Shown: positions 1 to 64,000 of the stretch, in pieces
Layout of the letters: every line of letters starts with the position of its first letter
Position numbering within the stretch: position 1 is the stretch's first letter
Assembly: GCF_025979705.1 (NCBI RefSeq)
Contig: NZ_CP110136.1
Location: 1-64,000, forward strand
DNA length: 64,000 nt
From: Hymenobacter sp. YIM 151858-1
GTDB lineage: Bacteria > Bacteroidota > Bacteroidia > Cytophagales > Hymenobacteraceae
Direction of reading: 5' to 3'
Translations under genes and position numbers: made by a program
Notes under the pieces: model-generated
Database searches by the model: none
Told to the model about the DNA's origin: nothing
What the model saw: the letters and a program-made list of their open reading frames with translations, nothing else

Positions 1-1575
1 ATGCAGAAGGATTGCCGTACCGTTTGGGCCAATTGCCTGCGCGTCATCCGGAGCAGTGTCGGAGAGCAGAGCTTCCGTACATGGTTTGAACCCATTGTAC
101 CGGTAGGCCTGCAGAAGAACTTGCTCATTATCCAGGTTCCGAGCCAGTTCTTCTACGAATGGCTGGAGGAGCACTACGTGGATGTACTCAAGAAAGCCAT
201 TGTGCAGGAGCTCGGCCCCGAAGGTCAGCTGGAGTACTCGATTGTAGTAGACCAGGGCAACGATCAAGCCCGCCCCCGTACCGTAAACCTGCCCGCCACC
301 CGCGGCGGGGCGCCTCATCGGCCGCCCGCGCACACGCCCATGGCAGCCCAGGTACGGCCCATGGCCCCGCAGCAACCTAGCGGCGGCGCCCAACCTGCGC
401 AGCAAAACTTTGCCGGGGCCAACAGTGCTGCTTACCCCAAGCGCCAGACGCCGCCGGCCGCTGCTGCCGCCGTAGCTGCCGCAGCTGTAGCCCCACCGCC
501 GCTGCGCAACCCCTTCGAGGTGCGTGCCGTGTCGGACCGCAGCTACCTCGATTCGCAGCTGAACCAGAACTACACGTTCACGAACTACATCGAGGGCTCG
601 TGCAACCGCTTGGCGCGCTCGGCCGGTTGGGCCGTGGCCAACAAGCCCGGCACTACCTCCTTCAACCCGCTGATGATTTACGGCGGGGTGGGCCTAGGCA
701 AAACGCACCTGGTGCAGGCCATCGGCAACCACATCAAGGAGCACTCGGGCAACAAGTTCGTGCTGTACGTATCGGCCGAAAAGTTTACCAACCAGTTTAT
801 CGAAAGTCTGAAAACCAACTCGGTGCAGGACTTCGGCAACTTCTACCTGCTGGTTGATATCCTGATTCTGGACGACGTGCAATTCCTGGCCGGCAAAGAC
901 CGTACCCAGGAAATGTTCTTCCACATCTTCAACCACCTGCACCAGGCCGGCAAACAGGTTATCATGACCTCCGACGTGCCGCCGCGCGAGCTAAAAGGGT
1001 TTGAAGAGCGTCTGTTGTCGCGCTTTAAGTGGGGCCTCACCGCCGACCTGCAAAGCCCCGACTTCGAAACGCGCGTGGCCATCATCATGAACAAGATGCA
1101 GGCCGACGGCATCGACATTCCGCCGCAGGTGGTGGAGTACCTCGCGTACTCCGTCGAAACGAACGTGCGCGAGCTGGAAGGCGTGCTGATTTCGCTCATC
1201 GCGCAATCGTCGCTCACGCGCCGCGAAATCGACCTGGAAATGGCCAAGCAGGCCCTGCGCCACATCATCGAGGATGTAGAAGCGGAGGTAAACCTCGATT
1301 TCATCCAGAAAACCGTGGCCGAGCACTTCGGCATTGCGGTTGACTTGCTGAAGGCCAAAACCCGCAAAAAGGAGGTAGTTACCGCCCGCCAGGTAGCTAT
1401 GTACTTCGCCAAGGAGCACACCAACCATTCGCTCAAGAGCATTGGTTACCACTTCGGCGGCCGCGACCACAGTACCGTTATTCACTCGGTACAGACCGTA
1501 TCGGACCTGATCGACTCGGACAAAACCTTTCGCACCACCATTCAGGAGCTGCGCAAGAAGTTTACGGGCAAGTAG
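1..1575 (+). CDS. dnaA: Chromosomal replication initiator DnaA
   Basis: AAA+ ATPase that binds DnaA boxes at oriC, melts the origin and loads the helicase. The 524-residue protein has an N-terminal domain I (about 1-85), a long Ala/Pro/Gln-rich linker (about 90-165), then the ATPase core. The Walker A motif GGVGLGKT is at 228-235 and the Walker B aspartates of ILDDVQF are at 291-292. The C-terminal DNA-binding domain carries the DnaA signature GGRDHSTVIH at 486-495. The start is the first base of the window; the N-terminal sequence aligns with the usual family start, so the gene appears complete. No dnaN or recF follows, and the next gene is convergent. The linker is longer and more Ala-rich than in many homologues, as expected for a GC-rich genome. 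The origin would lie upstream, outside this window. Identity is certain. Confidence 0.98.
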   Translation: MQKDCRTVWANCLRVIRSSVGEQSFRTWFEPIVPVGLQKNLLIIQVPSQFFYEWLEEHYVDVLKKAIVQELGPEGQLEYSIVVDQGNDQARPRTVNLPATRGGAPHRPPAHTPMAAQVRPMAPQQPSGGAQPAQQNFAGANSAAYPKRQTPPAAAAAVAAAAVAPPPLRNPFEVRAVSDRSYLDSQLNQNYTFTNYIEGSCNRLARSAGWAVANKPGTTSFNPLMIYGGVGLGKTHLVQAIGNHIKEHSGNKFVLYVSAEKFTNQFIESLKTNSVQDFGNFYLLVDILILDDVQFLAGKDRTQEMFFHIFNHLHQAGKQVIMTSDVPPRELKGFEERLLSRFKWGLTADLQSPDFETRVAIIMNKMQADGIDIPPQVVEYLAYSVETNVRELEGVLISLIAQSSLTRREIDLEMAKQALRHIIEDVEAEVNLDFIQKTVAEHFGIAVDLLKAKTRKKEVVTARQVAMYFAKEHTNHSLKSIGYHFGGRDHSTVIHSVQTVSDLIDSDKTFRTTIQELRKKFTGK

Positions 1576-1600
1576 CCCGCGCTGCACCCCGCTACATCAA

Positions 1601-1627
1601 AAAAGCCCGCGTTGCCGCGGGCTTTTT
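1601..1627 (+). terminator. Terminator after dnaA
   Basis: An 11-bp stem (1601-1611 with 1616-1626) has a TTGC loop and is followed by T residues. It lies 25 bases after the dnaA stop and can serve the convergent gene as well, since the other strand also shows a T-rich flank. A CCTAGG site follows at 1640. Confidence 0.85.
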
Positions 1628-1648
1628 CGTTTCGGAGCACCTAGGGTT

Positions 1649-2146
1649 TTACAAATCAGAGGCCGAACGCTCGCGCAGCTCCAGGCCGTTGCGCTGGGCG
1701 AAGTTGCTGAGCATGCCGCGCAGGTTTTGCCGGCGCATGCGGCCGCGCACCTGGCGCAGGTTCAGCGAATAGCTGGTACCATCGTGCAGGCGCAGGAGCA
1801 GCTGGTTGGGCTCCAGATCGAGGGCGCGCATTTCTTTGGCGGCAAAGGGCTGCTTGGGGGCAAACAGACCGGGCTTGTGCACCAGGTAATCGGGCGTGAT
1901 TTCGAGGTAGGTTTGGGTGCCGAAGAGGGGCAGGTTCTGCACCGAGATATAAAGCAGGAATACCACCGCCAAACCCAGGAACATCCAATCGAGGTAGCGC
2001 AGCACGCCGGGCGTGCGGTTTGGGTCGCCGAGGATGGAAAGCAGGGGGTAAGCCACAGCTACCAAGCCAAACACAAGCTGCCCGAAAAACGGTACGCGAG
2101 AGGTGTTGGCCGGCTGCAGACCAATGCGGGTATAGGATGACGGCAT
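1649..2146 (-). CDS. Small two-helix membrane protein, unknown function
   Basis: I do not recognise a named family. The 165-residue protein has a short polar N-terminus and two hydrophobic segments (about 22-42 and 53-72). A C-terminal cytosolic-looking region of about 90 residues is rich in alternating hydrophobic and charged residues (for example YLEITPDYLVHKPG), as in small PH-like or YcxB-like beta domains; that comparison is an inference from pattern only. It is convergent with dnaA, with the shared terminator between them, and is transcribed away from osmC's 3' end. GC content and codon use match the neighbourhood. It is likely a real gene because the frame is clean and high-GC, but the function is open. 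Confidence 0.7.
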   Translation of the reverse strand: MPSSYTRIGLQPANTSRVPFFGQLVFGLVAVAYPLLSILGDPNRTPGVLRYLDWMFLGLAVVFLLYISVQNLPLFGTQTYLEITPDYLVHKPGLFAPKQPFAAKEMRALDLEPNQLLLRLHDGTSYSLNLRQVRGRMRRQNLRGMLSNFAQRNGLELRERSASDL

Positions 2147-2205
2147 AGGCAGGGGAGAGATTCAGCCGGCAAAACTAATACAAAAGCGCCGGGTGCCGGT
2201 GAAAG

Positions 2206-2244
2206 CGAGCGGAGCCGCGGCACTGTGCCCCGCGGCTCCGCTCG
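2206..2244 (-). terminator. GC-rich hairpin after osmC
   Basis: A perfect 15-bp stem (2206-2220 with 2230-2244) and a 9-base loop lie just past the osmC stop. There is no strong T run on the minus strand, so termination is likely but not certain. Confidence 0.6.
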
Positions 2245-2249
2245 GCTAT

Positions 2250-2675
2250 TTACTGTAGCTTGGCTTCCAAAGTCATTTCGGGCACGGCCGATAGCAGCTG
2301 CGAAATGGGGCAGTTCTGCTTGGCATCTTCGGCATAACGCTGGAAATCTTCGGCACTGAGGTTAGGTATCTGAACTGAGGTGCTTACCGCTATCTTCACC
2401 ACCTTCGGCGACATATTGCCCGGGTCGAGCGTTACCTTCGATTCGGTGCGCACCTGGGTGGGCGAGTAGCCTTCGCGGGTAAGCAAGCTCACCAGGTACA
2501 TGGTGTAACAGGCGGCGTGAGCGGCCCCAATCAGTTCCTCGGGGTTGCTGCCCTTCTGGCCCTCAAACCGGGTGCCTACCGAATAGGGCACTTGCACCGT
2601 ACCGCTTTGGGTCGTGATTTCGCCGCTACCTTTGATGTCGCCGTTCCAGACGGCCGTACCGCGTTGGTTGATCAT
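2250..2675 (-). CDS. osmC: OsmC family peroxiredoxin
   Basis: Thiol peroxidase of the OsmC/Ohr superfamily that reduces organic hydroperoxides in the cytoplasm. Both conserved cysteines are visible, one in AAHAACYTMYL and one in QNCPISQLL, and the N-terminal part contains the family pattern TRFEGQKGSNPEELIGAAHA. The sequence resembles E. coli OsmC more than Ohr. I place the start at the ATG at 2675, giving 141 residues starting MINQRGTAVW; the frame is open a further 18 codons upstream but that stretch has no family similarity. The gene is divergent from the membrane-protein gene starting at 2789, so the 113-bp gap must hold both promoters. Stress induction is expected from the family; no operator is recognised. 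Confidence 0.92.
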   Translation of the reverse strand: MINQRGTAVWNGDIKGSGEITTQSGTVQVPYSVGTRFEGQKGSNPEELIGAAHAACYTMYLVSLLTREGYSPTQVRTESKVTLDPGNMSPKVVKIAVSTSVQIPNLSAEDFQRYAEDAKQNCPISQLLSAVPEMTLEAKLQ

Positions 2676-2788
2676 GGTGTTTGGGTATTGGTGTGGAAGG
2701 ATACTTTGGCTGTAATACCAGCAGCACAACGCGGAGGTTTAACAAGGGCATATCATCGTTAAGTTGTGCACCGTTACTTGCAACTGTT

Positions 2789-3325
2789 ATGTACACGATA
2801 AAACAGCCCAATAGCTTTCTTAAAGCTCCGATTAGCTTCCGCAGTGCGGTTATCTGTTTAGGATGGTTCGGTTTGGCTTTGTTTCTAACCGACCGATTAT
2901 TCGACTACGTGCCGCTTGAAACTACCCACTACGGTTTGCTCAAGCTGTTCAATAAGGTTAAAAACCTGTTGTTCTTCATCGTCTGGCCTGGCGCTATGCT
3001 CATGCAAGCCAAAGCGGTGCTTGGTAAGCGGAAATGGCCTGTGCTGCGGGTAGTAACTGTAGTGGTGAGTATGCCGTGGTTGTTGTTGGCCCTGGCGTTG
3101 TTAGCCTTCGATGATGAAGACAGGTGGGTAGACCAGCAGGTACTGTATAGGAACAATGCGAACCCCGGAGTGCGAATTGCCGCACAATACTTGGAAGATT
3201 GGCCCAGCATCAGCCAAGAAGAGCGAATAGTAAAGCTCACCCCTGTGCTGGGGCTGTGGCAGCATGTTGAGACTGTGGATACGGCGACTTTCGACAAAAC
3301 AGGCTGGCAGCGCGTACCTCAATAG
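2789..3325 (+). CDS. Hypothetical membrane protein in a low-GC patch
   Basis: Unrecognised 178-residue protein. Three hydrophobic segments are visible in the first half (around SAVICLGWFGLALF, LLFFIVWPGAML and VVSMPWLLLALALLAF), followed by a soluble C-terminal region of about 70 residues. I chose the ATG at 2789 (MYTIKQPN); an open frame extends upstream to 2681 but would overlap the osmC start. The gene is about 47% GC in the line sampled, against about 63% in the next gene, and has more AT-ending codons and no CCTAGG site. This suggests recent acquisition or relaxed selection. It stands alone between divergent osmC and the co-oriented GH3 gene 39 bases downstream. Confidence 0.65.
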   Translation: MYTIKQPNSFLKAPISFRSAVICLGWFGLALFLTDRLFDYVPLETTHYGLLKLFNKVKNLLFFIVWPGAMLMQAKAVLGKRKWPVLRVVTVVVSMPWLLLALALLAFDDEDRWVDQQVLYRNNANPGVRIAAQYLEDWPSISQEERIVKLTPVLGLWQHVETVDTATFDKTGWQRVPQ

Positions 3326-3364
3326 CCGTTACATTTACCGCCTCGCTTTACCTAGTCCTACTGC

Positions 3365-4861
3365 ATGGGCCTGAAGTCCTTCCTGAGCCGCCCGCTCGCC
3401 GCCTACACCGTTAGTCAGTACCAGAAATGGGTGCACCAGCCCGAGGTGGCTCAGCAGCGCATTCTGCAGAACCTGCTGCAGCAAGGCACTGCCACGGCTT
3501 TCGGCCACGACCACGGCCTTGCCGATGTACGCTCGGTGCAGGACTTTCAGCGCCAGGTGCCGGTGCGCGACTACGAAGCCCTAGGTGCGTACTTCAACCG
3601 AGTGAAGGAGGGGGAGCGAGACGTGCTCTGGCCGGGCAAGCCGCTGTACTTGGCTAAAACCTCTGGTACCACGTCGGGCACCAAGTACATACCGATCAGC
3701 AAGGACAGCATCGGCAACCACATCAACGGCGCCAAGGACGCCTTGCTGCACTACGTGCACCGCACCGGCAAGCCGCAGTTTCTCGATGGTAAGCTGATCT
3801 TCCTTTCCGGCTCGCCGGAGCTGGAGCAGGTGGGCGGCATCCCAACGGGCCGTTTGTCGGGCATCAGCAACCACCACGTGCCGGCTTACCTGCGCCGCAA
3901 CCAGCTGCCGAGCTACGCCACCAACTGCATCGAGGATTGGGAGCAAAAGCTCGACCGCATCGTGGACGAAACCCTAGGTCAGCCTATGACGCTGATTTCG
4001 GGCATACCGCCGTGGGTGCAGATGTACTTCGACCGGCTTACCGCCCGCACGGGCAAGCCGGTGGGCGAGGTTTTTCCGGCGTTTCAGCTGTTCGTGTACG
4101 GCGGCGTCAACTTCGAGCCGTACCGCCGCAAGCTGCTCGAAAGCATCGGCCGCTCGGTGGATACGCTGGAGCTTTTTCCGGCATCGGAAGGCTTCTTTGC
4201 TTTTCAGGACGAGCCCGGCAACCCCGGCATGCTGCTGCTGGCCAACGCGGGCATTTACTTCGAGTTTATTCCGGCCGAGCGGTTCTTCGAGCCCAACCCG
4301 CCGCGCCTGACGCTAGCCGAAGTAGAGCTGGATAAAAACTACGCCTTGGTGGTAAGCTCCAATGCCGGCCTGTGGGGCTACTCCGTGGGCGACACGGTGC
4401 GCTTTACCAGCCTGCGCCCGCACCGCGTGGTGGTATCGGGCCGCATCAAGCACTTCTTGTCGGCTTTCGGCGAGCACGTAATTGGCGAAGAGGTAGAGCA
4501 GACCTTGCGCGATGCGCTGCAGCAGTTTCCGGAGGTAGAAGTAACGGAGTTTACCGTAGCACCCCTGGTAAGCGACAACAAAGCCGAACCCTCGCGCCAC
4601 GAATGGCTGGTTGAGTTTGCCCGCCCGCCCCACGACCTAGGCGCCTTTGCCGCCGCCTTGGATGCCGGCCTGCGCCGCCGCAACGTGTACTACGACGACC
4701 TGCTGGCCGGCAACATCCTGGCGCCGCTGCGGCTGACGCCGCTGCCGGCTGGCGCTTTCCAGCGCTACATGAAAAGCCAAGGCAAGCTAGGCGGGCAAAA
4801 CAAAGTGCCTAGGTTGAGCAACGACCGGAAGCTGGCAGAGGGGTTGATCGAAGTGCAGTAG
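3365..4861 (+). CDS. GH3-family acyl-acid amido synthetase-like enzyme
   Basis: A 498-residue member of the GH3 (auxin-responsive promoter) family, part of the adenylate-forming enzyme group. Plant GH3 enzymes adenylate a carboxylic acid and conjugate it to an amino acid; the substrate of bacterial members is not known. The ATP-binding motif TSGTTSGTKY is at 99-108. The middle has YGGVNFEPYR and ELFPASEGFFAFQ, and the C-terminal half has SNAGLWGYSVGDTVRF and GRIKHFLSAFGEHV, the hinge region of the family. Full length and intact. It has four CCTAGG sites. The next gene starts 2 bases after its stop, which could mean coupling, although the base composition changes abruptly there. Family assignment is secure; the reaction is inferred. 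Confidence 0.9.
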   Translation: MGLKSFLSRPLAAYTVSQYQKWVHQPEVAQQRILQNLLQQGTATAFGHDHGLADVRSVQDFQRQVPVRDYEALGAYFNRVKEGERDVLWPGKPLYLAKTSGTTSGTKYIPISKDSIGNHINGAKDALLHYVHRTGKPQFLDGKLIFLSGSPELEQVGGIPTGRLSGISNHHVPAYLRRNQLPSYATNCIEDWEQKLDRIVDETLGQPMTLISGIPPWVQMYFDRLTARTGKPVGEVFPAFQLFVYGGVNFEPYRRKLLESIGRSVDTLELFPASEGFFAFQDEPGNPGMLLLANAGIYFEFIPAERFFEPNPPRLTLAEVELDKNYALVVSSNAGLWGYSVGDTVRFTSLRPHRVVVSGRIKHFLSAFGEHVIGEEVEQTLRDALQQFPEVEVTEFTVAPLVSDNKAEPSRHEWLVEFARPPHDLGAFAAALDAGLRRRNVYYDDLLAGNILAPLRLTPLPAGAFQRYMKSQGKLGGQNKVPRLSNDRKLAEGLIEVQ

Positions 4862-4863
4862 CT

Positions 4864-5373
4864 GTGGAAAAGCTAGGCGCTGTCAATCACCGGGATGTTT
4901 ACTACCTCAGCTCGTCGTGGAGCGATGAGGGGGCTGACTTTTTAGCTACTCGTAATTGGGTGCTGTTTGTAGTAGCAGACCAACACGACGAAACCTTATT
5001 CGAAAAAGTAGCTGCCGAAGCATTGCAGTACTCGCCGCTGTATGTGTGTAGTACTGGTGCTACGGAGATTCACTTAGATACCGCCTTTGATGAGGAAATA
5101 GTCCGGTTGGCCGTCGACTGGGAAGTGAGTCACCAGCAGCAATTCGATTACGGTCAAGCTGCTGTAACCGTCAGCATGCCTGATGTAGCCGAAGCGTTTT
5201 GGTTTACTACTTCCGTAGCTCAGCACAGCCGAAAAGGTATGGATGTAGTGCTGTGCCTCGATTTAGCGGGTACCTATAAAGCACGCATTATCGAGCTGAT
5301 CAGCCTAATTAACAATGGTTGGTCGCCACCCGACTTTGATTTTGAAGCGGGTACCACGGTGCGAATCCTATAG
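4864..5373 (+). CDS. Hypothetical protein, GTG start, low GC
   Basis: Unrecognised 169-residue soluble protein with no signal peptide or membrane segment. It is acidic and rich in aromatic residues (FWFTTS, NNGWSPPDFDF). The start is GTG at 4864, 2 bases after the GH3 stop, so translation may be coupled. GC is about 48% in the line sampled, well below the GH3 gene before it, and no CCTAGG site occurs. It ends 11 bases from the 3' end of the convergent regulator gene. Small acidic single-domain proteins of this kind in Bacteroidota are sometimes immunity-like, but nothing here proves that. Confidence 0.6.
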   Translation: MEKLGAVNHRDVYYLSSSWSDEGADFLATRNWVLFVVADQHDETLFEKVAAEALQYSPLYVCSTGATEIHLDTAFDEEIVRLAVDWEVSHQQQFDYGQAAVTVSMPDVAEAFWFTTSVAQHSRKGMDVVLCLDLAGTYKARIIELISLINNGWSPPDFDFEAGTTVRIL

Positions 5374-5384
5374 GAGCAGAACAC

Positions 5385-6389
5385 CTACCGCAATTTGCGC
5401 CGTTGCTCCTCGATGCGAGCGTAGATCTTATTGAAAAAGCGGTTCCGCTCTTTCTCCGACACCTGGCTGATGAGCGTTGATTTCTCCGTTTGAACGCGCA
5501 TCCACTGTTTCACCTCGGTGCAGAAGGAGGCATCGGTAGTGTGTAGGTAATCCATGCCGTTGTAGCTCACCAGCACGCGGTCGTGGCCCTCGGCGGCGGT
5601 AAGGATGGTGTTGTCGAGCAGCAGAATTTCGTTGAAGTATAGCTGATAAGGGGCCACCTCTAGGTTGTGGCGCAGGGTGCGGCCCGTTACGGCTTGCCGC
5701 TGAATGTGCTGCACCAGCGCCTCCAACGCATCGAGCAGACGCGGTACGTCGGCGGGCTGCTCGTACAGGCCGGCATCGTGGTAGTACTCGATTTGGCGCA
5801 GGGTACTGTTTACCGTTTCATCGTTCCAGATTTCGACGGTGGGCATGCGCAGGTACTGCTCGGCGGCGGCGGCTCCGGCGGCTAGTACGTCATCGGGGAT
5901 GTGCTGGGCGGCGTAGCGCAGGTTGCTAAAGGCCGCTACGGTTTTAATGGTTTTCAGCCAGAAGAACACCTTAAAGCGGGCCAGCTCCGGAAACAGAAAG
6001 TGGTAAATGGCCGGAATATCCTTGGCGGCGTAGCTGATGTGCGCATTGGCGGCAGCCGCCTGGCCGAAATAGCTCGCCGTGTAGCGCAGGTAATCGCCGA
6101 TGCCGCCAGGCTGGGCATTGATGCTCATGCGCTGAAACGTAACCGACTCGCGTGGGCTGGCGAGCAAGTCGGTAAGCGGCAGTTGAAAGTGCTGGGCCAG
6201 GCGAGTGGCCTCGTCGAGCGACAAGGCGGTTTCGCCGCGCAGGCGACGGTAGGTGCTATCCGAGCTGAGCTGCAGCACATCGGCTACCTCATCAACCAGC
6301 GACAAATGCGCGGGCAAGTGCCCCCGCAGTCGGGCAAAAAAAGCGGTTTGGGCCGGCAGCGCAGGAACAGACTTAATGGATAACCCCAT
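5385..6389 (-). CDS. BetR-type helix-turn-helix transcriptional regulator
   Basis: 334-residue predicted DNA-binding protein. Residues about 20-80 form an XRE-like helix-turn-helix with the pattern VADVLQLSSDSTYRRLRGE followed by LSLDEATRLAQHFQLPL, as in the BetR domain group found in Bacteroidota. The remainder (about 90-334) is a largely helical domain without a recognised ligand-binding motif; it ends in a very basic tail (RIEEQRRKLR). The start at 6389 (MGLSIKSVPALP) precedes the HTH by a normal distance. It is divergent from the beta-barrel gene at 6611 with a 221-bp gap that could contain its operator. The target is unknown. Confidence 0.8.
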   Translation of the reverse strand: MGLSIKSVPALPAQTAFFARLRGHLPAHLSLVDEVADVLQLSSDSTYRRLRGETALSLDEATRLAQHFQLPLTDLLASPRESVTFQRMSINAQPGGIGDYLRYTASYFGQAAAANAHISYAAKDIPAIYHFLFPELARFKVFFWLKTIKTVAAFSNLRYAAQHIPDDVLAAGAAAAEQYLRMPTVEIWNDETVNSTLRQIEYYHDAGLYEQPADVPRLLDALEALVQHIQRQAVTGRTLRHNLEVAPYQLYFNEILLLDNTILTAAEGHDRVLVSYNGMDYLHTTDASFCTEVKQWMRVQTEKSTLISQVSEKERNRFFNKIYARIEEQRRKLR

Positions 6390-6610
6390 AAAACGCGAAC
6401 GGCAGGCCTAGGTAATACTTGCAGAAATTGAGAAAGCAGACTGCCCAAGTTGCAAAAAACGCCAGTTGCCGCAAACCCGGCTGGCGCTGGGGTGGGGTTT
6501 TGCGCTTCCTGCAACCGGCCGCTTTGCAGAGCCGCGAAGGCCGTTGGGCAGCGGGTTGCCGGAGTTCTAGTTTTGGTCAGTGCTCCTTGTCACCTAGCCC
6601 AAACCACGTC

Positions 6611-7204
6611 ATGAAGAAAACGCTACTCTGCCTCGCCGTTCTGCTGAGCGCCCACCTAGGGCACGCGCAGAAAACCATTGTGAAGGTCAACACCGTTAGC
6701 CTGGCCTTTCGTACCGCTTCGGTATTGGCCGAGCGGCAGGTGCACCCGGCTGTCAGCGTGCAGTTGGGCGTGTTCTACACCCCCAGCACCAGTAAGCTGT
6801 TCAGCGACCGGGAGTTGTCGGGCTTCGGCATTACCCCCGAAGTCCGGTTTTATACCTCCGGCAACGCCCCGCAAGGTTTTTACCTAGGGCTGTACACGCG
6901 CTACCAGCACTTCCGGGTGCACGAGGACATCAAGAAAACGGACTGGTTTACCCGCCTCGAAGACAACACCCTGCCCGGCCGGCCCATCGATGGCACCATG
7001 AATGCTTTTGGGTTCGGCATGAGCGCCGGCTATCAGGTAAGCATACTCAAGCGCCTCCGGCTCGATCCGTTTGTGGGCCTGGGTTTCAACCTGGCCTTCA
7101 GCAACGTAACCACGCCGGGCTTCACCAACCACGAGTTTTACACCGCCCAAACCCACGACGGCGCCGAACCACGCCTGGGGCTGGCCGTGGGCTACGCGTT
7201 CTGA
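6611..7204 (+). CDS. DUF3575-like outer-membrane beta-barrel protein
   Basis: 197-residue exported protein. The N-terminus MKKTLLCLAVLLSAHLGHAQ is a clear Sec signal peptide, which is why the start is set at 6611 although the frame is open to 6419. The mature part alternates hydrophobic and polar residues with repeated glycine turns and ends in an aromatic residue (VGYAF), which is typical of a small outer-membrane barrel inserted by BAM. The pattern resembles DUF3575, common in Bacteroidota. The last 13 bases overlap the 3' end of the convergent PhyH gene. Function is unknown beyond being an envelope protein. Confidence 0.78.
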   Translation: MKKTLLCLAVLLSAHLGHAQKTIVKVNTVSLAFRTASVLAERQVHPAVSVQLGVFYTPSTSKLFSDRELSGFGITPEVRFYTSGNAPQGFYLGLYTRYQHFRVHEDIKKTDWFTRLEDNTLPGRPIDGTMNAFGFGMSAGYQVSILKRLRLDPFVGLGFNLAFSNVTTPGFTNHEFYTAQTHDGAEPRLGLAVGYAF

Positions 7205-8169
7205 GCTTGCTCGCGTAGGGCGGGCCGCTGCGTAATTTCGTGGTAGCAAATCACGTCGTCGGCGAAGTAGTGCAGCACCATGCTTTTGCGCGTGCGGTTG
7301 GCATCGCGAATGGGGGTGCCGCCGTGCAGCAGGTTGGCGTGCCACAGCAGCACGTCGCCGGCTTGGGCGTGGAACTCCTCGGGCTGCAGCTGGTTTTGGT
7401 GCACCACGGCATCGATGGCGTTTTCGTAGGCTTTGTAGGCCGATTCGCCGATGGTGAAGTGCGTGTTGCCGTGGGGGTAATCGTTGTTGAGCACGTAGGG
7501 CAAGCGGTGGCTGCCGGGGTAGTAGAATACAGGGCCGTTACTGGCGTCGATGTTCTCGAGGGCAATCCATGCGGCCACCATGTACCCCAGGGGGTAGGTG
7601 GTCATGTGGATGGTATCGGAGTGGGCGCGCTGCTGGCTGCCTTGGATGAAGTTGATGCTCTGGAACGGCTGCGTTACCGGCTTGCCCAGCAAAAAGCTGA
7701 GCACCGCGTGCAGCTCGGGCTTGGCCACAATCCGCCGAATGGCCTCCGATTGATGAATGGCGAACATGATCTTGACGTGGTTGTAGCGCCAGTTGGCGTC
7801 GCCTTGCCCAATCAGCCGCTCAATTTCGCTGTTGATGGTAGCTACTTCTTCAGGCGTAAAAAAGCCGCGCAGCACCATGTAGCCGCGCTCCGACCACGAC
7901 AGAATGCCTTCCTGCACCGCCGGCGAAAACTGCTTGAACTCGGGGTAGCTGGCAGCTGCCAGACGGCTATCGTGGGCATCGAAGCGCGGCGGCTCGCCGG
8001 CACCCAGGGCCTTGAAGTCTTCGGACGAAACGGACTGGTACACCCGTTTGCGCAACCCGTAGCGGCGGTACAACTGCTCGTTGTGGCGCAGCTTGCGCTG
8101 GTGCAGAAAGTTGTAGACCGTGTAAGTGAGCTTCAGGGAGCGAAGCCGGTTGCGCAGGTAATCGAGCAT
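7192..8169 (-). CDS. Phytanoyl-CoA dioxygenase (PhyH) family protein
   Basis: Fe(II)/2-oxoglutarate-dependent oxygenase of 325 residues. The iron-binding facial triad is visible: H-x-D in QQRAHSDTIHM and the distal histidine in LLWHANLLHGG. An arginine that would bind 2-oxoglutarate follows about 10-15 residues later. The first 100 residues are a basic, poorly conserved extension. Bacterial PhyH proteins hydroxylate diverse small molecules, and the substrate cannot be read from sequence. The gene is alone on its strand, convergent with the beta-barrel gene (13-base overlap) and divergent from the HAD gene at 8320. It has no CCTAGG site. Confidence 0.88.
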   Translation of the reverse strand: MLDYLRNRLRSLKLTYTVYNFLHQRKLRHNEQLYRRYGLRKRVYQSVSSEDFKALGAGEPPRFDAHDSRLAAASYPEFKQFSPAVQEGILSWSERGYMVLRGFFTPEEVATINSEIERLIGQGDANWRYNHVKIMFAIHQSEAIRRIVAKPELHAVLSFLLGKPVTQPFQSINFIQGSQQRAHSDTIHMTTYPLGYMVAAWIALENIDASNGPVFYYPGSHRLPYVLNNDYPHGNTHFTIGESAYKAYENAIDAVVHQNQLQPEEFHAQAGDVLLWHANLLHGGTPIRDANRTRKSMVLHYFADDVICYHEITQRPALREQAQNA

Positions 8170-8319
8170 TGGTAAGCTGCCGTTATCAGCTCCGAAGTTA
8201 CCGAAAAGCCACTGGTGCTGGCTTATGCTGGGTTATGAAGGATTTGTAAGGCCTGTTTGTGGCTGCCTGTGCGTTCTTTGTTCAGGAAGCGTTGTAACTA
8301 GTATTACGCCTCTTAAAGT

Positions 8320-8772
8320 ATGCGCATCGCTTTCGACCTAGATAACACCCTCATCCGCGGCGTACATGCCTTTCCACTGGAAGCTCCCAAACGCCGCATG
8401 TTGGCTCGCTTAATTGGCAAAGAGCAGCTCCGCCAAGGCATAGCAGAGCTCTGCGCTTACTGTCGGCAGCAGGGGCACGAAGTGTGGGTATACACAACCT
8501 CTTATCGCAGCCCAGCATACATCCGACGGCTGTTTTGGCTTTACGGCATTCGACTGAACGGGGTAGTAAATCAGGCCTGGCATAATCGGGAAGCGCGCGT
8601 ACAATGCAGCAAACATCCGCCGAGCTTTGGCATTGATTTGCTGGTTGATGATGCTCCCGGGGTGAGAATCGAAGGCGAGCGTTACGGGTTTCGGGTAGTA
8701 GTTATCGATCCAAAGGATGAGCAATGGACTGCCCGTGTTCAAGCAACATTGCAGACCATACTTGCTGAATGA
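8320..8772 (+). CDS. HAD-superfamily hydrolase
   Basis: 150-residue small haloacid-dehalogenase-type phosphatase. Motif I FDLDNTL supplies the nucleophile Asp6 and the general acid Asp8. Motif II is in VYTTSYRS, a lysine occurs in CSKHPP, and motif IV is LLVDDAPGV. There is no large cap insertion. The stop codon overlaps an upstream ATG (ATGA at 8769) of the next frame, so the two genes are probably one transcript. GC is about 55-57% in the lines sampled. The substrate is not predictable. Confidence 0.82.
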   Translation: MRIAFDLDNTLIRGVHAFPLEAPKRRMLARLIGKEQLRQGIAELCAYCRQQGHEVWVYTTSYRSPAYIRRLFWLYGIRLNGVVNQAWHNREARVQCSKHPPSFGIDLLVDDAPGVRIEGERYGFRVVVIDPKDEQWTARVQATLQTILAE

Positions 8773-8789
8773 GCCTTCATGCCTGCCCT

Positions 8790-9242
8790 ATGTCAGATAC
8801 CAAACCAAAGCTATACACCGCCTGCCAGGCCTACGTGCAGCAGCGCATCGATACTTGCCAGGCCGCCATTCAGGCGGCGCAGGAGTCGGCCAACAGCGAA
8901 ACCAAGAGCAGCGCCGGCGACAAGTACGAAACCGGCCGGGCCATGGCCCAGAACGAGCGCGACCGAAACGCTGTGCAGCTACACGAAGCCAAGAAGCTCC
9001 TAGGTGAGTTGGAGCGCATCGACCCGGAGAAGCCTTGCGACGCCGTGCGGCCCGGCGCGCTGGTGCGTACCAGCATGGGCCAGTTCTACGTGAGCATCAG
9101 CGCCGGCAAGCTGGCTATTGATGGGGCCGAGTACTTTGCCGTGTCGGCGGCGGCGCCCATTGCGGCGGCGCTAAGTGGCAAACGCGCAGGCGAGGAGGCG
9201 ACTTTCAACGGAAAGAAGATCCGCATCGAGGCTGTAGAGTAA
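8790..9242 (+). CDS. GreA/GreB-like transcription factor family protein
   Basis: 150-residue protein with an N-terminal coiled-coil region (about 10-75, with the pattern ESANSETKSSAGDKYETGRA) and a C-terminal beta domain similar to the GreA/GreB C-terminal (FKBP-like) domain. Homologues in Bacteroidota are often mislabelled 3-oxoacyl-ACP synthase. GreA/B factors rescue backtracked RNA polymerase; whether this shortened version does so is not established. I prefer the ATG at 8790 (MSDTKPKLY), which fits the family start. An alternative ATG at 8769 overlaps the HAD stop. The gene precedes dxr with a -7-like element just after its stop. Confidence 0.75.
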   Translation: MSDTKPKLYTACQAYVQQRIDTCQAAIQAAQESANSETKSSAGDKYETGRAMAQNERDRNAVQLHEAKKLLGELERIDPEKPCDAVRPGALVRTSMGQFYVSISAGKLAIDGAEYFAVSAAAPIAAALSGKRAGEEATFNGKKIRIEAVE

Positions 9243-9249
9243 AGAAAAG

Positions 9250-9257
9250 TACCTTTG
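9250..9257 (+). promoter_or_regulatory. -7 promoter element for dxr
   Basis: TACCTTTG matches the Bacteroidota sigma-factor -7 consensus TAnnTTTG exactly and lies 40 bases before the dxr ATG. No clear -33 TTG was seen at the usual spacing, so this rests on one element. Confidence 0.5.
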
Positions 9258-9297
9258 TTAGCCCGTGCCGCCCGTAGCTGCAGGCACATTTGCTAGC

Positions 9298-10464
9298 ATG
9301 TCTTCTTTTCAGCCCCGCTCTCTTGCTCTCCTAGGTTCCACCGGCTCCATTGGCACGCAAACCCTCGAGGTAGTGCGCGCGCACCCCGGCCGTTTTTTGG
9401 TAGTAGCGCTTACTGCCCAGCGCAACGCCGACCTGCTCGTAGCCCAGGCGCGCGAGTTTCGGCCCGCCGTGGTCGTAATCGGCGACGAAGCCCAGTACAC
9501 TGCCGTGCAAGCCGCGTTGGCCGATCAGCCGGAAACCCAGGTGATGACCGGGGCCGAAGCCCTGGCCGAAGCCGCCGCCCGCCCCGATGTAGACGTGGTG
9601 CTGACGGCCTTGGTAGGCTACGCCGGCCTGCTGCCTACTGTGGCGGCCCTGAAGGCCGGGAAAACCATTGCGCTGGCCAACAAAGAAACCCTGGTAGTGG
9701 CCGGGCAACTGGTTACGCGCTTGGCCCGGCAGTACGGCTCGGCCATTTACCCCGTCGATTCGGAGCACTCGGCCATTTTTCAGTGCCTGGTGGGGGAGGC
9801 GCCCGGTTCGGTCGAGAAAATTATCCTCACGGCCTCGGGTGGGCCGTTCCGCGGCCGCTCAGCGCAGGAGCTGGCTACCGTAACCAAGGCCCAAGCCTTG
9901 AAGCACCCCAACTGGGACATGGGCGCCAAAATCACCATCGATTCGGCCTCTTTGATGAACAAAGGCCTCGAGGTGATTGAAGCCAAGTGGCTGTTTGCCC
10001 TGACGGACGAGCAGATTGAGGTGGTGGTGCACCCGCAAAGCATCATTCACTCGCTGGTGCAGTTTAAGGATGGCTCGCTGAAAGCGCAGCTCGGTTTGCC
10101 CGATATGAAGCTGCCCATTCAGTACGCCTTGGGTTACCCCGAGCGCCTGCCCAACGATTTCCCCCGGTTCAGCTTCCTCGATTACCCGCAGCTCACCTTT
10201 GAGCAGCCCGATGGCGACACCTTCCGCAACCTGCCGCTGGCTTTTGAGGCCATGCGCCGGGGCGGCAACGCGCCGTGCGTGCTCAATGCCGCGAACGAAA
10301 TAGCCGTAGCCGCTTTCCTCCGCGACCAAATCGGCTTCCTGCAACTGCCCGATGTGGTCGAAAACTGCCTCGCGCGGGTTTCGTACCTTGCCGATCCTTC
10401 GCTCGACGACTACGTGCACACCGATGCCGAAACCCGGCGCGTGGCTTCGGAGTTGGTAAAGTAA
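9298..10464 (+). CDS. dxr: 1-deoxy-D-xylulose-5-phosphate reductoisomerase
   Basis: Converts DXP to 2-C-methyl-D-erythritol 4-phosphate with NADPH, the committed step of the MEP isoprenoid pathway, in the cytoplasm. The NADPH-binding motif LGSTGSIGTQTL is at the N-terminus. Metal- and substrate-binding motifs PVDSEHSAIFQ, LTASGGPFRG and ITIDSASLMNKGLEV are intact, as is the C-terminal NAANEIAVAAFL. I use the ATG at 9298 (MSSFQPRSLALLG), giving 388 residues, the usual length; the frame is open to 9265. A repeat block and then rseP follow. In many bacteria dxr and rseP are adjacent, and that order is kept here despite the inserted repeat. Confidence 0.97.
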   Translation: MSSFQPRSLALLGSTGSIGTQTLEVVRAHPGRFLVVALTAQRNADLLVAQAREFRPAVVVIGDEAQYTAVQAALADQPETQVMTGAEALAEAAARPDVDVVLTALVGYAGLLPTVAALKAGKTIALANKETLVVAGQLVTRLARQYGSAIYPVDSEHSAIFQCLVGEAPGSVEKIILTASGGPFRGRSAQELATVTKAQALKHPNWDMGAKITIDSASLMNKGLEVIEAKWLFALTDEQIEVVVHPQSIIHSLVQFKDGSLKAQLGLPDMKLPIQYALGYPERLPNDFPRFSFLDYPQLTFEQPDGDTFRNLPLAFEAMRRGGNAPCVLNAANEIAVAAFLRDQIGFLQLPDVVENCLARVSYLADPSLDDYVHTDAETRRVASELVK

Positions 10465-10479
10465 CTTTAAGATTCGCGC

Positions 10480-10663
10480 GTCAGCCTGAGCAAAGGAAAA
10501 GAAGCCTATCACACAAGGCCGTCATGCTGAGCGCAGTCGAAGCATCTCTACGGATAGTAATCTACTATCTCACGAAGCGGTAGAGATGCTTCGACTGCGC
10601 TCAGCATGACGTTCTGAATAACTGCCTGAATAGAAGATGACTCTTCGCTTTGCTCAGGCTGAC
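10480..10663. repeat. Nested inverted-repeat element between dxr and rseP
   Basis: Two inverted repeats sit one inside the other. The outer arms are 16 bp (10480-10495 and 10648-10663). The inner arms are perfect over 31 bp (10521-10551 and 10580-10610), separated by 28 bases. The inner arm starts GTCATGCTGAGCGCAGTCGA, a type of interspersed repeat I recognise from many Bacteroidota intergenic regions. Short open frames across it are by-products of the repeat. RNA from either strand would fold into a long hairpin, so it may affect dxr-rseP readthrough. Confidence 0.85.
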
Positions 10664-10689
10664 AACTAAAAACTGACAACTGATATAGA

Positions 10690-12006
<1,317 letters not shown>

Positions 12007-12033
12007 CCCCTAGGTAAGCTCCCGGCCACTGTC

Positions 12034-12070
12034 GTAATGCCATCTTCTTCGCAAGATGGCATTACTTTTT
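12034..12070 (+). terminator. Terminator after rseP
   Basis: A perfect 13-bp stem (12034-12046 with 12053-12065), a 6-base loop, then five T. Classic intrinsic terminator. Confidence 0.9.
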
Positions 12071-12115
12071 CCGGGCGGTTGTTAGGTCACCAATCCAATA
12101 CTTTCTTCCTCACTT

Positions 12116-12610
12116 ATGCGTCGTTTTGTTGCTTTCCTAGGTGCCTTGCTGATGGCTATTGCGGCGTGGGCCCACCCGTACCATGCCAGCATCATGGAGG
12201 CGAAGCTCAACCCCAAAACTCAACAGCTCGAAATAGCCCTGAAGGTGTTTACCGACGACCTGGAAACCGGCCTGTCGCAGGGCGCGGCGCGCCCCGTGCG
12301 CCTGCTCGAAACACCTGCCGCCCAACTTACGCCCGTTATCAGCAACTACCTGCGGCGCAGCATTACGGTGGGCACCAAGCCCGGCGAAGCCCTGCCGCTG
12401 AACTACCTAGGGATGGAGCGCGAGAAAGATGCGCACTGGATTTATTTCAGCGTGAAGCTGAACAAGCGTACCCAAAGCATTAACCTCAGCCACCGCCTGC
12501 TGATGGAGCAGTTCTCCGATCAGATGAACATCGTGAACCTCGAGGCCAACGGCAAAAAGCAAAGCGCGCTGTTCCGCAGCGGCAACGACACGCAGCGCAT
12601 TAGCTGGTAG
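12116..12610 (+). CDS. DUF6702-like exported protein
   Basis: 164-residue protein with a signal peptide (MRRFVAFLGALLMAIAAWAHP) followed directly by the characteristic HPYHASIMEAKLN, and a beta-rich C-terminal part. I recognise the overall pattern as the DUF6702 family of Bacteroidota, exported proteins of unknown role. No catalytic motif is evident. It is a single-gene unit after the rseP terminator, and the repeat-bounded GIY-YIG gene starts about 90 bases later. It has two CCTAGG sites, both as Leu-Gly codons. Confidence 0.75.
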   Translation: MRRFVAFLGALLMAIAAWAHPYHASIMEAKLNPKTQQLEIALKVFTDDLETGLSQGAARPVRLLETPAAQLTPVISNYLRRSITVGTKPGEALPLNYLGMEREKDAHWIYFSVKLNKRTQSINLSHRLLMEQFSDQMNIVNLEANGKKQSALFRSGNDTQRISW

Positions 12611-12624
12611 CAACCGTTCCCTTA

Positions 12625-13069
12625 GCTGTCATTGCGAGCAAAGCGAAGCAATCAGTCCTGAGCAGGGCACATCCGTTCAGCCAGCAGCAACCGTAAACCG
12701 GGTATGCGCGACCACCGCTACTTCGTCTACATCCTCACCAACCAGAACCATACTGTTCTGTATGTCGGCGTTACCAACGACCTAGGGCGTCGGCTAGTGG
12801 AGCATCGCTCCGGCGCACACAAGGGTTTTACAAAGCGCTACAACGCAACGAAGCTCATCTATTTCGAAGAGCACACGAATATCAACGCGGCTATTGCGCG
12901 CGAGAAACAGTTCAAGGGCGGTTCGCGGCAGAAGAAACTCGACGCCGTAGCCAGCCTAAACCCAAACTGGGAAGAATTGCTATCCTAGGTGGTTTTCGCT
13001 TAGCGCTAGGTGAAGGGTCGTACCCAGCCCAGGACCGATTGCTTCGTCGTGCCTCCTCGCAATGACAGC
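12625..13069. mobile_element. Inverted-repeat element enclosing a GIY-YIG gene
   Basis: A unit of about 445 bp. The left arm (12625 to about 12690) begins GCTGTCATTGCGAG; the right arm (12993-13069) is its reverse complement with scattered mismatches and a short insertion near the end. The only gene, a GIY-YIG nuclease gene, fills the space between: its ATG is about 14 bases after the left arm and its stop is 4 bases before the right arm. The same arms occur at 19060-19481 without a gene. Whether the unit moves, and whether the nuclease is responsible, is inference from this arrangement. Confidence 0.65.
12704..12988 (+). CDS. GIY-YIG nuclease family protein (small YhbQ/UPF0213 type)
   Basis: 94-residue single-domain GIY-YIG endonuclease homologue. 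The two signature strands are VYI (8-10) and YVG (20-22). The catalytic Tyr9 and Tyr20, Arg29/30 in LGRRLVEH and Glu67 in IAREKQFKG are all present, so it should be catalytically competent. The family tail LNPNWEELLS is intact. No extra DNA-binding domain is attached. GC is about 50% in the line sampled, lower than the flanking genes. It sits exactly between long inverted repeats, unlike ordinary chromosomal yhbQ genes, and small GIY-YIG genes of this type are often present in several copies in Bacteroidota. One CCTAGG site lies in the frame and another overlaps its stop codon region. Confidence 0.88.
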   Translation: MRDHRYFVYILTNQNHTVLYVGVTNDLGRRLVEHRSGAHKGFTKRYNATKLIYFEEHTNINAAIAREKQFKGGSRQKKLDAVASLNPNWEELLS

Positions 13070-13072
13070 CGG

Positions 13073-13131
13073 TTACACAAAAGGCGCGGGCCGGGAGCTG
13101 ATACAGCTCCCGGCCCGCGCCTTTTGTGTAA
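13073..13131 (-). terminator. Long hairpin terminator of the PorE-like gene
   Basis: Perfect 28-bp arms (13073-13100 and 13104-13131) with a 3-base loop. The flank CTTTTGTGTAA reads as T-rich on either strand. It lies 14 bases beyond the minus-strand gene's stop and abuts the repeat element. Confidence 0.88.
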
Positions 13132-13145
13132 GGTACCTTGGGTTG

Positions 13146-15146
13146 CTAGTTCCAGCCGCCGGCATCCTTATCGGCGGGTTTTTGCTCCGATTCGGGCTTG
13201 ATCAGGCGGAACTCCACGCGGCGGTTGATGCGCATGTCCTCTTCGGTGGCTTCCTCCTTCAGCGGCACGGTGCTGCCGTAGCCGCGGCTCTCGATGCGGT
13301 TAGGCTTGAGCTTGCCTTTGGTTTCGATGTAGCGGCGAATGGCGTCGGCGCGGTCTTGCGAAAGCTGCTCGTTCACGTCGGGGTCGCCTTTGGCGTCGGT
13401 GTGGCCCGAAATGCGCAAGCGGTGGTCGGGGTGGTCGACCATGAACACCACGATGCGGTCGAGGGTGGCGTGCATCGAGGGCAGGATGTTTGATTTGCCC
13501 TGGTCGAACTCGATGTTACGGAAGATCAGCGGGATGTTGTAGTCGATGCTGGTAGTCATCAGCTTCATCACCGTGTCCTGCTTCAGGCTGAATTGCTTTT
13601 CGACGGTAAAGTACTCCGGGCTCTGAATGAGCATCACGTACTTCGAACCGTCGATGAGGTCGAAATCGAAAGAGCCATCGGGGCGGATGTACTTCGAGGC
13701 CACCTCAATGCCGTTGTCCACGTCGATGATGCTAACGATGCCGCTCAGGGGCTTTTGCGTTACCGAGTCGACCAAAGTACCCTCGAAGCGCGTGGTGGCC
13801 AGCGGCTGAGCCTCCATGGGCAGCGGGAAGGAGTACAGGTCGAGGTTCTTCATGTTCTTCTCCTCGGAGCGGGCGTAATACAGGTTTTTCGATTCGCCGT
13901 CGATGGTGAAGTAATACTCCGAGCCCTTGCCGTTCACGAGCGGGCCAATGTTGATGGGCTCCTGCCAGCGGCCTTTGGTGCGGTAGGCTTTGTAAATGTC
14001 GAAGTCGCCGAAGTTCAGCAGCTGCCCGCGCGACGAGAAGTACAGCACGTTGTAGAGCGGGTGGTAGAAGGGGCTTACCTCGCTTTCGCGCGTGTTGATG
14101 ATGGGCCCCATGTTCTGGGCCTTGGCCCACTGCCCGTTCTTCAGCTTGTAGGTAAACCAGATGTCGGACATGCCGAAGCCGCCCAGGCGGTCGGAGGCGA
14201 AGTACAAGGTGTCCTCGGTGCGCGAGAGGGTAGGCTGCGAGTCCCAGGCCGTGGAGTTCACCTGCATACCCAGGCTTTGAGGCACCGTCCACTGGCCGTT
14301 TTTGTAGTGGCTCACGAACAAGTCGCAGTTGCCGTGGCAGGTGGGGCACTCGCAGCGCGAGAAGTACATGGTGGTGCCGTCCTTGGTAAGGCAGGCTGAG
14401 CCCTCGTTGTAGGGCGAGCTGATGGGCTTGGGCAAGGCCTCGGCATCCGACCACGACTCGCCCTGGCGCTTGGCCATGTACAGCTCCTCGTCCACGATGT
14501 TGTGCAGGCCGCGCGTTTTGCGCTTCGAGGAGAAAATGAGTTGCTCCGAGTCGTCGTGGTAGCTGGGGCCGTAGTCCTCTACCTGCGAGTTGATGCCCGC
14601 GCCCATGTTGGTGTACACGCCCTTGGGCGGCCGGAAGGTGGCAATGTTCTTCCGGTACTCCACAATGTCGTAGTACGTTTTCAGGGGCACGTACAAGTCG
14701 GCGTCCTTCCGTTCGAGCGAGTCGTAGTACAGCTGAATTTTCCGAACGTCCTGCCGGTGGTGCTTGAGGGCCAGGCGGTAGTAGGCCTTGGCTTTGTCCT
14801 CGTTGCCGGCGCGCTCAAACAGCTGCCCCAGCCGCCAGAGCATCATGTTGTCCTTGCTGAAGTTCTCGATGCCGAAGTTGGCCACGTACTGCTCCAGCAG
14901 GTTGCGGGCCGAGGTCCAGCTTTTGCGCTTTTCGGCGCGGGCGATTTCGCGCAGCGCTTTTTTGTCCTGGAAATAAGCAACGCGGTTGATGTTGATAAAG
15001 TCCGGGGTAGCATCGGGCCGCACCCGGAGCTGGCGAACTTTGCCCGAAAGGGCACGCTGGCGGTACGGCTTATTTTGCGCTGCGAGCACACTCGCAAAGC
15101 ACAAACCCACCAGCAGCAGAAAAAGCGGGCGTATCAAACGAAACAT
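13146..15146 (-). CDS. PorE-like OmpA/TPR/beta-propeller envelope protein (T9SS)
   Basis: 666-residue exported protein. Domains in order: signal peptide (about 1-24, ending ASVLAAQ); TPR-like helices (about 45-130); PD40/TolB-type beta-propeller repeats (about 190-440) with a Cys cluster CECPTCHGNC; a carboxypeptidase-regulatory-like beta domain (about 455-530, FEGTLVDSVTQKPLSG); and an OmpA C-terminal peptidoglycan-binding domain (about 540-650, with ISGHTDAKGDPDVNEQLSQ). This TPR-propeller-CRD-OmpA order is that described for PorE of the type IX secretion system, which ties the machinery to peptidoglycan. Related OmpA proteins without a T9SS role exist, so PorE is an inference from architecture. 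The start at 15146 is chosen for the signal peptide. It is divergent from lon. Confidence 0.85.
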   Translation of the reverse strand: MFRLIRPLFLLLVGLCFASVLAAQNKPYRQRALSGKVRQLRVRPDATPDFININRVAYFQDKKALREIARAEKRKSWTSARNLLEQYVANFGIENFSKDNMMLWRLGQLFERAGNEDKAKAYYRLALKHHRQDVRKIQLYYDSLERKDADLYVPLKTYYDIVEYRKNIATFRPPKGVYTNMGAGINSQVEDYGPSYHDDSEQLIFSSKRKTRGLHNIVDEELYMAKRQGESWSDAEALPKPISSPYNEGSACLTKDGTTMYFSRCECPTCHGNCDLFVSHYKNGQWTVPQSLGMQVNSTAWDSQPTLSRTEDTLYFASDRLGGFGMSDIWFTYKLKNGQWAKAQNMGPIINTRESEVSPFYHPLYNVLYFSSRGQLLNFGDFDIYKAYRTKGRWQEPINIGPLVNGKGSEYYFTIDGESKNLYYARSEEKNMKNLDLYSFPLPMEAQPLATTRFEGTLVDSVTQKPLSGIVSIIDVDNGIEVASKYIRPDGSFDFDLIDGSKYVMLIQSPEYFTVEKQFSLKQDTVMKLMTTSIDYNIPLIFRNIEFDQGKSNILPSMHATLDRIVVFMVDHPDHRLRISGHTDAKGDPDVNEQLSQDRADAIRRYIETKGKLKPNRIESRGYGSTVPLKEEATEEDMRINRRVEFRLIKPESEQKPADKDAGGWN

Positions 15147-15387
15147 AGGAAGGTAGTCGGCACGGAAGCCCAACGTGGAGCGGGAGCTACGGCCTTCAAA
15201 AATATAGCTTTTAGCTGATGACGCAGCGCCCGGCTGACGCCTTGTCGGGCGGAAATTGCTGCCATGGCGGCCGCTTGTGCCCTAGGTGCACGTGGCACGG
15301 CACTTGACAAAGAGGTATCTTCGTTTCGTGGACGGCGGCGCGGCGGCTTTTTGCTGCCAATCTGGCGCTGCTGTCGTTTCCTTCTCT

Positions 15388-17895
15388 ATGTCGAAAAATT
15401 CGAATCCGCGCTTTCCAGCTTCCTTCCTGCTCATGACCGAAGACCCTGACGGAATGGTGTCGGTAGTTTCGTCCGACTCGGAGCAGGAACCCGCGGCGCA
15501 AGGCGAAGCGCCGGAAAAACTGCCCATTTTGCCGGTGCGCAACACGGTGCTGTTTCCGGGGGTGGTGCTGCCCGTTACGGTTACGCGCAAAAAAAGCATT
15601 CGGCTGGTGCGCAAGGCCTACAAGGGCGATAAGCTGATTGGGGTAATTGCCCAGAAGAACTCCAACGCCGAAGACCCCGTGCTGGCCGACCTCTACGAGG
15701 TGGGTACCATGGCGCGTATTCTGAAGCTATTGGAACTGCCCGATGGCAACACCACCATCATCATTCAGGGCCAGCAGCGTTTCCGGTTGGCCGAAATGGT
15801 GCAAACCACGCCCTACTTCACGGCGCAGGTAGACTACCTGCCCGAGCTGCTGCCCACCCGCCAAACTAAAGAAGTAAAAGCCTTGATGGCCTCGCTGAAA
15901 GATGCGGCCACCAAGATGCTGAAGCTGAACCCCGAAATTCCGCAGGAGGCTCAGGTTGCCCTCGACAACATTGAGTCGCCGGGCTTTCTGATTCACTTCC
16001 TGTCCTCCAACCTCAACGTAGAAGTAGGGCAGAAGCAGCGTCTGCTCGAGATAAACGAGGCCGTAGAGCGCGGTACGCAACTGCTCGAGCTGTTGCTGAA
16101 GGAAATTCAGCTGCTCGAGATTAAGCACGAAATCCAGAGCAAGGTCCACACCGACATCGACCAGCAGCAGCGCGACTATTTCCTGCGCCAGCAGCTGAAG
16201 GTGCTGCAAGACGAGCTCGGCCACGAAGGCCCCGACCAGGAACTGGACAAGCTGCGTCAGCGCGCCAAGGACAAAAAGTGGCCCGAAGGGGTGGCCAAGC
16301 ACTTCCAGAAAGAGCTGGACAAGCTGAGCCGCATGAACCCGGCCGCCGCCGAATACCCGGTGAGCCTGAACTACGTGGAGTTTCTGCTCGATTTGCCCTG
16401 GGCCGAGTACACCAAGGACAACTTCAACCTGAAGCGCACCCGCAAAATCCTCGATCAGGACCACTACGGCCTGGAGAAAGTGAAGGAGCGCATCCTGGAG
16501 TACCTGGCGGTGCTTAAGCTGAAACAGGATCTGCGGGCACCCATCCTGTGTTTGTACGGGCCTCCCGGCGTGGGCAAAACTTCCCTAGGTCGCTCCATTG
16601 CTACGGCCCTGGGGCGGAAGTACGTGCGCCTTTCCCTAGGTGGCGTGCGCGACGAAGCCGAAATCCGCGGGCACCGCAAAACCTACGTGGGGGCTATGCC
16701 GGGCCGCATCGTGTCGCAAATCAAGAAAGCCGGCGCCTCCAACCCGGTGATGATTCTGGACGAGGTGGATAAGCTTTCCTCGGACTTCCGCGGCGACCCG
16801 CAGGCGGCTTTGCTCGAAGTGCTGGACCCGGAGCAGAACTCGACCTTCACCGACAACTACCTGGAGGTGGAGTACGACTTGTCGCGCGTGCTCTTTATTG
16901 CTACGGCCAACTCGCTCGACACCATTCACCCGGCCCTGCGCGACCGGATGGAAATTATCGACCTGACGGGCTACACGCTGGAAGAGAAAACCCAGATTGC
17001 CAAAAAGCACCTCTGGCCCAAGCAGGTAACCGAGCACGGCCTTACCCAAAAGGATGTAACCATCAGCACCGCCGCCGTGCAGCGCGTGATTGATGATTAC
17101 ACCCGCGAATCGGGCGTGCGCAGCCTCGAGCGTAAGCTGGGGGCTTTGGCTCGCAACATCGCCAAGCACAAGGCCATGGATGAAGCCTTCCCGGCCAAGC
17201 TGGAGCCCGATGATGTAAGCAAAATCCTAGGTGCCGCCATCTTCGACCGCGACCTGTACCAGGACAACGAAACCGCCGGCGTGGTAACCGGCCTGGCCTG
17301 GACTTCGGTGGGTGGCGACATTCTGTTCGTGGAAAGCCTGTTGAGCCGTGGCCGTGGCAAACTCACGTTGTCGGGCCAGTTGGGCGACGTGATGAAGGAA
17401 TCGGCCGTGACGGCGCTGAGCTACCTGCGCAGCCGCGCCGAGGAACTGGGCATCGATTACCGCCTGTTCGATCAGTACGACCTGCACATTCACTTCCCCG
17501 AGGGCGCCGTGCCTAAAGATGGCCCCTCGGCGGGTATTGCCATTTTCACCAGCATTGCTTCGGTGTACACGCAGCGCAAAATTCGCTCGCACTTGGCCAT
17601 GACGGGCGAAATAACCCTGCGCGGTAAGGTGCTGCCGGTGGGCGGCATCAAGGAGAAGCTGCTGGCGGCCAAGCGCGCCGGTATTCGCGACGTGATTTTG
17701 TGCGAGAAGAACCGCAAGGACCTTCAGGACATCCCAGCCGAGTACCTCAAGGGCGTTACCGTGCACTATGTCGACCGCGTGGACGACGTGGTGCGCGTGG
17801 CCCTGCTCGACGAGTTGGTGAAAAACCCGCTGAAGCTGACCGTACGCGACGAAACCGCCGCACCCGCCCCGCTGCACGAGGTGGAAGTACAGTAG
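15388..17895 (+). CDS. lon: ATP-dependent Lon protease
   Basis: Cytoplasmic AAA+ serine protease that degrades misfolded and regulatory proteins. With the start at 15388 (MSKNSNPRF) it has 835 residues: an N-terminal substrate-binding domain ([19 protein letters not shown] at the front), an AAA+ module with Walker A GPPGVGKT at 391-398 and Walker B ILDEVDKL, and a protease domain with catalytic Ser714 in [10 protein letters not shown] and Lys757 in [11 protein letters not shown]. An upstream open frame to 15286 is not needed by the family. Two CCTAGG sites fall within 60 bases of each other near the Walker A codons. A TATCTTCG element upstream (15315-15322) could be a -7 box. It is divergent from the PorE-like gene. 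Confidence 0.97.
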
Positions 17896-17902
17896 CGAGC
17901 CG

Positions 17903-17965
17903 TTAGCTGCTGGCTGTTAGCTATTAGTTTTCGACCTAGGCTAATAGCTAACAGCCAGCAGCTAA
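17903..17965. repeat. Perfect 25-bp inverted repeat between lon and porQ
   Basis: Arms 17903-17927 and 17941-17965 are exact reverse complements around a 13-base loop that ends in CCTAGG. The arms are themselves made of repeated TAGCTGTTAGC-like blocks. There is no T run, so a plain terminator is less likely than a REP-like element, but it starts only 8 bases after the lon stop. Confidence 0.8.
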
Positions 17966-17986
17966 TAGCTGATTATCTTCGCTACG

Positions 17987-19045
17987 ATGATTCGACCCGT
18001 ACGCCGTTTCCTAGGTGCTTTGTTGGTGTTGCCCGCTTTGCTGCTGGCTGGCGAGGCGTACGCACAGATAGGCGGGCAGCGGGCTTTTGCTTCCCTGGGT
18101 CTGCCACCTACGGCTTACCTGGCCGGGGTAGGAGGGGTGAGCGTATCGGGCCGCAACAACGACCCCGGCATGCTCTACGGCAACCCGGCCCTGCTTAACA
18201 GCGACATGGACGGCCGCCTGGCCCTAAGCTACGGCGACTACCTGGCCGATATCCGGCAGAGCACGGCTGCCTACGTGCGCAACACCGAGCGGCTGGGGCG
18301 CTGGGGCTTCGGGTTGTCGTACCTGAGCTACGGCGACTTCGAGATGTACGACCCGGCCGGCGCGCCCCTAGGTCAGTTTTCCGTCAACGATTACCACCTC
18401 AGCCTGACCAACGCCCACACCTTCGGCAACTTTACCATGGGCGCTACGGCGCGCCTGGCGGTAGCCGGCATTGCGGGCAACCACTCAGTGGCGGTGCTTA
18501 CCGATGTAGGCAGTGTATTCAAGCACCCCAAGCAGGACTTTACCGTTGGCTTGGCCGTGAAGAACCTAGGCTACCAGCTGAAACCCTTTGAGGGCAGCAG
18601 CCGCGAGCCGATGCCGTTTGATGTGCAGCTGGGCGCCAGCATCAAGCCCGAGCACATGCCCGTGCGCTTTACCATCACGGCGCACCACCTGTACCAGCTC
18701 GACATCGTGTACCTCGATACGCTGCAGCAGCGCCGCCAAAGCCTCGATGGTCAGCAGAAAACGCCTAAAAAGAGCTTGGGCGACCAAATTGCGCGGCACT
18801 TTGTGGTAGGCGGCGAGCTGATTTTGGGCAAAGGCCTGAACGTGCGCGTGGGCTACAATCACCTGCGCCGCCGCGAGCTGCGCCTCGATAACGTTTCGGG
18901 CGGGGCCGGCTTTTCGTTCGGTGCCATGCTCAAGCTTGGGGCGTATCAGTTCGAGTACACGCGGGCGCTCTACCACGTATCGGGCGGCACCAACTACCTC
19001 ACGTTGTCGCGCAACGTGCACGAGCTGTTCGGCAAAAAGGAGTAG
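17987..19045 (+). CDS. porQ: Type IX secretion system protein PorQ
   Basis: 352-residue exported outer-membrane-type protein of the PorQ family. Signal peptide about 1-27 (ending GEAYAQ). The N-terminal family signature is GGQRAFASLGLPPTAYLAGVG, then NNDPGMLYGNPALL, and the rest is a beta-barrel pattern as in PorV/FadL-like proteins. PorQ is a T9SS accessory outer-membrane protein; its exact role is less clear than that of PorV. A TATCTTCG sequence (17974-17981), close to the -7 consensus, lies just upstream of the ATG. The region between its stop and hslU is occupied by the nested repeat element. Confidence 0.9.
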   Translation: MIRPVRRFLGALLVLPALLLAGEAYAQIGGQRAFASLGLPPTAYLAGVGGVSVSGRNNDPGMLYGNPALLNSDMDGRLALSYGDYLADIRQSTAAYVRNTERLGRWGFGLSYLSYGDFEMYDPAGAPLGQFSVNDYHLSLTNAHTFGNFTMGATARLAVAGIAGNHSVAVLTDVGSVFKHPKQDFTVGLAVKNLGYQLKPFEGSSREPMPFDVQLGASIKPEHMPVRFTITAHHLYQLDIVYLDTLQQRRQSLDGQQKTPKKSLGDQIARHFVVGGELILGKGLNVRVGYNHLRRRELRLDNVSGGAGFSFGAMLKLGAYQFEYTRALYHVSGGTNYLTLSRNVHELFGKKE

Positions 19046-19059
19046 CCGCCGTTGCGCCC

Positions 19060-19481
19060 GCTGTCATTGCGAGCCAAGCGAAGCAATCGGTCCCGGGCAG
19101 GGCACAACCCTTCAGCCAGCACTAAGCGAAACCGACCTAGGGCGGGGCCGAACGATGTAGCGCGGACTTTGGCTACGCCGACCTTCGGTTGTAGTCCGCG
19201 TCCCCGGATAGTAATGTCTGACCTAGGGATGCAGCGCGTGTAGCGCGGGCTTTAGCTCGCGTTGGCCAGCACGAAATCAATAGGGCGAAACCGCGCGAAA
19301 CCGTCGTTCACGCAAACGCGGGCTAAAGCCCGCGCTACCTGCAACGATTGATTTTACTATCTGTGGACGCGGACTTGCAGAGTCCGCGCTACAGCAGGCA
19401 ACCTTTTTCGCTTAGTGCTAGCTGAACGGTTGTGCCCCGCTCAGGACCGATTGCCTCGTCGTGCCTCCTCGCAATGACAGC
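19060..19481. mobile_element. Gene-less nested inverted-repeat element
   Basis: 422 bp with the same terminal arms as the GIY-YIG element (left 19060 to about 19132, right about 19407-19481). Inside is a second pair, 19156-19214 and 19354-19393, sharing TGTAGCGCGGAC and GGATAGTAA-like ends. Inside that is a third pair, 19240-19262 and 19316-19338, 23 bp with one mismatch; each of these arms is itself a small GC-rich palindrome. No credible gene is present. The structure suggests successive insertion of repeats into repeats, or a decayed element that lost its gene. Short frames across it are repeat translations. Confidence 0.75.
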
Positions 19482-19621
19482 TAGCGGAACGGTGCTACTT
19501 GCCTGCATCTGCCAGAACGGCACGCCTGGGTTTTCGTCACAGTTTTTGCAGCCTGGGCAACCCTTACCACATTGCTCAGTATCTAATCAGCTGGCGGCGC
19601 CATAAGCGCAGCCCCTTGCTC

Positions 19622-21040
19622 ATGCTCGATTCTGCGACCTTCCTTACGCCGGCTCAAATTGTAGCCGAACTCGATAAATACATAGTTGGCCAGCACGAGG
19701 CCAAGCGCAACGTAGCCATTGCCCTGCGCAACCGCTGGCGCCGCCTGCACGCGCCGCAGGAGATGCAGCGCGAAATCGTGCCCAACAACATCCTGATGAT
19801 TGGCTCGACGGGCGTCGGCAAAACCGAAATTGCCCGCCGCCTGGCGGCCATTGCCGATGCGCCCTTTACCAAAGTTGAGGCCTCCAAATTCACGGAAGTA
19901 GGCTACGTGGGCCGCGACGTGGAAAGCATGGTGCGCGACCTGGCCGAACAGGCGGTGCATTTGGTAAAGCAGCGCCGCAAAGAGGCCGTGAAAACCCAGG
20001 CCGCGCAAGCCGTTGAGGATACCATTCTCGATGCGCTGATTCCGCCCATCCAGGGCACGGGTACCTCGGTGGTGAACAAGCCGGGCGTGGGCTTTGGCAA
20101 CATGGGCTCCGACGATATGCCGCAGACCGATATCGAGCTGAACGAGCGCACCCGCGAGCGTTTCCGCGAGAAGCTGCGCCGCGGCGAGCTGGAAGACCGC
20201 CGCATCGAAATTAAAGTGCAGCAGAGCAGCGGCCCCGGCATTGGCGTGCTGGGCGGGCAAGCCGGCCTCGACGAAGCCTCGCTGCAAGGCCTGCAGGACA
20301 TGCTCGGCTCGATGGTGCCCAAGAAAACGCGCAAGCGCAAGGTTACCATTGCCGAGGCGCGCAAACTGCTGCTCGACGAAGAAGCGGCCAAGCTCATCGA
20401 TATGGATGAGGTGAAGGACGAGGCCATTCGCATCACCGAAAACGCCGGCATTATCTTCATCGACGAAATCGACAAAGTAGCCAGCAGCAGCGGCAGCCAG
20501 AAAGGCGGGCCCGATGTAAGCCGCGAGGGCGTGCAGCGCGATTTGCTGCCCATCGTGGAGGGCTCGGCCGTGAGCACCAAGTACGGCGTGGTGAACACCG
20601 ACCACATCCTGTTCATTGCCGCCGGGGCGTTCCACGTCAGCAAGCCCTCCGACCTGATTCCGGAGCTGCAGGGGCGTTTCCCCATTCGCGTGGAGCTGCA
20701 AAGCCTTACCAAGGAAGACTTCTTCCGCATCCTGAAAGACCCCAAAAACGCCCTCACCAAGCAGTACGAAGCCCTGCTGAAGGCCGAAGACGTGGAGCTT
20801 ACCTTCGACGACTCGGCTCTGGAGCGCTTAGCCGAAATTGCGTTTGAGGTGAACAGCGAGGTAGAGAACATCGGCGCCCGCCGCCTGCACACCGTGATGA
20901 GCCGCCTGCTCAACGATATTCTGTTCGACGTGCCCGACCGCATCGGCGCCAACGCTCACATCCTCATCAACCGGGCTTTGGTAGATGAGCGCCTGCAGAA
21001 CATGGTGAAAAACCGCGACCTGAGCCAGTACATTCTGTAA
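19622..21040 (+). CDS. hslU: HslU, ATPase subunit of the HslVU protease
   Basis: AAA+ unfoldase that feeds substrates into the HslV peptidase. Start at 19622 (MLDSATFLTPAQIVAELDKY), giving 472 residues; the open frame upstream runs into the repeat element and lacks similarity. Walker A GSTGVGKT is at 61-68 and Walker B is GIIFIDEIDKVA. The middle intermediate domain is longer and charged (about 150-230), as usual in HslU. The sensor region GRFPIRVEL and the C-terminal YIL end, which inserts into HslV, are intact. hslV is not adjacent and not elsewhere in the window, although the two often form an operon. Terminator directly after. Confidence 0.96.
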   Translation: MLDSATFLTPAQIVAELDKYIVGQHEAKRNVAIALRNRWRRLHAPQEMQREIVPNNILMIGSTGVGKTEIARRLAAIADAPFTKVEASKFTEVGYVGRDVESMVRDLAEQAVHLVKQRRKEAVKTQAAQAVEDTILDALIPPIQGTGTSVVNKPGVGFGNMGSDDMPQTDIELNERTRERFREKLRRGELEDRRIEIKVQQSSGPGIGVLGGQAGLDEASLQGLQDMLGSMVPKKTRKRKVTIAEARKLLLDEEAAKLIDMDEVKDEAIRITENAGIIFIDEIDKVASSSGSQKGGPDVSREGVQRDLLPIVEGSAVSTKYGVVNTDHILFIAAGAFHVSKPSDLIPELQGRFPIRVELQSLTKEDFFRILKDPKNALTKQYEALLKAEDVELTFDDSALERLAEIAFEVNSEVENIGARRLHTVMSRLLNDILFDVPDRIGANAHILINRALVDERLQNMVKNRDLSQYIL

Positions 21041-21061
21041 GGTGCCCTAGGTGCCGCAACC

Positions 21062-21095
21062 GCAAAAAGGGCAGCCAAGGGGTTGCCCTTTTTGC
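21062..21095 (+). terminator. Terminator after hslU
   Basis: Stem 21062-21073 with 21084-21095 (GCAAAAAGGGCA with TGCCCTTTTTGC), T-rich 3' side, 21 bases after the hslU stop. A CCTAGG site lies just before it (21046). Confidence 0.88.
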
Positions 21096-21134
21096 TTTCT
21101 TACGTAGTCATTGACAAACCCTCCGTTCCCAGTT

Positions 21135-21866
21135 ATGCACTACTACATCATCACCGGTGCCAGCCGCGGCCTAGGCAAAGCCTTGGCCGAGCAGGCGTTG
21201 GCCCGCCCCGATACCACCGTGCTAGGAGTGTCGCGGCATGCTACCATCGAACACCCGCGCTACCACCACCAGCCGCTCGATTTCTCCGACGTGGTAGCCG
21301 TGGAAAACAACCTGCACAAAGTGTTTCCGGCGCGGCCCGATGCCAGCAGCATTACGCTCATCAACAACGCCGCCGTGGTGGGCGAAATCGGCTACGTAGG
21401 TGAGCACAAAAACGAGCACTTCGAATTTGTGTTCGATGTGAACGTGATTGTGCCGGCTATGCTCATGAACACCTTCCTGAGTGCCTACGGCGCCCTAGGG
21501 TGCCCGCGTACGGTGCTCAACATCAGCAGCGGGGCCGCCCAGCGGCCCGTTGATGGGTGGGGCGCGTACTGCGCTTCCAAGGCGGCCCTCGATATGCTTA
21601 GCCAGGTGGCCCAGCACGAGCAGGAACTGCGCGGCACCGGCGTGCGCATCCGGAGCCTGGCGCCCGGCATTGTGGATACCGAAATGCAGGAGCAAATCCG
21701 CAGCTCCGACGAGCGGCAGTTTAGCCAGGTAGCGCGCTTCGAGGCCTACCACCGCGAGGGCCACCTGGCCCAGCCGCAGGCGGTAGCCCAACGCATCATT
21801 CGCTGGATTACGCAACCCGCCGCTGCGCAAGAGCCCGTGGTGCTGCGCATCGATACCCTGCCCTAG
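21135..21866 (+). CDS. SDR-family oxidoreductase (benzil reductase-like)
   Basis: Short-chain dehydrogenase/reductase of 243 residues. NAD(P)-binding motif TGASRGLG at 7-14, NNAAVVG in the middle, catalytic Ser in LNISSGAAQ and the Tyr-x3-Lys in YCASKAALDM. The pattern after the active site (SLAPGIVDTEMQ) resembles the YueD/(S)-benzoin-forming benzil reductase group. The physiological substrate is unknown. ATG at 21135 is preferred to an upstream TTG at 21111. Monocistronic between the hslU terminator and the heptamer repeat. Confidence 0.88.
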   Translation: MHYYIITGASRGLGKALAEQALARPDTTVLGVSRHATIEHPRYHHQPLDFSDVVAVENNLHKVFPARPDASSITLINNAAVVGEIGYVGEHKNEHFEFVFDVNVIVPAMLMNTFLSAYGALGCPRTVLNISSGAAQRPVDGWGAYCASKAALDMLSQVAQHEQELRGTGVRIRSLAPGIVDTEMQEQIRSSDERQFSQVARFEAYHREGHLAQPQAVAQRIIRWITQPAAAQEPVVLRIDTLP

Positions 21867-21888
21867 GTTGTTTTGAATGAACAATTAT

Positions 21889-21995
21889 CAATGAGCAATG
21901 AGCAATTGGGGTAACCCACGCGGCGGGCGGGCGTAGCCTCATTGCTCATTGCTCATTGCTCATTGCTCATTGCTCATTGCTCATTGCTCATTGCC
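21889..21995. repeat. Heptanucleotide tandem repeat CATTGCT with inverted partner
   Basis: Seven perfect copies of CATTGCT (21940-21988) and an eighth, CATTGCC (21989-21995). About 30 bases to the left, AGCAATG units in inverted orientation (21889-21907) complete a hairpin-capable structure. The last repeat bases supply the TGA stop of the minus-strand lipoprotein gene (21988-21990). Copy number is likely to vary by slippage, but changes would fall after the stop codon. Confidence 0.85.
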
Positions 21996-22536
21996 CAATA
22001 GCAATGGTGCCCGCAAAAGGCGCGTTGTTGAACGTGGGGCTGTACACGATGCGGCGCCCATCCTTCAGTACCAGTTCGTAGGTGAAGGTGAAGCTCTCGG
22101 TGGCGCGCAACGAGGCCCGCGTTACGGGCACGCGGGCGCCGCCCGCGGTGGCGTTGGCCCGGGTTACGCCCGCAATCAGCTCGTTGATGCTTACCTCCAC
22201 GGCGCCGCTGGCGGGGGGCAGCCGCTTCACCAGGATGCGCGGCGCATTGCTGAGGGCGCCGGCCCCCGAGCTGTTGAACCCGCGAAACGTGCTGAACAGC
22301 TCGATGGCTTCTACCTGGCCCAGGTCGCCGCCCTGCACCTCGATGTTGAAGCTGGCCGTGGGGTTGCCGGCGCTGCTTTGCACCGCCGCCGCGCTAAAGG
22401 TGCTTTGCGGGGTAAGGTTGGTGAAGATCTGCGGGAACTCCTCGGTTTTGGGGAACGGCAGGTCGGGGTCGTCTTTGCAGCCGGGGGTACCCAGGGCCAC
22501 AAACAGCAGGAACAGGGCAGTTATTACGTTTTTCAT
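21988..22536 (-). CDS. Hypothetical lipoprotein linked to SusC/D pair 1
   Basis: 182-residue predicted lipoprotein. The signal peptide ends in a lipobox, GTPGC, so Cys20 would be lipidated. The mature part has no recognised domain; it is beta-rich and contains an N-terminal KDDPDLPFPKTEEF stretch like other small SusC/D-associated lipoproteins. It follows susD by 53 bases in the same direction and is probably the third gene of that operon, perhaps a surface accessory protein; this role is inferred from position only. Its stop lies in the heptamer repeat. Confidence 0.72.
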   Translation of the reverse strand: MKNVITALFLLFVALGTPGCKDDPDLPFPKTEEFPQIFTNLTPQSTFSAAAVQSSAGNPTASFNIEVQGGDLGQVEAIELFSTFRGFNSSGAGALSNAPRILVKRLPPASGAVEVSINELIAGVTRANATAGGARVPVTRASLRATESFTFTYELVLKDGRRIVYSPTFNNAPFAGTIAIGQ

Positions 22537-22589
22537 GGAAGGCTGAGTTAAAGTTGATTAAGCAGTTGCAGGGCAAGTGAAAAGCAACT

Positions 22590-24152
22590 TTACCGGTCCC
22601 AGAAAACCCGTTCGGTGGTAATGTCCGGCTGCGTTTGCGGCGCGTTCGGGTTCGACAGCAGGTCGTTGATGCGATAGGGCAGGCGCACCGGGAAGCCGCC
22701 CGTGGCCACAGTTTGCGGGTCGTTGTCGGTAGCGGCGTTCGGCACATCGGGGTAGCCCGTGCGGCGGTAATCGGTGTACACATCCACGCCGGTGCCAAAC
22801 GAGGCAATGTATTTCTCCGTCATGATGACGTTCAGCTTGGCCTCGTTGCCCGCGGCGGCATCGTAGCGGGCCTGGGCGGCGGTTACGTAGGCCGTTACGG
22901 CGGTGGCCGGTATGGCGGGGCTGCCATCGGCGGCGGGTATGGCATTCACCTTCGCAAACGAGGCATTCAGCGCGTCGGTAAAGGCCGTGCGGGCCGCGGC
23001 GGGGTTGCTAAGCACCATCAGCTGCAGCTCCGCCTCGATGTACTTGCGCATGAAAAACGTGATGAAGCGCTGCGGCACGTTGCCCCGGCCCGAGTTGCCC
23101 GTAGCCGCCCCGCCCGCGCCGTTGTCGTAGCGGCCGCCCACGGGGTACAGGCCCTGCAAGGTGCGCGTGTTGCTGGTGTTGGAGTTGGCCTGCGGCCCGA
23201 TGCTGCCAAACCGCACCGAGATAAAGCGCCCGTCCTGAAAATCGACGTCGGTGCGGGGCGTGGCCACGGCTACCTGGTTGTAGAAGTAGTACGGAATGCG
23301 CGGGTCCGTATTGTTCTTCATCAGGTTGTAGAAGAACGGGTTAATCAGGTTCTCGCGGCTTGTCGACACGTAGTCGCCCTGAAAGCCGGGGTGGCGGTTT
23401 TCGGGGTTGCCCGCGCCAATGCCGTACCGAAACTCGAAATCATCAGCCGCGGTAATCAGGTCGCCCGCAATCAGCGGCGTTACCTCGGTGGTTACGTTGC
23501 GCGTCAGCCTGATCTGGTTGTAGAGCTTCAGCTTGAGCGTGTTGCCCAGCCGAATCCACTTGGCCCGGTCGCCGTTGTAAATCAGGTCTTCGGCGCCGGG
23601 GTTGCGCGAGGCATCGGTGCGGCGCAAGTTGGCAATGCCCTCGTCAATCAGCCGGAACAAATCGGTGTAAATGGCGGCATCGTCGTCGAACGCGGGTGCG
23701 GGGTTGTTGATGCCTTGCAGCGCCTGCGAGTACGGAATGTCGCCCCACACGTCCACCATCTGGCTGAACACGTAGGCTTTCTGAATTTGCGCGATGCCCA
23801 CGTGGCCCCAGGCCCCGGTGGCCGAACCGCGGCTGATGATCTGCTCGTTGTTCTGGAGCATGCTCGTGTACAGCCCCTGCCACTGGTTGTTCAGGGTGTT
23901 GCCATCGAGCGCAAACGCGCCCACCCGGAAGTTGACCAGCTGCTGCATAATGGCCGAGGTGGGCTGGCTCAGGCCCAGCACGCTGTGCCCTAGGTACGTC
24001 GACATCGACGCCTGCGCCGTGGGCAGCAGCAGCGGAATATCCACGTCGGTGGGGTTGATGGGGTCCTGGTTTACGTCCAGAAACTTGTCGCAGCCTGTTC
24101 CGCCCAGCATCAAGGCCAGCAGCGCCACCGAAATCTTCTTCGTGATGTTCAT
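22590..24152 (-). CDS. SusD/RagB-like nutrient-binding lipoprotein (pair 1)
   Basis: 520-residue surface lipoprotein. Lipobox LGGTGC at about 16-21 followed by DKFLDVNQDP, the usual SusD start. The helical TPR-like scaffold and the absence of the classical C-terminal PF07980-type pattern place it in the SusD-like_2 group, together with the 45955 protein. SusD caps the SusC barrel and binds the incoming ligand on the cell surface. It starts 31 bases after the susC stop, so it is cotranscribed. The ligand is unknown. Confidence 0.9.
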   Translation of the reverse strand: MNITKKISVALLALMLGGTGCDKFLDVNQDPINPTDVDIPLLLPTAQASMSTYLGHSVLGLSQPTSAIMQQLVNFRVGAFALDGNTLNNQWQGLYTSMLQNNEQIISRGSATGAWGHVGIAQIQKAYVFSQMVDVWGDIPYSQALQGINNPAPAFDDDAAIYTDLFRLIDEGIANLRRTDASRNPGAEDLIYNGDRAKWIRLGNTLKLKLYNQIRLTRNVTTEVTPLIAGDLITAADDFEFRYGIGAGNPENRHPGFQGDYVSTSRENLINPFFYNLMKNNTDPRIPYYFYNQVAVATPRTDVDFQDGRFISVRFGSIGPQANSNTSNTRTLQGLYPVGGRYDNGAGGAATGNSGRGNVPQRFITFFMRKYIEAELQLMVLSNPAAARTAFTDALNASFAKVNAIPAADGSPAIPATAVTAYVTAAQARYDAAAGNEAKLNVIMTEKYIASFGTGVDVYTDYRRTGYPDVPNAATDNDPQTVATGGFPVRLPYRINDLLSNPNAPQTQPDITTERVFWDR

Positions 24153-24183
24153 GGTGATGTGCTCGGTTAAGGATTGAGGAGGG

Positions 24184-27100
24184 CTAGAAATTGACGCGCA
24201 GGTTTACCCCGTAGCGGCGCGCGGTGGGGGCGTTCGAGAAATCGAAGCCCTGCGCGTTGGCGTTGCCGTAGGTGCTCGTCTCGGGGTCGAAGTTCATGTG
24301 CTCCGGAATGTTGGGCGAGTACCAGAACAGGTTGCGCGCCGAGAAACCGATGTTCACGCCCCGGATAAACTTCGTCTTGTCGAGCAGCTTCGTCGGTACC
24401 TCATACCCCAGGGTCACTTCGCGCAGGCGAATGGTGGTGCCATCGTACACCGAAAACTCCGACGGCCCCCCGATGCCGAACGAGCCCGTACCGAAGTACA
24501 AATCGTTAAGCGAAATGGCCGTGGCGTTCGGAATGGTGCTGCCATCGGCGGCGCGCAGCGGCTGGCGGGTATTCGGGTCGCCGTAAATGCCGTCAACCAC
24601 CACCGTTTTGTTGCGGTCCTCGGTATCCTTCGTCACCCCGCGGCCATACAGCGTCTGGATGGTGGTGGAGTAAATGTCGCCGCCCTGGCGGTAGTCGATT
24701 ACCCCTTCCAGCGTAATGCCCTTGTAGGTAAAGGTGTTGGTGAAGCCGAACTGGAAATCGGGGTTGGGGTTGCCAATCACGTCGGGCGTGGTCGAAACGA
24801 TGGGCCGGCCGGTGTTGCGGTCGATGAGCACGCGGCCGCTTTCCGGGTCGCGGGCCGCTACCGAGCCCACCAGCAGGCCAAACGGCTGCCCGGGCCGGTG
24901 CACCGATTGCGGGTCGGAGAAAAACGCACCCGTGGTGCCGTTGAGCTGCTGCTGCAGCCCCTCGCGCAGCTCTTCCACAATGTTGCGGTTGCGGGTGAAG
25001 GCGGTAAAGCTCGTCCAGCGGAAACCGGCTACATCCACCGGTATCAGCGTCAGGCCCACCTCCACGCCCTTGTTCGATACCTCCCCGAAGTTGGTGGTGA
25101 AAGCCGTGAAGCCCGTGGCAAACGGCAGCGTAACGTTGGCAATCTGCGAGGTGGTGCGCCGGTCGTAGTACGTCGCGCTCAGCACGATTCGGTCTTTCAG
25201 AAAATTCAGGTCAACCCCGCCTTCAACTTCTTTCGTGAATTCGGGGGTGAGGTCGAGGTTGCCCACCGTGCCGAACACGGCGGCGCCCGAGGTGGCCACC
25301 CCGCCCGTGGGCGTGAAGGGGAAACCCAGGCTGGCGGCGTTGTTGCCCAGGCCCGGCGAGAGGCTAAAGCGCGTTAGGATTTGGTACGGCGCGGCGTCGT
25401 TGCCGGCTTTGGCGTAGCTCAGGCGCAGCTTCCCTAGGTTCAGCACATCCGACTTAATCCCGAAGGCCTCCGTGAAGATGACCGAACCGCTGATGCTGGG
25501 GTAAAAGAAGCTGCGGTTGTTGCGCGCCAGCGTCGAGGTCCAGTCGTTGCGGCCCGTCGCGTTGATGTAAATGAAGTCGCGGAAGCCCAGCGTTACGTCG
25601 CCGAGTACCCCAAACAGCCGCCGTTTTTGGTTAAGCGTGCCGTTTTGGGCCACGCTGCGCGTGTTCGTAATGTCGTCGATGTTGAACACCGTGTACGTCG
25701 AGCCAACCACCGAGGAGTTCTCGTAGCTGCGCTGGTTTACGTTGTGGCCCACAATGGCCCGTATGCTGATATCCTCCGTGAGGTTGCGGTTGAAGGTGAG
25801 TAGGGTAGTGCCTTCGAGCTCGGTGTTGGTAATGTAATCCTGCACCACCTGGCCCAGGCCGCCAGCGGCTACCGAGCCCGGGCGCAACGCCGTGTTGCGG
25901 CGGTCGGTGTACACGTTGGCGCCGCCCGTAAAGCTCAGGCTCAGCCAGTCGGTGAAATCGTAGCTGGCGTTGAAGTTGCCGATAACCCGGTCCACGCGCG
26001 ACTTGTAGCTGTTGTAGCGCGTCGACCAGTACGGGTTGTCGGCCTGGCCCGTCAGCCAGCCCAGCAGCGAGGCCCGCGTAACCGGGTTTTCAAAGGGCAG
26101 GCCCGAGAGGTCGAGGTTGCGCGGCAGAAACAGCGCCCGCCCAAACGCCGATGCGTTGCCCAAAGCGTTAGGCGCACCTAGGATAGGCCCGCGCTGATCG
26201 GAGTTGACGTAGGTAACCGTGGCGCCTACCGTAATCTTGTTGAATTGCCCCGAACCACCCGCGCTGATGCTGGTCCGGTCGAAGCTCGTGAACGGAATCA
26301 TGCCTTCCTGATCGGAGCGCGACAGCACGGCTGTAAACTTGCTGTTCTCGCCCACGCCGGTAAGGTTCACGGAGTTTTCGAACAAGTGCCCCGTGTTGAA
26401 GAAGTCCTTTACGTTGTCGTCAAAGGCCTGGTACGGGTACCGCGCCCCCCTGAACTGCGGCAGCGGCCCGTTCAGCGCCGGGGTGTCGTAGGGGTGGGCC
26501 ACATCAGCCGGGGCCTGCGGGCTCCCAAAAGCCGGCCCCCACGAGCCGTTGGCCGCCGAGTAGGCAAAGTTGGCCCCCGAGCCGTAGCGGTTTTGGTAAT
26601 CAGGCAGGCTGGCAATGCGCTCCACCGCGTACGTAGAGTTGTACCCCACGCGCAGGCCCTTGTCGCGTCGGTTGCGGCTGCCCGTCTTGGTAGTAATTAC
26701 AATAGCCCCGTTGGCTGCCCGCGAGCCGTACAGCGCCGCTGCGGCAATGCCTTTCAGCACGTTGATGCTCTCGATGTTGTTCGGGTCGATGTCGGCAGCG
26801 CGGTTCGAGTACGACGAGCTGTTGCCCAGCGACGAGGCCGAGTTGTCCTGCCGGTTATCAAACGGAATGCCGTCGACCACAAACAAGGGTTGGTTTTCGC
26901 CCAGCAACGACGAGTTTCCCCGGATGGTAATGCGCGTAGCGGCCCCCGGCGAGCCGCTCGAACCGCCGATGTTCACGCCTGGCAATTTGCCCTGCAGCGT
27001 CCGGAGCACATCGGGTTCGGCCTTCTGCACCACCTGCGAGCTGCTGATTTCTGACACCGCATAGCCCAAAGCCCGTTTCTCGCGCTGGATACCTAGGGCC

Positions 27101-27426
27101 GTTACCACTACCTCGCCCAGCTGCTGAGTGCTGGGAGCCAAGCCAACGCTCACTTGGTTTGTCGTGCCGATGGGTTGCTCCAGGTTGTTGTAGCCAACCG
27201 AGCTGAACACGAGCGTTCCACCTTCGGCCGGAACCGAAATTGTGTAGCTGCCATCGGCACCGGTAGCCGTACCGGTGGTTGTTCCTTTCAATAGCACAGT
27301 AACCCCGGGTAGCCCCGTACCATTACTTCGGTCAGTCACCTGCCCCGTAATAGTTCTGTTTTGCGCTGCCACCTGCAGTACCAGCGTCACCATGAGCACA
27401 AAGCTCAACAGTAGGCGTTTTTCCAT
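24184..27426 (-). CDS. SusC/RagA TonB-dependent outer-membrane transporter (pair 1)
   Basis: 1080 residues. Signal peptide (about 1-22, ending VAAQ), carboxypeptidase-regulatory-like domain (about 25-105, ITGQVTDRSNGTGLPGVTVL), TonB-box-like stretch EVVVTALGIQ, plug domain with the SusC signature RGNSSLLGENQPLFVVDGIP, then a long beta-barrel ending in Phe (LRVNF), the usual BAM signal. It imports an oligomeric nutrient with TonB energy. Its leader differs from the other four SusC proteins and the upstream region lacks their CACTCAC motif. SusC/SusD pair plus a lipoprotein gene; no anti-sigma or sigma gene adjoins. Confidence 0.94.
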   Translation of the reverse strand: MEKRLLLSFVLMVTLVLQVAAQNRTITGQVTDRSNGTGLPGVTVLLKGTTTGTATGADGSYTISVPAEGGTLVFSSVGYNNLEQPIGTTNQVSVGLAPSTQQLGEVVVTALGIQREKRALGYAVSEISSSQVVQKAEPDVLRTLQGKLPGVNIGGSSGSPGAATRITIRGNSSLLGENQPLFVVDGIPFDNRQDNSASSLGNSSSYSNRAADIDPNNIESINVLKGIAAAALYGSRAANGAIVITTKTGSRNRRDKGLRVGYNSTYAVERIASLPDYQNRYGSGANFAYSAANGSWGPAFGSPQAPADVAHPYDTPALNGPLPQFRGARYPYQAFDDNVKDFFNTGHLFENSVNLTGVGENSKFTAVLSRSDQEGMIPFTSFDRTSISAGGSGQFNKITVGATVTYVNSDQRGPILGAPNALGNASAFGRALFLPRNLDLSGLPFENPVTRASLLGWLTGQADNPYWSTRYNSYKSRVDRVIGNFNASYDFTDWLSLSFTGGANVYTDRRNTALRPGSVAAGGLGQVVQDYITNTELEGTTLLTFNRNLTEDISIRAIVGHNVNQRSYENSSVVGSTYTVFNIDDITNTRSVAQNGTLNQKRRLFGVLGDVTLGFRDFIYINATGRNDWTSTLARNNRSFFYPSISGSVIFTEAFGIKSDVLNLGKLRLSYAKAGNDAAPYQILTRFSLSPGLGNNAASLGFPFTPTGGVATSGAAVFGTVGNLDLTPEFTKEVEGGVDLNFLKDRIVLSATYYDRRTTSQIANVTLPFATGFTAFTTNFGEVSNKGVEVGLTLIPVDVAGFRWTSFTAFTRNRNIVEELREGLQQQLNGTTGAFFSDPQSVHRPGQPFGLLVGSVAARDPESGRVLIDRNTGRPIVSTTPDVIGNPNPDFQFGFTNTFTYKGITLEGVIDYRQGGDIYSTTIQTLYGRGVTKDTEDRNKTVVVDGIYGDPNTRQPLRAADGSTIPNATAISLNDLYFGTGSFGIGGPSEFSVYDGTTIRLREVTLGYEVPTKLLDKTKFIRGVNIGFSARNLFWYSPNIPEHMNFDPETSTYGNANAQGFDFSNAPTARRYGVNLRVNF

Positions 27427-27516
27427 GCTGCACCACGATTTAGAGTATCATGCCACTGATATTATAAGGTAATAATAAATGTTAGAATAATTATATATTG
27501 CCGAGCTTCCAACAAA

Positions 27517-27550
27517 CAAAAAGCCCCGACCATTTGGCCGGGGCTTTTTG
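27517..27550 (-). terminator. Terminator between SusC/D units 2 and 1
   Basis: Perfect 12-bp stem (27517-27528 with 27539-27550), T-rich on both sides. It lies 18 bases after the susD-2 stop and separates pair 2 from the promoter of pair 1. The remaining AT-rich gap (27427-27516) should hold the pair 1 promoter. Confidence 0.88.
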
Positions 27551-27567
27551 TGTAAAAGAGGCTAAGC

Positions 27568-28929
27568 TTAGTAACCGGGGTTCTGCGTGATGTTCGGGTT
27601 GTTTACCGTTTCGCGGAAGGGAATCGGTAGCAACAAACGACGAGCATCCGTTAGACTCAGTACCTGCTGGGCACGACCCGTGCGAATCAGGTCAAACCAG
27701 CGGTGGCCTTCCAGGGCTAGCTCAACCCGACGGTCGCGCTCGATTTGCTCGAGCAGTTGCGCTTGGGTAAGCGTAGCTACTGCAACGGGCAAGCCTGCAC
27801 GGGTACGAACGCGGTTTAGGGCAGTCAGCGCGCCGGGCAGATCGTTCTGGCGGGCCTTAGCTTCGGCGCTGTTCAACAGCATCTCGGCCAGGCGAATGGC
27901 TTTGAAGTTATCGGTGCCCGTGCCCGGATCAACATATTTGATCGAAGTACCGGTGGGTACCGTGCGGCCGTTCAGGGTAAAAGTGCCATTCGAAATGGTA
28001 GCATCCTTGCGCAGGTCGCCAGCTTCGTAAGCTGTCGGCAGGGTCGAGCCAGGGCCCGTCGGAGAAATTTCGTTACGGCCACCATTTGCCGTGGGCAATA
28101 GGAAGAAGGCAAACGAGCTCTGCGTCTGCGCATCAAACTGTACCTCGAAGATAGATTCCGAGGGGTTTTCGGCCGTAACAGCTGTGCGGTAGCTCGCGTT
28201 GAGCTGGAAGGGGCCGGCAATTACCTGGTCGGCCAGGCGGGCCGCATCGGCCCACTGCTGGCGGTACAGGGCCACGCGCGACTGCAACGCCAAGGCTGCC
28301 CAACGGGTAGCGCGGGCCGGGTTGGTCGAGGTCGGCAGGTTAGGAGCCGCCGCCGTCAGGTCCGCCACGATCTGATCGTACACGGCCGATTGGGGCGTAC
28401 GCGCCACGTTCAGCGTGTTGTCGGGCGTGGTGGTCGGGGTCAGCACCAGCGGCACATCACCCCAGTAGTTGGTGAGGTAGAAGTAAGCCAATGCCCGGAT
28501 GAACTGGGCTTCGGCAACAATCTGGTTTTTCGTAGCCTCCGGAGCCGTGATGCCCGGGGCATAAGCAATCAGGTTGTTCGCGCGGTTCACCGTGGAGTAC
28601 AACGAGCTCCACATGCTGGTTACCTCCGTGTTGTCAACCAGAATGGAACGGTTTTTAATCTGGCTGAAGGTCGGGAACGTGCCAACGTGTGCTAGGTTAT
28701 CGGCAAGCAAATCGGAGAACAGCGGTACCCGCAGGCCGAGATTGTTGGCGCTAAGCAGGTTGCCGTAGGTGCCGGTCAGCACAGCCTGGGCACCCTCCAG
28801 GTCGGTGAAAACCTGGGTGCGGTCGAGGGAGTTGCGGGGTTCAGGCTGCAGAAAGTCCGAGCAGCTTACCGCGCCGAAGCTCAGCAGTCCGAGAACAGCC
28901 AGCGTCGAAATTTTGGAACGAATATTCAT
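27568..28929 (-). CDS. SusD/RagB-like nutrient-binding lipoprotein (pair 2)
   Basis: 453 residues with the start at 28929 (MNIRSKISTLAVLGLL); an upstream TTG is less likely. Lipobox GAVSC, then SDFLQPEPRNSLD. The SusD pattern is clear: N-terminal AFTDLEGAQAVLTGTYGNL-like helices, then FIRALAYFYLTNYWGDVPLV, and the C-terminal ERRVELALEGHRWFDLIR-type motif (here RDRRVELALEGHRWFDLIRT) followed by NITQNPGY. Classical RagB/SusD family. It starts 30 bases downstream of its susC partner's stop. Ligand unknown. Confidence 0.93.
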   Translation of the reverse strand: MNIRSKISTLAVLGLLSFGAVSCSDFLQPEPRNSLDRTQVFTDLEGAQAVLTGTYGNLLSANNLGLRVPLFSDLLADNLAHVGTFPTFSQIKNRSILVDNTEVTSMWSSLYSTVNRANNLIAYAPGITAPEATKNQIVAEAQFIRALAYFYLTNYWGDVPLVLTPTTTPDNTLNVARTPQSAVYDQIVADLTAAAPNLPTSTNPARATRWAALALQSRVALYRQQWADAARLADQVIAGPFQLNASYRTAVTAENPSESIFEVQFDAQTQSSFAFFLLPTANGGRNEISPTGPGSTLPTAYEAGDLRKDATISNGTFTLNGRTVPTGTSIKYVDPGTGTDNFKAIRLAEMLLNSAEAKARQNDLPGALTALNRVRTRAGLPVAVATLTQAQLLEQIERDRRVELALEGHRWFDLIRTGRAQQVLSLTDARRLLLPIPFRETVNNPNITQNPGY

Positions 28930-28959
28930 GAATGAGAGAGACTTCAACGAGGGAAAGAA

Positions 28960-31900
28960 TTACAGGCCGATGTTGACGCCCACTTGGTACACGCGGGCCT
29001 GCGGGAAGGTGAGGAAGTCGGTGCCCAACGAGGTGTTAGTGCCACTGAACGTGTTTACTTCCGGCTCCAGACCCGAGTATTTCGTGAAGGTCAGCAGGTT
29101 CTGGCCAGCTAGGTACACCCGAGCCGATTGCAGGCGCAGCGGACGGATGAGGTTGCTTGGCAGGTTGTAGCCCAGTGTTGCGGTTTTCAGGCGCAGGTAC
29201 GAGCCATCTTCCAGCCAGCGGTCCGATACACGGCGGTTGTTGTTCGGGTCACCCCAGGCCGCACGCGGCATCGAAGTGCTGGGGTTGTCGGGCGTCCAAC
29301 GGTCGCGCACCGAGCCCAACTGGCCAAACTGGCCGTTCATGCCTTCACCGAACGCACGCGTGTTGTTGTAAATCTCGTTGCCCTGCGTAAACTGGAAGAA
29401 GAAGCTCAAGTCGATGCCTTTCCAGTTCAGGGTGTTGGTGATACCGCCGAAGAAGTTAGGCTGAGCCGAACCAATGATCTTCTGGTCGGCAGCGGTGATA
29501 ACGCCGTCGTTGTTCAGGTCGCGGAAGCGAATGTCGCCGGGGCGGGGAGTGGTTGCCGCGCTGGTGCCCTGGTACAATGCCGTAGCGCTGCCGGTACGGG
29601 CTCGTGCGTTGGCAATGTCGGTATCAATCTCGCCCTGGTTCTGGTAAACGCGGTCTACTACATAGCCATAGAAGCTACCCAGCGGCTGACCAACCTCTAC
29701 GCGGCTGGCGAAGCCGGCCAGGAAGGGAGCGTTGTTAACCAGACGGGTTACCTTGTTGCGAATGATCGAAACGTTCAGGTTGGTCGTCCAGCTGAAGTTG
29801 TCCGTTTTCACGTTCTGCGTGGTCAGGTCAAATTCGAGACCCCGGTTGCGCAGGTCACCGATGTTCTGGGTAACACTGCCGAAGCCCGAAGTGAGCGGCA
29901 GCTGGCGGTTGAGCAGCAGGTCCTTAGATTTACGGTCGAAGGCATTTACCGATAGCGAAATCCGGTTTTCGAGCACACCTACGTCGACACCCGCGCTGAT
30001 TTCACCCGTTTGCTCCCAACCCAGGTCGCTTACACCGAGCTGCGTGGGCGCAAAGCCGGAGATGCCGTTGTAGTTGGCCAAGTTGCCCGCACCAACACCA
30101 AATAGGTTGCGCGAAGCGAAGTTGCCAATTTCGAAGTTACCCACTACGCCGTAACCACCGCGCAGCTTCAGTTCGCTGATAACGGGGTTACCCTTCAGGA
30201 AACCTTCTTCCGACACACGCCAAGCTGCCGAAGCCGCCGGGAACCAGCCGTACTTGTTTTCGGCGCCGAAGCGCGAAGAACCGTCGCGACGCAGCGAAGC
30301 CGAGAGAATATACTTACCCTGGTAGTTGTAGTTGGCACGCCCAAAGTAGGAGAGCAACGTCCAGAGAGTTTCGTCGGAAGACGCATCCGTTTTCACCGAG
30401 CCAGCCGATGCCTGACGGATTTTGTTCGTGGCAAAGCCCGATACCGACGTAATGATGCCGTTCTGCACCGAGCGCTGGGCGCTCTGGCCTAACAGCAAGG
30501 TCAGCGAGTGGTCGCCAAAAGCCTTGTCGTAGGTCAGGGTGTTTTCGTTAATCCAACCCACATCGTAGCGCGAGTTGAAGTTAGCCGAGCCGTTGCTACC
30601 TACGGCCTGCAAGGCCGTGCTCGGAATGTACACGTCCTCTTTAAGGTTGAGGTAGTCGCCGCCCAAGGAGGTGCGGAAGCGCAACGAAGGAATAATCTGG
30701 TAATCGGCGTAAATGTTACCGATTGCACGGTTATTCCGAGCCAAGAAAGTCGGCAGCGTGGCCGCGGCAATCGGGTTTTCAACCGACGAGAACGGGTCGC
30801 GGCCGAAGGTGCCATCGGCATTGCGTACGGGGAACTGCGAGCCCAGCAGCAGGGCCGTGCTCAATACTCCGTAAATATTGTTGTCGTTGTTGATTCGGTT
30901 GCTGAGCGAGCGGCTGCCCGTCAGGCTCATACCTAGGCGCAGCTTATCGGTAGCTTGGTGGTCGAGGTTGATGCGACCACTACCACGGCTAAAGCCAGAG
31001 CCTAAGATGATGCCTTCCTGATCGAAGTAGGTACCCGAAATCAGGAAGCGGGTTTTTGCGTCGCCGCCCGAAGCGGTCAGCGTGTAGTTCTGAATACGTG
31101 CATCCCGGAACACTTCATCCTGCCAGTTGGTGCTGGCACCCGTGAAGAGCTGCTGTGTAGCAGGGTTGGGGTTGGCAGTTACGTAGCGGGGCGTCAGGCC
31201 CACATTGGTACGTGCCTCGTTGATAAGATTCTGCGACTCTTCCCCGTTCAGTACGTCGAGACGACGCCAGGTTTGCTGTACACCTGCGTAGGCGTCGAGC
31301 GTAATTTTGGTTCGGCCGGCTTGGCCACGCTTGGTCGTGATCAGCACTACGCCGTTGGCCGCACGCGAACCGTAGATAGCTGCCGCCGATGCATCCTTCA
31401 GGATTTCGATCGAGGCAATATCGTTCGGGTTCAAGTCCGAAATGGCATTGAGTTGCTGGTTGCCAACGCCCACGTTCGAATAGCTACCGATATTAATCGG
31501 TACACCATCCACTACGTACAGTGGGTCGCTGCTGGCCGAAATAGAGTTGTTGCCGCGGATACGCACCGTAACACCACCGCCCGGAGTACCCGAGTTGGCG
31601 TTTACCTGCACACCCGACGCACGGCCCTGCAGCACCTGCTCTACGCTGGCAACAGGTTGGGTTTCGAACTGCTTAGAATCTACCTGCGATACCGCACCCG
31701 TAACGAGGGTTTTGGACTGCTCGCCGTAGCCTACTACCACAATTTCGCTAAGGGTTTTGGCGTCCGGTGCCATCCCAACGTTGATCTGGGTATCGGTGCC
31801 GATCGGTCTCTCGAGTGCTATGTAGCCAACCGAGCTTACTTGTAAGGTCCCGCCTTCCCCGGATACACTCAGAGTGAAAGTACCATCGGAGTTTGTGGAG

Positions 31901-32055
31901 ACACCATTGGTAGTGCCCTTTACAAGTACCGTAGCTCCAGGCAACCCTTCGCCAGTGGTACGGTCGGTTACCCGACCAGAGATCTGTCGGGTTTGAGCAT
32001 CCACATGGTGAGCAAGGGCTACCAATGGTACTAAACCCAGTAAAAATTTGTTCAT
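28960..32055 (-). CDS. SusC/RagA TonB-dependent transporter (pair 2)
   Basis: 1031 residues. Leader MNKFLLGLVPLVALAHHVDAQ closely resembles that of pair 3. CarboxypepD_reg domain (about 24-105), TonB-box-like EIVVVGYGEQ, plug with RGNNSISASSDPLYVVDGVP and SIEILKDASAAAIYGSRAAN, then the barrel. Its C-terminal residue is Leu (VNIGL) rather than the usual Phe, a minor deviation from the BAM signal. The upstream region contains a CACTCAC motif 10 bases before the ATG and an operator-like inverted repeat at 32100-32118. Confidence 0.95.
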   Translation of the reverse strand: MNKFLLGLVPLVALAHHVDAQTRQISGRVTDRTTGEGLPGATVLVKGTTNGVSTNSDGTFTLSVSGEGGTLQVSSVGYIALERPIGTDTQINVGMAPDAKTLSEIVVVGYGEQSKTLVTGAVSQVDSKQFETQPVASVEQVLQGRASGVQVNANSGTPGGGVTVRIRGNNSISASSDPLYVVDGVPINIGSYSNVGVGNQQLNAISDLNPNDIASIEILKDASAAAIYGSRAANGVVLITTKRGQAGRTKITLDAYAGVQQTWRRLDVLNGEESQNLINEARTNVGLTPRYVTANPNPATQQLFTGASTNWQDEVFRDARIQNYTLTASGGDAKTRFLISGTYFDQEGIILGSGFSRGSGRINLDHQATDKLRLGMSLTGSRSLSNRINNDNNIYGVLSTALLLGSQFPVRNADGTFGRDPFSSVENPIAAATLPTFLARNNRAIGNIYADYQIIPSLRFRTSLGGDYLNLKEDVYIPSTALQAVGSNGSANFNSRYDVGWINENTLTYDKAFGDHSLTLLLGQSAQRSVQNGIITSVSGFATNKIRQASAGSVKTDASSDETLWTLLSYFGRANYNYQGKYILSASLRRDGSSRFGAENKYGWFPAASAAWRVSEEGFLKGNPVISELKLRGGYGVVGNFEIGNFASRNLFGVGAGNLANYNGISGFAPTQLGVSDLGWEQTGEISAGVDVGVLENRISLSVNAFDRKSKDLLLNRQLPLTSGFGSVTQNIGDLRNRGLEFDLTTQNVKTDNFSWTTNLNVSIIRNKVTRLVNNAPFLAGFASRVEVGQPLGSFYGYVVDRVYQNQGEIDTDIANARARTGSATALYQGTSAATTPRPGDIRFRDLNNDGVITAADQKIIGSAQPNFFGGITNTLNWKGIDLSFFFQFTQGNEIYNNTRAFGEGMNGQFGQLGSVRDRWTPDNPSTSMPRAAWGDPNNNRRVSDRWLEDGSYLRLKTATLGYNLPSNLIRPLRLQSARVYLAGQNLLTFTKYSGLEPEVNTFSGTNTSLGTDFLTFPQARVYQVGVNIGL

Positions 32056-32424
32056 GCGGTTAGAAGTGAGTGAAGTGACAACCGATTTCCAATTTATGCA
32101 GGTAAAAGGATTTTACCTAGCAAGTACCAATGCTAAAAAAACGCGATTCCGAAAATTTGGCAAGCGCATGCTCAATTATTGCCAATCTGGCAATCCAGGA
32201 TTCGCCAGCTCATATGCCCCCTGCACGATGCACTCCTCGAAGCATGCTCCTTGAAACTTGCCTATAAGAATAGCAGATAATCACAGCACAAGCAAATTCG
32301 CTTTTCCTTTTTTTAAGATATGGACTTATTTGCTGTATATACATATAACTATTATAAGTGCCGACCAGCTTAAAACCTAAATATTGAACTATTGTAATAA
32401 TGACTTGCTCTTTCATTCCATGCC
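32056..32424. promoter_or_regulatory. Upstream region of SusC/D pair 2
   Basis: AT-rich, gene-free stretch. It holds the CACTCAC motif (32066-32074, minus strand), the inverted repeat AGGTAAAA-GGA-TTTTACCT (32100-32118) and several A/T tracts. Short open frames on both strands lack coding character. The promoter itself was not pinned down. Confidence 0.55.
32100..32118. promoter_or_regulatory. Operator-like perfect inverted repeat upstream of pair 2
   Basis: AGGTAAAA and TTTTACCT are exact complements around GGA, centred 54 bases upstream of the susC-2 ATG. The size and symmetry are those of a dimeric regulator site; the short loop could also give an RNA hairpin. No regulator gene lies nearby. 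Confidence 0.45.
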
Positions 32425-32480
32425 CATCCGCAAAACAAAAGCCCCGCCTGAGTTCAGGCGGGGCTTTTGTTTTGCGGATG
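32425..32480 (-). terminator. Terminator of SusC/D unit 3
   Basis: Perfect 27-bp arms (32425-32451 and 32454-32480) around two bases, with T-rich tracts inside the arms on both strands. It lies 13 bases past the susD-3 stop. Very strong hairpin. Confidence 0.9.
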
Positions 32481-32493
32481 ACCTAGCTATTGA

Positions 32494-34140
32494 TTAGTAG
32501 CCCGGGTTCTGTTGTGCAGCCAGTACAGGGTTGTTAGCCACTTCGATGGCCGGAATCGGCCACAGGAAGCGGTAGTCGCTGTACGGGATGGCGCTTACCG
32601 AGGGGGTTAGTGCCGGCGACGTGCCGCAAGCGTAGTTGGCAACTACCGACTGCGCGTTACCAGCCTTGGCCGGAATGCCACCAGTAGCACGGGGGCTAAA
32701 CGAGGTGGGCGACAAGCGGTGGATATCATCCCAGCGGAAACCTTCAGCCAGCAGCTCGATGCGGCGCTCGTTGAGGATGGCCTGCACCAAAGCATCACCG
32801 GTGAGGGTAACAGGGTACAGGTCGGCTGCCTGCACGGCGCGGCCGCGTACGGCGTTCAGCAGGGCCACGGCGCGGACGCTGTTGCCCAGACGAGCCTCGG
32901 CTTCGGCTTGGTTCAGCAGTACTTCGGCGTAGCGGCTGATGGGGGCAAAGTCGGTGTTGGTGGCAGCGTCCTTGTACTTAAAGCTGTGGTAGCGGGCAGG
33001 CGTAGCATTATTGGGTTGCAGCAACTGCGTGCGGCGCAGGTCGTTGCAGGGCCAGAAGCTGGCGTTAAACAGAATCGGGCTGATAGCAATCAGACCACGA
33101 CCCTGAACACCAACAGGTGCGGTAGCCGGCGAACCAAAGAAGTTGGGCAGCGCGCCGTTTACGCCGGGGTTGTCGTCGGAGCTGTTCTCGATCGAGAAGA
33201 TGTTCTCGGCCGTAACGCTCGTACCACCCGGGAAAGCGGCCTGCGGCGTGGCCTGCAGTTGGTAGCCACCTAGGGGGCTGCTGAAGCCGCCGGGAGCTGC
33301 GGTGCTCACGGCAACCAGCTTATCGCCTTCGGCTTTGGCGGCAGCCCAGTTTTGCTGGTGCTGGCGCAGGCGCTGCTTCAGGGCAATGGCGGCACCCTTG
33401 GTAACGCGCGTAACGCGCAGGTTGCCCGTGCGGGTGGTGGGCAGGCTCTGCTCGGCAAAGTCGAGGTCGGCCAGCATGCCGGTGTATACTTCGGCTACCG
33501 TATTGCGGCCGGCTGTTTTGGCGCGCTCCAGGGTAGCGGAGGTATTCACGGCGAAGTCGCGGTACGGTACACCGAGGCTGCTGCCGTTGTTATCGGAGAA
33601 CGGACGCGCAAAGTGCAGCAGCAGCTCGTGGTAGGCCAGGGCGCGCAGGTAGCGGCACTCGCCTTCGTACGCCGCTGCTGTGGCCTGGTCGATGGTGCCG
33701 CGCTGCTGAGCTGCGCGTACGCCTTCGATTACCACGTTGCACTGGTTGATGAGCGCATACAGGTTCGACCACATGCCCACCACGTTGGGGCTGGAGGGAG
33801 TTTGCACGTTGGAGTACACGATGCCGAAGAAGCCGGCCATGTCTACCACGTCCTCGCCGCGTACATCGCCGAACTCGGTGGCAGCCGAGCCAAACGGATA
33901 GCCGCGGGTTTGCAGCGCGCCGCCGTTGAGGGGGTCGTAAAAGCCCGACTGTGCAGCGTTGTACACACCGGTTACGGCCAGGGCAATGCGCTCAGGCGTT
34001 GTAAAAGCAGCCGATTCGGTGATGGCGTCCTTCGGCTCTAGGTCGGTTACGTCGCAAGAGCTCATGCCCAGCGACAGGAAAGCTGCCAAGGCCATAGCCC
34101 GCAGGCTTAACGGCGCGAAGCGAAACAGTACGTTATTCAT
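32494..34140 (-). CDS. SusD/RagB-like nutrient-binding lipoprotein (pair 3)
   Basis: 548 residues, the longest SusD here. Signal peptide and lipobox GMSSC, then DVTDLEPKDAITESAAFTT. Internal SusD motifs: ECRYLRALAYHELLLHFARPF, RYAEVLLNQAEAEARLGNS and the C-terminal NERRIELLAEGFRWDDIHR. Ends NPVLAAQQNPGY, as in many SusD proteins. It starts 20 bases after the susC-3 stop, so it is cotranscribed. It probably caps the SusC-3 barrel and binds ligand at the surface. Confidence 0.93.
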   Translation of the reverse strand: MNNVLFRFAPLSLRAMALAAFLSLGMSSCDVTDLEPKDAITESAAFTTPERIALAVTGVYNAAQSGFYDPLNGGALQTRGYPFGSAATEFGDVRGEDVVDMAGFFGIVYSNVQTPSSPNVVGMWSNLYALINQCNVVIEGVRAAQQRGTIDQATAAAYEGECRYLRALAYHELLLHFARPFSDNNGSSLGVPYRDFAVNTSATLERAKTAGRNTVAEVYTGMLADLDFAEQSLPTTRTGNLRVTRVTKGAAIALKQRLRQHQQNWAAAKAEGDKLVAVSTAAPGGFSSPLGGYQLQATPQAAFPGGTSVTAENIFSIENSSDDNPGVNGALPNFFGSPATAPVGVQGRGLIAISPILFNASFWPCNDLRRTQLLQPNNATPARYHSFKYKDAATNTDFAPISRYAEVLLNQAEAEARLGNSVRAVALLNAVRGRAVQAADLYPVTLTGDALVQAILNERRIELLAEGFRWDDIHRLSPTSFSPRATGGIPAKAGNAQSVVANYACGTSPALTPSVSAIPYSDYRFLWPIPAIEVANNPVLAAQQNPGY

Positions 34141-34160
34141 GAATTCGGAGTCAGACGGGA

Positions 34161-37100
34161 TTAGAAGCTTACGTTGAGGCCCGTGGTGAACACGCGCTGC
34201 TGCGGATTGCTGTTGTTATCAATGCCAAACTGCGTGTTCTGCTGCAGGTTGCTATTGCCCGAAGAGTTAACCTCGGGGTCAACACCTTTGTACTTCGTGA
34301 ACGTGAAGGCGTTCTGCACTTGGCCGTACACGCGGATGCGGCTCAGGCCCGTGAAGCCCAGCAGATTCTGCGGCAGGGTGTAGCCCAACGAAATGTTCTG
34401 GATGCGTACAAAATCCCCGTCCTCAACAAAGCGCGAAACGGCCGAGTTGTTTAGGTTGATGAAGTCGGAGTTGTTGTAGCGCTGCTTCGGCACGTTGGTT
34501 TGCTGGCCAGGGGTGGTCCAGCGGTCCAGAATCTCAGTGCCGTTGTTCAGGAACTCCTGGCGCAGCAGTTGCTGGCGCGTTACGTTCATGATTTTGTTGC
34601 CGCCCGAGAAGCGTACGAACACCGAGGCGTCGAAGCCCTTAAACGTAAACGAGTTGGTGATACCGCCAAACCACGTGGGGTTGGGGTTGCCCAGGATCTT
34701 GCGGTCGACGTTGGCCTGCAGCGGCGTAACCGCCTGACCTAGGGCCGCGCCGGGGTTGGCGGGGTCGTAGGCGTAGTACGAGTTGTTATCGACGTTGGCC
34801 TGCACCAGCGAACCGTCGCCTTTGCGGTAGATGGGATAACCGTTGGCCGAGTTTACACCCTGGAAGTCGTAGCCGTACAAGGCGCCGATTACTTCGCCTA
34901 CCCGCGTGATGTTGTAGGTGGCTAGGATGTCGCCGCTGCCGCCAAGCGACTTAACAATCGCCTTGTTGGTGGCGAAGTTAAAGTTAGTCGTCCAGGTGAA
35001 GGCCTCGTTCTGGATGTTCTGCGAGTTGAAGGTGAATTCGAAGCCTTTGCTTTCGAGGTCACCCACGTTGGCGCGGTACGAGTAGTTGGGAATACCCAGC
35101 GAAACGGCTACTGGCACGCTCAGAATCAGGTCGCTGTTGTCGTTGATGTAGTAATCAGCGCCAACGGTGATGCGGTTGTCTAGGAAGCCAAGGTCCACAC
35201 CGATGTCCTTCTTCTTCGACTGCTCCCACTTCAGCTGGTCGTTGCCGAACTGGCCGTCGCGGTTGTAGCCGATACCGTTCTGGCTACCGTATTTGCCGGG
35301 GCCGAACAAGCTGGCGTAGGCAAAGGCACCGAAGTCGACGTTACCCACTACGGCGTAGCTGGCGCGGGCTTTAAAATCGGAGATGAAGCCGAGGTTCAGG
35401 TTCTTGAAAAACGGCTCTTCCGAAATACGCCAGCCCACCGAACCGCCGGGGAACAAGCCGTAGCGGTTGGCTTCGGGCAGGTCCGAAATGCCGTCGTAAC
35501 GCAGCGAAGCACTGAACAGGTAACGGTCCTTGAAGCCGTAGTTCAGGCGGCCGAATACGGAGCTAAAGCCGCGCTCCACGTAGCCGCCGCCAACGGTTGG
35601 CGTAGCAAACGTGTTAGAAATAAGGCTGTTCGGGCCGAAGAAGCGGTCCGACAGGCCCGTGGCTTGCGACCAGAAGAATTGCGCTTTGGTTTTCTGCAGC
35701 TCCGAGCCAACCACTACGCCCAATTTGTGCTGATCAGCTATCAGCTTGTCGTAGTTGATGGTATTCTGCCAGTTCCAGCGCGTGGTGGGCGAGGACTGCT
35801 GGTAGATAATACCGTTCGGGCCGCGGCCGTCGCCGTGGCGCGGGTCGTTGTACTGAAAGTCGTCGTTCAGGAAAACGTCGGTGCCCAGCTGGCTGCGTAG
35901 GCGCAGGCCTTTCAGGGGCTCGGCTTCCAGGTAGGTGTTGCCCAGAACGCGGTAGTTGGTAGCCCGGTAAACGTTATTCTCCAGCGGGAAAATAATGTTG
36001 GGGTAGTTGAAGGCAATGCCGAGGGTGTTGTTGCCTTGGCCGACTACCGCCGGGTTGGAGGTGCTGATGTAAGGCGTGCCATCGGGGTTGCGGGCCGGCA
36101 CGTTCGGGAACAGCGACAGCGCGTTGGTAACGTTGCCCGACAGGCCGTTCACGCTCGTGTTCAAACCATCGGTGTTGGTGCGCGTCAGGCCTAGGTTCAT
36201 GCCCACACGCAGCCACTTCAGCACCTCCTGATCGAGGTTGGTACGGAAGGTGATGCGCTGCAGCGAGTTGGCCTTAATAACGGCGTTCTGGTCGGTGTAG
36301 CCAGCCGAGAAGAAGTAGTTGGTTTTCTCGGTAGCGCCGCTTACCGACAGCGCGTGGTTTTGCTGGAAGCCGGTGCGGAAAATCTCGTCCTGCCAATCGG
36401 TGCTCACGCGCTGCCCATCCTGCTCGAAGGGGAAGGCTTGGGCGGGAGAGTTGTTGTTGCGCAGGCGTTCGTTGTTAATCTCAATGAACTGATCGGCGTT
36501 CAGCACTTCGTAACGCTTCACCGTTTGGGCCCAGCCAAACCAGTTGTCGTAGCTAACCTTGGCTTTGCCCAGGCGGCCGCGCTTCGTCGTGATAAGGATA
36601 ACGCCGTTGGCACCACGCGAACCGTAGATAGCCGTTGCCGAACCGTCTTTCAGTACCTCGTACGACTCGATGTCGGAGGGGTTGATGTCGGCCAGCGGGT
36701 TGTTCTGTACTACGCCCGATTGGTTGCCCGTAATAATCGGCACGCCATCCACTACCACTAGCGGCTGCGCACCGGAGGTAATAGTGTTGGTACCGCGAAT
36801 ACGGATACGCGGGGTGGCACCCAACAAGCCCGAGGGCACAGTAGCCTGCACACCAGCGGCGCGGCCAGCCAGTTGCTGATCGAAGCTGGGCGTGGGGAGG
36901 TTGGCAATTTCTTCGCCTTTAACCGAGGCGATAGAGCCGGTTACGTCGCGACGCTCCTGCGTGCCGTAGCCAGTTACCACTACTTCGCTTAGCTGCTTGT
37001 TGTCAGCTGCCAAACCGATGTTTACCTGGTTTTCGGAACCTAGGGCGCGCTCAATAGAAACGTACCCAACAGAGCTGATTACTAAGGTACCGCCAGCGGC

Positions 37101-37295
37101 AGGCGCACTCAGGGTAAAAGTACCGTCGGAGTTCGTCGATACGCCCGTGGTGGTGCCTTTCAGCAATACTGTTGCCCCAGGAATACCTTCACCGGTAGCC
37201 CGGTCAGTTATGCGGCCTGAAACGGACCTGTCTTGGGCTACCGACTGGTGCGCAAAAGCCACCAGGGGTATTAGTCCCAGTAAAAGTTTGTTCAT
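34161..37295 (-). CDS. SusC/RagA TonB-dependent transporter (pair 3)
   Basis: 1044 residues with the ATG at 37295 (MNKLLLGLIPLVAFAHQSVAQ); 17 further upstream codons are open but would precede the signal peptide. CarboxypepD_reg domain GRITDRATGEGIPGATVLL, TonB-box-like EVVVTGYGTQ, plug with RGTNTITSGAQPLVVVDGVP, barrel ending LNVSF. Leader and N-terminal domain are strikingly like pair 2, indicating a duplication. A CTCACTCAC motif lies 14 bases upstream of the ATG. It is divergent from pair 4. Confidence 0.95.
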   Translation of the reverse strand: MNKLLLGLIPLVAFAHQSVAQDRSVSGRITDRATGEGIPGATVLLKGTTTGVSTNSDGTFTLSAPAAGGTLVISSVGYVSIERALGSENQVNIGLAADNKQLSEVVVTGYGTQERRDVTGSIASVKGEEIANLPTPSFDQQLAGRAAGVQATVPSGLLGATPRIRIRGTNTITSGAQPLVVVDGVPIITGNQSGVVQNNPLADINPSDIESYEVLKDGSATAIYGSRGANGVILITTKRGRLGKAKVSYDNWFGWAQTVKRYEVLNADQFIEINNERLRNNNSPAQAFPFEQDGQRVSTDWQDEIFRTGFQQNHALSVSGATEKTNYFFSAGYTDQNAVIKANSLQRITFRTNLDQEVLKWLRVGMNLGLTRTNTDGLNTSVNGLSGNVTNALSLFPNVPARNPDGTPYISTSNPAVVGQGNNTLGIAFNYPNIIFPLENNVYRATNYRVLGNTYLEAEPLKGLRLRSQLGTDVFLNDDFQYNDPRHGDGRGPNGIIYQQSSPTTRWNWQNTINYDKLIADQHKLGVVVGSELQKTKAQFFWSQATGLSDRFFGPNSLISNTFATPTVGGGYVERGFSSVFGRLNYGFKDRYLFSASLRYDGISDLPEANRYGLFPGGSVGWRISEEPFFKNLNLGFISDFKARASYAVVGNVDFGAFAYASLFGPGKYGSQNGIGYNRDGQFGNDQLKWEQSKKKDIGVDLGFLDNRITVGADYYINDNSDLILSVPVAVSLGIPNYSYRANVGDLESKGFEFTFNSQNIQNEAFTWTTNFNFATNKAIVKSLGGSGDILATYNITRVGEVIGALYGYDFQGVNSANGYPIYRKGDGSLVQANVDNNSYYAYDPANPGAALGQAVTPLQANVDRKILGNPNPTWFGGITNSFTFKGFDASVFVRFSGGNKIMNVTRQQLLRQEFLNNGTEILDRWTTPGQQTNVPKQRYNNSDFINLNNSAVSRFVEDGDFVRIQNISLGYTLPQNLLGFTGLSRIRVYGQVQNAFTFTKYKGVDPEVNSSGNSNLQQNTQFGIDNNSNPQQRVFTTGLNVSF

Positions 37296-37669
37296 GCGGT
37301 TATTAAATAGTGAGTGAGATGGTGCTGAACCGATCAAGCTCAGCAAATGGTGCGAAAAGATAGCGAAGGAAATTCTTGGGCAAGTGCTTTAATCGTTTTT
37401 TAAGCCAATCAGGGCCTTTCGGGCGCTATTGTCCAAACAATCAGTTTTATAACTAAATAGAGGTGTTAGAATAAAAAGGGGCCGCGGTAGCAGCGTTGCA
37501 AAGCCTTGAAATTTGCACTGTATGCATTGTTGTTATCATTATTATGTAAATATTGTTTTTTATATGTAATTGTACATTGTTGGAATAATTTAAACCTGTG
37601 TTGTATAAGTGAGTGAAATAATGATACCTTATCCTGTTCACTCACCAAATCATCCTAAGAAGAGTGCGT
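37296..37669. promoter_or_regulatory. Divergent control region between SusC/D pairs 3 and 4
   Basis: 374 AT-rich bases without a gene. The left side has CTCACTCAC (37310-37318, minus strand). The right side has GTGAGTGAA (37609-37617) and TTCACTCACC (37637-37646), which form a 9-bp inverted repeat with a 19-base loop in the expected leader of pair 4. On the minus strand a TATCTTTT sequence close to the -7 consensus lies about 70 bases upstream of susC-3, preceded by TTG. Confidence 0.5.
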
Positions 37670-40600
37670 ATGAAAACACTGTTAGCTGTTACACCGCTGG
37701 CAATGGTTGCCCTTGTGGAGCCTGCGCTAGCACAAAACCGGGAGATTAGCGGCAGGGTTACCGATGCAGCCACCGGGCAGGGCCTGCCCGGCGTCACGGT
37801 TCTGGTTAAGGGAACCACCACCGGAGCCTCCACGGGCGCCGATGGCGCTTTCTCCATTAGTGCTCCGGCATCGGCAACTACCCTCACGTTTAGCTTCGTG
37901 GGGTACAAGCCGGTTGAGCGCCCCATTGGCACTGCTACGTCCATCAGCGTAGCCATGGAAGCCCAAACCCGCCAGATTGATGAGGTAGTGGTAACGGGCC
38001 TGGCCACGAGCGTAAAACGCTCGAACCTGGCCAACGCCGTAACCACCATCAGCGCGAAGGAACTGGTGGGTAGCACGCGGCCGGTTACCGTGGATGCTGC
38101 CCTCAGCGGCAAGGTGGTAGGGGCCAACATTGCCCAAACCAGCGGGGCACCCGGTGGGGGCTTATCGGTGCAGCTGCGGGGCATTTCTACCATCAACGGC
38201 TCGTCGCAACCACTCTATATTATAGATGGAGTGTACGCTGTAAGCCAGGAGGTAGGCAACGGTGCCGGCTCGGCGGCGTTTTCGTCGGCTTCGGCCGGTA
38301 CAGGGCGCACCACCCAGGATAACGGCATTAACCGCCTGGCCGACCTTAACCCCAACGACATCGAGTCGATTGAGATTTTGAAGGGGCCGAGCGCCGCCGC
38401 CATCTACGGTACGCGTGCCAACGCGGGCGTGGTAATTATCAAAACCAAGCGCGGGGCGGCGGGCCAAACCCGCGTGAGCTTCTCGCAGGACATCGGCTTT
38501 GCGCGGGCCTGGCGCCTGTTGGGCAAGGAGGACTGGACGCCCGAGAAAATTGACCTGTTTTACACCGGCGCCCGCGCCGCCGAGGAAAAGCGCCTGCTGG
38601 CCGAAGCCCAACAGGCCGGGCGCATTGTCGATTATGAAAAGGAAGTGTTTGGCAACACGGCCTTTTTGCGCAACACCGGCCTGAGCGTTTCGGGCGGCAA
38701 CGAGCGCACCAAGTTCTTCGTGTCGGGCTTTACCACCAACGAGGAAGGCATTGTAAAGCGCACCGGCTTTCAGCGCCACTCCATCCGGGCCAACATCGAC
38801 CAGAAGATCGGCAACCGCATCGACCTAGGGGTTAGCTCCAACTACATCAACTCGCTCAACAAGCGCGGCTTTACCGGCAACGACAACCGTGGCATCAGCC
38901 TGGGCTACACGCTGGCGGGCGTGCCGAGCTACGCGCAGCTATTCCCGAACGCCAACGGCGAATTCCCCGACTCGCCCTACACCGGCGACAACCCGCTGGC
39001 CGTAGTGGAGCGCGCCATCAACGAGGAGGAAACCAACCGCTTTGTGCAAACCGCCACGGGCACGCTGCGCATCATCGACAACAACCGCACCTCGCTGCGG
39101 CTGGCGGTGCAGGGCGGCGTCGACTACGCCAACAGCACGGCGCAGCTGGCTATTCCGTCCGATATGCAGTCGCAGCGGGGCCTGCCGCTGCCGGGTGCCG
39201 CGCGCGTGGCCAAAAACGAGTTCTTCAACTCTAACCTCCAGGGCTTCCTGATTTACGACTGGCGCCTAGGTGAAACCTTGAACCTGACCTCGCAGGTGGG
39301 TACCGTGCGCCTCTCGCAGCGCACCAACCTCACGTTCAACCAAGGTCAGAACCTGTCGCCGGGCCCGCCCTATACTCCCAACCGCGGCACCGTAACCACG
39401 CAGGAAACCTTTATTACCGAAGAAGCCGACGTGGGCTTTGTGGCGCAGCAGGAGGCCAACTTCCGCGACATGGTTATTGCCACGGCTGGTATCCGCTTCG
39501 ATAAATCGAACCGCAACGGCGACCCCAACAAGTACTTTGCTTTCCCGAAGGCCTCGCTGGCCGTGAACGTAGCCAAGCTTGGTTTCTGGGCGTTTGAGCC
39601 GGTGAACATGGTGAAGCTGCGCGCGGCCTACGGCGAAACCGGCGGTCCGGCTTTCTTCAACTCGCTGTACTCGCCGCTCACGGCCATTTCGACGGGCGGC
39701 CGCCCCGGCCTGCTGCCTTCTACGTTGCTAGGCAACCCCGACATTCGGCCCGAGACAGCATCGGAGTTTGAGACCGGTATCGACCTAGGGTTTCTCGACA
39801 ACCGCGTAACGCTGGAAGCCACTTATTATAATAAGCAGGTGTTCGACTTGGTGAACACCTACGTGCTGGCGCCGAGCGTGGGCGTAACCTCGTTGCGGGC
39901 CTACAACGTGGGCGACATACGCAACCGCGGCCTGGAGCTGGCCCTCACGGCCAACCCCGTGCGCAAGGACAACTTCAGCTGGACCTCGACCACGCAGTTT
40001 TGGTTGAACCGCACCGAGGTTACCCGCCTCGACGAAGACCCACTGGTAGTACCGCCCTTCAACACGGGCTTGGGCTTCGGCAACACGTTCGGCCGCAACC
40101 TGTTCATTTTGGGCGATTCGCCCTCGCGCTGGTTCGGTACGCCCGTCAACTTCGCCACCAACAACAACTTCAGCGGCCTGACGCGCTACGAGGAGGCCCA
40201 GCCCACGTTCCAGATGTCGTTCCTGAACTCCATCAGCCTGCTGCGGAGCTTCGAGCTGTCGTTTTTGTTTCACTGGAAGAAGGACGGTTACAACAGCAAC
40301 CTGAGCCGCCTGCTGCAGGACGAAAACGGCACTACCGAGGATTGGAGCGAGCCAAGCGGGCAGGTAGCCGCCGACGGCACCCCGCTGACCAAGGGCCAGT
40401 TCCGGCAAACCCAGCCCGCGCGCGAGTACATTCAGAACGCCGGCTACGTGCGCCTGCGCGAAGCTTCGTTGTACTACACCGTGCCGGCCGGGGTGCGCAC
40501 CAGCCTCTTCAACGATTTCGTGAAGAACATTCGGGTGGGGGTATCGGGCAACAACCTGATTACCTGGACGGATTACGTGGGCTATGACCCGGAGGTATCC

Positions 40601-40693
40601 AACTTCGGGGCCACCGCCAACTTTGCGCAGGTAGATGTGGCCTCGTACCCCAATACGCGCCGCGTGTTCTTCCACCTCAACCTGGATTTTTAG
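37670..40693 (+). CDS. SusC/RagA TonB-dependent transporter (pair 4)
   Basis: 1007 residues from the ATG at 37670 (MKTLLAVTPLAMVALVEPALAQ); a GTG two codons earlier is less likely. CarboxypepD_reg domain (GRVTDAATGQGLPGVTVLVK), EVVVTGLATSVKR, plug with RGISTINGSSQPLYIIDGVY and SIEILKGPSAAAIYGTRANA, barrel ending LNLDF. It carries three CCTAGG sites, all Leu-Gly. Leader and first domain are close to pair 5. susD follows by 27 bases. Substrate unknown. Confidence 0.95.
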   Translation: MKTLLAVTPLAMVALVEPALAQNREISGRVTDAATGQGLPGVTVLVKGTTTGASTGADGAFSISAPASATTLTFSFVGYKPVERPIGTATSISVAMEAQTRQIDEVVVTGLATSVKRSNLANAVTTISAKELVGSTRPVTVDAALSGKVVGANIAQTSGAPGGGLSVQLRGISTINGSSQPLYIIDGVYAVSQEVGNGAGSAAFSSASAGTGRTTQDNGINRLADLNPNDIESIEILKGPSAAAIYGTRANAGVVIIKTKRGAAGQTRVSFSQDIGFARAWRLLGKEDWTPEKIDLFYTGARAAEEKRLLAEAQQAGRIVDYEKEVFGNTAFLRNTGLSVSGGNERTKFFVSGFTTNEEGIVKRTGFQRHSIRANIDQKIGNRIDLGVSSNYINSLNKRGFTGNDNRGISLGYTLAGVPSYAQLFPNANGEFPDSPYTGDNPLAVVERAINEEETNRFVQTATGTLRIIDNNRTSLRLAVQGGVDYANSTAQLAIPSDMQSQRGLPLPGAARVAKNEFFNSNLQGFLIYDWRLGETLNLTSQVGTVRLSQRTNLTFNQGQNLSPGPPYTPNRGTVTTQETFITEEADVGFVAQQEANFRDMVIATAGIRFDKSNRNGDPNKYFAFPKASLAVNVAKLGFWAFEPVNMVKLRAAYGETGGPAFFNSLYSPLTAISTGGRPGLLPSTLLGNPDIRPETASEFETGIDLGFLDNRVTLEATYYNKQVFDLVNTYVLAPSVGVTSLRAYNVGDIRNRGLELALTANPVRKDNFSWTSTTQFWLNRTEVTRLDEDPLVVPPFNTGLGFGNTFGRNLFILGDSPSRWFGTPVNFATNNNFSGLTRYEEAQPTFQMSFLNSISLLRSFELSFLFHWKKDGYNSNLSRLLQDENGTTEDWSEPSGQVAADGTPLTKGQFRQTQPAREYIQNAGYVRLREASLYYTVPAGVRTSLFNDFVKNIRVGVSGNNLITWTDYVGYDPEVSNFGATANFAQVDVASYPNTRRVFFHLNLDF

Positions 40694-40720
40694 GTCCCTC
40701 AGCTTCTTCCGCCAATTCCT

Positions 40721-42148
40721 ATGCTAGCCATACGACGTAAACTGTGGGCCGCTGCGGCCCTGCTGCTCACCCTGGGTTCGTGCGGGTTCCTCGACACCGA
40801 CCCCGTGCCCGATCCCAACAACCCCAGCCTCGATGCGGTGCTTAGCAACGCCTCGCGGGCCCAACTCGATGCCATGGCCGTGGGCGTGGAGGCCTCGTAC
40901 CGCAACCAGCACACCACCAACGCGCCCTACAACCAGGTTATCGGCACCTTCGGGCGCGAGGTAGTGGTGCTGGCCGGTACCGAATCGCGCTGGTACACCG
41001 AACTGCAAGGCACGCGCGGCCGCCTCGACGATGCCGCCTACTACAACGCCTACTACGTGCCGCTGGCCCAGATGCGCCGCGCCGCGCAGGTGTACCGCGA
41101 GTCGGCCAACAGCAGCCAAGCCTACAACGAGCAGCAGAAACAGGGGGTAGCCGGTTTTACCTACACCTACGAGGCCCTGGCCAAGCTTCTGATGCTGAAC
41201 ATGCAGGGCGAAAACGGCATCCGGACCGATGTAAGCAACGTGCTGCGCCCCGGGCCCTTTGTGACGCAGGCCGAAGCCCTGACCAACATCCGCCAACTGC
41301 TCGACCAGGGCGCCGCTGCCCTCGACCAAGCCGGCCCTACCTTTGCCTTCGCGCTTAGCTCGGGTTACGCTGGCTTTAACACTCCCGCTACGTTCCGGCG
41401 CTTCAACCGGGGTTTGGCCGCGCGCGTAGCCCTTTACCAGCGCGATTACGCCGGCGCCCTCACCGCCATTGGTCAGTCGTTCTACGACCCCGCAGGTAGC
41501 TTGTCCCTAGGTCCGAAAATGACCTTCAACCCGGCTACGGCCGGCGACCAGGGCAACCCGTATTTCCAGGTGCCCAACACGCCCGGCATTACGGTGGTGG
41601 CCGTGCCCGATAACTTCGTGACGGAAGCCGAACCTGGCGACGCCCGCCTTGCTAAAGTCGGCACCCGCTCCACGCCTCGGGTTACGGGGGGTATTACGGG
41701 CACCTACGAGCCGCGCCTGTTTGCCTCCAACGTGTCGTCGCTGGATATCATGCGCAACGAGGAGCTAATCCTGATTGCCGCTGAGGCCAAGGCCAACACC
41801 AACCGCCTGGCCGACGCCCTGGCCGACATCAACGTTATCCGGACGCGCTCGGGCAACCTGGCTGCCCTGCCTGCCGGCTCGTTTCCGAACGTAACCGTAG
41901 CTACCGACGAGATTGTGCGGCAGCGCCGCTACTCCTTGTTCTACGAAGGGCACTACTTCGTTGATTTGCGCCGCCTGGGCCGCCTGCCTACTGCCGCTCA
42001 AACCCAGAACGTGCGCGTAGCTCCGCTGGGTACACCGCCGTATCCCTTCACGCCGCAAACCCTGGCCTTCAGCAGCGGGCAGTACCGCCTGTTCGACCGC
42101 ATAGAGCGCCCGGCCGCCGAGAAAGCCTGGGATGCCATTAACCCCTAG
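40721..42148 (+). CDS. SusD/RagB-like nutrient-binding lipoprotein (pair 4)
   Basis: 475 residues. Lipobox TLGSC at about 17-21 (the Cys is followed by GFLDTDPVPDPNNPS). Helical SusD scaffold: FTYTYEALAKLLMLNMQGE, FNRGLAARVALYQRDYAGA, NEELILIAAEAKANTNRL and C-terminal RQRRYSLFYEGHYFVDLRR. Partner of SusC-4. A CCTAGG site overlaps the stop region (42144) and a terminator follows. No further gene in the unit. Confidence 0.9.
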   Translation: MLAIRRKLWAAAALLLTLGSCGFLDTDPVPDPNNPSLDAVLSNASRAQLDAMAVGVEASYRNQHTTNAPYNQVIGTFGREVVVLAGTESRWYTELQGTRGRLDDAAYYNAYYVPLAQMRRAAQVYRESANSSQAYNEQQKQGVAGFTYTYEALAKLLMLNMQGENGIRTDVSNVLRPGPFVTQAEALTNIRQLLDQGAAALDQAGPTFAFALSSGYAGFNTPATFRRFNRGLAARVALYQRDYAGALTAIGQSFYDPAGSLSLGPKMTFNPATAGDQGNPYFQVPNTPGITVVAVPDNFVTEAEPGDARLAKVGTRSTPRVTGGITGTYEPRLFASNVSSLDIMRNEELILIAAEAKANTNRLADALADINVIRTRSGNLAALPAGSFPNVTVATDEIVRQRRYSLFYEGHYFVDLRRLGRLPTAAQTQNVRVAPLGTPPYPFTPQTLAFSSGQYRLFDRIERPAAEKAWDAINP

Positions 42149-42170
42149 GTGAACAACGCCTTATTCGCAC

Positions 42171-42210
42171 AAAGGGCCCTGCACCGCTAGCGGTGCAGGG
42201 CCCTTTTTTT
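42171..42210 (+). terminator. Terminator of SusC/D unit 4
   Basis: Perfect 18-bp arms (42171-42188 and 42189-42206), an uninterrupted palindrome centred on GCTAGC, followed by a T run to 42210. Strong intrinsic terminator. Confidence 0.92.
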
Positions 42211-42623
42211 GGGGCCAACTGATGTGGGGCTATCGATAGTGCAATAATGTGTCTTTAACCCAGCTTTGCCCTGTTGCTCGAGCCCGCCAAATAGTAAACA
42301 GAACGTTGGTGTGCCCGGAGTGCAAAGTCTGGATAGCCACTCGGTTCGCCCAATTATGGCTTGGGTAACTACTGATAGAAAGACATGAAGGGCGCGTAAA
42401 ACCCGTATTTCAACAAAAAGTTATAGCTGCCGCCACATTTTGTATCATGCTTATACAATTTAACAAGAATTTAATACACAGTAGTTTACAATACAATCTT
42501 GGCAATTATCGACGCAACAATGGTGCGCAGGCGCTTCGAGAGACTGTTTTCCCTTAGCATATTCAGGTTAAAACCGATTAACTTGCTTTTTCACTCACCA
42601 TATTTTCCAATACCAAATCATTT
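42211..42623. promoter_or_regulatory. Upstream region of SusC/D pair 5
   Basis: About 410 AT-rich bases without a gene. TTCACTCACC (42590-42599) lies 24 bases before the ATG, and AAATCAT occurs between it and the start codon, as in the leader of pair 4. No confident -33/-7 pair was identified. No ORF with coding character on either strand. Confidence 0.5.
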
Positions 42624-45600
42624 ATGAGAAAACTGTTAGCTGTACCCCTTCTGGGGGCGGTAGGTATCGTTCAGCCTGCCGTAGCGCAGACTAGAGAAGT
42701 AAGTGGCCGGGTAACGGACGCTGCTTCGGGGCAGGGTTTGCCCGGTGTAACGGTGATAGTTAAAGGAACTACTACCGGTGCATCAACCAACGCCAATGGC
42801 GAATTCTCGCTGGCTGTGCCAGCTGGTGCCACTACGCTTACGTTCAGCTCAATTGGTTACTTGCCGGTAGAGCGTGCAATCGGTACTTCTTCGACCATCG
42901 ATGTAGGACTGAGCACCGATACCAAGCAGCTGAGCGAAGTAGTGGTAACGGCCCTGGGCGTTGAGAGAACCCGCAACTCTCTGCCGTATGCAGCCACGCA
43001 GATTGAGAACGAAACCATTACCAAGGCCCGTAACACGAACGTGGTAAACGGCCTTTCGGGTAAGGTTGCCGGCGTACAGATTCGCCAGAGCAACTCGCTC
43101 GGCGGTTCGTCGAACATCCTGATCCGCGGTACCAAGTCGGTAACGGGCAACAACCAGCCGCTGTTCGTAGTGGATGGCGTGCCGATCAGCAACTCCAACA
43201 CCAACACCGCTACCCAGCGCAGCGGCGGCGGCGGTTATGACTACGGCAACGCTGCCGCTGACATCGCCCCCGACGACGTAGCTTCGGTAACGGTACTGAA
43301 AGGTGCGGCTGCCACGGCCCTGTACGGCGACCGTGCCTCGAACGGTGTTATCATGATTACGACCAAAAAAGGGCGCAAAGGCCTGGGCGTAACCATCAAC
43401 ACTGGCCTGACGGCAGGCAAGGTTGACAAGAGCACCTTCATCAAGTACCAGGACCGCTATGGCGCCGGCTACGGCAACTACTACGAGGACCCCTCGGGCA
43501 AGTTCCTGTACCGCGATATCGATGGCGACGGCAAAGACGACCTCGTGGCTCCGCTGTCGGAAGACGCTTCGTACGGCGCGGCCTTCGACCCGAACCTGAA
43601 CGTATTCCAGTGGGACGCCTTCGACCCGTCTTCGCCGAATTTCGGCAAAGCACGTCCGTGGGTAGCTGCCAAAAACGGCCCGCTGTCGTTTTTCGAAACC
43701 GCCGTTTCGACCAACAACAGCGTGAGCATCGATGGCGGCAACGACATGGGTACCTTTAAGCTGGGCTACAACGATATCCGCGACAAGGGTATCCTGCCGA
43801 ACAGCCAGGTTAACAAGAACATTGTTAACTTCTCCGGCTCGCTGAACGTATCGCCCCGCCTGACCACCAGCGCCTCGGTTAACTTCACGCGCATCAAGGG
43901 CCTGGGCCGCTACGGCACGGGTTACTCGTCGCGCAACCTGATGACGAACTTCCGCCAGTGGTGGCAGACGAACGTTGACATTAAGGACCAGAAGGCTGCC
44001 TACGACCGCAACAACCAGAACGTAACCTGGAACTGGCACGATCCGGACGATCTGACCGCCATCTACTGGGACAACCCGTACTTCACGCGTTATCAGAACT
44101 TCCAGAACGACCAGCGCAACCGCGTATTCGGTAACGTAGTAGCTACCTACAAGTTTGCCGACTGGTTTAACCTGATGGGCCGCGTAACCCTCGACTCGTA
44201 CGACGAGATGCAGGAGGAACGCCAGGCTATTGGTTCGACCACCAACGACGGCCCGGCTTTTTACTCGCGCTACGACCGTACGTTCCGCGAAGCCAACTAC
44301 GACCTGATCGGTAACTTCAACAAAAACATCACCGAGAACTTCTCGTTCCGTGGTTTGGTTGGTGCCAACCTCCGTCGCGAACGTTCGCAGTCGATCCGCT
44401 CGTCAACTAACGGCGGTCTGGTAGTACCCGGTCTGTACTCGCTCTCGAACACGGCTCAGCCGCTTACGCCTCCCGGCGAAGTGGATTACCGCCGCGCAGT
44501 TGACGGTGTATTCGCCAGCACCACCTTCGGTTTCCGTGAGATGGTGTTCCTTGACCTGACGCTGCGCCGCGATGTATCGTCGACGCTGCCGAAGGAAAAC
44601 AATTCGTTCTACTACCCCTCAGCAGCCGTAGGCTTTGTGTTCTCGGAACTGCTGAAGGACACTCCGTGGCTGTCGTACGCCAAGGCGCGCGCCAACTACG
44701 CTGAGGTAGGCTCGGGTGCCGACGCTTACAACGTAATAGACGTGTACGACAAGCCGACCGCCTTCGGGAACGTACCGCTGTTCTCAGTGCCGGGTACCAA
44801 AAACAATCCGAACCTGCGCTCGGAGCGCACCAAGGCTGCTGAAGTCGGCATCGAAATGGCCTTCTTCCAGAGCCGCTTGGGCTTCGACGCAACGGTTTAC
44901 CAATCGAACTCGGTTGACCAGATCATTCCTGTTGCCATTTCGACAGCTACAGGTTACAACTCGCGTTACGTAAACTCGGGTGATGTGCGTAACCGCGGTA
45001 TCGAACTGACGGCTTACGTAACGCCCTTCCGTACGGACGACCTGAACTGGACCGTGAACGTGAACTGGACGCGTAACCGCAACCGCGTAATGTCGCTGTA
45101 CGAAGGTGTTGACAACGTTCTGATTGCCAGCTACCAAGGCGGTGTGAGCTCGAACGCAACCGTGGGTCAACCCTACGGCGTGCTGCGCGGCTCTAACTAC
45201 GTGTACGACAACAACGGCAACCGCCAGGTAACGGTGACCAAAAACGCGGCCGGCATTCCGACTGCTGCTTACTTTAAGCAGAGCGCTACAGCCAACGAAG
45301 TTATCGGCGACCCGAACCCGGATTGGACCGGCGGCATCGGCAACACCTTGTCCTACAAAGGGATTTCGCTGTACGCTTTGGTTGACATCCGCAAGGGTGG
45401 CGACGTGTTCTCGCTCGACCGTTTCTATGGTCTGGCTACGGGTCTGACTCCGGAAACTGCTGGCAACAACGAACTCGGGAACCCCTCGCGTAACCCCATC
45501 GTTCGTAACGCCGACGGCTCGTACGCTCCTAACTCGGGTGGTGTAATCCTGGGCGGCACTTATGCTCCGGGTACTACCATCAACGGTGTTGACGTGTCGG

Positions 45601-45935
45601 GTCAGCCGAACGCAGTGCGTACCAGCAACACCAACTACGGCCTCTACGGCTACGTGCGCAACCCTGCCGCTGGCTTCGTGTACGATGCCGGCTTCGTGAA
45701 GCTGCGCGAAGTGTCGCTGAGCTACTCGCTGCCCAAGACGCTGCTGGCCAAGTTCGGCCCCGTACGTGGCATCGATCTGTCGCTTGTAGGTCGTAACCTC
45801 TGGATTATCCACAAGAACCTCCCGGATGCTGACCCGGAAGATGCACTGAGCTCGGGTAACGCCGGCCAGGGTTACCAAGTGGGTTCTTACCCCAACACCC
45901 GCCAGATCGGGGGTAACATCCGCTTCAGCTTCTAA
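42624..45935 (+). CDS. SusC/RagA TonB-dependent transporter (pair 5)
   Basis: 1103 residues. Signal peptide MRKLLAVPLLGAVGIVQPAVA, CarboxypepD_reg (GRVTDAASGQGLPGVTVIVK), EVVVTALGVERTRN, plug with RGTKSVTGNNQPLFVVDGVP and VTVLKGAAATALYGDRASNG, barrel ending IRFSF. The plug resembles that of pair 1 (both EVVVTALG), while the leader resembles pair 4. Codon use differs from pairs 1 and 4: many CGT, GGT, GCT and GTA codons, and no CCTAGG site in 3.3 kb. This may mark high expression. susD starts 19 bases later. Confidence 0.95.
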   Translation: MRKLLAVPLLGAVGIVQPAVAQTREVSGRVTDAASGQGLPGVTVIVKGTTTGASTNANGEFSLAVPAGATTLTFSSIGYLPVERAIGTSSTIDVGLSTDTKQLSEVVVTALGVERTRNSLPYAATQIENETITKARNTNVVNGLSGKVAGVQIRQSNSLGGSSNILIRGTKSVTGNNQPLFVVDGVPISNSNTNTATQRSGGGGYDYGNAAADIAPDDVASVTVLKGAAATALYGDRASNGVIMITTKKGRKGLGVTINTGLTAGKVDKSTFIKYQDRYGAGYGNYYEDPSGKFLYRDIDGDGKDDLVAPLSEDASYGAAFDPNLNVFQWDAFDPSSPNFGKARPWVAAKNGPLSFFETAVSTNNSVSIDGGNDMGTFKLGYNDIRDKGILPNSQVNKNIVNFSGSLNVSPRLTTSASVNFTRIKGLGRYGTGYSSRNLMTNFRQWWQTNVDIKDQKAAYDRNNQNVTWNWHDPDDLTAIYWDNPYFTRYQNFQNDQRNRVFGNVVATYKFADWFNLMGRVTLDSYDEMQEERQAIGSTTNDGPAFYSRYDRTFREANYDLIGNFNKNITENFSFRGLVGANLRRERSQSIRSSTNGGLVVPGLYSLSNTAQPLTPPGEVDYRRAVDGVFASTTFGFREMVFLDLTLRRDVSSTLPKENNSFYYPSAAVGFVFSELLKDTPWLSYAKARANYAEVGSGADAYNVIDVYDKPTAFGNVPLFSVPGTKNNPNLRSERTKAAEVGIEMAFFQSRLGFDATVYQSNSVDQIIPVAISTATGYNSRYVNSGDVRNRGIELTAYVTPFRTDDLNWTVNVNWTRNRNRVMSLYEGVDNVLIASYQGGVSSNATVGQPYGVLRGSNYVYDNNGNRQVTVTKNAAGIPTAAYFKQSATANEVIGDPNPDWTGGIGNTLSYKGISLYALVDIRKGGDVFSLDRFYGLATGLTPETAGNNELGNPSRNPIVRNADGSYAPNSGGVILGGTYAPGTTINGVDVSGQPNAVRTSNTNYGLYGYVRNPAAGFVYDAGFVKLREVSLSYSLPKTLLAKFGPVRGIDLSLVGRNLWIIHKNLPDADPEDALSSGNAGQGYQVGSYPNTRQIGGNIRFSF

Positions 45936-45954
45936 TTGAATTGTATTCTCAGAA

Positions 45955-47385
45955 ATGAAAAAGCTTCTGTTATTCTGCATCCCGGCGCTGTTGTTTACAA
46001 CGTCGTGCGTGGATTCGCTGGAGGATGACTACAACGTCAATCCTAAGGCGGCCACCAAAGTACCGGGCGTAACGCTGGTATCGAACGCGCAGCGCAGCCT
46101 GGCGCGTACCATGGTGAGCGGCAGCGTGAACCTGAACGTGTTCCGTTTGTACGTTCAGCAATGGGCGCAAACCACGTACTTCGACGAAAGCACGTACGAC
46201 ATCAACACGCGTAACATCAACGGTTCGTTCTGGAATGCGATGTACCGCGATGTGTTGCGCGACCTGCTCGAGGCTAAGCGTCTCATCCAGGCTGACAATA
46301 CGCTGAGCCCGAAGGTGAAAGCCAATCAACTGGCTTCTATCGAGGTGTTGGAAGTATACGCATGGTCGACGCTGGTGAATACCTTCGGCGACGTGCCCTA
46401 CACCGAAGCTCTGGACTTTGCCAAGTCGCAGCCGAAGTACGACGACGACAAGGCCATCTACAACGACCTGATCAACCGTCTGAACACGGCCATCGGTCAG
46501 TTCGATGCCTCGGCCGCTGGCCTAGGTGATGGCGACCTGCTGTACCACGGCGACGTGAGCCACTGGGTGATGTTCGCCAACTCGCTGAAGCTGCGCATGG
46601 GCATGACCATTGCCGACGACGACGCTGCCAAAGCCAAGACGCTTGTTGAGCAGGCTGCTGGCAAGGTGTTCAAGTCGAACGACGACAACGCCCAGGTTAC
46701 CTTCCTGAGCACGCCCCCGAGCACCAACCCGCTGTGGGAAGACCTCGTGCAAAGCGGCCGTAAGGACTTTGTAGGCACCAGCCTGTTCGTAGGCACGCTC
46801 ACTTCGCTGAAGGACCCGCGCCTGGATGAGTACTTCAAGCCTCTGGCAAACGGCTCTTACCGCGGTGGTGTGTACGGGGTGAACAACAGCTCTACCAACT
46901 TCTCGAACCCCGGCCCGGCGCTGGAGGACCCGACCTTGCCCGGTGCGCTGATGTCGTACGCGCAGGTTGAGTTCCTGCTGGCTGATGCTGCTTCGCGCGG
47001 TTTCAATGTAGGTGGCACTGTTGAGTCGCACTACAACGCGGGCATCACGGCTTCTATCCTGCAGTGGGGCAACACCCAAGCTGAAGCTGCTGCATACCTG
47101 CTTCAGCCGGAGGTTGCTTTCGCTACCGCTACGGGTACTGCCAAGGAAAAAATCGGCCGCCAGGAGTGGATTGCTCTGTACGGTCAGCCGGTTGACGCCT
47201 GGACGGAATTCCGCCGCCTTGATTCGCCGAAACTGACGGCTCCTACGGGCGCTCGTTCGGCACTGCCGCTGCGTTTCCCGTACCCGATTGCCGAGCAAAA
47301 TGTAAACGGTGCTAACTACGCTTCGGCTGCCTCCGCTATCGGTGGCGACGTGGTAACTACCAAGATCTTCTGGGACAAAAACTAA
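45955..47385 (+). CDS. SusD/RagB-like lipoprotein, SusD-like_2 type (pair 5)
   Basis: 476 residues. Lipobox FTTSC at about 14-18, then VDSLEDDYNVNPKAATKVPG. Motifs of the SusD-like_2 group: STLVNTFGDVPYTEAL, YDDDKAIYNDLINRLNTAI, HWVMFANSLKLRMGMTIAD and C-terminal PVDAWTEFRRLDSPKL. It resembles the pair 1 SusD more than pairs 2-4. Codon use is biased like its susC partner. Two hairpins follow before the convergent prfB. Confidence 0.92.
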   Translation: MKKLLLFCIPALLFTTSCVDSLEDDYNVNPKAATKVPGVTLVSNAQRSLARTMVSGSVNLNVFRLYVQQWAQTTYFDESTYDINTRNINGSFWNAMYRDVLRDLLEAKRLIQADNTLSPKVKANQLASIEVLEVYAWSTLVNTFGDVPYTEALDFAKSQPKYDDDKAIYNDLINRLNTAIGQFDASAAGLGDGDLLYHGDVSHWVMFANSLKLRMGMTIADDDAAKAKTLVEQAAGKVFKSNDDNAQVTFLSTPPSTNPLWEDLVQSGRKDFVGTSLFVGTLTSLKDPRLDEYFKPLANGSYRGGVYGVNNSSTNFSNPGPALEDPTLPGALMSYAQVEFLLADAASRGFNVGGTVESHYNAGITASILQWGNTQAEAAAYLLQPEVAFATATGTAKEKIGRQEWIALYGQPVDAWTEFRRLDSPKLTAPTGARSALPLRFPYPIAEQNVNGANYASAASAIGGDVVTTKIFWDKN

Positions 47386-47400
47386 GTCGCGGAAGTGCTT

Positions 47401-47444
47401 TCAAACAAAAAGGGCTGCCCGTTTGGGCAGCCCTTTTTGTTTGA
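47401..47444 (+). terminator. Terminator of SusC/D unit 5
   Basis: Perfect 20-bp arms (47401-47420 and 47425-47444) with a GTTT loop. The 3' arm carries TTTTTGTTT. Only 15 bases after the susD stop. Confidence 0.92.
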
Positions 47445-47453
47445 GAACGGTGG

Positions 47454-47530
47454 CATCCCTAGGTGCCGTAACGCAAAAGAGGCGCCCCCACCTAGGGGGC
47501 GCCTCTTTTGCGTTACGGCACCTAGGGATG
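47454..47530 (-). terminator. 36-bp perfect hairpin after prfB
   Basis: Arms 47454-47489 and 47495-47530 are exact complements over 36 bp with a 5-base loop. CCTAGG occurs near both ends (47458, 47521) and at the centre (47491). It starts 5 bases after the prfB stop and terminates the leftward block; with the 47401 hairpin it insulates the two convergent units. Confidence 0.88.
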
Positions 47531-47535
47531 GTGGC

Positions 47536-48613
47536 TTAGCTTTCCATCAGGTAGGCTTTGATATACTCATCCAGGTCGCCGTCGAGTACGTTTTGTACAT
47601 CGGTGCGCTCCACGCCGGTGCGCAGGTCCTTCACCAGCTTGTAAGGGTGCAGCACGTAGTTCCTGATCTGCGAACCAAAATCGATGCGCTTTTTGCCGGC
47701 CTCTACCTCGGCTTTGGCAGCGTTGCGCTTCTCCATTTCAATCTGGTATAAGCGCGACTTAAGCATGCGCAGCGCGTGCTCCTTGTTCATGAGCTGGCTG
47801 CGTTCGATTTGGACGGCAATAACGATACCCGACGGAGCGTGGGTAAGGCGTACGGCCGTTTCTACCTTGTTCACGTTCTGCCCACCTGCACCGCCTGCCC
47901 GGAACGTGTCCCAGGTAATGTCGGAGGGGTTGATGGCGATGTTGATCGTATCGTCGACAACGGGGTAGGCGAATACCGACGCGAAAGAGGTGTGCCGCCG
48001 GCCGCTGCTGTCGAACGGCGAGATGCGCACCAAGCGGTGCACCCCGATTTCGCTTTTCAAGTAGCCGTAGGCAAACTGGCCTTCTATCTCGAGCGTGGCC
48101 GATTTGATGCCTGCTCCTTCGCCGGGTTGGTAGTTTACCTCGCGCACCGCGAAACCGTGCTTCTCGCCCCACATGATGTACATGCGCATGAGCATTTCGG
48201 CCCAGTCCTGGCTTTCGGTGCCGCCTGCCCCGGGGTTGATCTCGAGGATAGCCGAAAGCTGATCTTCCTCGCCCGAAAGCATGCGCTTGAACTCCAACTG
48301 CTCCACGGCTTGCGCGGCGCGGTCGAATTCGGCGCGCATTTCAGGCTCGGTGGCTTCGCCTTCCTTGTAGAAGTCGTAAAGGACATCCACGTCGTCAACG
48401 GCTTTCTGGGCTGTCTCGAAGTCGTCGGTCCAAACCTTAATGCCTTTAAGCTCTTTGAGGGTGGCTTCGGCCTTCTTGGAGTCGTTCCAGAAATCGGCCG
48501 ATTGGCTTAGCTCTTCGAGCCGGGTTACTTCGGCTTTGCGGTTATCGTAGTCAAAGGTACCTCCTCAAGGCCTCCACGCGGCCCTTCAGGTCTTTCACTT
48601 GTTCAGTCGTCAT
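47536..48613 (-). CDS. prfB: Peptide chain release factor 2, with programmed +1 frameshift
   Basis: Recognises UGA/UAA stop codons and triggers peptide release. The gene is split into two frames. Twenty codons from the ATG at 48613 run to an in-frame TGA (48551-48553); after a +1 shift at CTT, reading resumes at GAC (48552-48550) and continues to 47536. Joined product about 358 residues (segments 48613-48554 and 48552-47536), the normal RF2 length. The stop-codon recognition tripeptide SPF is in [10 protein letters not shown] and the catalytic GGQ is in [11 protein letters not shown]. Regulation is autogenous: low RF2 slows termination at the UGA and favours the shift. A simple ORF call would wrongly begin at 48390. 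Confidence 0.97.
48550..48565 (-). promoter_or_regulatory. prfB programmed +1 frameshift site
   Basis: On the minus strand the order is AGGAGG (48565-48560), TAC, CTT (48556-48554), TGA (48553-48551), C. This matches the E. coli prfB site (a Shine-Dalgarno-like hexamer, one codon, then CUU UGA C) in spacing. The ribosome slips from CUU to UUU by +1 and continues with GAC. Confidence 0.95.
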
Positions 48614-48677
48614 CTGAGCGAAAGGGTAGGGGGGTTAAAGTATACAGTGCGAGCGGCCCGACAAGGCCGCTCGCGGG

Positions 48678-48685
48678 CAAAGGTA
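48678..48685 (-). promoter_or_regulatory. -7 promoter element for prfB, with leader hairpin
   Basis: TACCTTTG on the minus strand fits TAnnTTTG exactly, 64 bases upstream of the prfB ATG. Directly downstream is a 10-bp hairpin (48649-48658 with 48665-48674) that would sit at the very 5' end of the prfB transcript. Confidence 0.5.
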
Positions 48686-48701
48686 GCCTGCCGAAAACGA
48701 A

Positions 48702-48736
48702 GCCGCCTGCTACGACCTAGGGCCACAGCAGGCGGC
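48702..48736 (-). terminator. Terminator after ilvE
   Basis: 10-bp stem (48702-48711 with 48727-48736) and a 15-base loop that contains CCTAGG. It is followed on the minus strand by TTCGTTTTCGG, and sits 26 bases beyond the ilvE stop. Confidence 0.65.
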
Positions 48737-48762
48737 AGTACTAATGAAGCTGAACGCGTGGC

Positions 48763-49827
48763 TTATACGCGCACCATCCAGCCGTGCGTATCGGCAGCCT
48801 CGCCGCTACGGATTGCATCAAGCGCTTCGCCCACGCGGCGCGAGAAAGCATCGGCACCTGCTTGCGGCAGCTCGTAGTCGTTGCCCTCGTAGCCAATGGT
48901 GGCAATGGGCGCAATGGTTGCGGCAGTGCCCACGCCAAATGCTTCCTGCAGCTTGCCGTGCTTCAGCGCATCAATGATTTCCAGTACCGAAACCTTGCGT
49001 TCTTCCACCGTCAGGCCCCAGTCGCGGGCGAGCTGCAGCACGCTACGGCGGGTAATGCCGTCGAGGATGGAGGAGCTCAGTGCGGGCGTAACCACCCGGC
49101 CATCAATCACGAAGATGGCGTTCATGGTGCCCGATTCCTCCACGTAGCGGTGCTCCGAGGCATCCGTCCAGATCAGCTGGTTGTAGCCTTGCTGCTGGGC
49201 CAGCTTGGTAGGGTACATGGCCGCGCCGTAGTTGCCGGCGTTTTTGGCAAAGCCGGCGCCGCCTTCGGCCGAGCGCACGTACTTTTCTTCGAAGCGTACG
49301 CGCAGCGGCTTGTTGTAGTATTTACCTACCGGGCAGGTAAAAATCATGAAGCGGTAGGTATCGGAAGGCCGTACGCCAATGAAGCCATCCGTAGCGAACA
49401 TGAACGGACGGATGTACAACGCGCTGCCGGGGCTGCTAGGTACCCAGCCCGCATCGACGCGAATGAGCTGCGACAAGCCTTGCATGAACAGCTCCTCCGG
49501 TATTTCGGGCATGCACATGCGCACGGCCGATTCGTTGAGGCGGCGCCAGTTATCGAGCGGGCGGAACAAGGAAATGTCGCCGTTGGGGGCCTTATAGGCC
49601 TTCATGCCCTCGAAAATGGCCTGGCCGTAGTGCAGTGCCGAGTTGGCGGGGCTCACGGCCATGTCGCCGTAGGGCACAATTTGAGGGGCCTGCCATTCGC
49701 CATCAACGTAATCGACGGCGAACATGTGGTCGGCGAAAATTTTACCAAACTCAATGTTGGCGGGGTCCAGCTCACCCAGGCGCGAGGCAGTGGTGGGCTG
49801 AAAAGGAATCGTCAGCGTATCAAGCAT
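48763..49827 (-). CDS. ilvE: Branched-chain amino acid aminotransferase
   Basis: PLP-dependent class IV aminotransferase that interconverts Leu, Ile and Val with their 2-oxo acids. 354 residues from the ATG at 49827 (MLDTLTIPFQP); an upstream TTG is less likely. The PLP lysine lies in GFAKNAGNYGAA, and substrate/cofactor loops are visible in ALHYGQAIFEGMKAY, IRPFMFATD, EESGTMNAIFVI and GVGTAATIAPI. The length and these motifs match the larger (eukaryote-like, type II) BCAT group rather than the E. coli type. It is downstream of the adenosyltransferase gene by 66 bases in the same direction. Confidence 0.95.
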   Translation of the reverse strand: MLDTLTIPFQPTTASRLGELDPANIEFGKIFADHMFAVDYVDGEWQAPQIVPYGDMAVSPANSALHYGQAIFEGMKAYKAPNGDISLFRPLDNWRRLNESAVRMCMPEIPEELFMQGLSQLIRVDAGWVPSSPGSALYIRPFMFATDGFIGVRPSDTYRFMIFTCPVGKYYNKPLRVRFEEKYVRSAEGGAGFAKNAGNYGAAMYPTKLAQQQGYNQLIWTDASEHRYVEESGTMNAIFVIDGRVVTPALSSSILDGITRRSVLQLARDWGLTVEERKVSVLEIIDALKHGKLQEAFGVGTAATIAPIATIGYEGNDYELPQAGADAFSRRVGEALDAIRSGEAADTHGWMVRV

Positions 49828-49893
49828 GACCAACGGGGAAATCAGTGGGGGAATGCGGAGAAAGGGCAGGTGCTTGGTTCTGAAACGGGGCGG

Positions 49894-50442
49894 CTACTGA
49901 CGCGGTTGCCAAATAATTTCTTCGGCCCCTAGGTCGCGGGCCATGCCGCGCGCCAGCACGAATAGGTAGTCGGATAGCCGGTTTAAATACTTGACTACCA
50001 GGTCAGGTACAAAAGACTCCTCGCGCAGGGCAATGGCCAGGCGCTCGGCGCGGCGGCATACGCAGCGCGTTACGTGGGCCTGCGAAACGGCGGGGTGCCC
50101 GCCGGGCAGAATAAAGTGCCGCAGCTCCGGCAGGGTTTCGTTGAGGCGGTCCATTTCCTGCTCCAGCTCGTCCACATCGGAGTCGAGCAAATCGGGCAGT
50201 TGCATGCGCGAGCGTTCGGGGTCGGAGGCCAGCGTGGCCCCGATGGTGAACAGCCGATCCTGAATATGCTTGAGCAGCGGGCGGTGCGGCAGGTTTACTT
50301 CCTGGTCGCGTACGAGGCCCACCCAGGAGTTGAGCTCGTCGACGGTGCCGTATGCCTCGATGCGCAGGCTCGATTTGGGTACGCGCGTACCGCCAATAAG
50401 CGAAGTAAGGCCTTGGTCGCCGGTGCGGGTGTAAATCTTCAC
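49894..50442 (-). CDS. pduO: PduO-type cob(I)alamin adenosyltransferase
   Basis: Transfers adenosyl from ATP to cob(I)alamin to make coenzyme B12. The 182-residue protein has the N-terminal ATP-binding motif IYTRTGDQGLTSLIGG, then SLRIEAYGTVDELNSWVG, and the second motif HVTRCVCRRAERLAIALRE with LNRLSDYLFVLAR. It is a single-domain PduO type (not CobA or EutT). Start is GTG at 50442. No cobalamin biosynthesis or B12-dependent enzyme gene is in the window, so its partner is elsewhere. One CCTAGG site near the 3' end. Confidence 0.93.
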   Translation of the reverse strand: MKIYTRTGDQGLTSLIGGTRVPKSSLRIEAYGTVDELNSWVGLVRDQEVNLPHRPLLKHIQDRLFTIGATLASDPERSRMQLPDLLDSDVDELEQEMDRLNETLPELRHFILPGGHPAVSQAHVTRCVCRRAERLAIALREESFVPDLVVKYLNRLSDYLFVLARGMARDLGAEEIIWQPRQ

Positions 50443-50502
50443 AGATGCTGGTGGAAAGGAGCTAGCCTAAGGCGCAAGCGAAATTAGCAGGTAAAAAAAG
50501 AA

Positions 50503-50529
50503 AGTGCCCCAACGGACAGGTTGGGGCAC
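50503..50529 (-). terminator. Terminator after the ABC ATPase gene
   Basis: 11-bp stem (50503-50513 with 50519-50529), followed on the minus strand by CTTTCTTTTTTT. It ends the gatC-TPR-ABC transcript. CCTAGG at 50547 lies between the gene and the hairpin. Confidence 0.9.
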
Positions 50530-50564
50530 TAATCCAAACAACACAACCTAGGGCATAACAGCAA

Positions 50565-51293
50565 TTAGCCTTGCGTGTTTAGCGCCAGGTGGTGCGTAGC
50601 CACATCGTGGTTGGGCAGGTCGCTTTCGATGAGGCCATCGCGCAGGCGCACAATGCGGTGCGAGTAGCGGGCAATGTCCTCTTCGTGCGTTACCATGATG
50701 ATGGTGTTGCCTTTCACGTACAGGGCCTCGAACAGGTCCATGATTTCGTGGCTGGTTTTGGTATCGAGGTTACCCGTCGGTTCGTCGGCCAGAATGATGC
50801 TGGGGTTGTTGACCAAAGCGCGGGCAATGGCTACGCGCTGGCGCTGTCCGCCCGATAACTCGTTGGGGCGGTGCTTGGCGCGGGCCTCCAGCCCTACGCT
50901 GCGCAACGACTCCATGGCCCGCTCCTCGCGCTCCTTTTTGGAGTAGCCCGCGTAAATCAGCGGCAGGGCTACATTATCGAGGGCCGTGGCGCGGGGCAGC
51001 AGGTTAAACGTCTGGAACACGAAGCCGATTTCGCGGTTGCGCACGTCGGCCAGCTGGTTATCCGTCATGCGGCTCACGTCCTTGCCGTTGAGCACGTACT
51101 GGCCCGTGGTGGGGGTGTCCAAACACCCCACGATGTTCATGAGTGTCGACTTGCCCGAGCCCGAGGGGCCCATAAAGGCTACATACTCGCCGCGCTGAAT
51201 TCGGATGGTAACCGAGCGCAAAGCGTGGATTTCCTCGGTGCCCATGCGGTACACTTTGGATATGTCGGTAGTTTCGATGACAGGCGGCAGCAT
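50565..51293 (-). CDS. ABC transporter ATP-binding protein (LolD/MacB type)
   Basis: 242-residue ATPase. Walker [10 protein letters not shown] at 42-50, Q-loop [11 protein letters not shown], signature [13 protein letters not shown], Walker [13 protein letters not shown] and switch His in VTHEEDIAR. The [19 protein letters not shown] stretch and the NLDT after Walker B are typical of the LolD/MacB/FtsE group that drives mechanotransmission-type permeases, not substrate uptake systems. No permease gene is adjacent; the only neighbour in the operon is the large membrane-TPR protein starting 12 bases upstream. Whether the two interact is an inference from this linkage. Confidence 0.93.
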
Positions 51294-51305
51294 GAGGGCG
51301 TGGGG

Positions 51306-54023
51306 TTAGTTCCAGGGTGCTACGGCGGCCCGGTGGGCGGCACGCCGCTTGTCGTAAAGCTTACGAAAGGTAATATATTCTGATGAGGGAAGCAACGTGG
51401 CAAGTTTAGCAAAAGAAGCCGATGCGTATTCCTCCAAACCGGCATCCGTGGCCGCCAATACATAGCCCTGCAGCATGGCTACCGACTCGGGGTTGTACGA
51501 CACGGCCCGGCGCATGATTTCGTAAGCCGTAACCGGATCCTGGCGCGCGGCAAAGAACTCCGACGCCTGCAACACCCCCTTCTCATCAAAAGGATCGGCC
51601 TGGGTAAGTTTCTGGTACTGACGAGCAGCCGCTTTGGCATCTTTGGAAGCCGTGGCGGCGGCGTTGGCATAAGCCTGCGCCGACGGGCGCCGGGCCCGCG
51701 GTGCCGGCGGAATGGTGCCTGCCGCCAGGCTGCGCAACCGGCCTGCGCTGGTAGGGGCAGCGATAATAGCTCGTAGGGCAACGGCGCGGGCCGAATCGGG
51801 CTGGCCGGCCCAGGCCAGCGCATAGGCCCTAGGTGCCAAAGCGGCCGCGTTGCCGGCTTGTTCGGCCAGGGCCAGGCGTGCAGCGGCCGAGGGGTAGAGG
51901 CCACGCTCGAGCAGGTACATGCCTAATACCTGATGATAATAGCCGCTCGTAACGCCGGTAGCAAGGGCCTCGAGCCGGTCGAAACCTGGGGCTGGCCGCG
52001 CGCTGCGGAGCAACTGCAGGCCGCTCACAAACGTAAGCTGATCGGCAAACGGGTCGTTGGCTTGTACTTGCAGCAGGTTTTGCACCAAGGGCAAGGCCGT
52101 CGTGTCGTGGCGGGCGGCCTCGGCCAGCCCTAGGTGGTACAGCTGCGCAAACTGGGCAACAGTAAGCACCGAGTCGATAGCGGGCTTGCTGGCGGCTACG
52201 GGCTGGTAACGGCCGCGCAGCAGATCGAGCACCATGGTGTTGTTCTGCCAGGCCGGCCAGTTGGGGTTGGGCGTTTCGGTGGCGGCGGCCTGGGCGCCCG
52301 CCAGCTGGTTGTTTTTCAGCAGGAAAGCCAGCCAGTTGGTGTGCGGCACGGGGTCGGCAGCGTTGGCGGCGGTAGCCCGGCCGTAGTAGTGCAGCACCGA
52401 GTCGGGCAAGAAGGAGCGCGAATACAGCTGCGCCATTTCGGCATTAAGGCGGCCACTGGCCGGAAAAGCCCCCAGGCCCTGGCGCAGCACCTGCTGGCGT
52501 TCGAAAAAGTCGGTGGGCTGGTCGAAACGGGCCGCCAGCCGGAGCCACACTTTCTCGTTGGGTTCGCGGCGCAGGGTGCTGCGCAGGATGTTGATTTCGT
52601 TTTGCCGCTGGGCCCGGGCCTGGTAAAGCGCCGCCCGACCTAGGGCCGCGCGGGCGTTGAGCGGGTCCATCTGGTCGGCCTCGGCGTAGTAGCGTTCGGC
52701 CAGCAGGGCTAGGTACAGGTTATCGGGTCGCTGCTCGCTTTGCAGGCGGGTAAGGTCGCCGAACTGGATGTACTGGCCCGCACTGGCCCGATCAAGCAGA
52801 TCGAATTGGTTGCGCATCAGTACCACCGCCACAAGGCCAATGCCCAGCACGTACATCACGTAAAAAGGCATCCGGCGCGGGTCGTAAGCCACGCGGTGCA
52901 CTTGCAAGCGCTGCTGAATGAGCTGCCCAAAGTTGAGCAGTACGTACCCGAAGAAAGCCAGTCCGATGGCGCCAAACGCCAGGGCTATAAAGTCGCGGGT
53001 GGCCTGCAGCAGGGGCTCGTTTAGGGTTGCCGATGCGTACCCGAAAGTGCCCGCCGCAACCAGCAGCAGCGCCACGTACAGCCAGGTAGCTGCCTGGCGC
53101 GGCAGCCACGCACGATAAGTAGGCTCGCGCAGGGGTAGGGTGTACCAGCCCACCACCGCGGCCAGCAACAGGAGCAGATACGGGTTGAGACGGACGCCTG
53201 GCAGAATAGCCAGTTGGCCGCCGTTCCAGTAGTACATCAGCAAAATGCCCAGCAGCAGGGCACTCGACAGCACAAACGGAATCAGGCCGAACCGCCCTTT
53301 GGCAGTAGCACCCTGGGTGTTCAGCCAGAGCAGGCCGTAGATCAACTCACCGCCAAGCCATACGGCCAGCAAGGCCACCGCCGCCGCGCCGGCTAGGGTG
53401 CCGTAGGCCGCCAGGTGCAATACCACAAAGCTGGCGGGGTGCCTGGTTTTGGCGAAGAGCAAAGCACCTAGGGCGGCAATCAGCAGGGCAAATAGCGCAA
53501 GGCGCCGCCCCGGGCTTACGCCCTCGAAAAAGGCGTGCAGCACGAAGGCCGCCCCGATCAGCACCGCAATGCTAAGCACCAGAAAATACTGATCCTGCTC
53601 GCCGAACACGCCCAGCAAATCCATGTTGAGCGACATCAGCAGGAAAATAACCACGGCCGCACCGGCCACGAAGGCTGGGCGCCGCAGCTGGCTGATGGCT
53701 GCCAGCCAAACCGCCAACCCCACGCTCAGCAAAACCACCCAGGCCCCCGCCGCGGCCGGCCACAGGTTAGGGCCGGCAACGTCGTAGGTTTGGGTAACGA
53801 GGTAAGCGTTGGCCGGGAGGCCCAGGGTATCGGGGCCGGCCGGGAGTTTGGCCACGGTGGCGGGCACCGGCGTAAGTTGCGCCACGGTGCCCACCGGCAG
53901 CGTGTGCTCGGGGCCCGCAAAGTGGAAGTAAAACGCTAGGCCCAGGGCGGCAAAGAGCACCCCCAGCAAGCCCCACAGCAGGCCGCGCGGAGTATCTTGC
54001 TTTACCGATGGAAGTTCGCGCAC
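51306..54023 (-). CDS. Large membrane protein with C-terminal TPR-like repeats, unknown
   Basis: 905 residues, GTG start at 54023, 3 bases after the gatC stop. The first half (about 15-425) has some ten hydrophobic segments, with an extracytoplasmic loop of about 60 residues after the first. The second half (about 440-905) is helical with TPR-like spacing (ADQMDPLNARAALGRAALYQ; SRSFLPDSVLHYYGRATAAN; AVSYNPESVAMLQGYVLAAT). I do not recognise a named family. Tight placement between gatC and the ABC ATPase shows one transcript. A scaffold or envelope-assembly role is conceivable. It has four CCTAGG sites. Confidence 0.8.
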   Translation of the reverse strand: MRELPSVKQDTPRGLLWGLLGVLFAALGLAFYFHFAGPEHTLPVGTVAQLTPVPATVAKLPAGPDTLGLPANAYLVTQTYDVAGPNLWPAAAGAWVVLLSVGLAVWLAAISQLRRPAFVAGAAVVIFLLMSLNMDLLGVFGEQDQYFLVLSIAVLIGAAFVLHAFFEGVSPGRRLALFALLIAALGALLFAKTRHPASFVVLHLAAYGTLAGAAAVALLAVWLGGELIYGLLWLNTQGATAKGRFGLIPFVLSSALLLGILLMYYWNGGQLAILPGVRLNPYLLLLLAAVVGWYTLPLREPTYRAWLPRQAATWLYVALLLVAAGTFGYASATLNEPLLQATRDFIALAFGAIGLAFFGYVLLNFGQLIQQRLQVHRVAYDPRRMPFYVMYVLGIGLVAVVLMRNQFDLLDRASAGQYIQFGDLTRLQSEQRPDNLYLALLAERYYAEADQMDPLNARAALGRAALYQARAQRQNEINILRSTLRREPNEKVWLRLAARFDQPTDFFERQQVLRQGLGAFPASGRLNAEMAQLYSRSFLPDSVLHYYGRATAANAADPVPHTNWLAFLLKNNQLAGAQAAATETPNPNWPAWQNNTMVLDLLRGRYQPVAASKPAIDSVLTVAQFAQLYHLGLAEAARHDTTALPLVQNLLQVQANDPFADQLTFVSGLQLLRSARPAPGFDRLEALATGVTSGYYHQVLGMYLLERGLYPSAAARLALAEQAGNAAALAPRAYALAWAGQPDSARAVALRAIIAAPTSAGRLRSLAAGTIPPAPRARRPSAQAYANAAATASKDAKAAARQYQKLTQADPFDEKGVLQASEFFAARQDPVTAYEIMRRAVSYNPESVAMLQGYVLAATDAGLEEYASASFAKLATLLPSSEYITFRKLYDKRRAAHRAAVAPWN

Positions 54024-54026
54024 GTC

Positions 54027-54314
54027 TTACTCCAGTACTTTAGGTACGCGGAAGTAATCGGAGTCTTTGCGCGGAGCGTTTAGCAGGCCCTCGGCGTGCG
54101 AAATCGTGTTCTGGGGCTCGTCGGGGCGCAACACATTGATTTCGTGCGAGAGGTGCACCAGGGGCTCAACGGCCGCGGTATCGAGGCCGCGGAGCTGCTC
54201 AACCCAATCCAGAATCTTGTTGAGGTCGTTGAGCATTTGCTGCTCGTTGCTTTCATCAAACTCCAGACGAGCAAGGTGGGCCAGTTGGCGAAGGGTATTC
54301 AGATCGGTGCTCAC
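54027..54314 (-). CDS. gatC: Asp/Glu-tRNA amidotransferase subunit C
   Basis: Small subunit of GatCAB, which converts Glu-tRNA(Gln) and/or Asp-tRNA(Asn) to the amidated forms; GatC stabilises GatA. 95 residues, GTG start at 54314. Family pattern LRQLAHLARLEFDE, LNKILDWVEQL near the middle and LRPDEPQNTIS, ending DYFRVPKVLE. gatA and gatB are not in the window. It is the first gene of a close-packed unit with the membrane-TPR protein and the ABC ATPase. Confidence 0.93.
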   Translation of the reverse strand: MSTDLNTLRQLAHLARLEFDESNEQQMLNDLNKILDWVEQLRGLDTAAVEPLVHLSHEINVLRPDEPQNTISHAEGLLNAPRKDSDYFRVPKVLE

Positions 54315-54351
54315 GGGGGTGGCAAATAAATGAAGGTCAGGAGAAAAGGTA

Positions 54352-55179
54352 TCAGCGAGCTACCGGGGTACCCACTGGCCGGGCCGCGGTGCTCTGGGGC
54401 CGCGCCCGCACAAAGGGGCTCGGCGCGGGCACACCCGCCGCCGTTGGGTCGAACTCGCTGGCAATGATAGCACGTACGCGCTCTTTCAGCGCGGGTATGT
54501 CGTTCAGGGTAAGTCCTTGGGTTGAAATCGGCTCGTGCAGCACGATGCGCAGGGGGGAGTAGCGCACCCGCAAGCCGCCCACATCGGGCATAAAGCGGTG
54601 GTTGTAGGGCATGGTAACCGGCACAATGGGCACGCCGGCGGCTATGGCCAGCTGAAACGGACCATCCTTGAAGGGCAGCAGCTCCTCGCCAGGTTTCTCG
54701 GCAATGGCGCCTTCCGGGAAGATAACCACCGACCGCCCGGCATCGAGCGTTTGGCGGGCCTGCACCAACGCGCGGCCGCGGCTCACGCGGTTATCCCGAT
54801 CGACGCTGATGTAGCCGCGCTCGAATATGGGCCCCCACAGGGGTACTTTGGCCAGGGAGCTTTTGCCCATGATGTTCAGGTGGCCGGGTATGGCTTTGAA
54901 CAGCAGCGGGATATCAATGTAGGAGCTGTGGTTGGGTACGTACACGCAGGCTTGCCCCGGCGGGAGCAGCCGCTTGCGCACCACTGTAACGGGCACGCCC
55001 CACATCCGGATGAACAGCATGGACCACGCCCGGTTGAGCGCGTGCAGGTGCCGGTGCCACTGCGGTTGACGCGAAAACAGCCACTGCAGCGGATAGGTAA
55101 CCACAAAAGGCATCACAAACCAGAAGGTTGCCCACGTGGTATAAATGCGGTGTCCCAGATATTGCAACAGCCTGCGCAT
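54352..55179 (-). CDS. 1-acyl-glycerol-3-phosphate acyltransferase (PlsC) family
   Basis: 275-residue membrane acyltransferase that adds an acyl chain to a lysophospholipid. N-terminal hydrophobic segment (about 16-36), catalytic H-x4-D in NHSSYID (His84, Asp89), IFERGYISVDRD (motif II region) and FPEGAI (motif III). Start at 55179 (MRRLLQYLGH); 49 upstream codons are open but have no similarity. The C-terminal 35 residues are Pro/Ala-rich and probably disordered. It follows the Nudix gene by 59 bases and precedes gatC by 37. Confidence 0.93.
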   Translation of the reverse strand: MRRLLQYLGHRIYTTWATFWFVMPFVVTYPLQWLFSRQPQWHRHLHALNRAWSMLFIRMWGVPVTVVRKRLLPPGQACVYVPNHSSYIDIPLLFKAIPGHLNIMGKSSLAKVPLWGPIFERGYISVDRDNRVSRGRALVQARQTLDAGRSVVIFPEGAIAEKPGEELLPFKDGPFQLAIAAGVPIVPVTMPYNHRFMPDVGGLRVRYSPLRIVLHEPISTQGLTLNDIPALKERVRAIIASEFDPTAAGVPAPSPFVRARPQSTAARPVGTPVAR

Positions 55180-55238
55180 AACCGCAAAGGTAAGGCAGCG
55201 GTGCCAAGATGCACGGCTGCCTGAAGCACAAAGCCGCG

Positions 55239-55820
55239 TTAGCCTAGGTTCCGCTCGCGCAGAATTCGTTCGGCTTTCAGCAGCCCGGCCACGCTGATGG
55301 CGTCGGTAATGCGGTTGTCCATGCACATCTGCACGGCCTCGGCCAGCGGCAATTTCCAGAGGTGCAGTTCCTCGGTTTCTTCGGGGGCCACTTCGCCGTA
55401 CTCCAGGTCTTCGGCCAGAAACACGAAGCCTTCCTCGTCGGTAACGGAGTTGGAGGTGTGCAGGCGGGCAATGTTCGTCCAGCGCCGGGCTGTCAGGCCG
55501 GTTTCCTCCTTCAGCTCCCGCTGCGCCGATTCGAGAATGTCCAGCTCCACGGGGCCGCCGCCCATGGGTATTTCCCAGGAGTACTCCTCCAGGGGGTAGC
55601 GGTACTGGCCCACCAGCCAGGTGTTGCCTTCGGCATCAATCGGGATGATACCTAGGGCTTTGTTTTTCATCGACACCACCCCGTAGATGCCGCGCCCGCC
55701 CGTGGGGTTGATGACCTGGTCTTCGCGCACGCTGATCCAGGGGTTCTGGTACTTGGCCTCGGTGCTGAGGATTTGCCAGGGGTTGCGCTGTTCGTCGGGG
55801 CGTTCAGTGGGTTGGGCCAT
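55239..55820 (-). CDS. Nudix hydrolase (ADP-ribose pyrophosphatase-like)
   Basis: 193 residues. The Nudix core RELKEETGL (101-109) is intact, preceded by EIPMGGGPVELDILESAQ, in which the usual upstream Glu of the box appears shifted. The N-terminal beta domain with NPWISVREDQVINPTGG and VGQYRYPLEEYSWEIP resembles ADP-ribose pyrophosphatases (NudF-like). These hydrolyse nucleotide diphosphates linked to other groups. First gene of the leftward transcript with plsC. Substrate not provable from sequence. Confidence 0.9.
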   Translation of the reverse strand: MAQPTERPDEQRNPWQILSTEAKYQNPWISVREDQVINPTGGRGIYGVVSMKNKALGIIPIDAEGNTWLVGQYRYPLEEYSWEIPMGGGPVELDILESAQRELKEETGLTARRWTNIARLHTSNSVTDEEGFVFLAEDLEYGEVAPEETEELHLWKLPLAEAVQMCMDNRITDAISVAGLLKAERILRERNLG

Positions 55821-55833
55821 GTATCGAGCTTGG

Positions 55834-56061
55834 TTACGGCCGCAAATTAGCAGCAGCTAAGGCATCGGCCATCAAAGTGCGGTCCTCGCAGTCCACTACG
55901 TACAAATCGGAATGCGTAATCAGACGGTACGTATTCAACGCAGATAAAAGCGTGCGTTCAGCTAGCAAATAGTTCTGTTGGGAGAAATACGGACGAGTTG
56001 GAGAATGGGCAGAAATAGTTTCGAAGCTGCAACGGCTAAATGCCATTGCCACGAAACGCAT
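55834..56061 (-). CDS. Doubtful 75-codon ORF upstream of the Nudix gene
   Basis: Open frame for 75 residues beginning MRFVAMAFSRCSF and ending 13 bases before the Nudix start. Composition is lower in GC than the neighbours and no family is recognised. It covers most of the 264-bp gap that must contain the promoter of the giant T9SS cargo gene (56085). It may be a remnant or chance frame. Listed because the space would otherwise appear empty. Confidence 0.25.
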   Translation of the reverse strand: MRFVAMAFSRCSFETISAHSPTRPYFSQQNYLLAERTLLSALNTYRLITHSDLYVVDCEDRTLMADALAAANLRP

Positions 56062-56084
56062 TTACTCATTCAAATTCTCAATAG

Positions 56085-59000
56085 ATGAAAACAACCTTAC
56101 GCTTCGCGGCATTGCTGCTGGCTTGGGGGGCGCTGGGCCAAACAGCCGCATGGGCGGCTAACCCGGTAGCAAGCAATGTTACCAACAACGTTAACGGGAC
56201 TGCAGTCAACATCCCGGATGCCAACGGTCGGACTCTAATCACTAACCTAAACGTAGCCGACCCCGATGGTAATCCGACACTAGCCTTTTATCGTTTCGTA
56301 ACGTTGCCAACTTCAGGCACTCTGTACGCTTACAATCAGGCTTCGGGTGCTGCTGTGCAGATTACCTCTGCTGGACAGCAGGTCAATCCGTTTCAGTATC
56401 CCAACCTGCTATTCGACCCGGTTGATGGAGGTGCTGCAACCGTTACTTTCACGTTTGCGGGTGTTGACAATACCGGAGCAGTGTCGGGTAATGCTACCTA
56501 CACGATCAACGTAATTAATAGCGCCCAAGTCAACCAACTTCCCCTAACACGTGAGTTAACCTCACAAAACCTGATTAACACGGCTGGTGCAACGCTGTTG
56601 CAAGCTCCGCTGACCGCGGTGGACCCGGACGGCACAATTGCTTCGTTCAACATAACAGCGTTGCCGACGGCTGCCCAAGGCGTGCTAGCGTTGGATGGCA
56701 ATGCCATCACGCTCAACCAAAGTATTGCAGCTGCTGATGCGGCGCGAATCACTTTTGATCCTGTGGCGGGATTCTTCGGTAACGTTACGTTCCGGTACGC
56801 AGCCGTAGATAATAACGGAGGTGTTGATGCTTCGCCTGCTTTTTATTCAATACCAGTCGGTAATGCCGGGTGCGCCGACGGTAATGTCCTAAACTTCTAT
56901 GGGCGGACAGAACTGGAGGATTGGACAACTGCACGTACGGCAAACGTTGAGGGGGTAACGGTTACGGCGGGTAGCTATACCTCGCCCGGCGGTACAGCTT
57001 TGCGCATCGAGGATAACCCGACGATGCCTGGTAAAGCGCTTGTTTGGACAGCAGACTACCCGAACAATGCGACAAACAAATCGTCGTCCATAACTTACAA
57101 TTTCAATCGTGCGCTCACGGGTTTTACCCTGTCTTTGGGTGATATTGACTTAGCGACTAACGCTTGGATTGACCAGATCAAGCTGGAGGGCTATACGGCC
57201 AATAATACGCTCGTAACCCTCAGTGCGAACGATGTACGGGTAGGCAATGCCGCAACCTACTCGGGAAATAACATCATTACAGGTACTACCGGCAGCTCCA
57301 CAGCCGATGCTAATACAGTAGTCACTTGGCCTCAGGCAATCACCCGGGTAGTTGTAACCTATTCCAATACAACTACGGTCGCTGATCCAATCCAACAGGT
57401 GGTGACAATAGAGTCGATGTCGTGGTGCGCTTTGGCCGACGTGGCCACTACGCTCACTGGCCCGGCTACATTAAGCCCCGGGGCTTCGTCGGCGGCATAC
57501 ACCGTAACCTACGCCAACAACGGCCCCGACGACGCGGTAAGTACGACGCGCACCGTAAGCATTCCGGCCAACGCAGTGTCGGCGGTTACGGCTCCTGGTG
57601 GCACCGTAACCGGTAGCCAAGCTGGCGGCTGGACGATTACTTACCCCGGCGGTACGTATGCTTCCGGCAATTCGGTGTCCTACAACTTTGCGATTACCCC
57701 GCTTAGCACGTACACCGGTAACCTTACCGTTACGAGCAATACTGGCACAGCGACCTCGCAAAGCAGCACAACGAACGATCAGGCTACCGTTACCCTCAAC
57801 GTAGCTCCGGTTGCCGATGTAACCGTGAGCTTGGCAGGTCCTACCACGCTTTATGCCGGCCAGCCTACGGGCACGTACACTGCTACCTTCACCAACGAAG
57901 GGCCAAACACCGCTACCGCCGTAACCCGCACGGTTACGCTGCCTGCTGGTGCTACTCTGACTTCGGCTCAGCAAGACGCCATTCGTGCAGCTTATCCGAC
58001 GGCCTCCTTCCCCTCGGCTACAACCATCAATTTTGGCTCGGTTGCTTCGCTGGCTAACGATGCGAGCAGCACGGTAACGTTCGCCTTCACGGCGCCCGCT
58101 ACCATCGGCAATTCGCTGACGCTGGCGGCTAATACTGGCAATGGCGTATCGCAAGGCGCGAACCTGGCTCCTGACCAGGCTGCGCTTACCCTAGGTACCG
58201 TAGCCGTAGCCGATGTACGGGCAGCTATTTCGGCCACGCTGACGAATGCTACCACCGGCACCTTCAATGTTACCTTCAGCAACAACGACCAGCTGACGGC
58301 TGCCGGTGTAGCTTATACCGTGCAGCTGCCGGCCGGCCTCAACGTTGGTCTGAACGTGGTAACGGCCAGCAACAGCGGTACCTACGACAACACTACCGGC
58401 TTGGTAACCTACCCTACGGCTGCTACTACTCTGGCTGCTAATGGCTCGTTTGCCTCGGCTATTAGCTACCCGCTGGCCAACAGCCAGGGCATGCCGGTTA
58501 CGGCTACGGCCCGCGTATCGACCACTTCGGATGAGGCCGGGCGCCAGGGCAACAACGTGGCCGTGGCTACCATGGCCCCGTCGTTCGACCTGACCACGAC
58601 GCTGAGCGGCTCCGCCACGGCCGTGGCCGGCTCGCCTACCACGCTGTTCGTAACCACCACCAACAACGGAACGAACCAGGCTGGCAACGCTACCCAAACG
58701 GTAAACATCGGCGCCAACCTGAACAACGTGTACGTAACCAACGGCGGCACCTATGACCGGAACACCGGCGTGGTAACCTTCCCGACGCTGCTTAACCTGC
58801 CCGCTGGGCAAACCGTAACCAACAGCATCAGCTTCACGGCTCCAAGCGGCAACTTTACGCCCACGGCCGCTGTCAGCACCACCTCGCCCAACGAAACCAC
58901 CACGAGCAATAACTCGGCTGCCCTCAACGGCGTGGTTGGCACCGGCGTGGTAGTAAGCCCGGCTACGGCTTCGGCTGCGAATGTGGCCACGAGCATTGCC

Positions 59001-62000
59001 ACCACCAGCACCGTGGTAGCACCGGGCGCTTCGGTTACGTACAGCGTAACGGCGACCAACAACGGCCCTGTGGCCGCTACCAACGTAGTAGAGCGCGTGC
59101 AGTTGTTGCCGGGCCTTACCACGGGCACGCTGCAAGTTAGCGGCACCACGGGTGTGCTCACAGGCAACGTCATCACCTTCGGCACCGCGGCTACCTACAA
59201 CACGACTACGGGCGTGCTGCAGTATGCAACCGTTAATACGTTGAGCGTGGGCGCTACCCAGTCTTTCGCCAACATTACCGTTACGGCTCCGGCCAACACC
59301 GGCAACAACGGCCAATTGCTGGCTACGGCTTCGGTGGCTTCGACCACCAGCGACAACGTACCTGCCGACAACGTAGCCTCGGTGACTGTGAAGGTGAACA
59401 CCAAAGCCGAAGTGGCAACGGTGGTAAATGGCCCGAGCAGCACCACCGCTGGCTTGCCAGTTACCTACTCGGTAAGCTTTACGAGCGGCGGCGCCGCCGA
59501 TGCAGCCAACGTAGTAGAAACGGCTCAGCTGCCGGCTGGCCTGAGCAACGTAGTGGTAACCGATGCCACGGGTGCCGTGGTGGCAAATGCCTACAACAGC
59601 ACTACCGGGCTGGTAACTTTCCCGGCACTGGCTGCCGATGCCGTTGGCGCTACCCAAACGTTCAGCATTCAGCTAGTAGCTCCTGGTCAAAATTTCCAGG
59701 TAATCAGCGCGATTCGTTCGGTAACGGCCGATGGCACAGTACTGAATAACACCGCCCAGCAAAGCACCGCCGTAACGGCCAATGCCGACCTGGCAGTGGC
59801 TATCAGCGGCCCCGAAGTATCGGTGATTGGCAATGCCGTAACGTACGTGGTAACCACCACCAACAACGGCCCTACCACGGCTACCAGCGTGGTGCCCACG
59901 CTGCAATTGCCCGCCGGCCTAACGCTGGTTGCCCAAAGCTCGGGTAGCACCTATACTACTGGTACTGGCCTGCTCACCTTTGGTACCACGGCTACGTTGC
60001 TGCCCGGCACGAGCGTGGTGAACTACGTAACGTTTACCATGCCTGCCAACCCCACTGGTGGCTTGATCAGCGGGGTGGCCTCGGCAAGCACCGCTACCAC
60101 GGATGCCGTATCGAGCAACAACACGGCGGCGCTTACCACCAGCGTTGCCCCTGCAACGGTAGAGGTAGCTAATATGCTCACTAGCATCTCGGTAAGCAGC
60201 AACCCCGTACCGGCTGGCAGCACCATCACTTACACCATTGCTTACCGCAACGACGGCAGCGGCAGCGGTGTCGGTTCGGCGGCTACCGACGTGGTGCCCA
60301 CGGCTAGCCTGCCGGCTGGCCTATCGGCAAGCACGCTGCAGGTGGGTGGCAGCACCGGCACGCAGTCGGGCGACATCATCACCTTCAGCAACGTGAACGT
60401 GAATGGCGCTACGTATAACGTGAAAACGGGCCTGCTGACCTTCCCGACGATTGCCAGCGCAGCGGCCAGCACTTCGGCCAACGCCTCGTACACCGTAAGC
60501 TTCCCGGCCCCGAACGGCGGTCAGCTGGTGGTAACTTCGCAGGTGGCTTCGGCTACTTCGGACAACGTGCTGAGCAACAACACCGCTACCAGCAGCGTCA
60601 CCATCAACACCAGCTACGACGTAACGACCCTGCTGGCAGGTCCGGCCACGGCGCTGGCCGGCAGCACGAATACCTACACGGTAACTACGCTCAACAACGG
60701 CGCTTCGGCTACCTCTACGGCTACTACCCAAACGGTAACCCTGCCTGCGGGCGTAACGGCCACCAACATTTCGGGCAATGGTTCGCAAACGGGCAGCGTA
60801 ATTACCTGGACGGTGCCCCTAGGTCAGACAGCCGGCGCTACCAACGAAGTGGTAAATACGTTCTCGCTGACGATGCCCAACTCGGGCAGCCTGACGCTGA
60901 CGGCCGCGGTAAACAACGCCAACGACAGCAACACCGGCAACAACTCGGCTACGCTCACGACTGCCCAGGCCAACCTGGCCCCGGTAGCCCAGAACGTGTG
61001 GAACACGCTGCAAAGCGTGCGGGGCAACACGGCTGGTACCCTGCTAATTTCGGCACTGAACGCCTCCGATGCCGACGGCAGCATCACCAGCTACACCATC
61101 GTAACGCTGCCGCTGGCTTCGCAGGGTGTGCTTTACTACAACGGTTCGCTGGCTACGGCCGGGCAGGTTATCACCGACGCTACCAAGCTGAGCTTTGATG
61201 CCGACGCTGCCTTCGTGGGCAACGCTACCTTCAGCTACCTGGCCACCGACAACCTAGGGCAGACCTCGCCTGCGGCACTGTACACGATTCCGGTAGCACA
61301 AGACCAGAACTCGACCTACGCCAGCACGCCGGTAAAGGGCGGCGCTACCCCGTACCAGAACGGCGACCTGATTGCCAGCACGTTTGACGTGAACACGGGC
61401 AGCTACAGCCTCAGCGGCAGCACCGCCGTGGTAAACAAAAACGGTATTGGCTCGGCCGTACTGGCCACGGGCAGCAACCCCTTGCCCGCAGGCCTGGCGC
61501 TCGACGCAGTAACCGGTGCCATCACGGTGGCCGACCGCACGAAGCTGGTAACCGGCAACTACACCGTAATCATCGTGACGGTAGATGCCAACGGCGGCAC
61601 CAACTCGGTGCAAGTACCCCTAACGATTGGCACGCGCCCGCTACCGGTGGAGCTGGTTGAGTTTGCAGCCAAAACGCAGAACGCCGATGCGCTGCTGACC
61701 TGGAAAACCGCTCAGGAGAAAAACAACGACCGTTTCGAGGTAGAGCGCTCTACCGATGGTGTACGCTTCGAGAAAGTAGGGCAGGTAGCCGGCCACGGCA
61801 CCACCTCGGCCCCGCAAACCTACGCCTACACCGATGCCAACGCCGGCACGCTGGCCACGCAGGTGTACTACCGCCTGAAGCAGGTTGACCGCGACGGTAC
61901 CACGGCGTACTCGCCGGTGCGCACAGTAGCATTCGGCAAAGAGCTGGGCCAGAACGGCATTGCGCTGTACCCCAACCCGGCTCACGACGAGCTGAGCGTA

Positions 62001-62192
62001 AGCCTGGGTGCTACCGCGCCGAACGCCACGCTGGAGGTGTACACGGTAAACGGCATGTTTGTGCGCAAGCAGTCGTTTGGCGCCGCTGCCACCACCAAGC
62101 TCAACGTGAGCACGCTACCCCAGGGCACGTACCTGCTGAAGGTGACTACCGCCACGGGCACGGTGCTGACAAGCCGTTTCGTGAAACACTAG
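56085..62192 (+). CDS. Giant T9SS-secreted protein with DUF11-like repeats
   Basis: 2035 residues. Signal peptide (about 1-24, ending AAWA). Two N-terminal cadherin/Ig-like segments (about 25-275), then a non-repeat region (about 280-445). From about 451 to 1620 come some nine DUF11-type repeats, each starting like ADVTVSLAGPTTL and containing YTVTYANNGP- or TATNNGP-type strands. A further cadherin-like segment (about 1630-1730) closely resembles the second N-terminal one. Then follow a beta domain, an FN3-like part with VELVEFAAKTQNADALLTWK, and a type A T9SS sorting domain over the last 75 residues (ALYPNPAHDELSVSL to GTYLLKVTTATG). It would be exported through the T9SS and attached to or released at the cell surface, probably as an adhesin or surface-layer-like fibre. 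The first 1.3 kb is poorer in GC than the rest. Confidence 0.92.
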   Translation: MKTTLRFAALLLAWGALGQTAAWAANPVASNVTNNVNGTAVNIPDANGRTLITNLNVADPDGNPTLAFYRFVTLPTSGTLYAYNQASGAAVQITSAGQQVNPFQYPNLLFDPVDGGAATVTFTFAGVDNTGAVSGNATYTINVINSAQVNQLPLTRELTSQNLINTAGATLLQAPLTAVDPDGTIASFNITALPTAAQGVLALDGNAITLNQSIAAADAARITFDPVAGFFGNVTFRYAAVDNNGGVDASPAFYSIPVGNAGCADGNVLNFYGRTELEDWTTARTANVEGVTVTAGSYTSPGGTALRIEDNPTMPGKALVWTADYPNNATNKSSSITYNFNRALTGFTLSLGDIDLATNAWIDQIKLEGYTANNTLVTLSANDVRVGNAATYSGNNIITGTTGSSTADANTVVTWPQAITRVVVTYSNTTTVADPIQQVVTIESMSWCALADVATTLTGPATLSPGASSAAYTVTYANNGPDDAVSTTRTVSIPANAVSAVTAPGGTVTGSQAGGWTITYPGGTYASGNSVSYNFAITPLSTYTGNLTVTSNTGTATSQSSTTNDQATVTLNVAPVADVTVSLAGPTTLYAGQPTGTYTATFTNEGPNTATAVTRTVTLPAGATLTSAQQDAIRAAYPTASFPSATTINFGSVASLANDASSTVTFAFTAPATIGNSLTLAANTGNGVSQGANLAPDQAALTLGTVAVADVRAAISATLTNATTGTFNVTFSNNDQLTAAGVAYTVQLPAGLNVGLNVVTASNSGTYDNTTGLVTYPTAATTLAANGSFASAISYPLANSQGMPVTATARVSTTSDEAGRQGNNVAVATMAPSFDLTTTLSGSATAVAGSPTTLFVTTTNNGTNQAGNATQTVNIGANLNNVYVTNGGTYDRNTGVVTFPTLLNLPAGQTVTNSISFTAPSGNFTPTAAVSTTSPNETTTSNNSAALNGVVGTGVVVSPATASAANVATSIATTSTVVAPGASVTYSVTATNNGPVAATNVVERVQLLPGLTTGTLQVSGTTGVLTGNVITFGTAATYNTTTGVLQYATVNTLSVGATQSFANITVTAPANTGNNGQLLATASVASTTSDNVPADNVASVTVKVNTKAEVATVVNGPSSTTAGLPVTYSVSFTSGGAADAANVVETAQLPAGLSNVVVTDATGAVVANAYNSTTGLVTFPALAADAVGATQTFSIQLVAPGQNFQVISAIRSVTADGTVLNNTAQQSTAVTANADLAVAISGPEVSVIGNAVTYVVTTTNNGPTTATSVVPTLQLPAGLTLVAQSSGSTYTTGTGLLTFGTTATLLPGTSVVNYVTFTMPANPTGGLISGVASASTATTDAVSSNNTAALTTSVAPATVEVANMLTSISVSSNPVPAGSTITYTIAYRNDGSGSGVGSAATDVVPTASLPAGLSASTLQVGGSTGTQSGDIITFSNVNVNGATYNVKTGLLTFPTIASAAASTSANASYTVSFPAPNGGQLVVTSQVASATSDNVLSNNTATSSVTINTSYDVTTLLAGPATALAGSTNTYTVTTLNNGASATSTATTQTVTLPAGVTATNISGNGSQTGSVITWTVPLGQTAGATNEVVNTFSLTMPNSGSLTLTAAVNNANDSNTGNNSATLTTAQANLAPVAQNVWNTLQSVRGNTAGTLLISALNASDADGSITSYTIVTLPLASQGVLYYNGSLATAGQVITDATKLSFDADAAFVGNATFSYLATDNLGQTSPAALYTIPVAQDQNSTYASTPVKGGATPYQNGDLIASTFDVNTGSYSLSGSTAVVNKNGIGSAVLATGSNPLPAGLALDAVTGAITVADRTKLVTGNYTVIIVTVDANGGTNSVQVPLTIGTRPLPVELVEFAAKTQNADALLTWKTAQEKNNDRFEVERSTDGVRFEKVGQVAGHGTTSAPQTYAYTDANAGTLATQVYYRLKQVDRDGTTAYSPVRTVAFGKELGQNGIALYPNPAHDELSVSLGATAPNATLEVYTVNGMFVRKQSFGAAATTKLNVSTLPQGTYLLKVTTATGTVLTSRFVKH

Positions 62193-62221
62193 GGTGGATG
62201 GAATAACCTTTCATGAACGGC

Positions 62222-62255
62222 AAACGCCGCTGCTCCCAGGAGCAGCGGCGTTTTT
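62222..62255 (+). terminator. Terminator after the giant secreted protein gene
   Basis: 15-bp perfect stem (62222-62236 with 62239-62253) with T run to 62255, 29 bases after the stop. Confidence 0.92.
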
Positions 62256-62351
62256 GCTTTATCACGGCTTAACATAGACTTAACTCCATATTTATTAAAG
62301 CCGTAACTTAAGCTAGCCGGCCGCCCACATCCCGGTCGGCATACCGCACTT

Positions 62352-62600
62352 ATGGCCAATTCGCAAAAAAAAGGCGCTACCAACCAAGACACCAACAACA
62401 TCGGCGACCCGCTATTCAACCTTAAGCATGCTCAGGTAGAAGCAGAACTTCAGCAACAAACCGGCGGCCTCGGGCCGCTCACCAACGAATACATCAGCAC
62501 CGACGAAGACGGCGAGCTGGACGAAGGCCCCCGCGACAGCCAGGGCCGCCGCCGCGGCGAACCCGGCATAGATTTGGGCAGCACGGCGGGCAAGCACTAG
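62352..62600 (+). CDS. Small disordered protein, unknown
   Basis: 82 residues, charged and low in hydrophobics, with a basic start (MANSQKKGATNQD) and an acidic middle (ISTDEDGELDEGPRD). No signal peptide or membrane segment. Its own hairpin terminator follows and its GC and codon use match the neighbours, so it is likely a genuine gene. I do not recognise the family and no function can be assigned. Confidence 0.65.
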   Translation: MANSQKKGATNQDTNNIGDPLFNLKHAQVEAELQQQTGGLGPLTNEYISTDEDGELDEGPRDSQGRRRGEPGIDLGSTAGKH

Positions 62601-62630
62601 TCCAGCCGATTCTTTGCTCCAGCACTAATG

Positions 62631-62670
62631 AAATCGTTCTTTGGGCAGCCGGCCCGAAGGACGATTTTTT
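62631..62670 (+). terminator. Terminator after the small disordered protein gene
   Basis: 16-bp stem with two G-U pairs (AAATCGTTCTTTGGGC with GCCCGAAGGACGATTT), followed by T residues. Confidence 0.8.
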
Positions 62671-62699
62671 ATTGTGGCGGCCTAGGCGGAGTTCGTGCC

Positions 62700-62707
62700 T
62701 AGCTTTG
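62700..62707 (+). promoter_or_regulatory. -7-like element for rnhB
   Basis: TAGCTTTG fits TAnnTTTG and ends 8 bases before the rnhB ATG, so the transcript would be nearly leaderless. The -33 spacing is not convincing. Confidence 0.35.
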
Positions 62708-62715
62708 CAGGCACT

Positions 62716-63291
62716 ATGCTGCTTGCATCTTACACCGGAATGCCCCTGGAGGCGGGGCTCGACGAAGCGGGCCGGGGCTGCCTGGCCGGGCCGGTATTCG
62801 CCGCCGCCGTAATTCTGCCCCCCGAGCTGGCCCTGCCCGGCCTCAACGACTCGAAACAGCTAAGCGCCCGCCGGCGCGAGCAGCTGCGCGAGCTGATTTG
62901 CCGCCACGCCGTGGCCTGGGCCGTAGCCGAAGCCTCGCCCGAAGAAATTGCCAGCATCAATATTGCGCAGGCCAGCTACCTGGCCATGCACCGCGCCGTG
63001 AGCAACCTAGGCGTGGTGCCCGCGCATTTGGTGGTCGATGGAAATCGGTTTAAGCCGTACCCCGGCGTTGCGCACACCTGCCTTGTAAAGGGCGATGCGA
63101 AGTACCTGAACATTGCCGCCGCCTCGGTGCTGGCCAAAACCTTCCGCGACGACCGCATGCGCGAGCTGCACGCCGAGTTTCCGGATTATGGCTGGAGCCA
63201 GAACGCCGGCTACCCCACGGCGCTGCACCGCAACGCCATTCGGGCGCACGGCCCCACGCTGCACCACCGCATGGGCTTCCGGCTGCTCTGA
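62716..63291 (+). CDS. rnhB: Ribonuclease HII
   Basis: Removes ribonucleotides and RNA primers from RNA-DNA hybrids. 191 residues from the ATG at 62716 (MLLASYTGMPLEAGLDEAGRG). Active-site residues Asp16 and Glu17 are in GLDEAGRG, and Asp108 is in VVDGN; a further acidic residue lies in KTFRDDRM. NDSKQLSARRRE and YPTALHRNAIRAHGP are typical of the family. An upstream GTG at 62695 is less likely. A CCTAGG site lies in frame (Leu-Gly) and another just after the stop. Confidence 0.95.
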   Translation: MLLASYTGMPLEAGLDEAGRGCLAGPVFAAAVILPPELALPGLNDSKQLSARRREQLRELICRHAVAWAVAEASPEEIASINIAQASYLAMHRAVSNLGVVPAHLVVDGNRFKPYPGVAHTCLVKGDAKYLNIAAASVLAKTFRDDRMRELHAEFPDYGWSQNAGYPTALHRNAIRAHGPTLHHRMGFRLL

Positions 63292-63307
63292 TGCCCTAGG
63301 TGCCAGC

Positions 63308-63370
63308 GCCGCCCGCAAGCGCGAAGGCCCGCCCGGCAGTACCGGGCGGGCCTTCGCGCTTGCGGGCGGC
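63308..63370. terminator. 29-bp bidirectional hairpin between rnhB and the response regulator
   Basis: Perfect arms 63308-63336 and 63342-63370 with loop CAGTA. CCTAGG sits on both outer sides (63295 and 63370). It separates convergent rnhB and the response-regulator gene; there are no long T tracts, so efficiency is uncertain. Confidence 0.75.
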
Positions 63371-63375
63371 CTAGG

Positions 63376-63831
63376 TTAGTGCGCTTGTTCTTTCAGCTGC
63401 AGCAAATCGAGGAACAAGCTGAATCCATCGACGGTGGCGCCGCCTTCGCCGAACCGGTCGAAGCTCATGGGCTTGATGATGTAGCCGCTTACGGCCAGCT
63501 CCCGCGCTTTCAGGCGGTCAGATTCGAGGTCGGAGGTAGTCATGATGAACACGTTCAGGCCCACGAACTCGGGGTCGGAGCGAAGGGCTTCGAGCAGCTC
63601 CAGGCCATTCATGCGCGGCATGTTGATGTCGAGCATCACCACGTTGGGCTTCGGAATGCGCTCCTTGCCGCCTTCGCCGCGCAGCATCGAGAGGGCCTCG
63701 CGGCCGTTGCGGGCAATGTGCAGCGGCACCTCAATGTTGTGCTTGCGCAGTTCGCGTTGCACGTTCATGATGTCCATCTGGTCGTCTTCGACGAGCAGAA
63801 TGCTGGGGGAAGCGTGGGTATCGGCAGACAT
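63376..63831 (-). CDS. Single-domain response regulator (Rcp1-like)
   Basis: 151 residues, receiver domain only. ILLVEDDQMD at 11-20 supplies the acidic pocket, the phospho-acceptor is Asp68 in VVMLDINMPRMNG, and the conserved Lys is in GYIIKPMSF. The insert RNGREALSMLRGEGGKERIPKP is typical of Rcp1-type regulators that act by protein contact, not DNA binding. Start at 63831 (MSADTHASPS); further upstream codons are open but read into the gap. A histidine kinase ends 64 bases upstream in the same direction, so they likely form a two-component pair. Confidence 0.92.
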   Translation of the reverse strand: MSADTHASPSILLVEDDQMDIMNVQRELRKHNIEVPLHIARNGREALSMLRGEGGKERIPKPNVVMLDINMPRMNGLELLEALRSDPEFVGLNVFIMTTSDLESDRLKARELAVSGYIIKPMSFDRFGEGGATVDGFSLFLDLLQLKEQAH

Positions 63832-63895
63832 GGGTTCGGAGTAGGAGAGGGCAACAACCTGGTGGAGGGGCAACCGTCCTATACGGCGTTTTGCC

Positions 63896-64000
63896 CTAGG
63901 GGATAACCTTTTTTGCCCGCTGGTTGGCTGCAATGCGTGCTGCCGAGGTTTTCGGCCAGGTAAACGTAAACGTGGCGCCCGCTCCCTCGCTCGACTCGAG
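63896..64000 (-). CDS. Sensor histidine kinase, C-terminal fragment (cut by window edge)
   Basis: The last 35 codons of a minus-strand frame run off the window. It reads LESSEGAGATFTFTWPKT before a basic tail and a TAG stop at 63896-63898. The EGxGATFTFTW pattern is the end of the HATPase_c domain of sensor kinases (G2-box end). This part is too short to show the sensor domains. Its co-orientation with the response regulator 64 bases downstream supports the call. Confidence 0.75.
   Translation of the reverse strand, partial: LESSEGAGATFTFTWPKTSAARIAANQRAKKVIP

Follow-up and report, generated by a model that had tools for sequence, protein, structure and literature searches.

The small GIY-YIG nuclease gene described here is probably one kind of cargo carried between inverted GTC-tagged repeats, which would most likely be its own recognition sites, and the contents of such repeat pairs appear to be exchanged as cassettes. 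The gene is located in the opening 64,000 nucleotides of the main contig of the Hymenobacter sp. YIM 151858-1 genome (4.62 Mb); this whole stretch of 64 kb is referred to as the window. Comparison of sequences revealed the framing of the gene, gene-less copies of the repeats, a coupling of gene and repeats across phyla, and differences in content at kept sites near gene ends that are consistent with exchange, loss and inversion. We infer that the nuclease drives the exchange.

Results

The nuclease gene and its protein

The 94-codon frame matched PF01541 in a profile search (62 bits, cut-off 22.6). Residues Y9, Y20, G22, R30, H34, E67 and N86 were all present and are invariant or nearly so among 62 relatives; those that we take to be catalytic are among them, in agreement with the original prediction, which was made from the sequence alone. 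The GC content of the gene (53.7%) is, as had also been noticed, below that of its flanking genes (58.8 and 59.5%), with 59.4% for the window. The left neighbour is a DUF6702 gene (12116-12610), the stop codon of which lies 14 nt from the start of the left arm, and the right neighbour is an OmpA/PD40 gene on the minus strand (13146-15173).

Comparison with the orthologue in a congener (G004) gave a dN/dS of 0.054, against 0.046 for a neighbour gene, pointing to purifying selection on the nuclease gene. Its dS was about twice that of the neighbour (1.12 versus 0.59, for 12704-12988), as might result if the gene had been exchanged with a more distantly related copy.

The AlphaFold2 model of the 94-aa protein had a pLDDT of 91, and its structure matches were led by UPF0213 (1zg2, E 5.5e-5), followed by Slx1 entries and UvrC GIY-YIG domains, so that the predicted fold resembles that of these proteins. 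Slx1 and UvrC depend on partners and act on branched or damaged DNA; unlike them, the small gene in the window stands alone between its arms. No NCBIfam model matched the protein above its cut-off, TIGR01453 reaching 21.9 bits against a cut-off of 56, and Rfam gave no intron family at E 0.1 in 12500-20000. A GIY-YIG homing endonuclease was rejected on these two results together with the presence of a catalytic domain only and the intergenic position. Three sub-threshold Rfam microRNA matches to a hairpin at about 17901-17967, obtained in the same 12500-20000 scan, were taken as chance. No promoter-like sites were found in 12500-13200.

Homologues were found in 11 phage records (best identity 38.7%) and in 34 plasmid records, all below 60% identity, 33 of them predicted to be non-mobilizable and one conjugative. 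One of the "plasmid" records is a chromosome-sized sequence of 2.17 Mb from Neisseria gonorrhoeae.

Arms and GTC-tagged units at the window locus

The coordinates of the gene, its arms and related elements are given in Table 1.

Table 1. Features of the nuclease locus and of related repeat elements (positions in the window)
Feature	Position	Strand	Evidence
Short inverted pair of GTC-tagged units, ATGCT stem type, no gene between	10521..10610		unit scan
Left arm, begins GCTGTCATTGCGAG, outward-facing, stops just short of gene	12625..12703	+	inverted match to right arm
GTC-tagged unit in left arm (GTC + ATTGC...GCAAT)	12628..12652	+	GTC-plus-stem scan
GIY-YIG nuclease gene, 94 aa	12704..12988	+	PF01541; dN/dS; AlphaFold2 model
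Right arm, inverted, outward-facing	12989..13069	-	inverted match to left arm
GTC-tagged unit in right arm, other loop segment	13038..13066	-	GTC-plus-stem scan
28-bp perfect palindrome adjoining right arm	13073..13131		arms 13073-13100 and 13104-13131
Gene-less element, same arms, nested palindromes inside	19060..19481		exact GCTGTCATTGCGAG matches

The inverted repeat has an ungapped core of 56 nt with 75% identity. When gaps were allowed, the arms extended over ~80 nt (about 12623-12699 and 12994-13071) with a score of 24, compared with a maximum of 17 in 479 same-size windows taken elsewhere in 80 related loci, and a maximum of 22 in 237 cross-locus pairs, which have the repeat in common. 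The tight framing of the gene by long inverted repeats was therefore borne out. Of the predicted spacing, the ~4 bases on the right held and the ~14 bases on the left did not, the gap between arm and gene being about 4-5 nt on each side.

One pair of exact copies of GCTGTCATTGCGAG marks the arms of the gene (12625-12638 on the plus and 13056-13069 on the minus strand), and a second pair lies 6 kb away (19060-19073, plus, and 19468-19481, minus) with no GIY-YIG gene inside, confirming that the same arms recur without the gene. Five matches with at most two mismatches were found in the window, a number reached by none of 100 shuffles.

The two arms at the gene are not identical, as their loop segments differ. 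Each consists of a GTC followed by a short, weak stem-loop, and the tag reads TGTC at both arms. The stem starts with AT and has five contiguous pairs, with a loop of 15-19 nt between the stem halves. Folding of the units as single-stranded DNA was no better than that of shuffles (z -0.17 for the left unit, 12625-12655, and z -0.30 for the right).

The 28-bp palindrome next to the right arm is probably a terminator of the neighbouring genes; it was not listed by the terminator scan. A similar hairpin is present at the element-free site of another congener, described below.

The repeat family in the genome

The 12-mer TGTCATTGCGAG has 38 copies genome-wide, 19 on each strand, while the reversed control pattern has none. 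Thirty-five copies form 17 convergent pairs, one of which has a doubled left arm, and the other three have no exact partner. A GIY-YIG gene lies inside two of the 17 pairs, namely that of the window and that at 1667985-1668428, where the aligned GIY-YIG stretch contains a TAG; the interiors of the remaining pairs are nested palindromes. A search allowing one mismatch retrieved the related families GTCATTCCGAG and GTCATTTCGAG.

Among the 19 elements examined for their context, 10 lie between convergent reading frames, 9 between frames in the same direction and none between divergent ones, and in 18 an arm lies 14-22 nt from the end of a reading frame. In six of the 19, the interior has a GC-rich hairpin (CCGCACCGCCC...) and then a T-rich stretch. 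The 235-bp interior of the element at 19062 matches that of the element at 491245, which has the opposite orientation, with 97.9% identity, whereas it is 78% identical to its own orthologue in G004. A second palindromic repeat (GTAGCGCGGACT...AGTCCGCGCTAC) occurs inside many elements of both genomes, for example at 19150-19440 in the window, and a relative of it is present at a site in G004 without arms.

PF01541 was found at eight places in the genome, corresponding to five small and three long genes. All five small genes are framed by inverted arms, which belong to three stem types: GTCATTGCGAG twice, GTCATGTCGAG twice, and GTCATCCTGAG once, where the score was just 16.5. For the three long genes, five flanks of 350 bp outside the open frames could be read, the sixth running off its locus, and none of the five contained a unit. 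Across the genus, bracketing arms scoring at least 16 were found at 16 of 22 GIY-YIG places and were lacking at the other six.

The most uniform arms seen, of 95 nt with a full-match score of 95, surround a GIY-YIG gene at locus L148 (G007, C33:93267) and look as if they had recently been made alike. At locus L258 (G107, C10:5500-7000), outward GTC-tagged units stand in tandem beside a GIY-YIG gene, two to its left and three to its right.

Coupling of gene and units across phyla

A scan of genome contigs retrieved at least 506 relatives of the gene, and the best 80 of them were surveyed. These loci come from 17 named phyla, with six loci without a phylum, and many are from metagenome bins, the labels of which can be wrong. 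A unit was defined as GTC followed by ATNNN and its partner, with at least 4 of the 5 bases matching.

At 42 of the best 80 relatives the gene was bracketed by an inverted repeat with a score of at least 16; the same was true of 1 of the 479 same-size windows and of 6 of the 237 cross-locus pairs. Outward units on both sides were present at 46/80, against 5/612 control windows, and one stem shared by both sides at 31/80, against 0/612. At least one unit in any orientation was detected at 73 of the 80 (133 of the 612 controls). The both-sided cases among the best 80 are spread over 14 of the 17 named phyla. When the 5-nt stem was left free, GTC was the top of the 64 trinucleotides, with 50 of the best 80 relatives, followed by TCA with 19. 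Together with the framing of all five small genes in this genome, this coupling indicates that a nuclease and not a transposase is the gene associated with the repeats, as had been proposed.

An open frame of N. gonorrhoeae matches the window protein with 43.5% identity over 90%, and it has GTC-tagged ATTCCC...GGGAAT repeats (GTCATTCCCGC...GCGGGAAT) on both sides, which is the pattern of dRS3.

Stem types, protein relatedness and repeat abundance

On a tree of 99 proteins, 90 of them with a stem label, the label required 34 changes compared with 58 after shuffling (0/200 shuffles as low), and the ATTGC type required 6 compared with 24 (0/500 as low). The ATTCT, ATTTC and ATCTC types showed no clustering even on this full tree. 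The correspondence between protein tree and stem type was lost after dereplication at 60% identity (23 rows, 20 labelled), where 12 changes against 13.5 were not significant (65/500 as low), so that kinship can explain much of the clustering.

Among 120 genomes of the family, at least five copies of the 12-mer were present in all 16 genomes with a relative of the gene of at least 99 bits and in 16 of the 104 others, and restricted to the two genera in which almost all copies occur, the counts were 16/16 and 16/35; the 99-bit limit was chosen after seeing the list and the counts are uncorrected for kinship. Two of these 16 genomes carry broken gene copies (G005 and G032). In three genomes (G069, G073 and G111) the search for relatives of the gene gave no match at E 1e-6, yet 25, 82 and 63 copies of the 12-mer are present, and G028 has 144 copies yet no close relative of the gene (a single match at 7e-17). 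The 15 elements read in G028 (L243-L257) are 153-198 nt long, most have a central hairpin, and two inner-arm types recur among them.

Variation between species

Twenty sites of this genome (17 pairs and 3 partial) were compared with G004, in which 18 were located. Paired arms were present in both genomes at 13 of these 18. Elsewhere, G004 retained only the outer ends at 393382, a left arm and a truncated gene at 1667985, and no arms at 711525 and 1974864, while 579593 had the left arm only in both genomes.

At the 13 paired sites the flanks were 0.89 identical, and the arms appear hardly more alike at orthologous than at unrelated sites (0.70 versus 0.67, p 0.08). Loop segments, in classes defined by this analysis, agreed in 8 of 26 orthologous and 82 of 312 non-orthologous arms. 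Gene-less interiors were 0.46 identical between orthologous and 0.44 between non-orthologous sites (9 pairs, p 0.28). The outer 14 nt of the arms, which bear on re-insertion versus inner exchange, gave 0.65 for orthologous sites against 0.61 (p 0.097) and favoured neither.

The window site was followed through eight genomes. The gene is intact in this genome and in G004 (88% identity). In G005 it lies inverted between the arms and is disrupted, lacking stretches of 1, 18 and 2 bases, and G006 has a left arm and a hairpin and no gene. In G002 and G007 the site is occupied by inverted units of ATCCC and ATCCT type that enclose a hairpin (by eye). Counted together, other GTC-tagged units take the place of the gene in three genomes. 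G001 has both neighbours and a hairpin and no arms, constituting an element-free site, whereas G003 has no arms and a different downstream neighbour. At the 1667985 site, G005 has both arms and no gene. The site has thus been retained, or used again, for a long time, its content changes and can flip, and it is occupied by various unit families.

The original prediction had suggested an autonomous unit, and movement of such a unit to new sites is not supported. One element-free orthologous site was seen, in G001, where divergence is too great for the junction to be placed or for gain and loss to be told apart. Target duplication was not seen beyond chance: abutting direct repeats of at least 5 nt were present at one of the 16 elements of this genome and at one of the 15 of G028, with shuffled means of 0.7 and 0.2, respectively. 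Some transposons make no target-site duplication. As no target duplication was found and no junction could be defined, there is no support for transposition to fresh targets. The prediction would have been undermined by small GIY-YIG genes lacking arms or by a locus invariant among relatives; instead, all five small genes are framed, the coupling recurs and site content varies between congeners.

Discussion

The findings that argue for exchangeable cassettes bounded by the recognition sites of the nuclease are the five framed genes, the units across phyla, the clustering on the protein tree, the link between gene and repeats among genomes, purifying selection, the changed contents of sites and the dRS3 repeats in Neisseria. 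Those that argue against it are the loss of the tree signal on dereplication, the three stem types that do not cluster, the lack of a kinship correction in the link among genomes, the copies in genomes without a detected or a close relative of the gene, the poor folding of the units and the six of 22 loci in the genus without bracketing arms. As a mechanism, the nuclease would cut its repeats in single-stranded form, either on the lagging strand or in imported DNA, with the cut placed at or close to the tag or stem. The cut arms would then recombine with arms elsewhere, and through this recombination the segments between arms, the nuclease gene included, would be swapped or flipped with no transposase taking part. 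Ordinary recombination between repeats could also produce such exchanges without the nuclease.

A Neisseria enzyme named Ssn, reportedly described in 2025, is said to cut single strands site-specifically at a genome-wide repeat (NTS) and to have thousands of homologues, and the 43.5% homologue of N. gonorrhoeae may be the published ssn. The window gene resembles this pair in combining a small GIY-YIG nuclease with a genome-wide repeat family, single-strand cutting being a feature of Ssn. The kind of enzyme in the window is therefore probably the Ssn family and already known. We know of no claim of exchangeable or inverting cassettes for Ssn/NTS. A literature search on GIY-YIG genes and REPs gave no linking paper among its top-ranked matches, phrase matching being possibly imperfect; as the search covers those matches and the Ssn paper lies outside them, we do not present the link as unpublished. 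The present analysis contributes two things: with controls for comparison, it links these nucleases to the whole class of GTC-tagged repeats, and it shows that sites which are kept vary and can invert in content.

A neighbouring explanation is that the nuclease controls uptake or recombination. It would cut single-stranded DNA entering the cell wherever the repeats occur, which would set the ends of imported segments, as is reported for Ssn/NTS, and the arms of the gene would be two of many sites. Import could leave changed contents at kept sites, and the gonococcal homologue has dRS3-pattern repeats on both sides (pattern as in PMC3898611). This account overlaps with the cassette explanation and, taken alone, gives no reason for the frequent position of the gene between two outward units; we consider it possible but rather unlikely.

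It is unlikely that the repeats are simply a landscape of terminators or RNA-stabilising hairpins, with arms and interiors shuffled by homologous recombination or gene conversion and a nuclease that has another substrate. The closeness of arms to gene ends in 18/19 elements, with 0/19 between divergent frames, would suit such a role, as would the 6/19 interiors with a GC-rich hairpin and T-rich sequence and the persistence of copies in genomes without the gene. Such a role would leave unexplained that, relative to local controls, GTC-tagged units accompany this single gene family across 17 phyla, that three stem types frame all five small GIY-YIG genes, and that the five readable flanks of the three long genes contain no units. 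A classical transposon with the gene-bearing copy as autonomous element, the nuclease as transposase and MITE-like derivatives is very improbable, because the terminal inverted repeats, the many gene-less copies (144 of the 12-mer in G028, with 15 short elements read) and the element-free site in G001 are set against target duplications at chance level, paired arms in both species at 13 of the 18 located sites and the lack of a close relative of the gene in G028, and, to our knowledge, GIY-YIG enzymes do not act as transposases.

RAYTs are HUH tyrosine transposases with a fold unrelated to GIY-YIG, and membership of the window family in the RAYT/REP system was ruled out by its GIY-YIG protein and by its tag, TGTC and not GTAG. 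The likeness is one of layout: with RAYT, GTAG REPs and REPINs, too, tagged hairpins stand on both sides of an enzyme gene and numerous inverted pairs lack the gene (RAYT and GTAG REPs in sections of the 2013 survey of REPs, Di Nocera and others 2013, PMC3733652). The predicted "REPtron-like" arrangement fits in its layout, while movement or maintenance of the repeats by the nuclease is unproven. Under the cassette explanation, GIY-YIG enzymes would be to CGTC-type repeats what RAYTs are thought to be to GTAG REPs, by a different chemistry.

The same sections of that survey define CGTC REPs by a CGTC, often TGTC, tag and stems starting with AT, mostly as inverted dimers, and include dRS3 as CGTC-1; they describe them as widespread and mostly downstream of genes, and as seemingly without a dedicated transposase, GIY-YIG proteins being unmentioned there, and suggest that the "REPtrons" of CGTC repeats disappeared early (PMC3733652). 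The window units share the TGTC tag, the AT stem start, the inverted-dimer layout and the position downstream of genes, and differ in their 5-bp stem and long loops, the survey giving stems of 8-9 bp and loops of 4-5 nt (PMC3733652). As the 8-9 bp stem is absent and folding was no better than in shuffles, we name them CGTC-REP-like and not members of the class.

According to PMC3898611, dRS3 and the neisserial intergenic mosaic elements consist of GTC-flanked short inverted repeats bounding strain-variable mosaic DNA, for which exchange was suggested. The window family is alike in having GTC-flanked short inverted repeats around variable intergenic DNA, whereas the neisserial mosaics form larger arrays, with ~700 copies, and their recombination is credited there to a phage integrase (PMC3898611).

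GTC-tagged palindromic repeats are widespread, and a gene family found beside or between them in most of its best 80 relatives is a direct candidate for their enzyme, one that yields testable predictions as to which stem each enzyme should cut. This suggests that such nucleases are the missing partner of a widespread orphan class of repeats. Tentatively, and with less confidence than in the cassette explanation itself, we propose that CGTC-type REPs do have an enzyme of their own, namely small GIY-YIG nucleases matched to their stems, and that the two form "CGTC REPtrons" in at least 14 phyla, which would spread by single-strand cutting of arms and by swapping the DNA between arms at existing sites, free of any transposase, with the nuclease gene itself as an exchangeable, invertible cassette. 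If true, this would supply many repeat-specific nucleases, and would provide a transposase-free route for swapping or flipping DNA near gene ends between sites.
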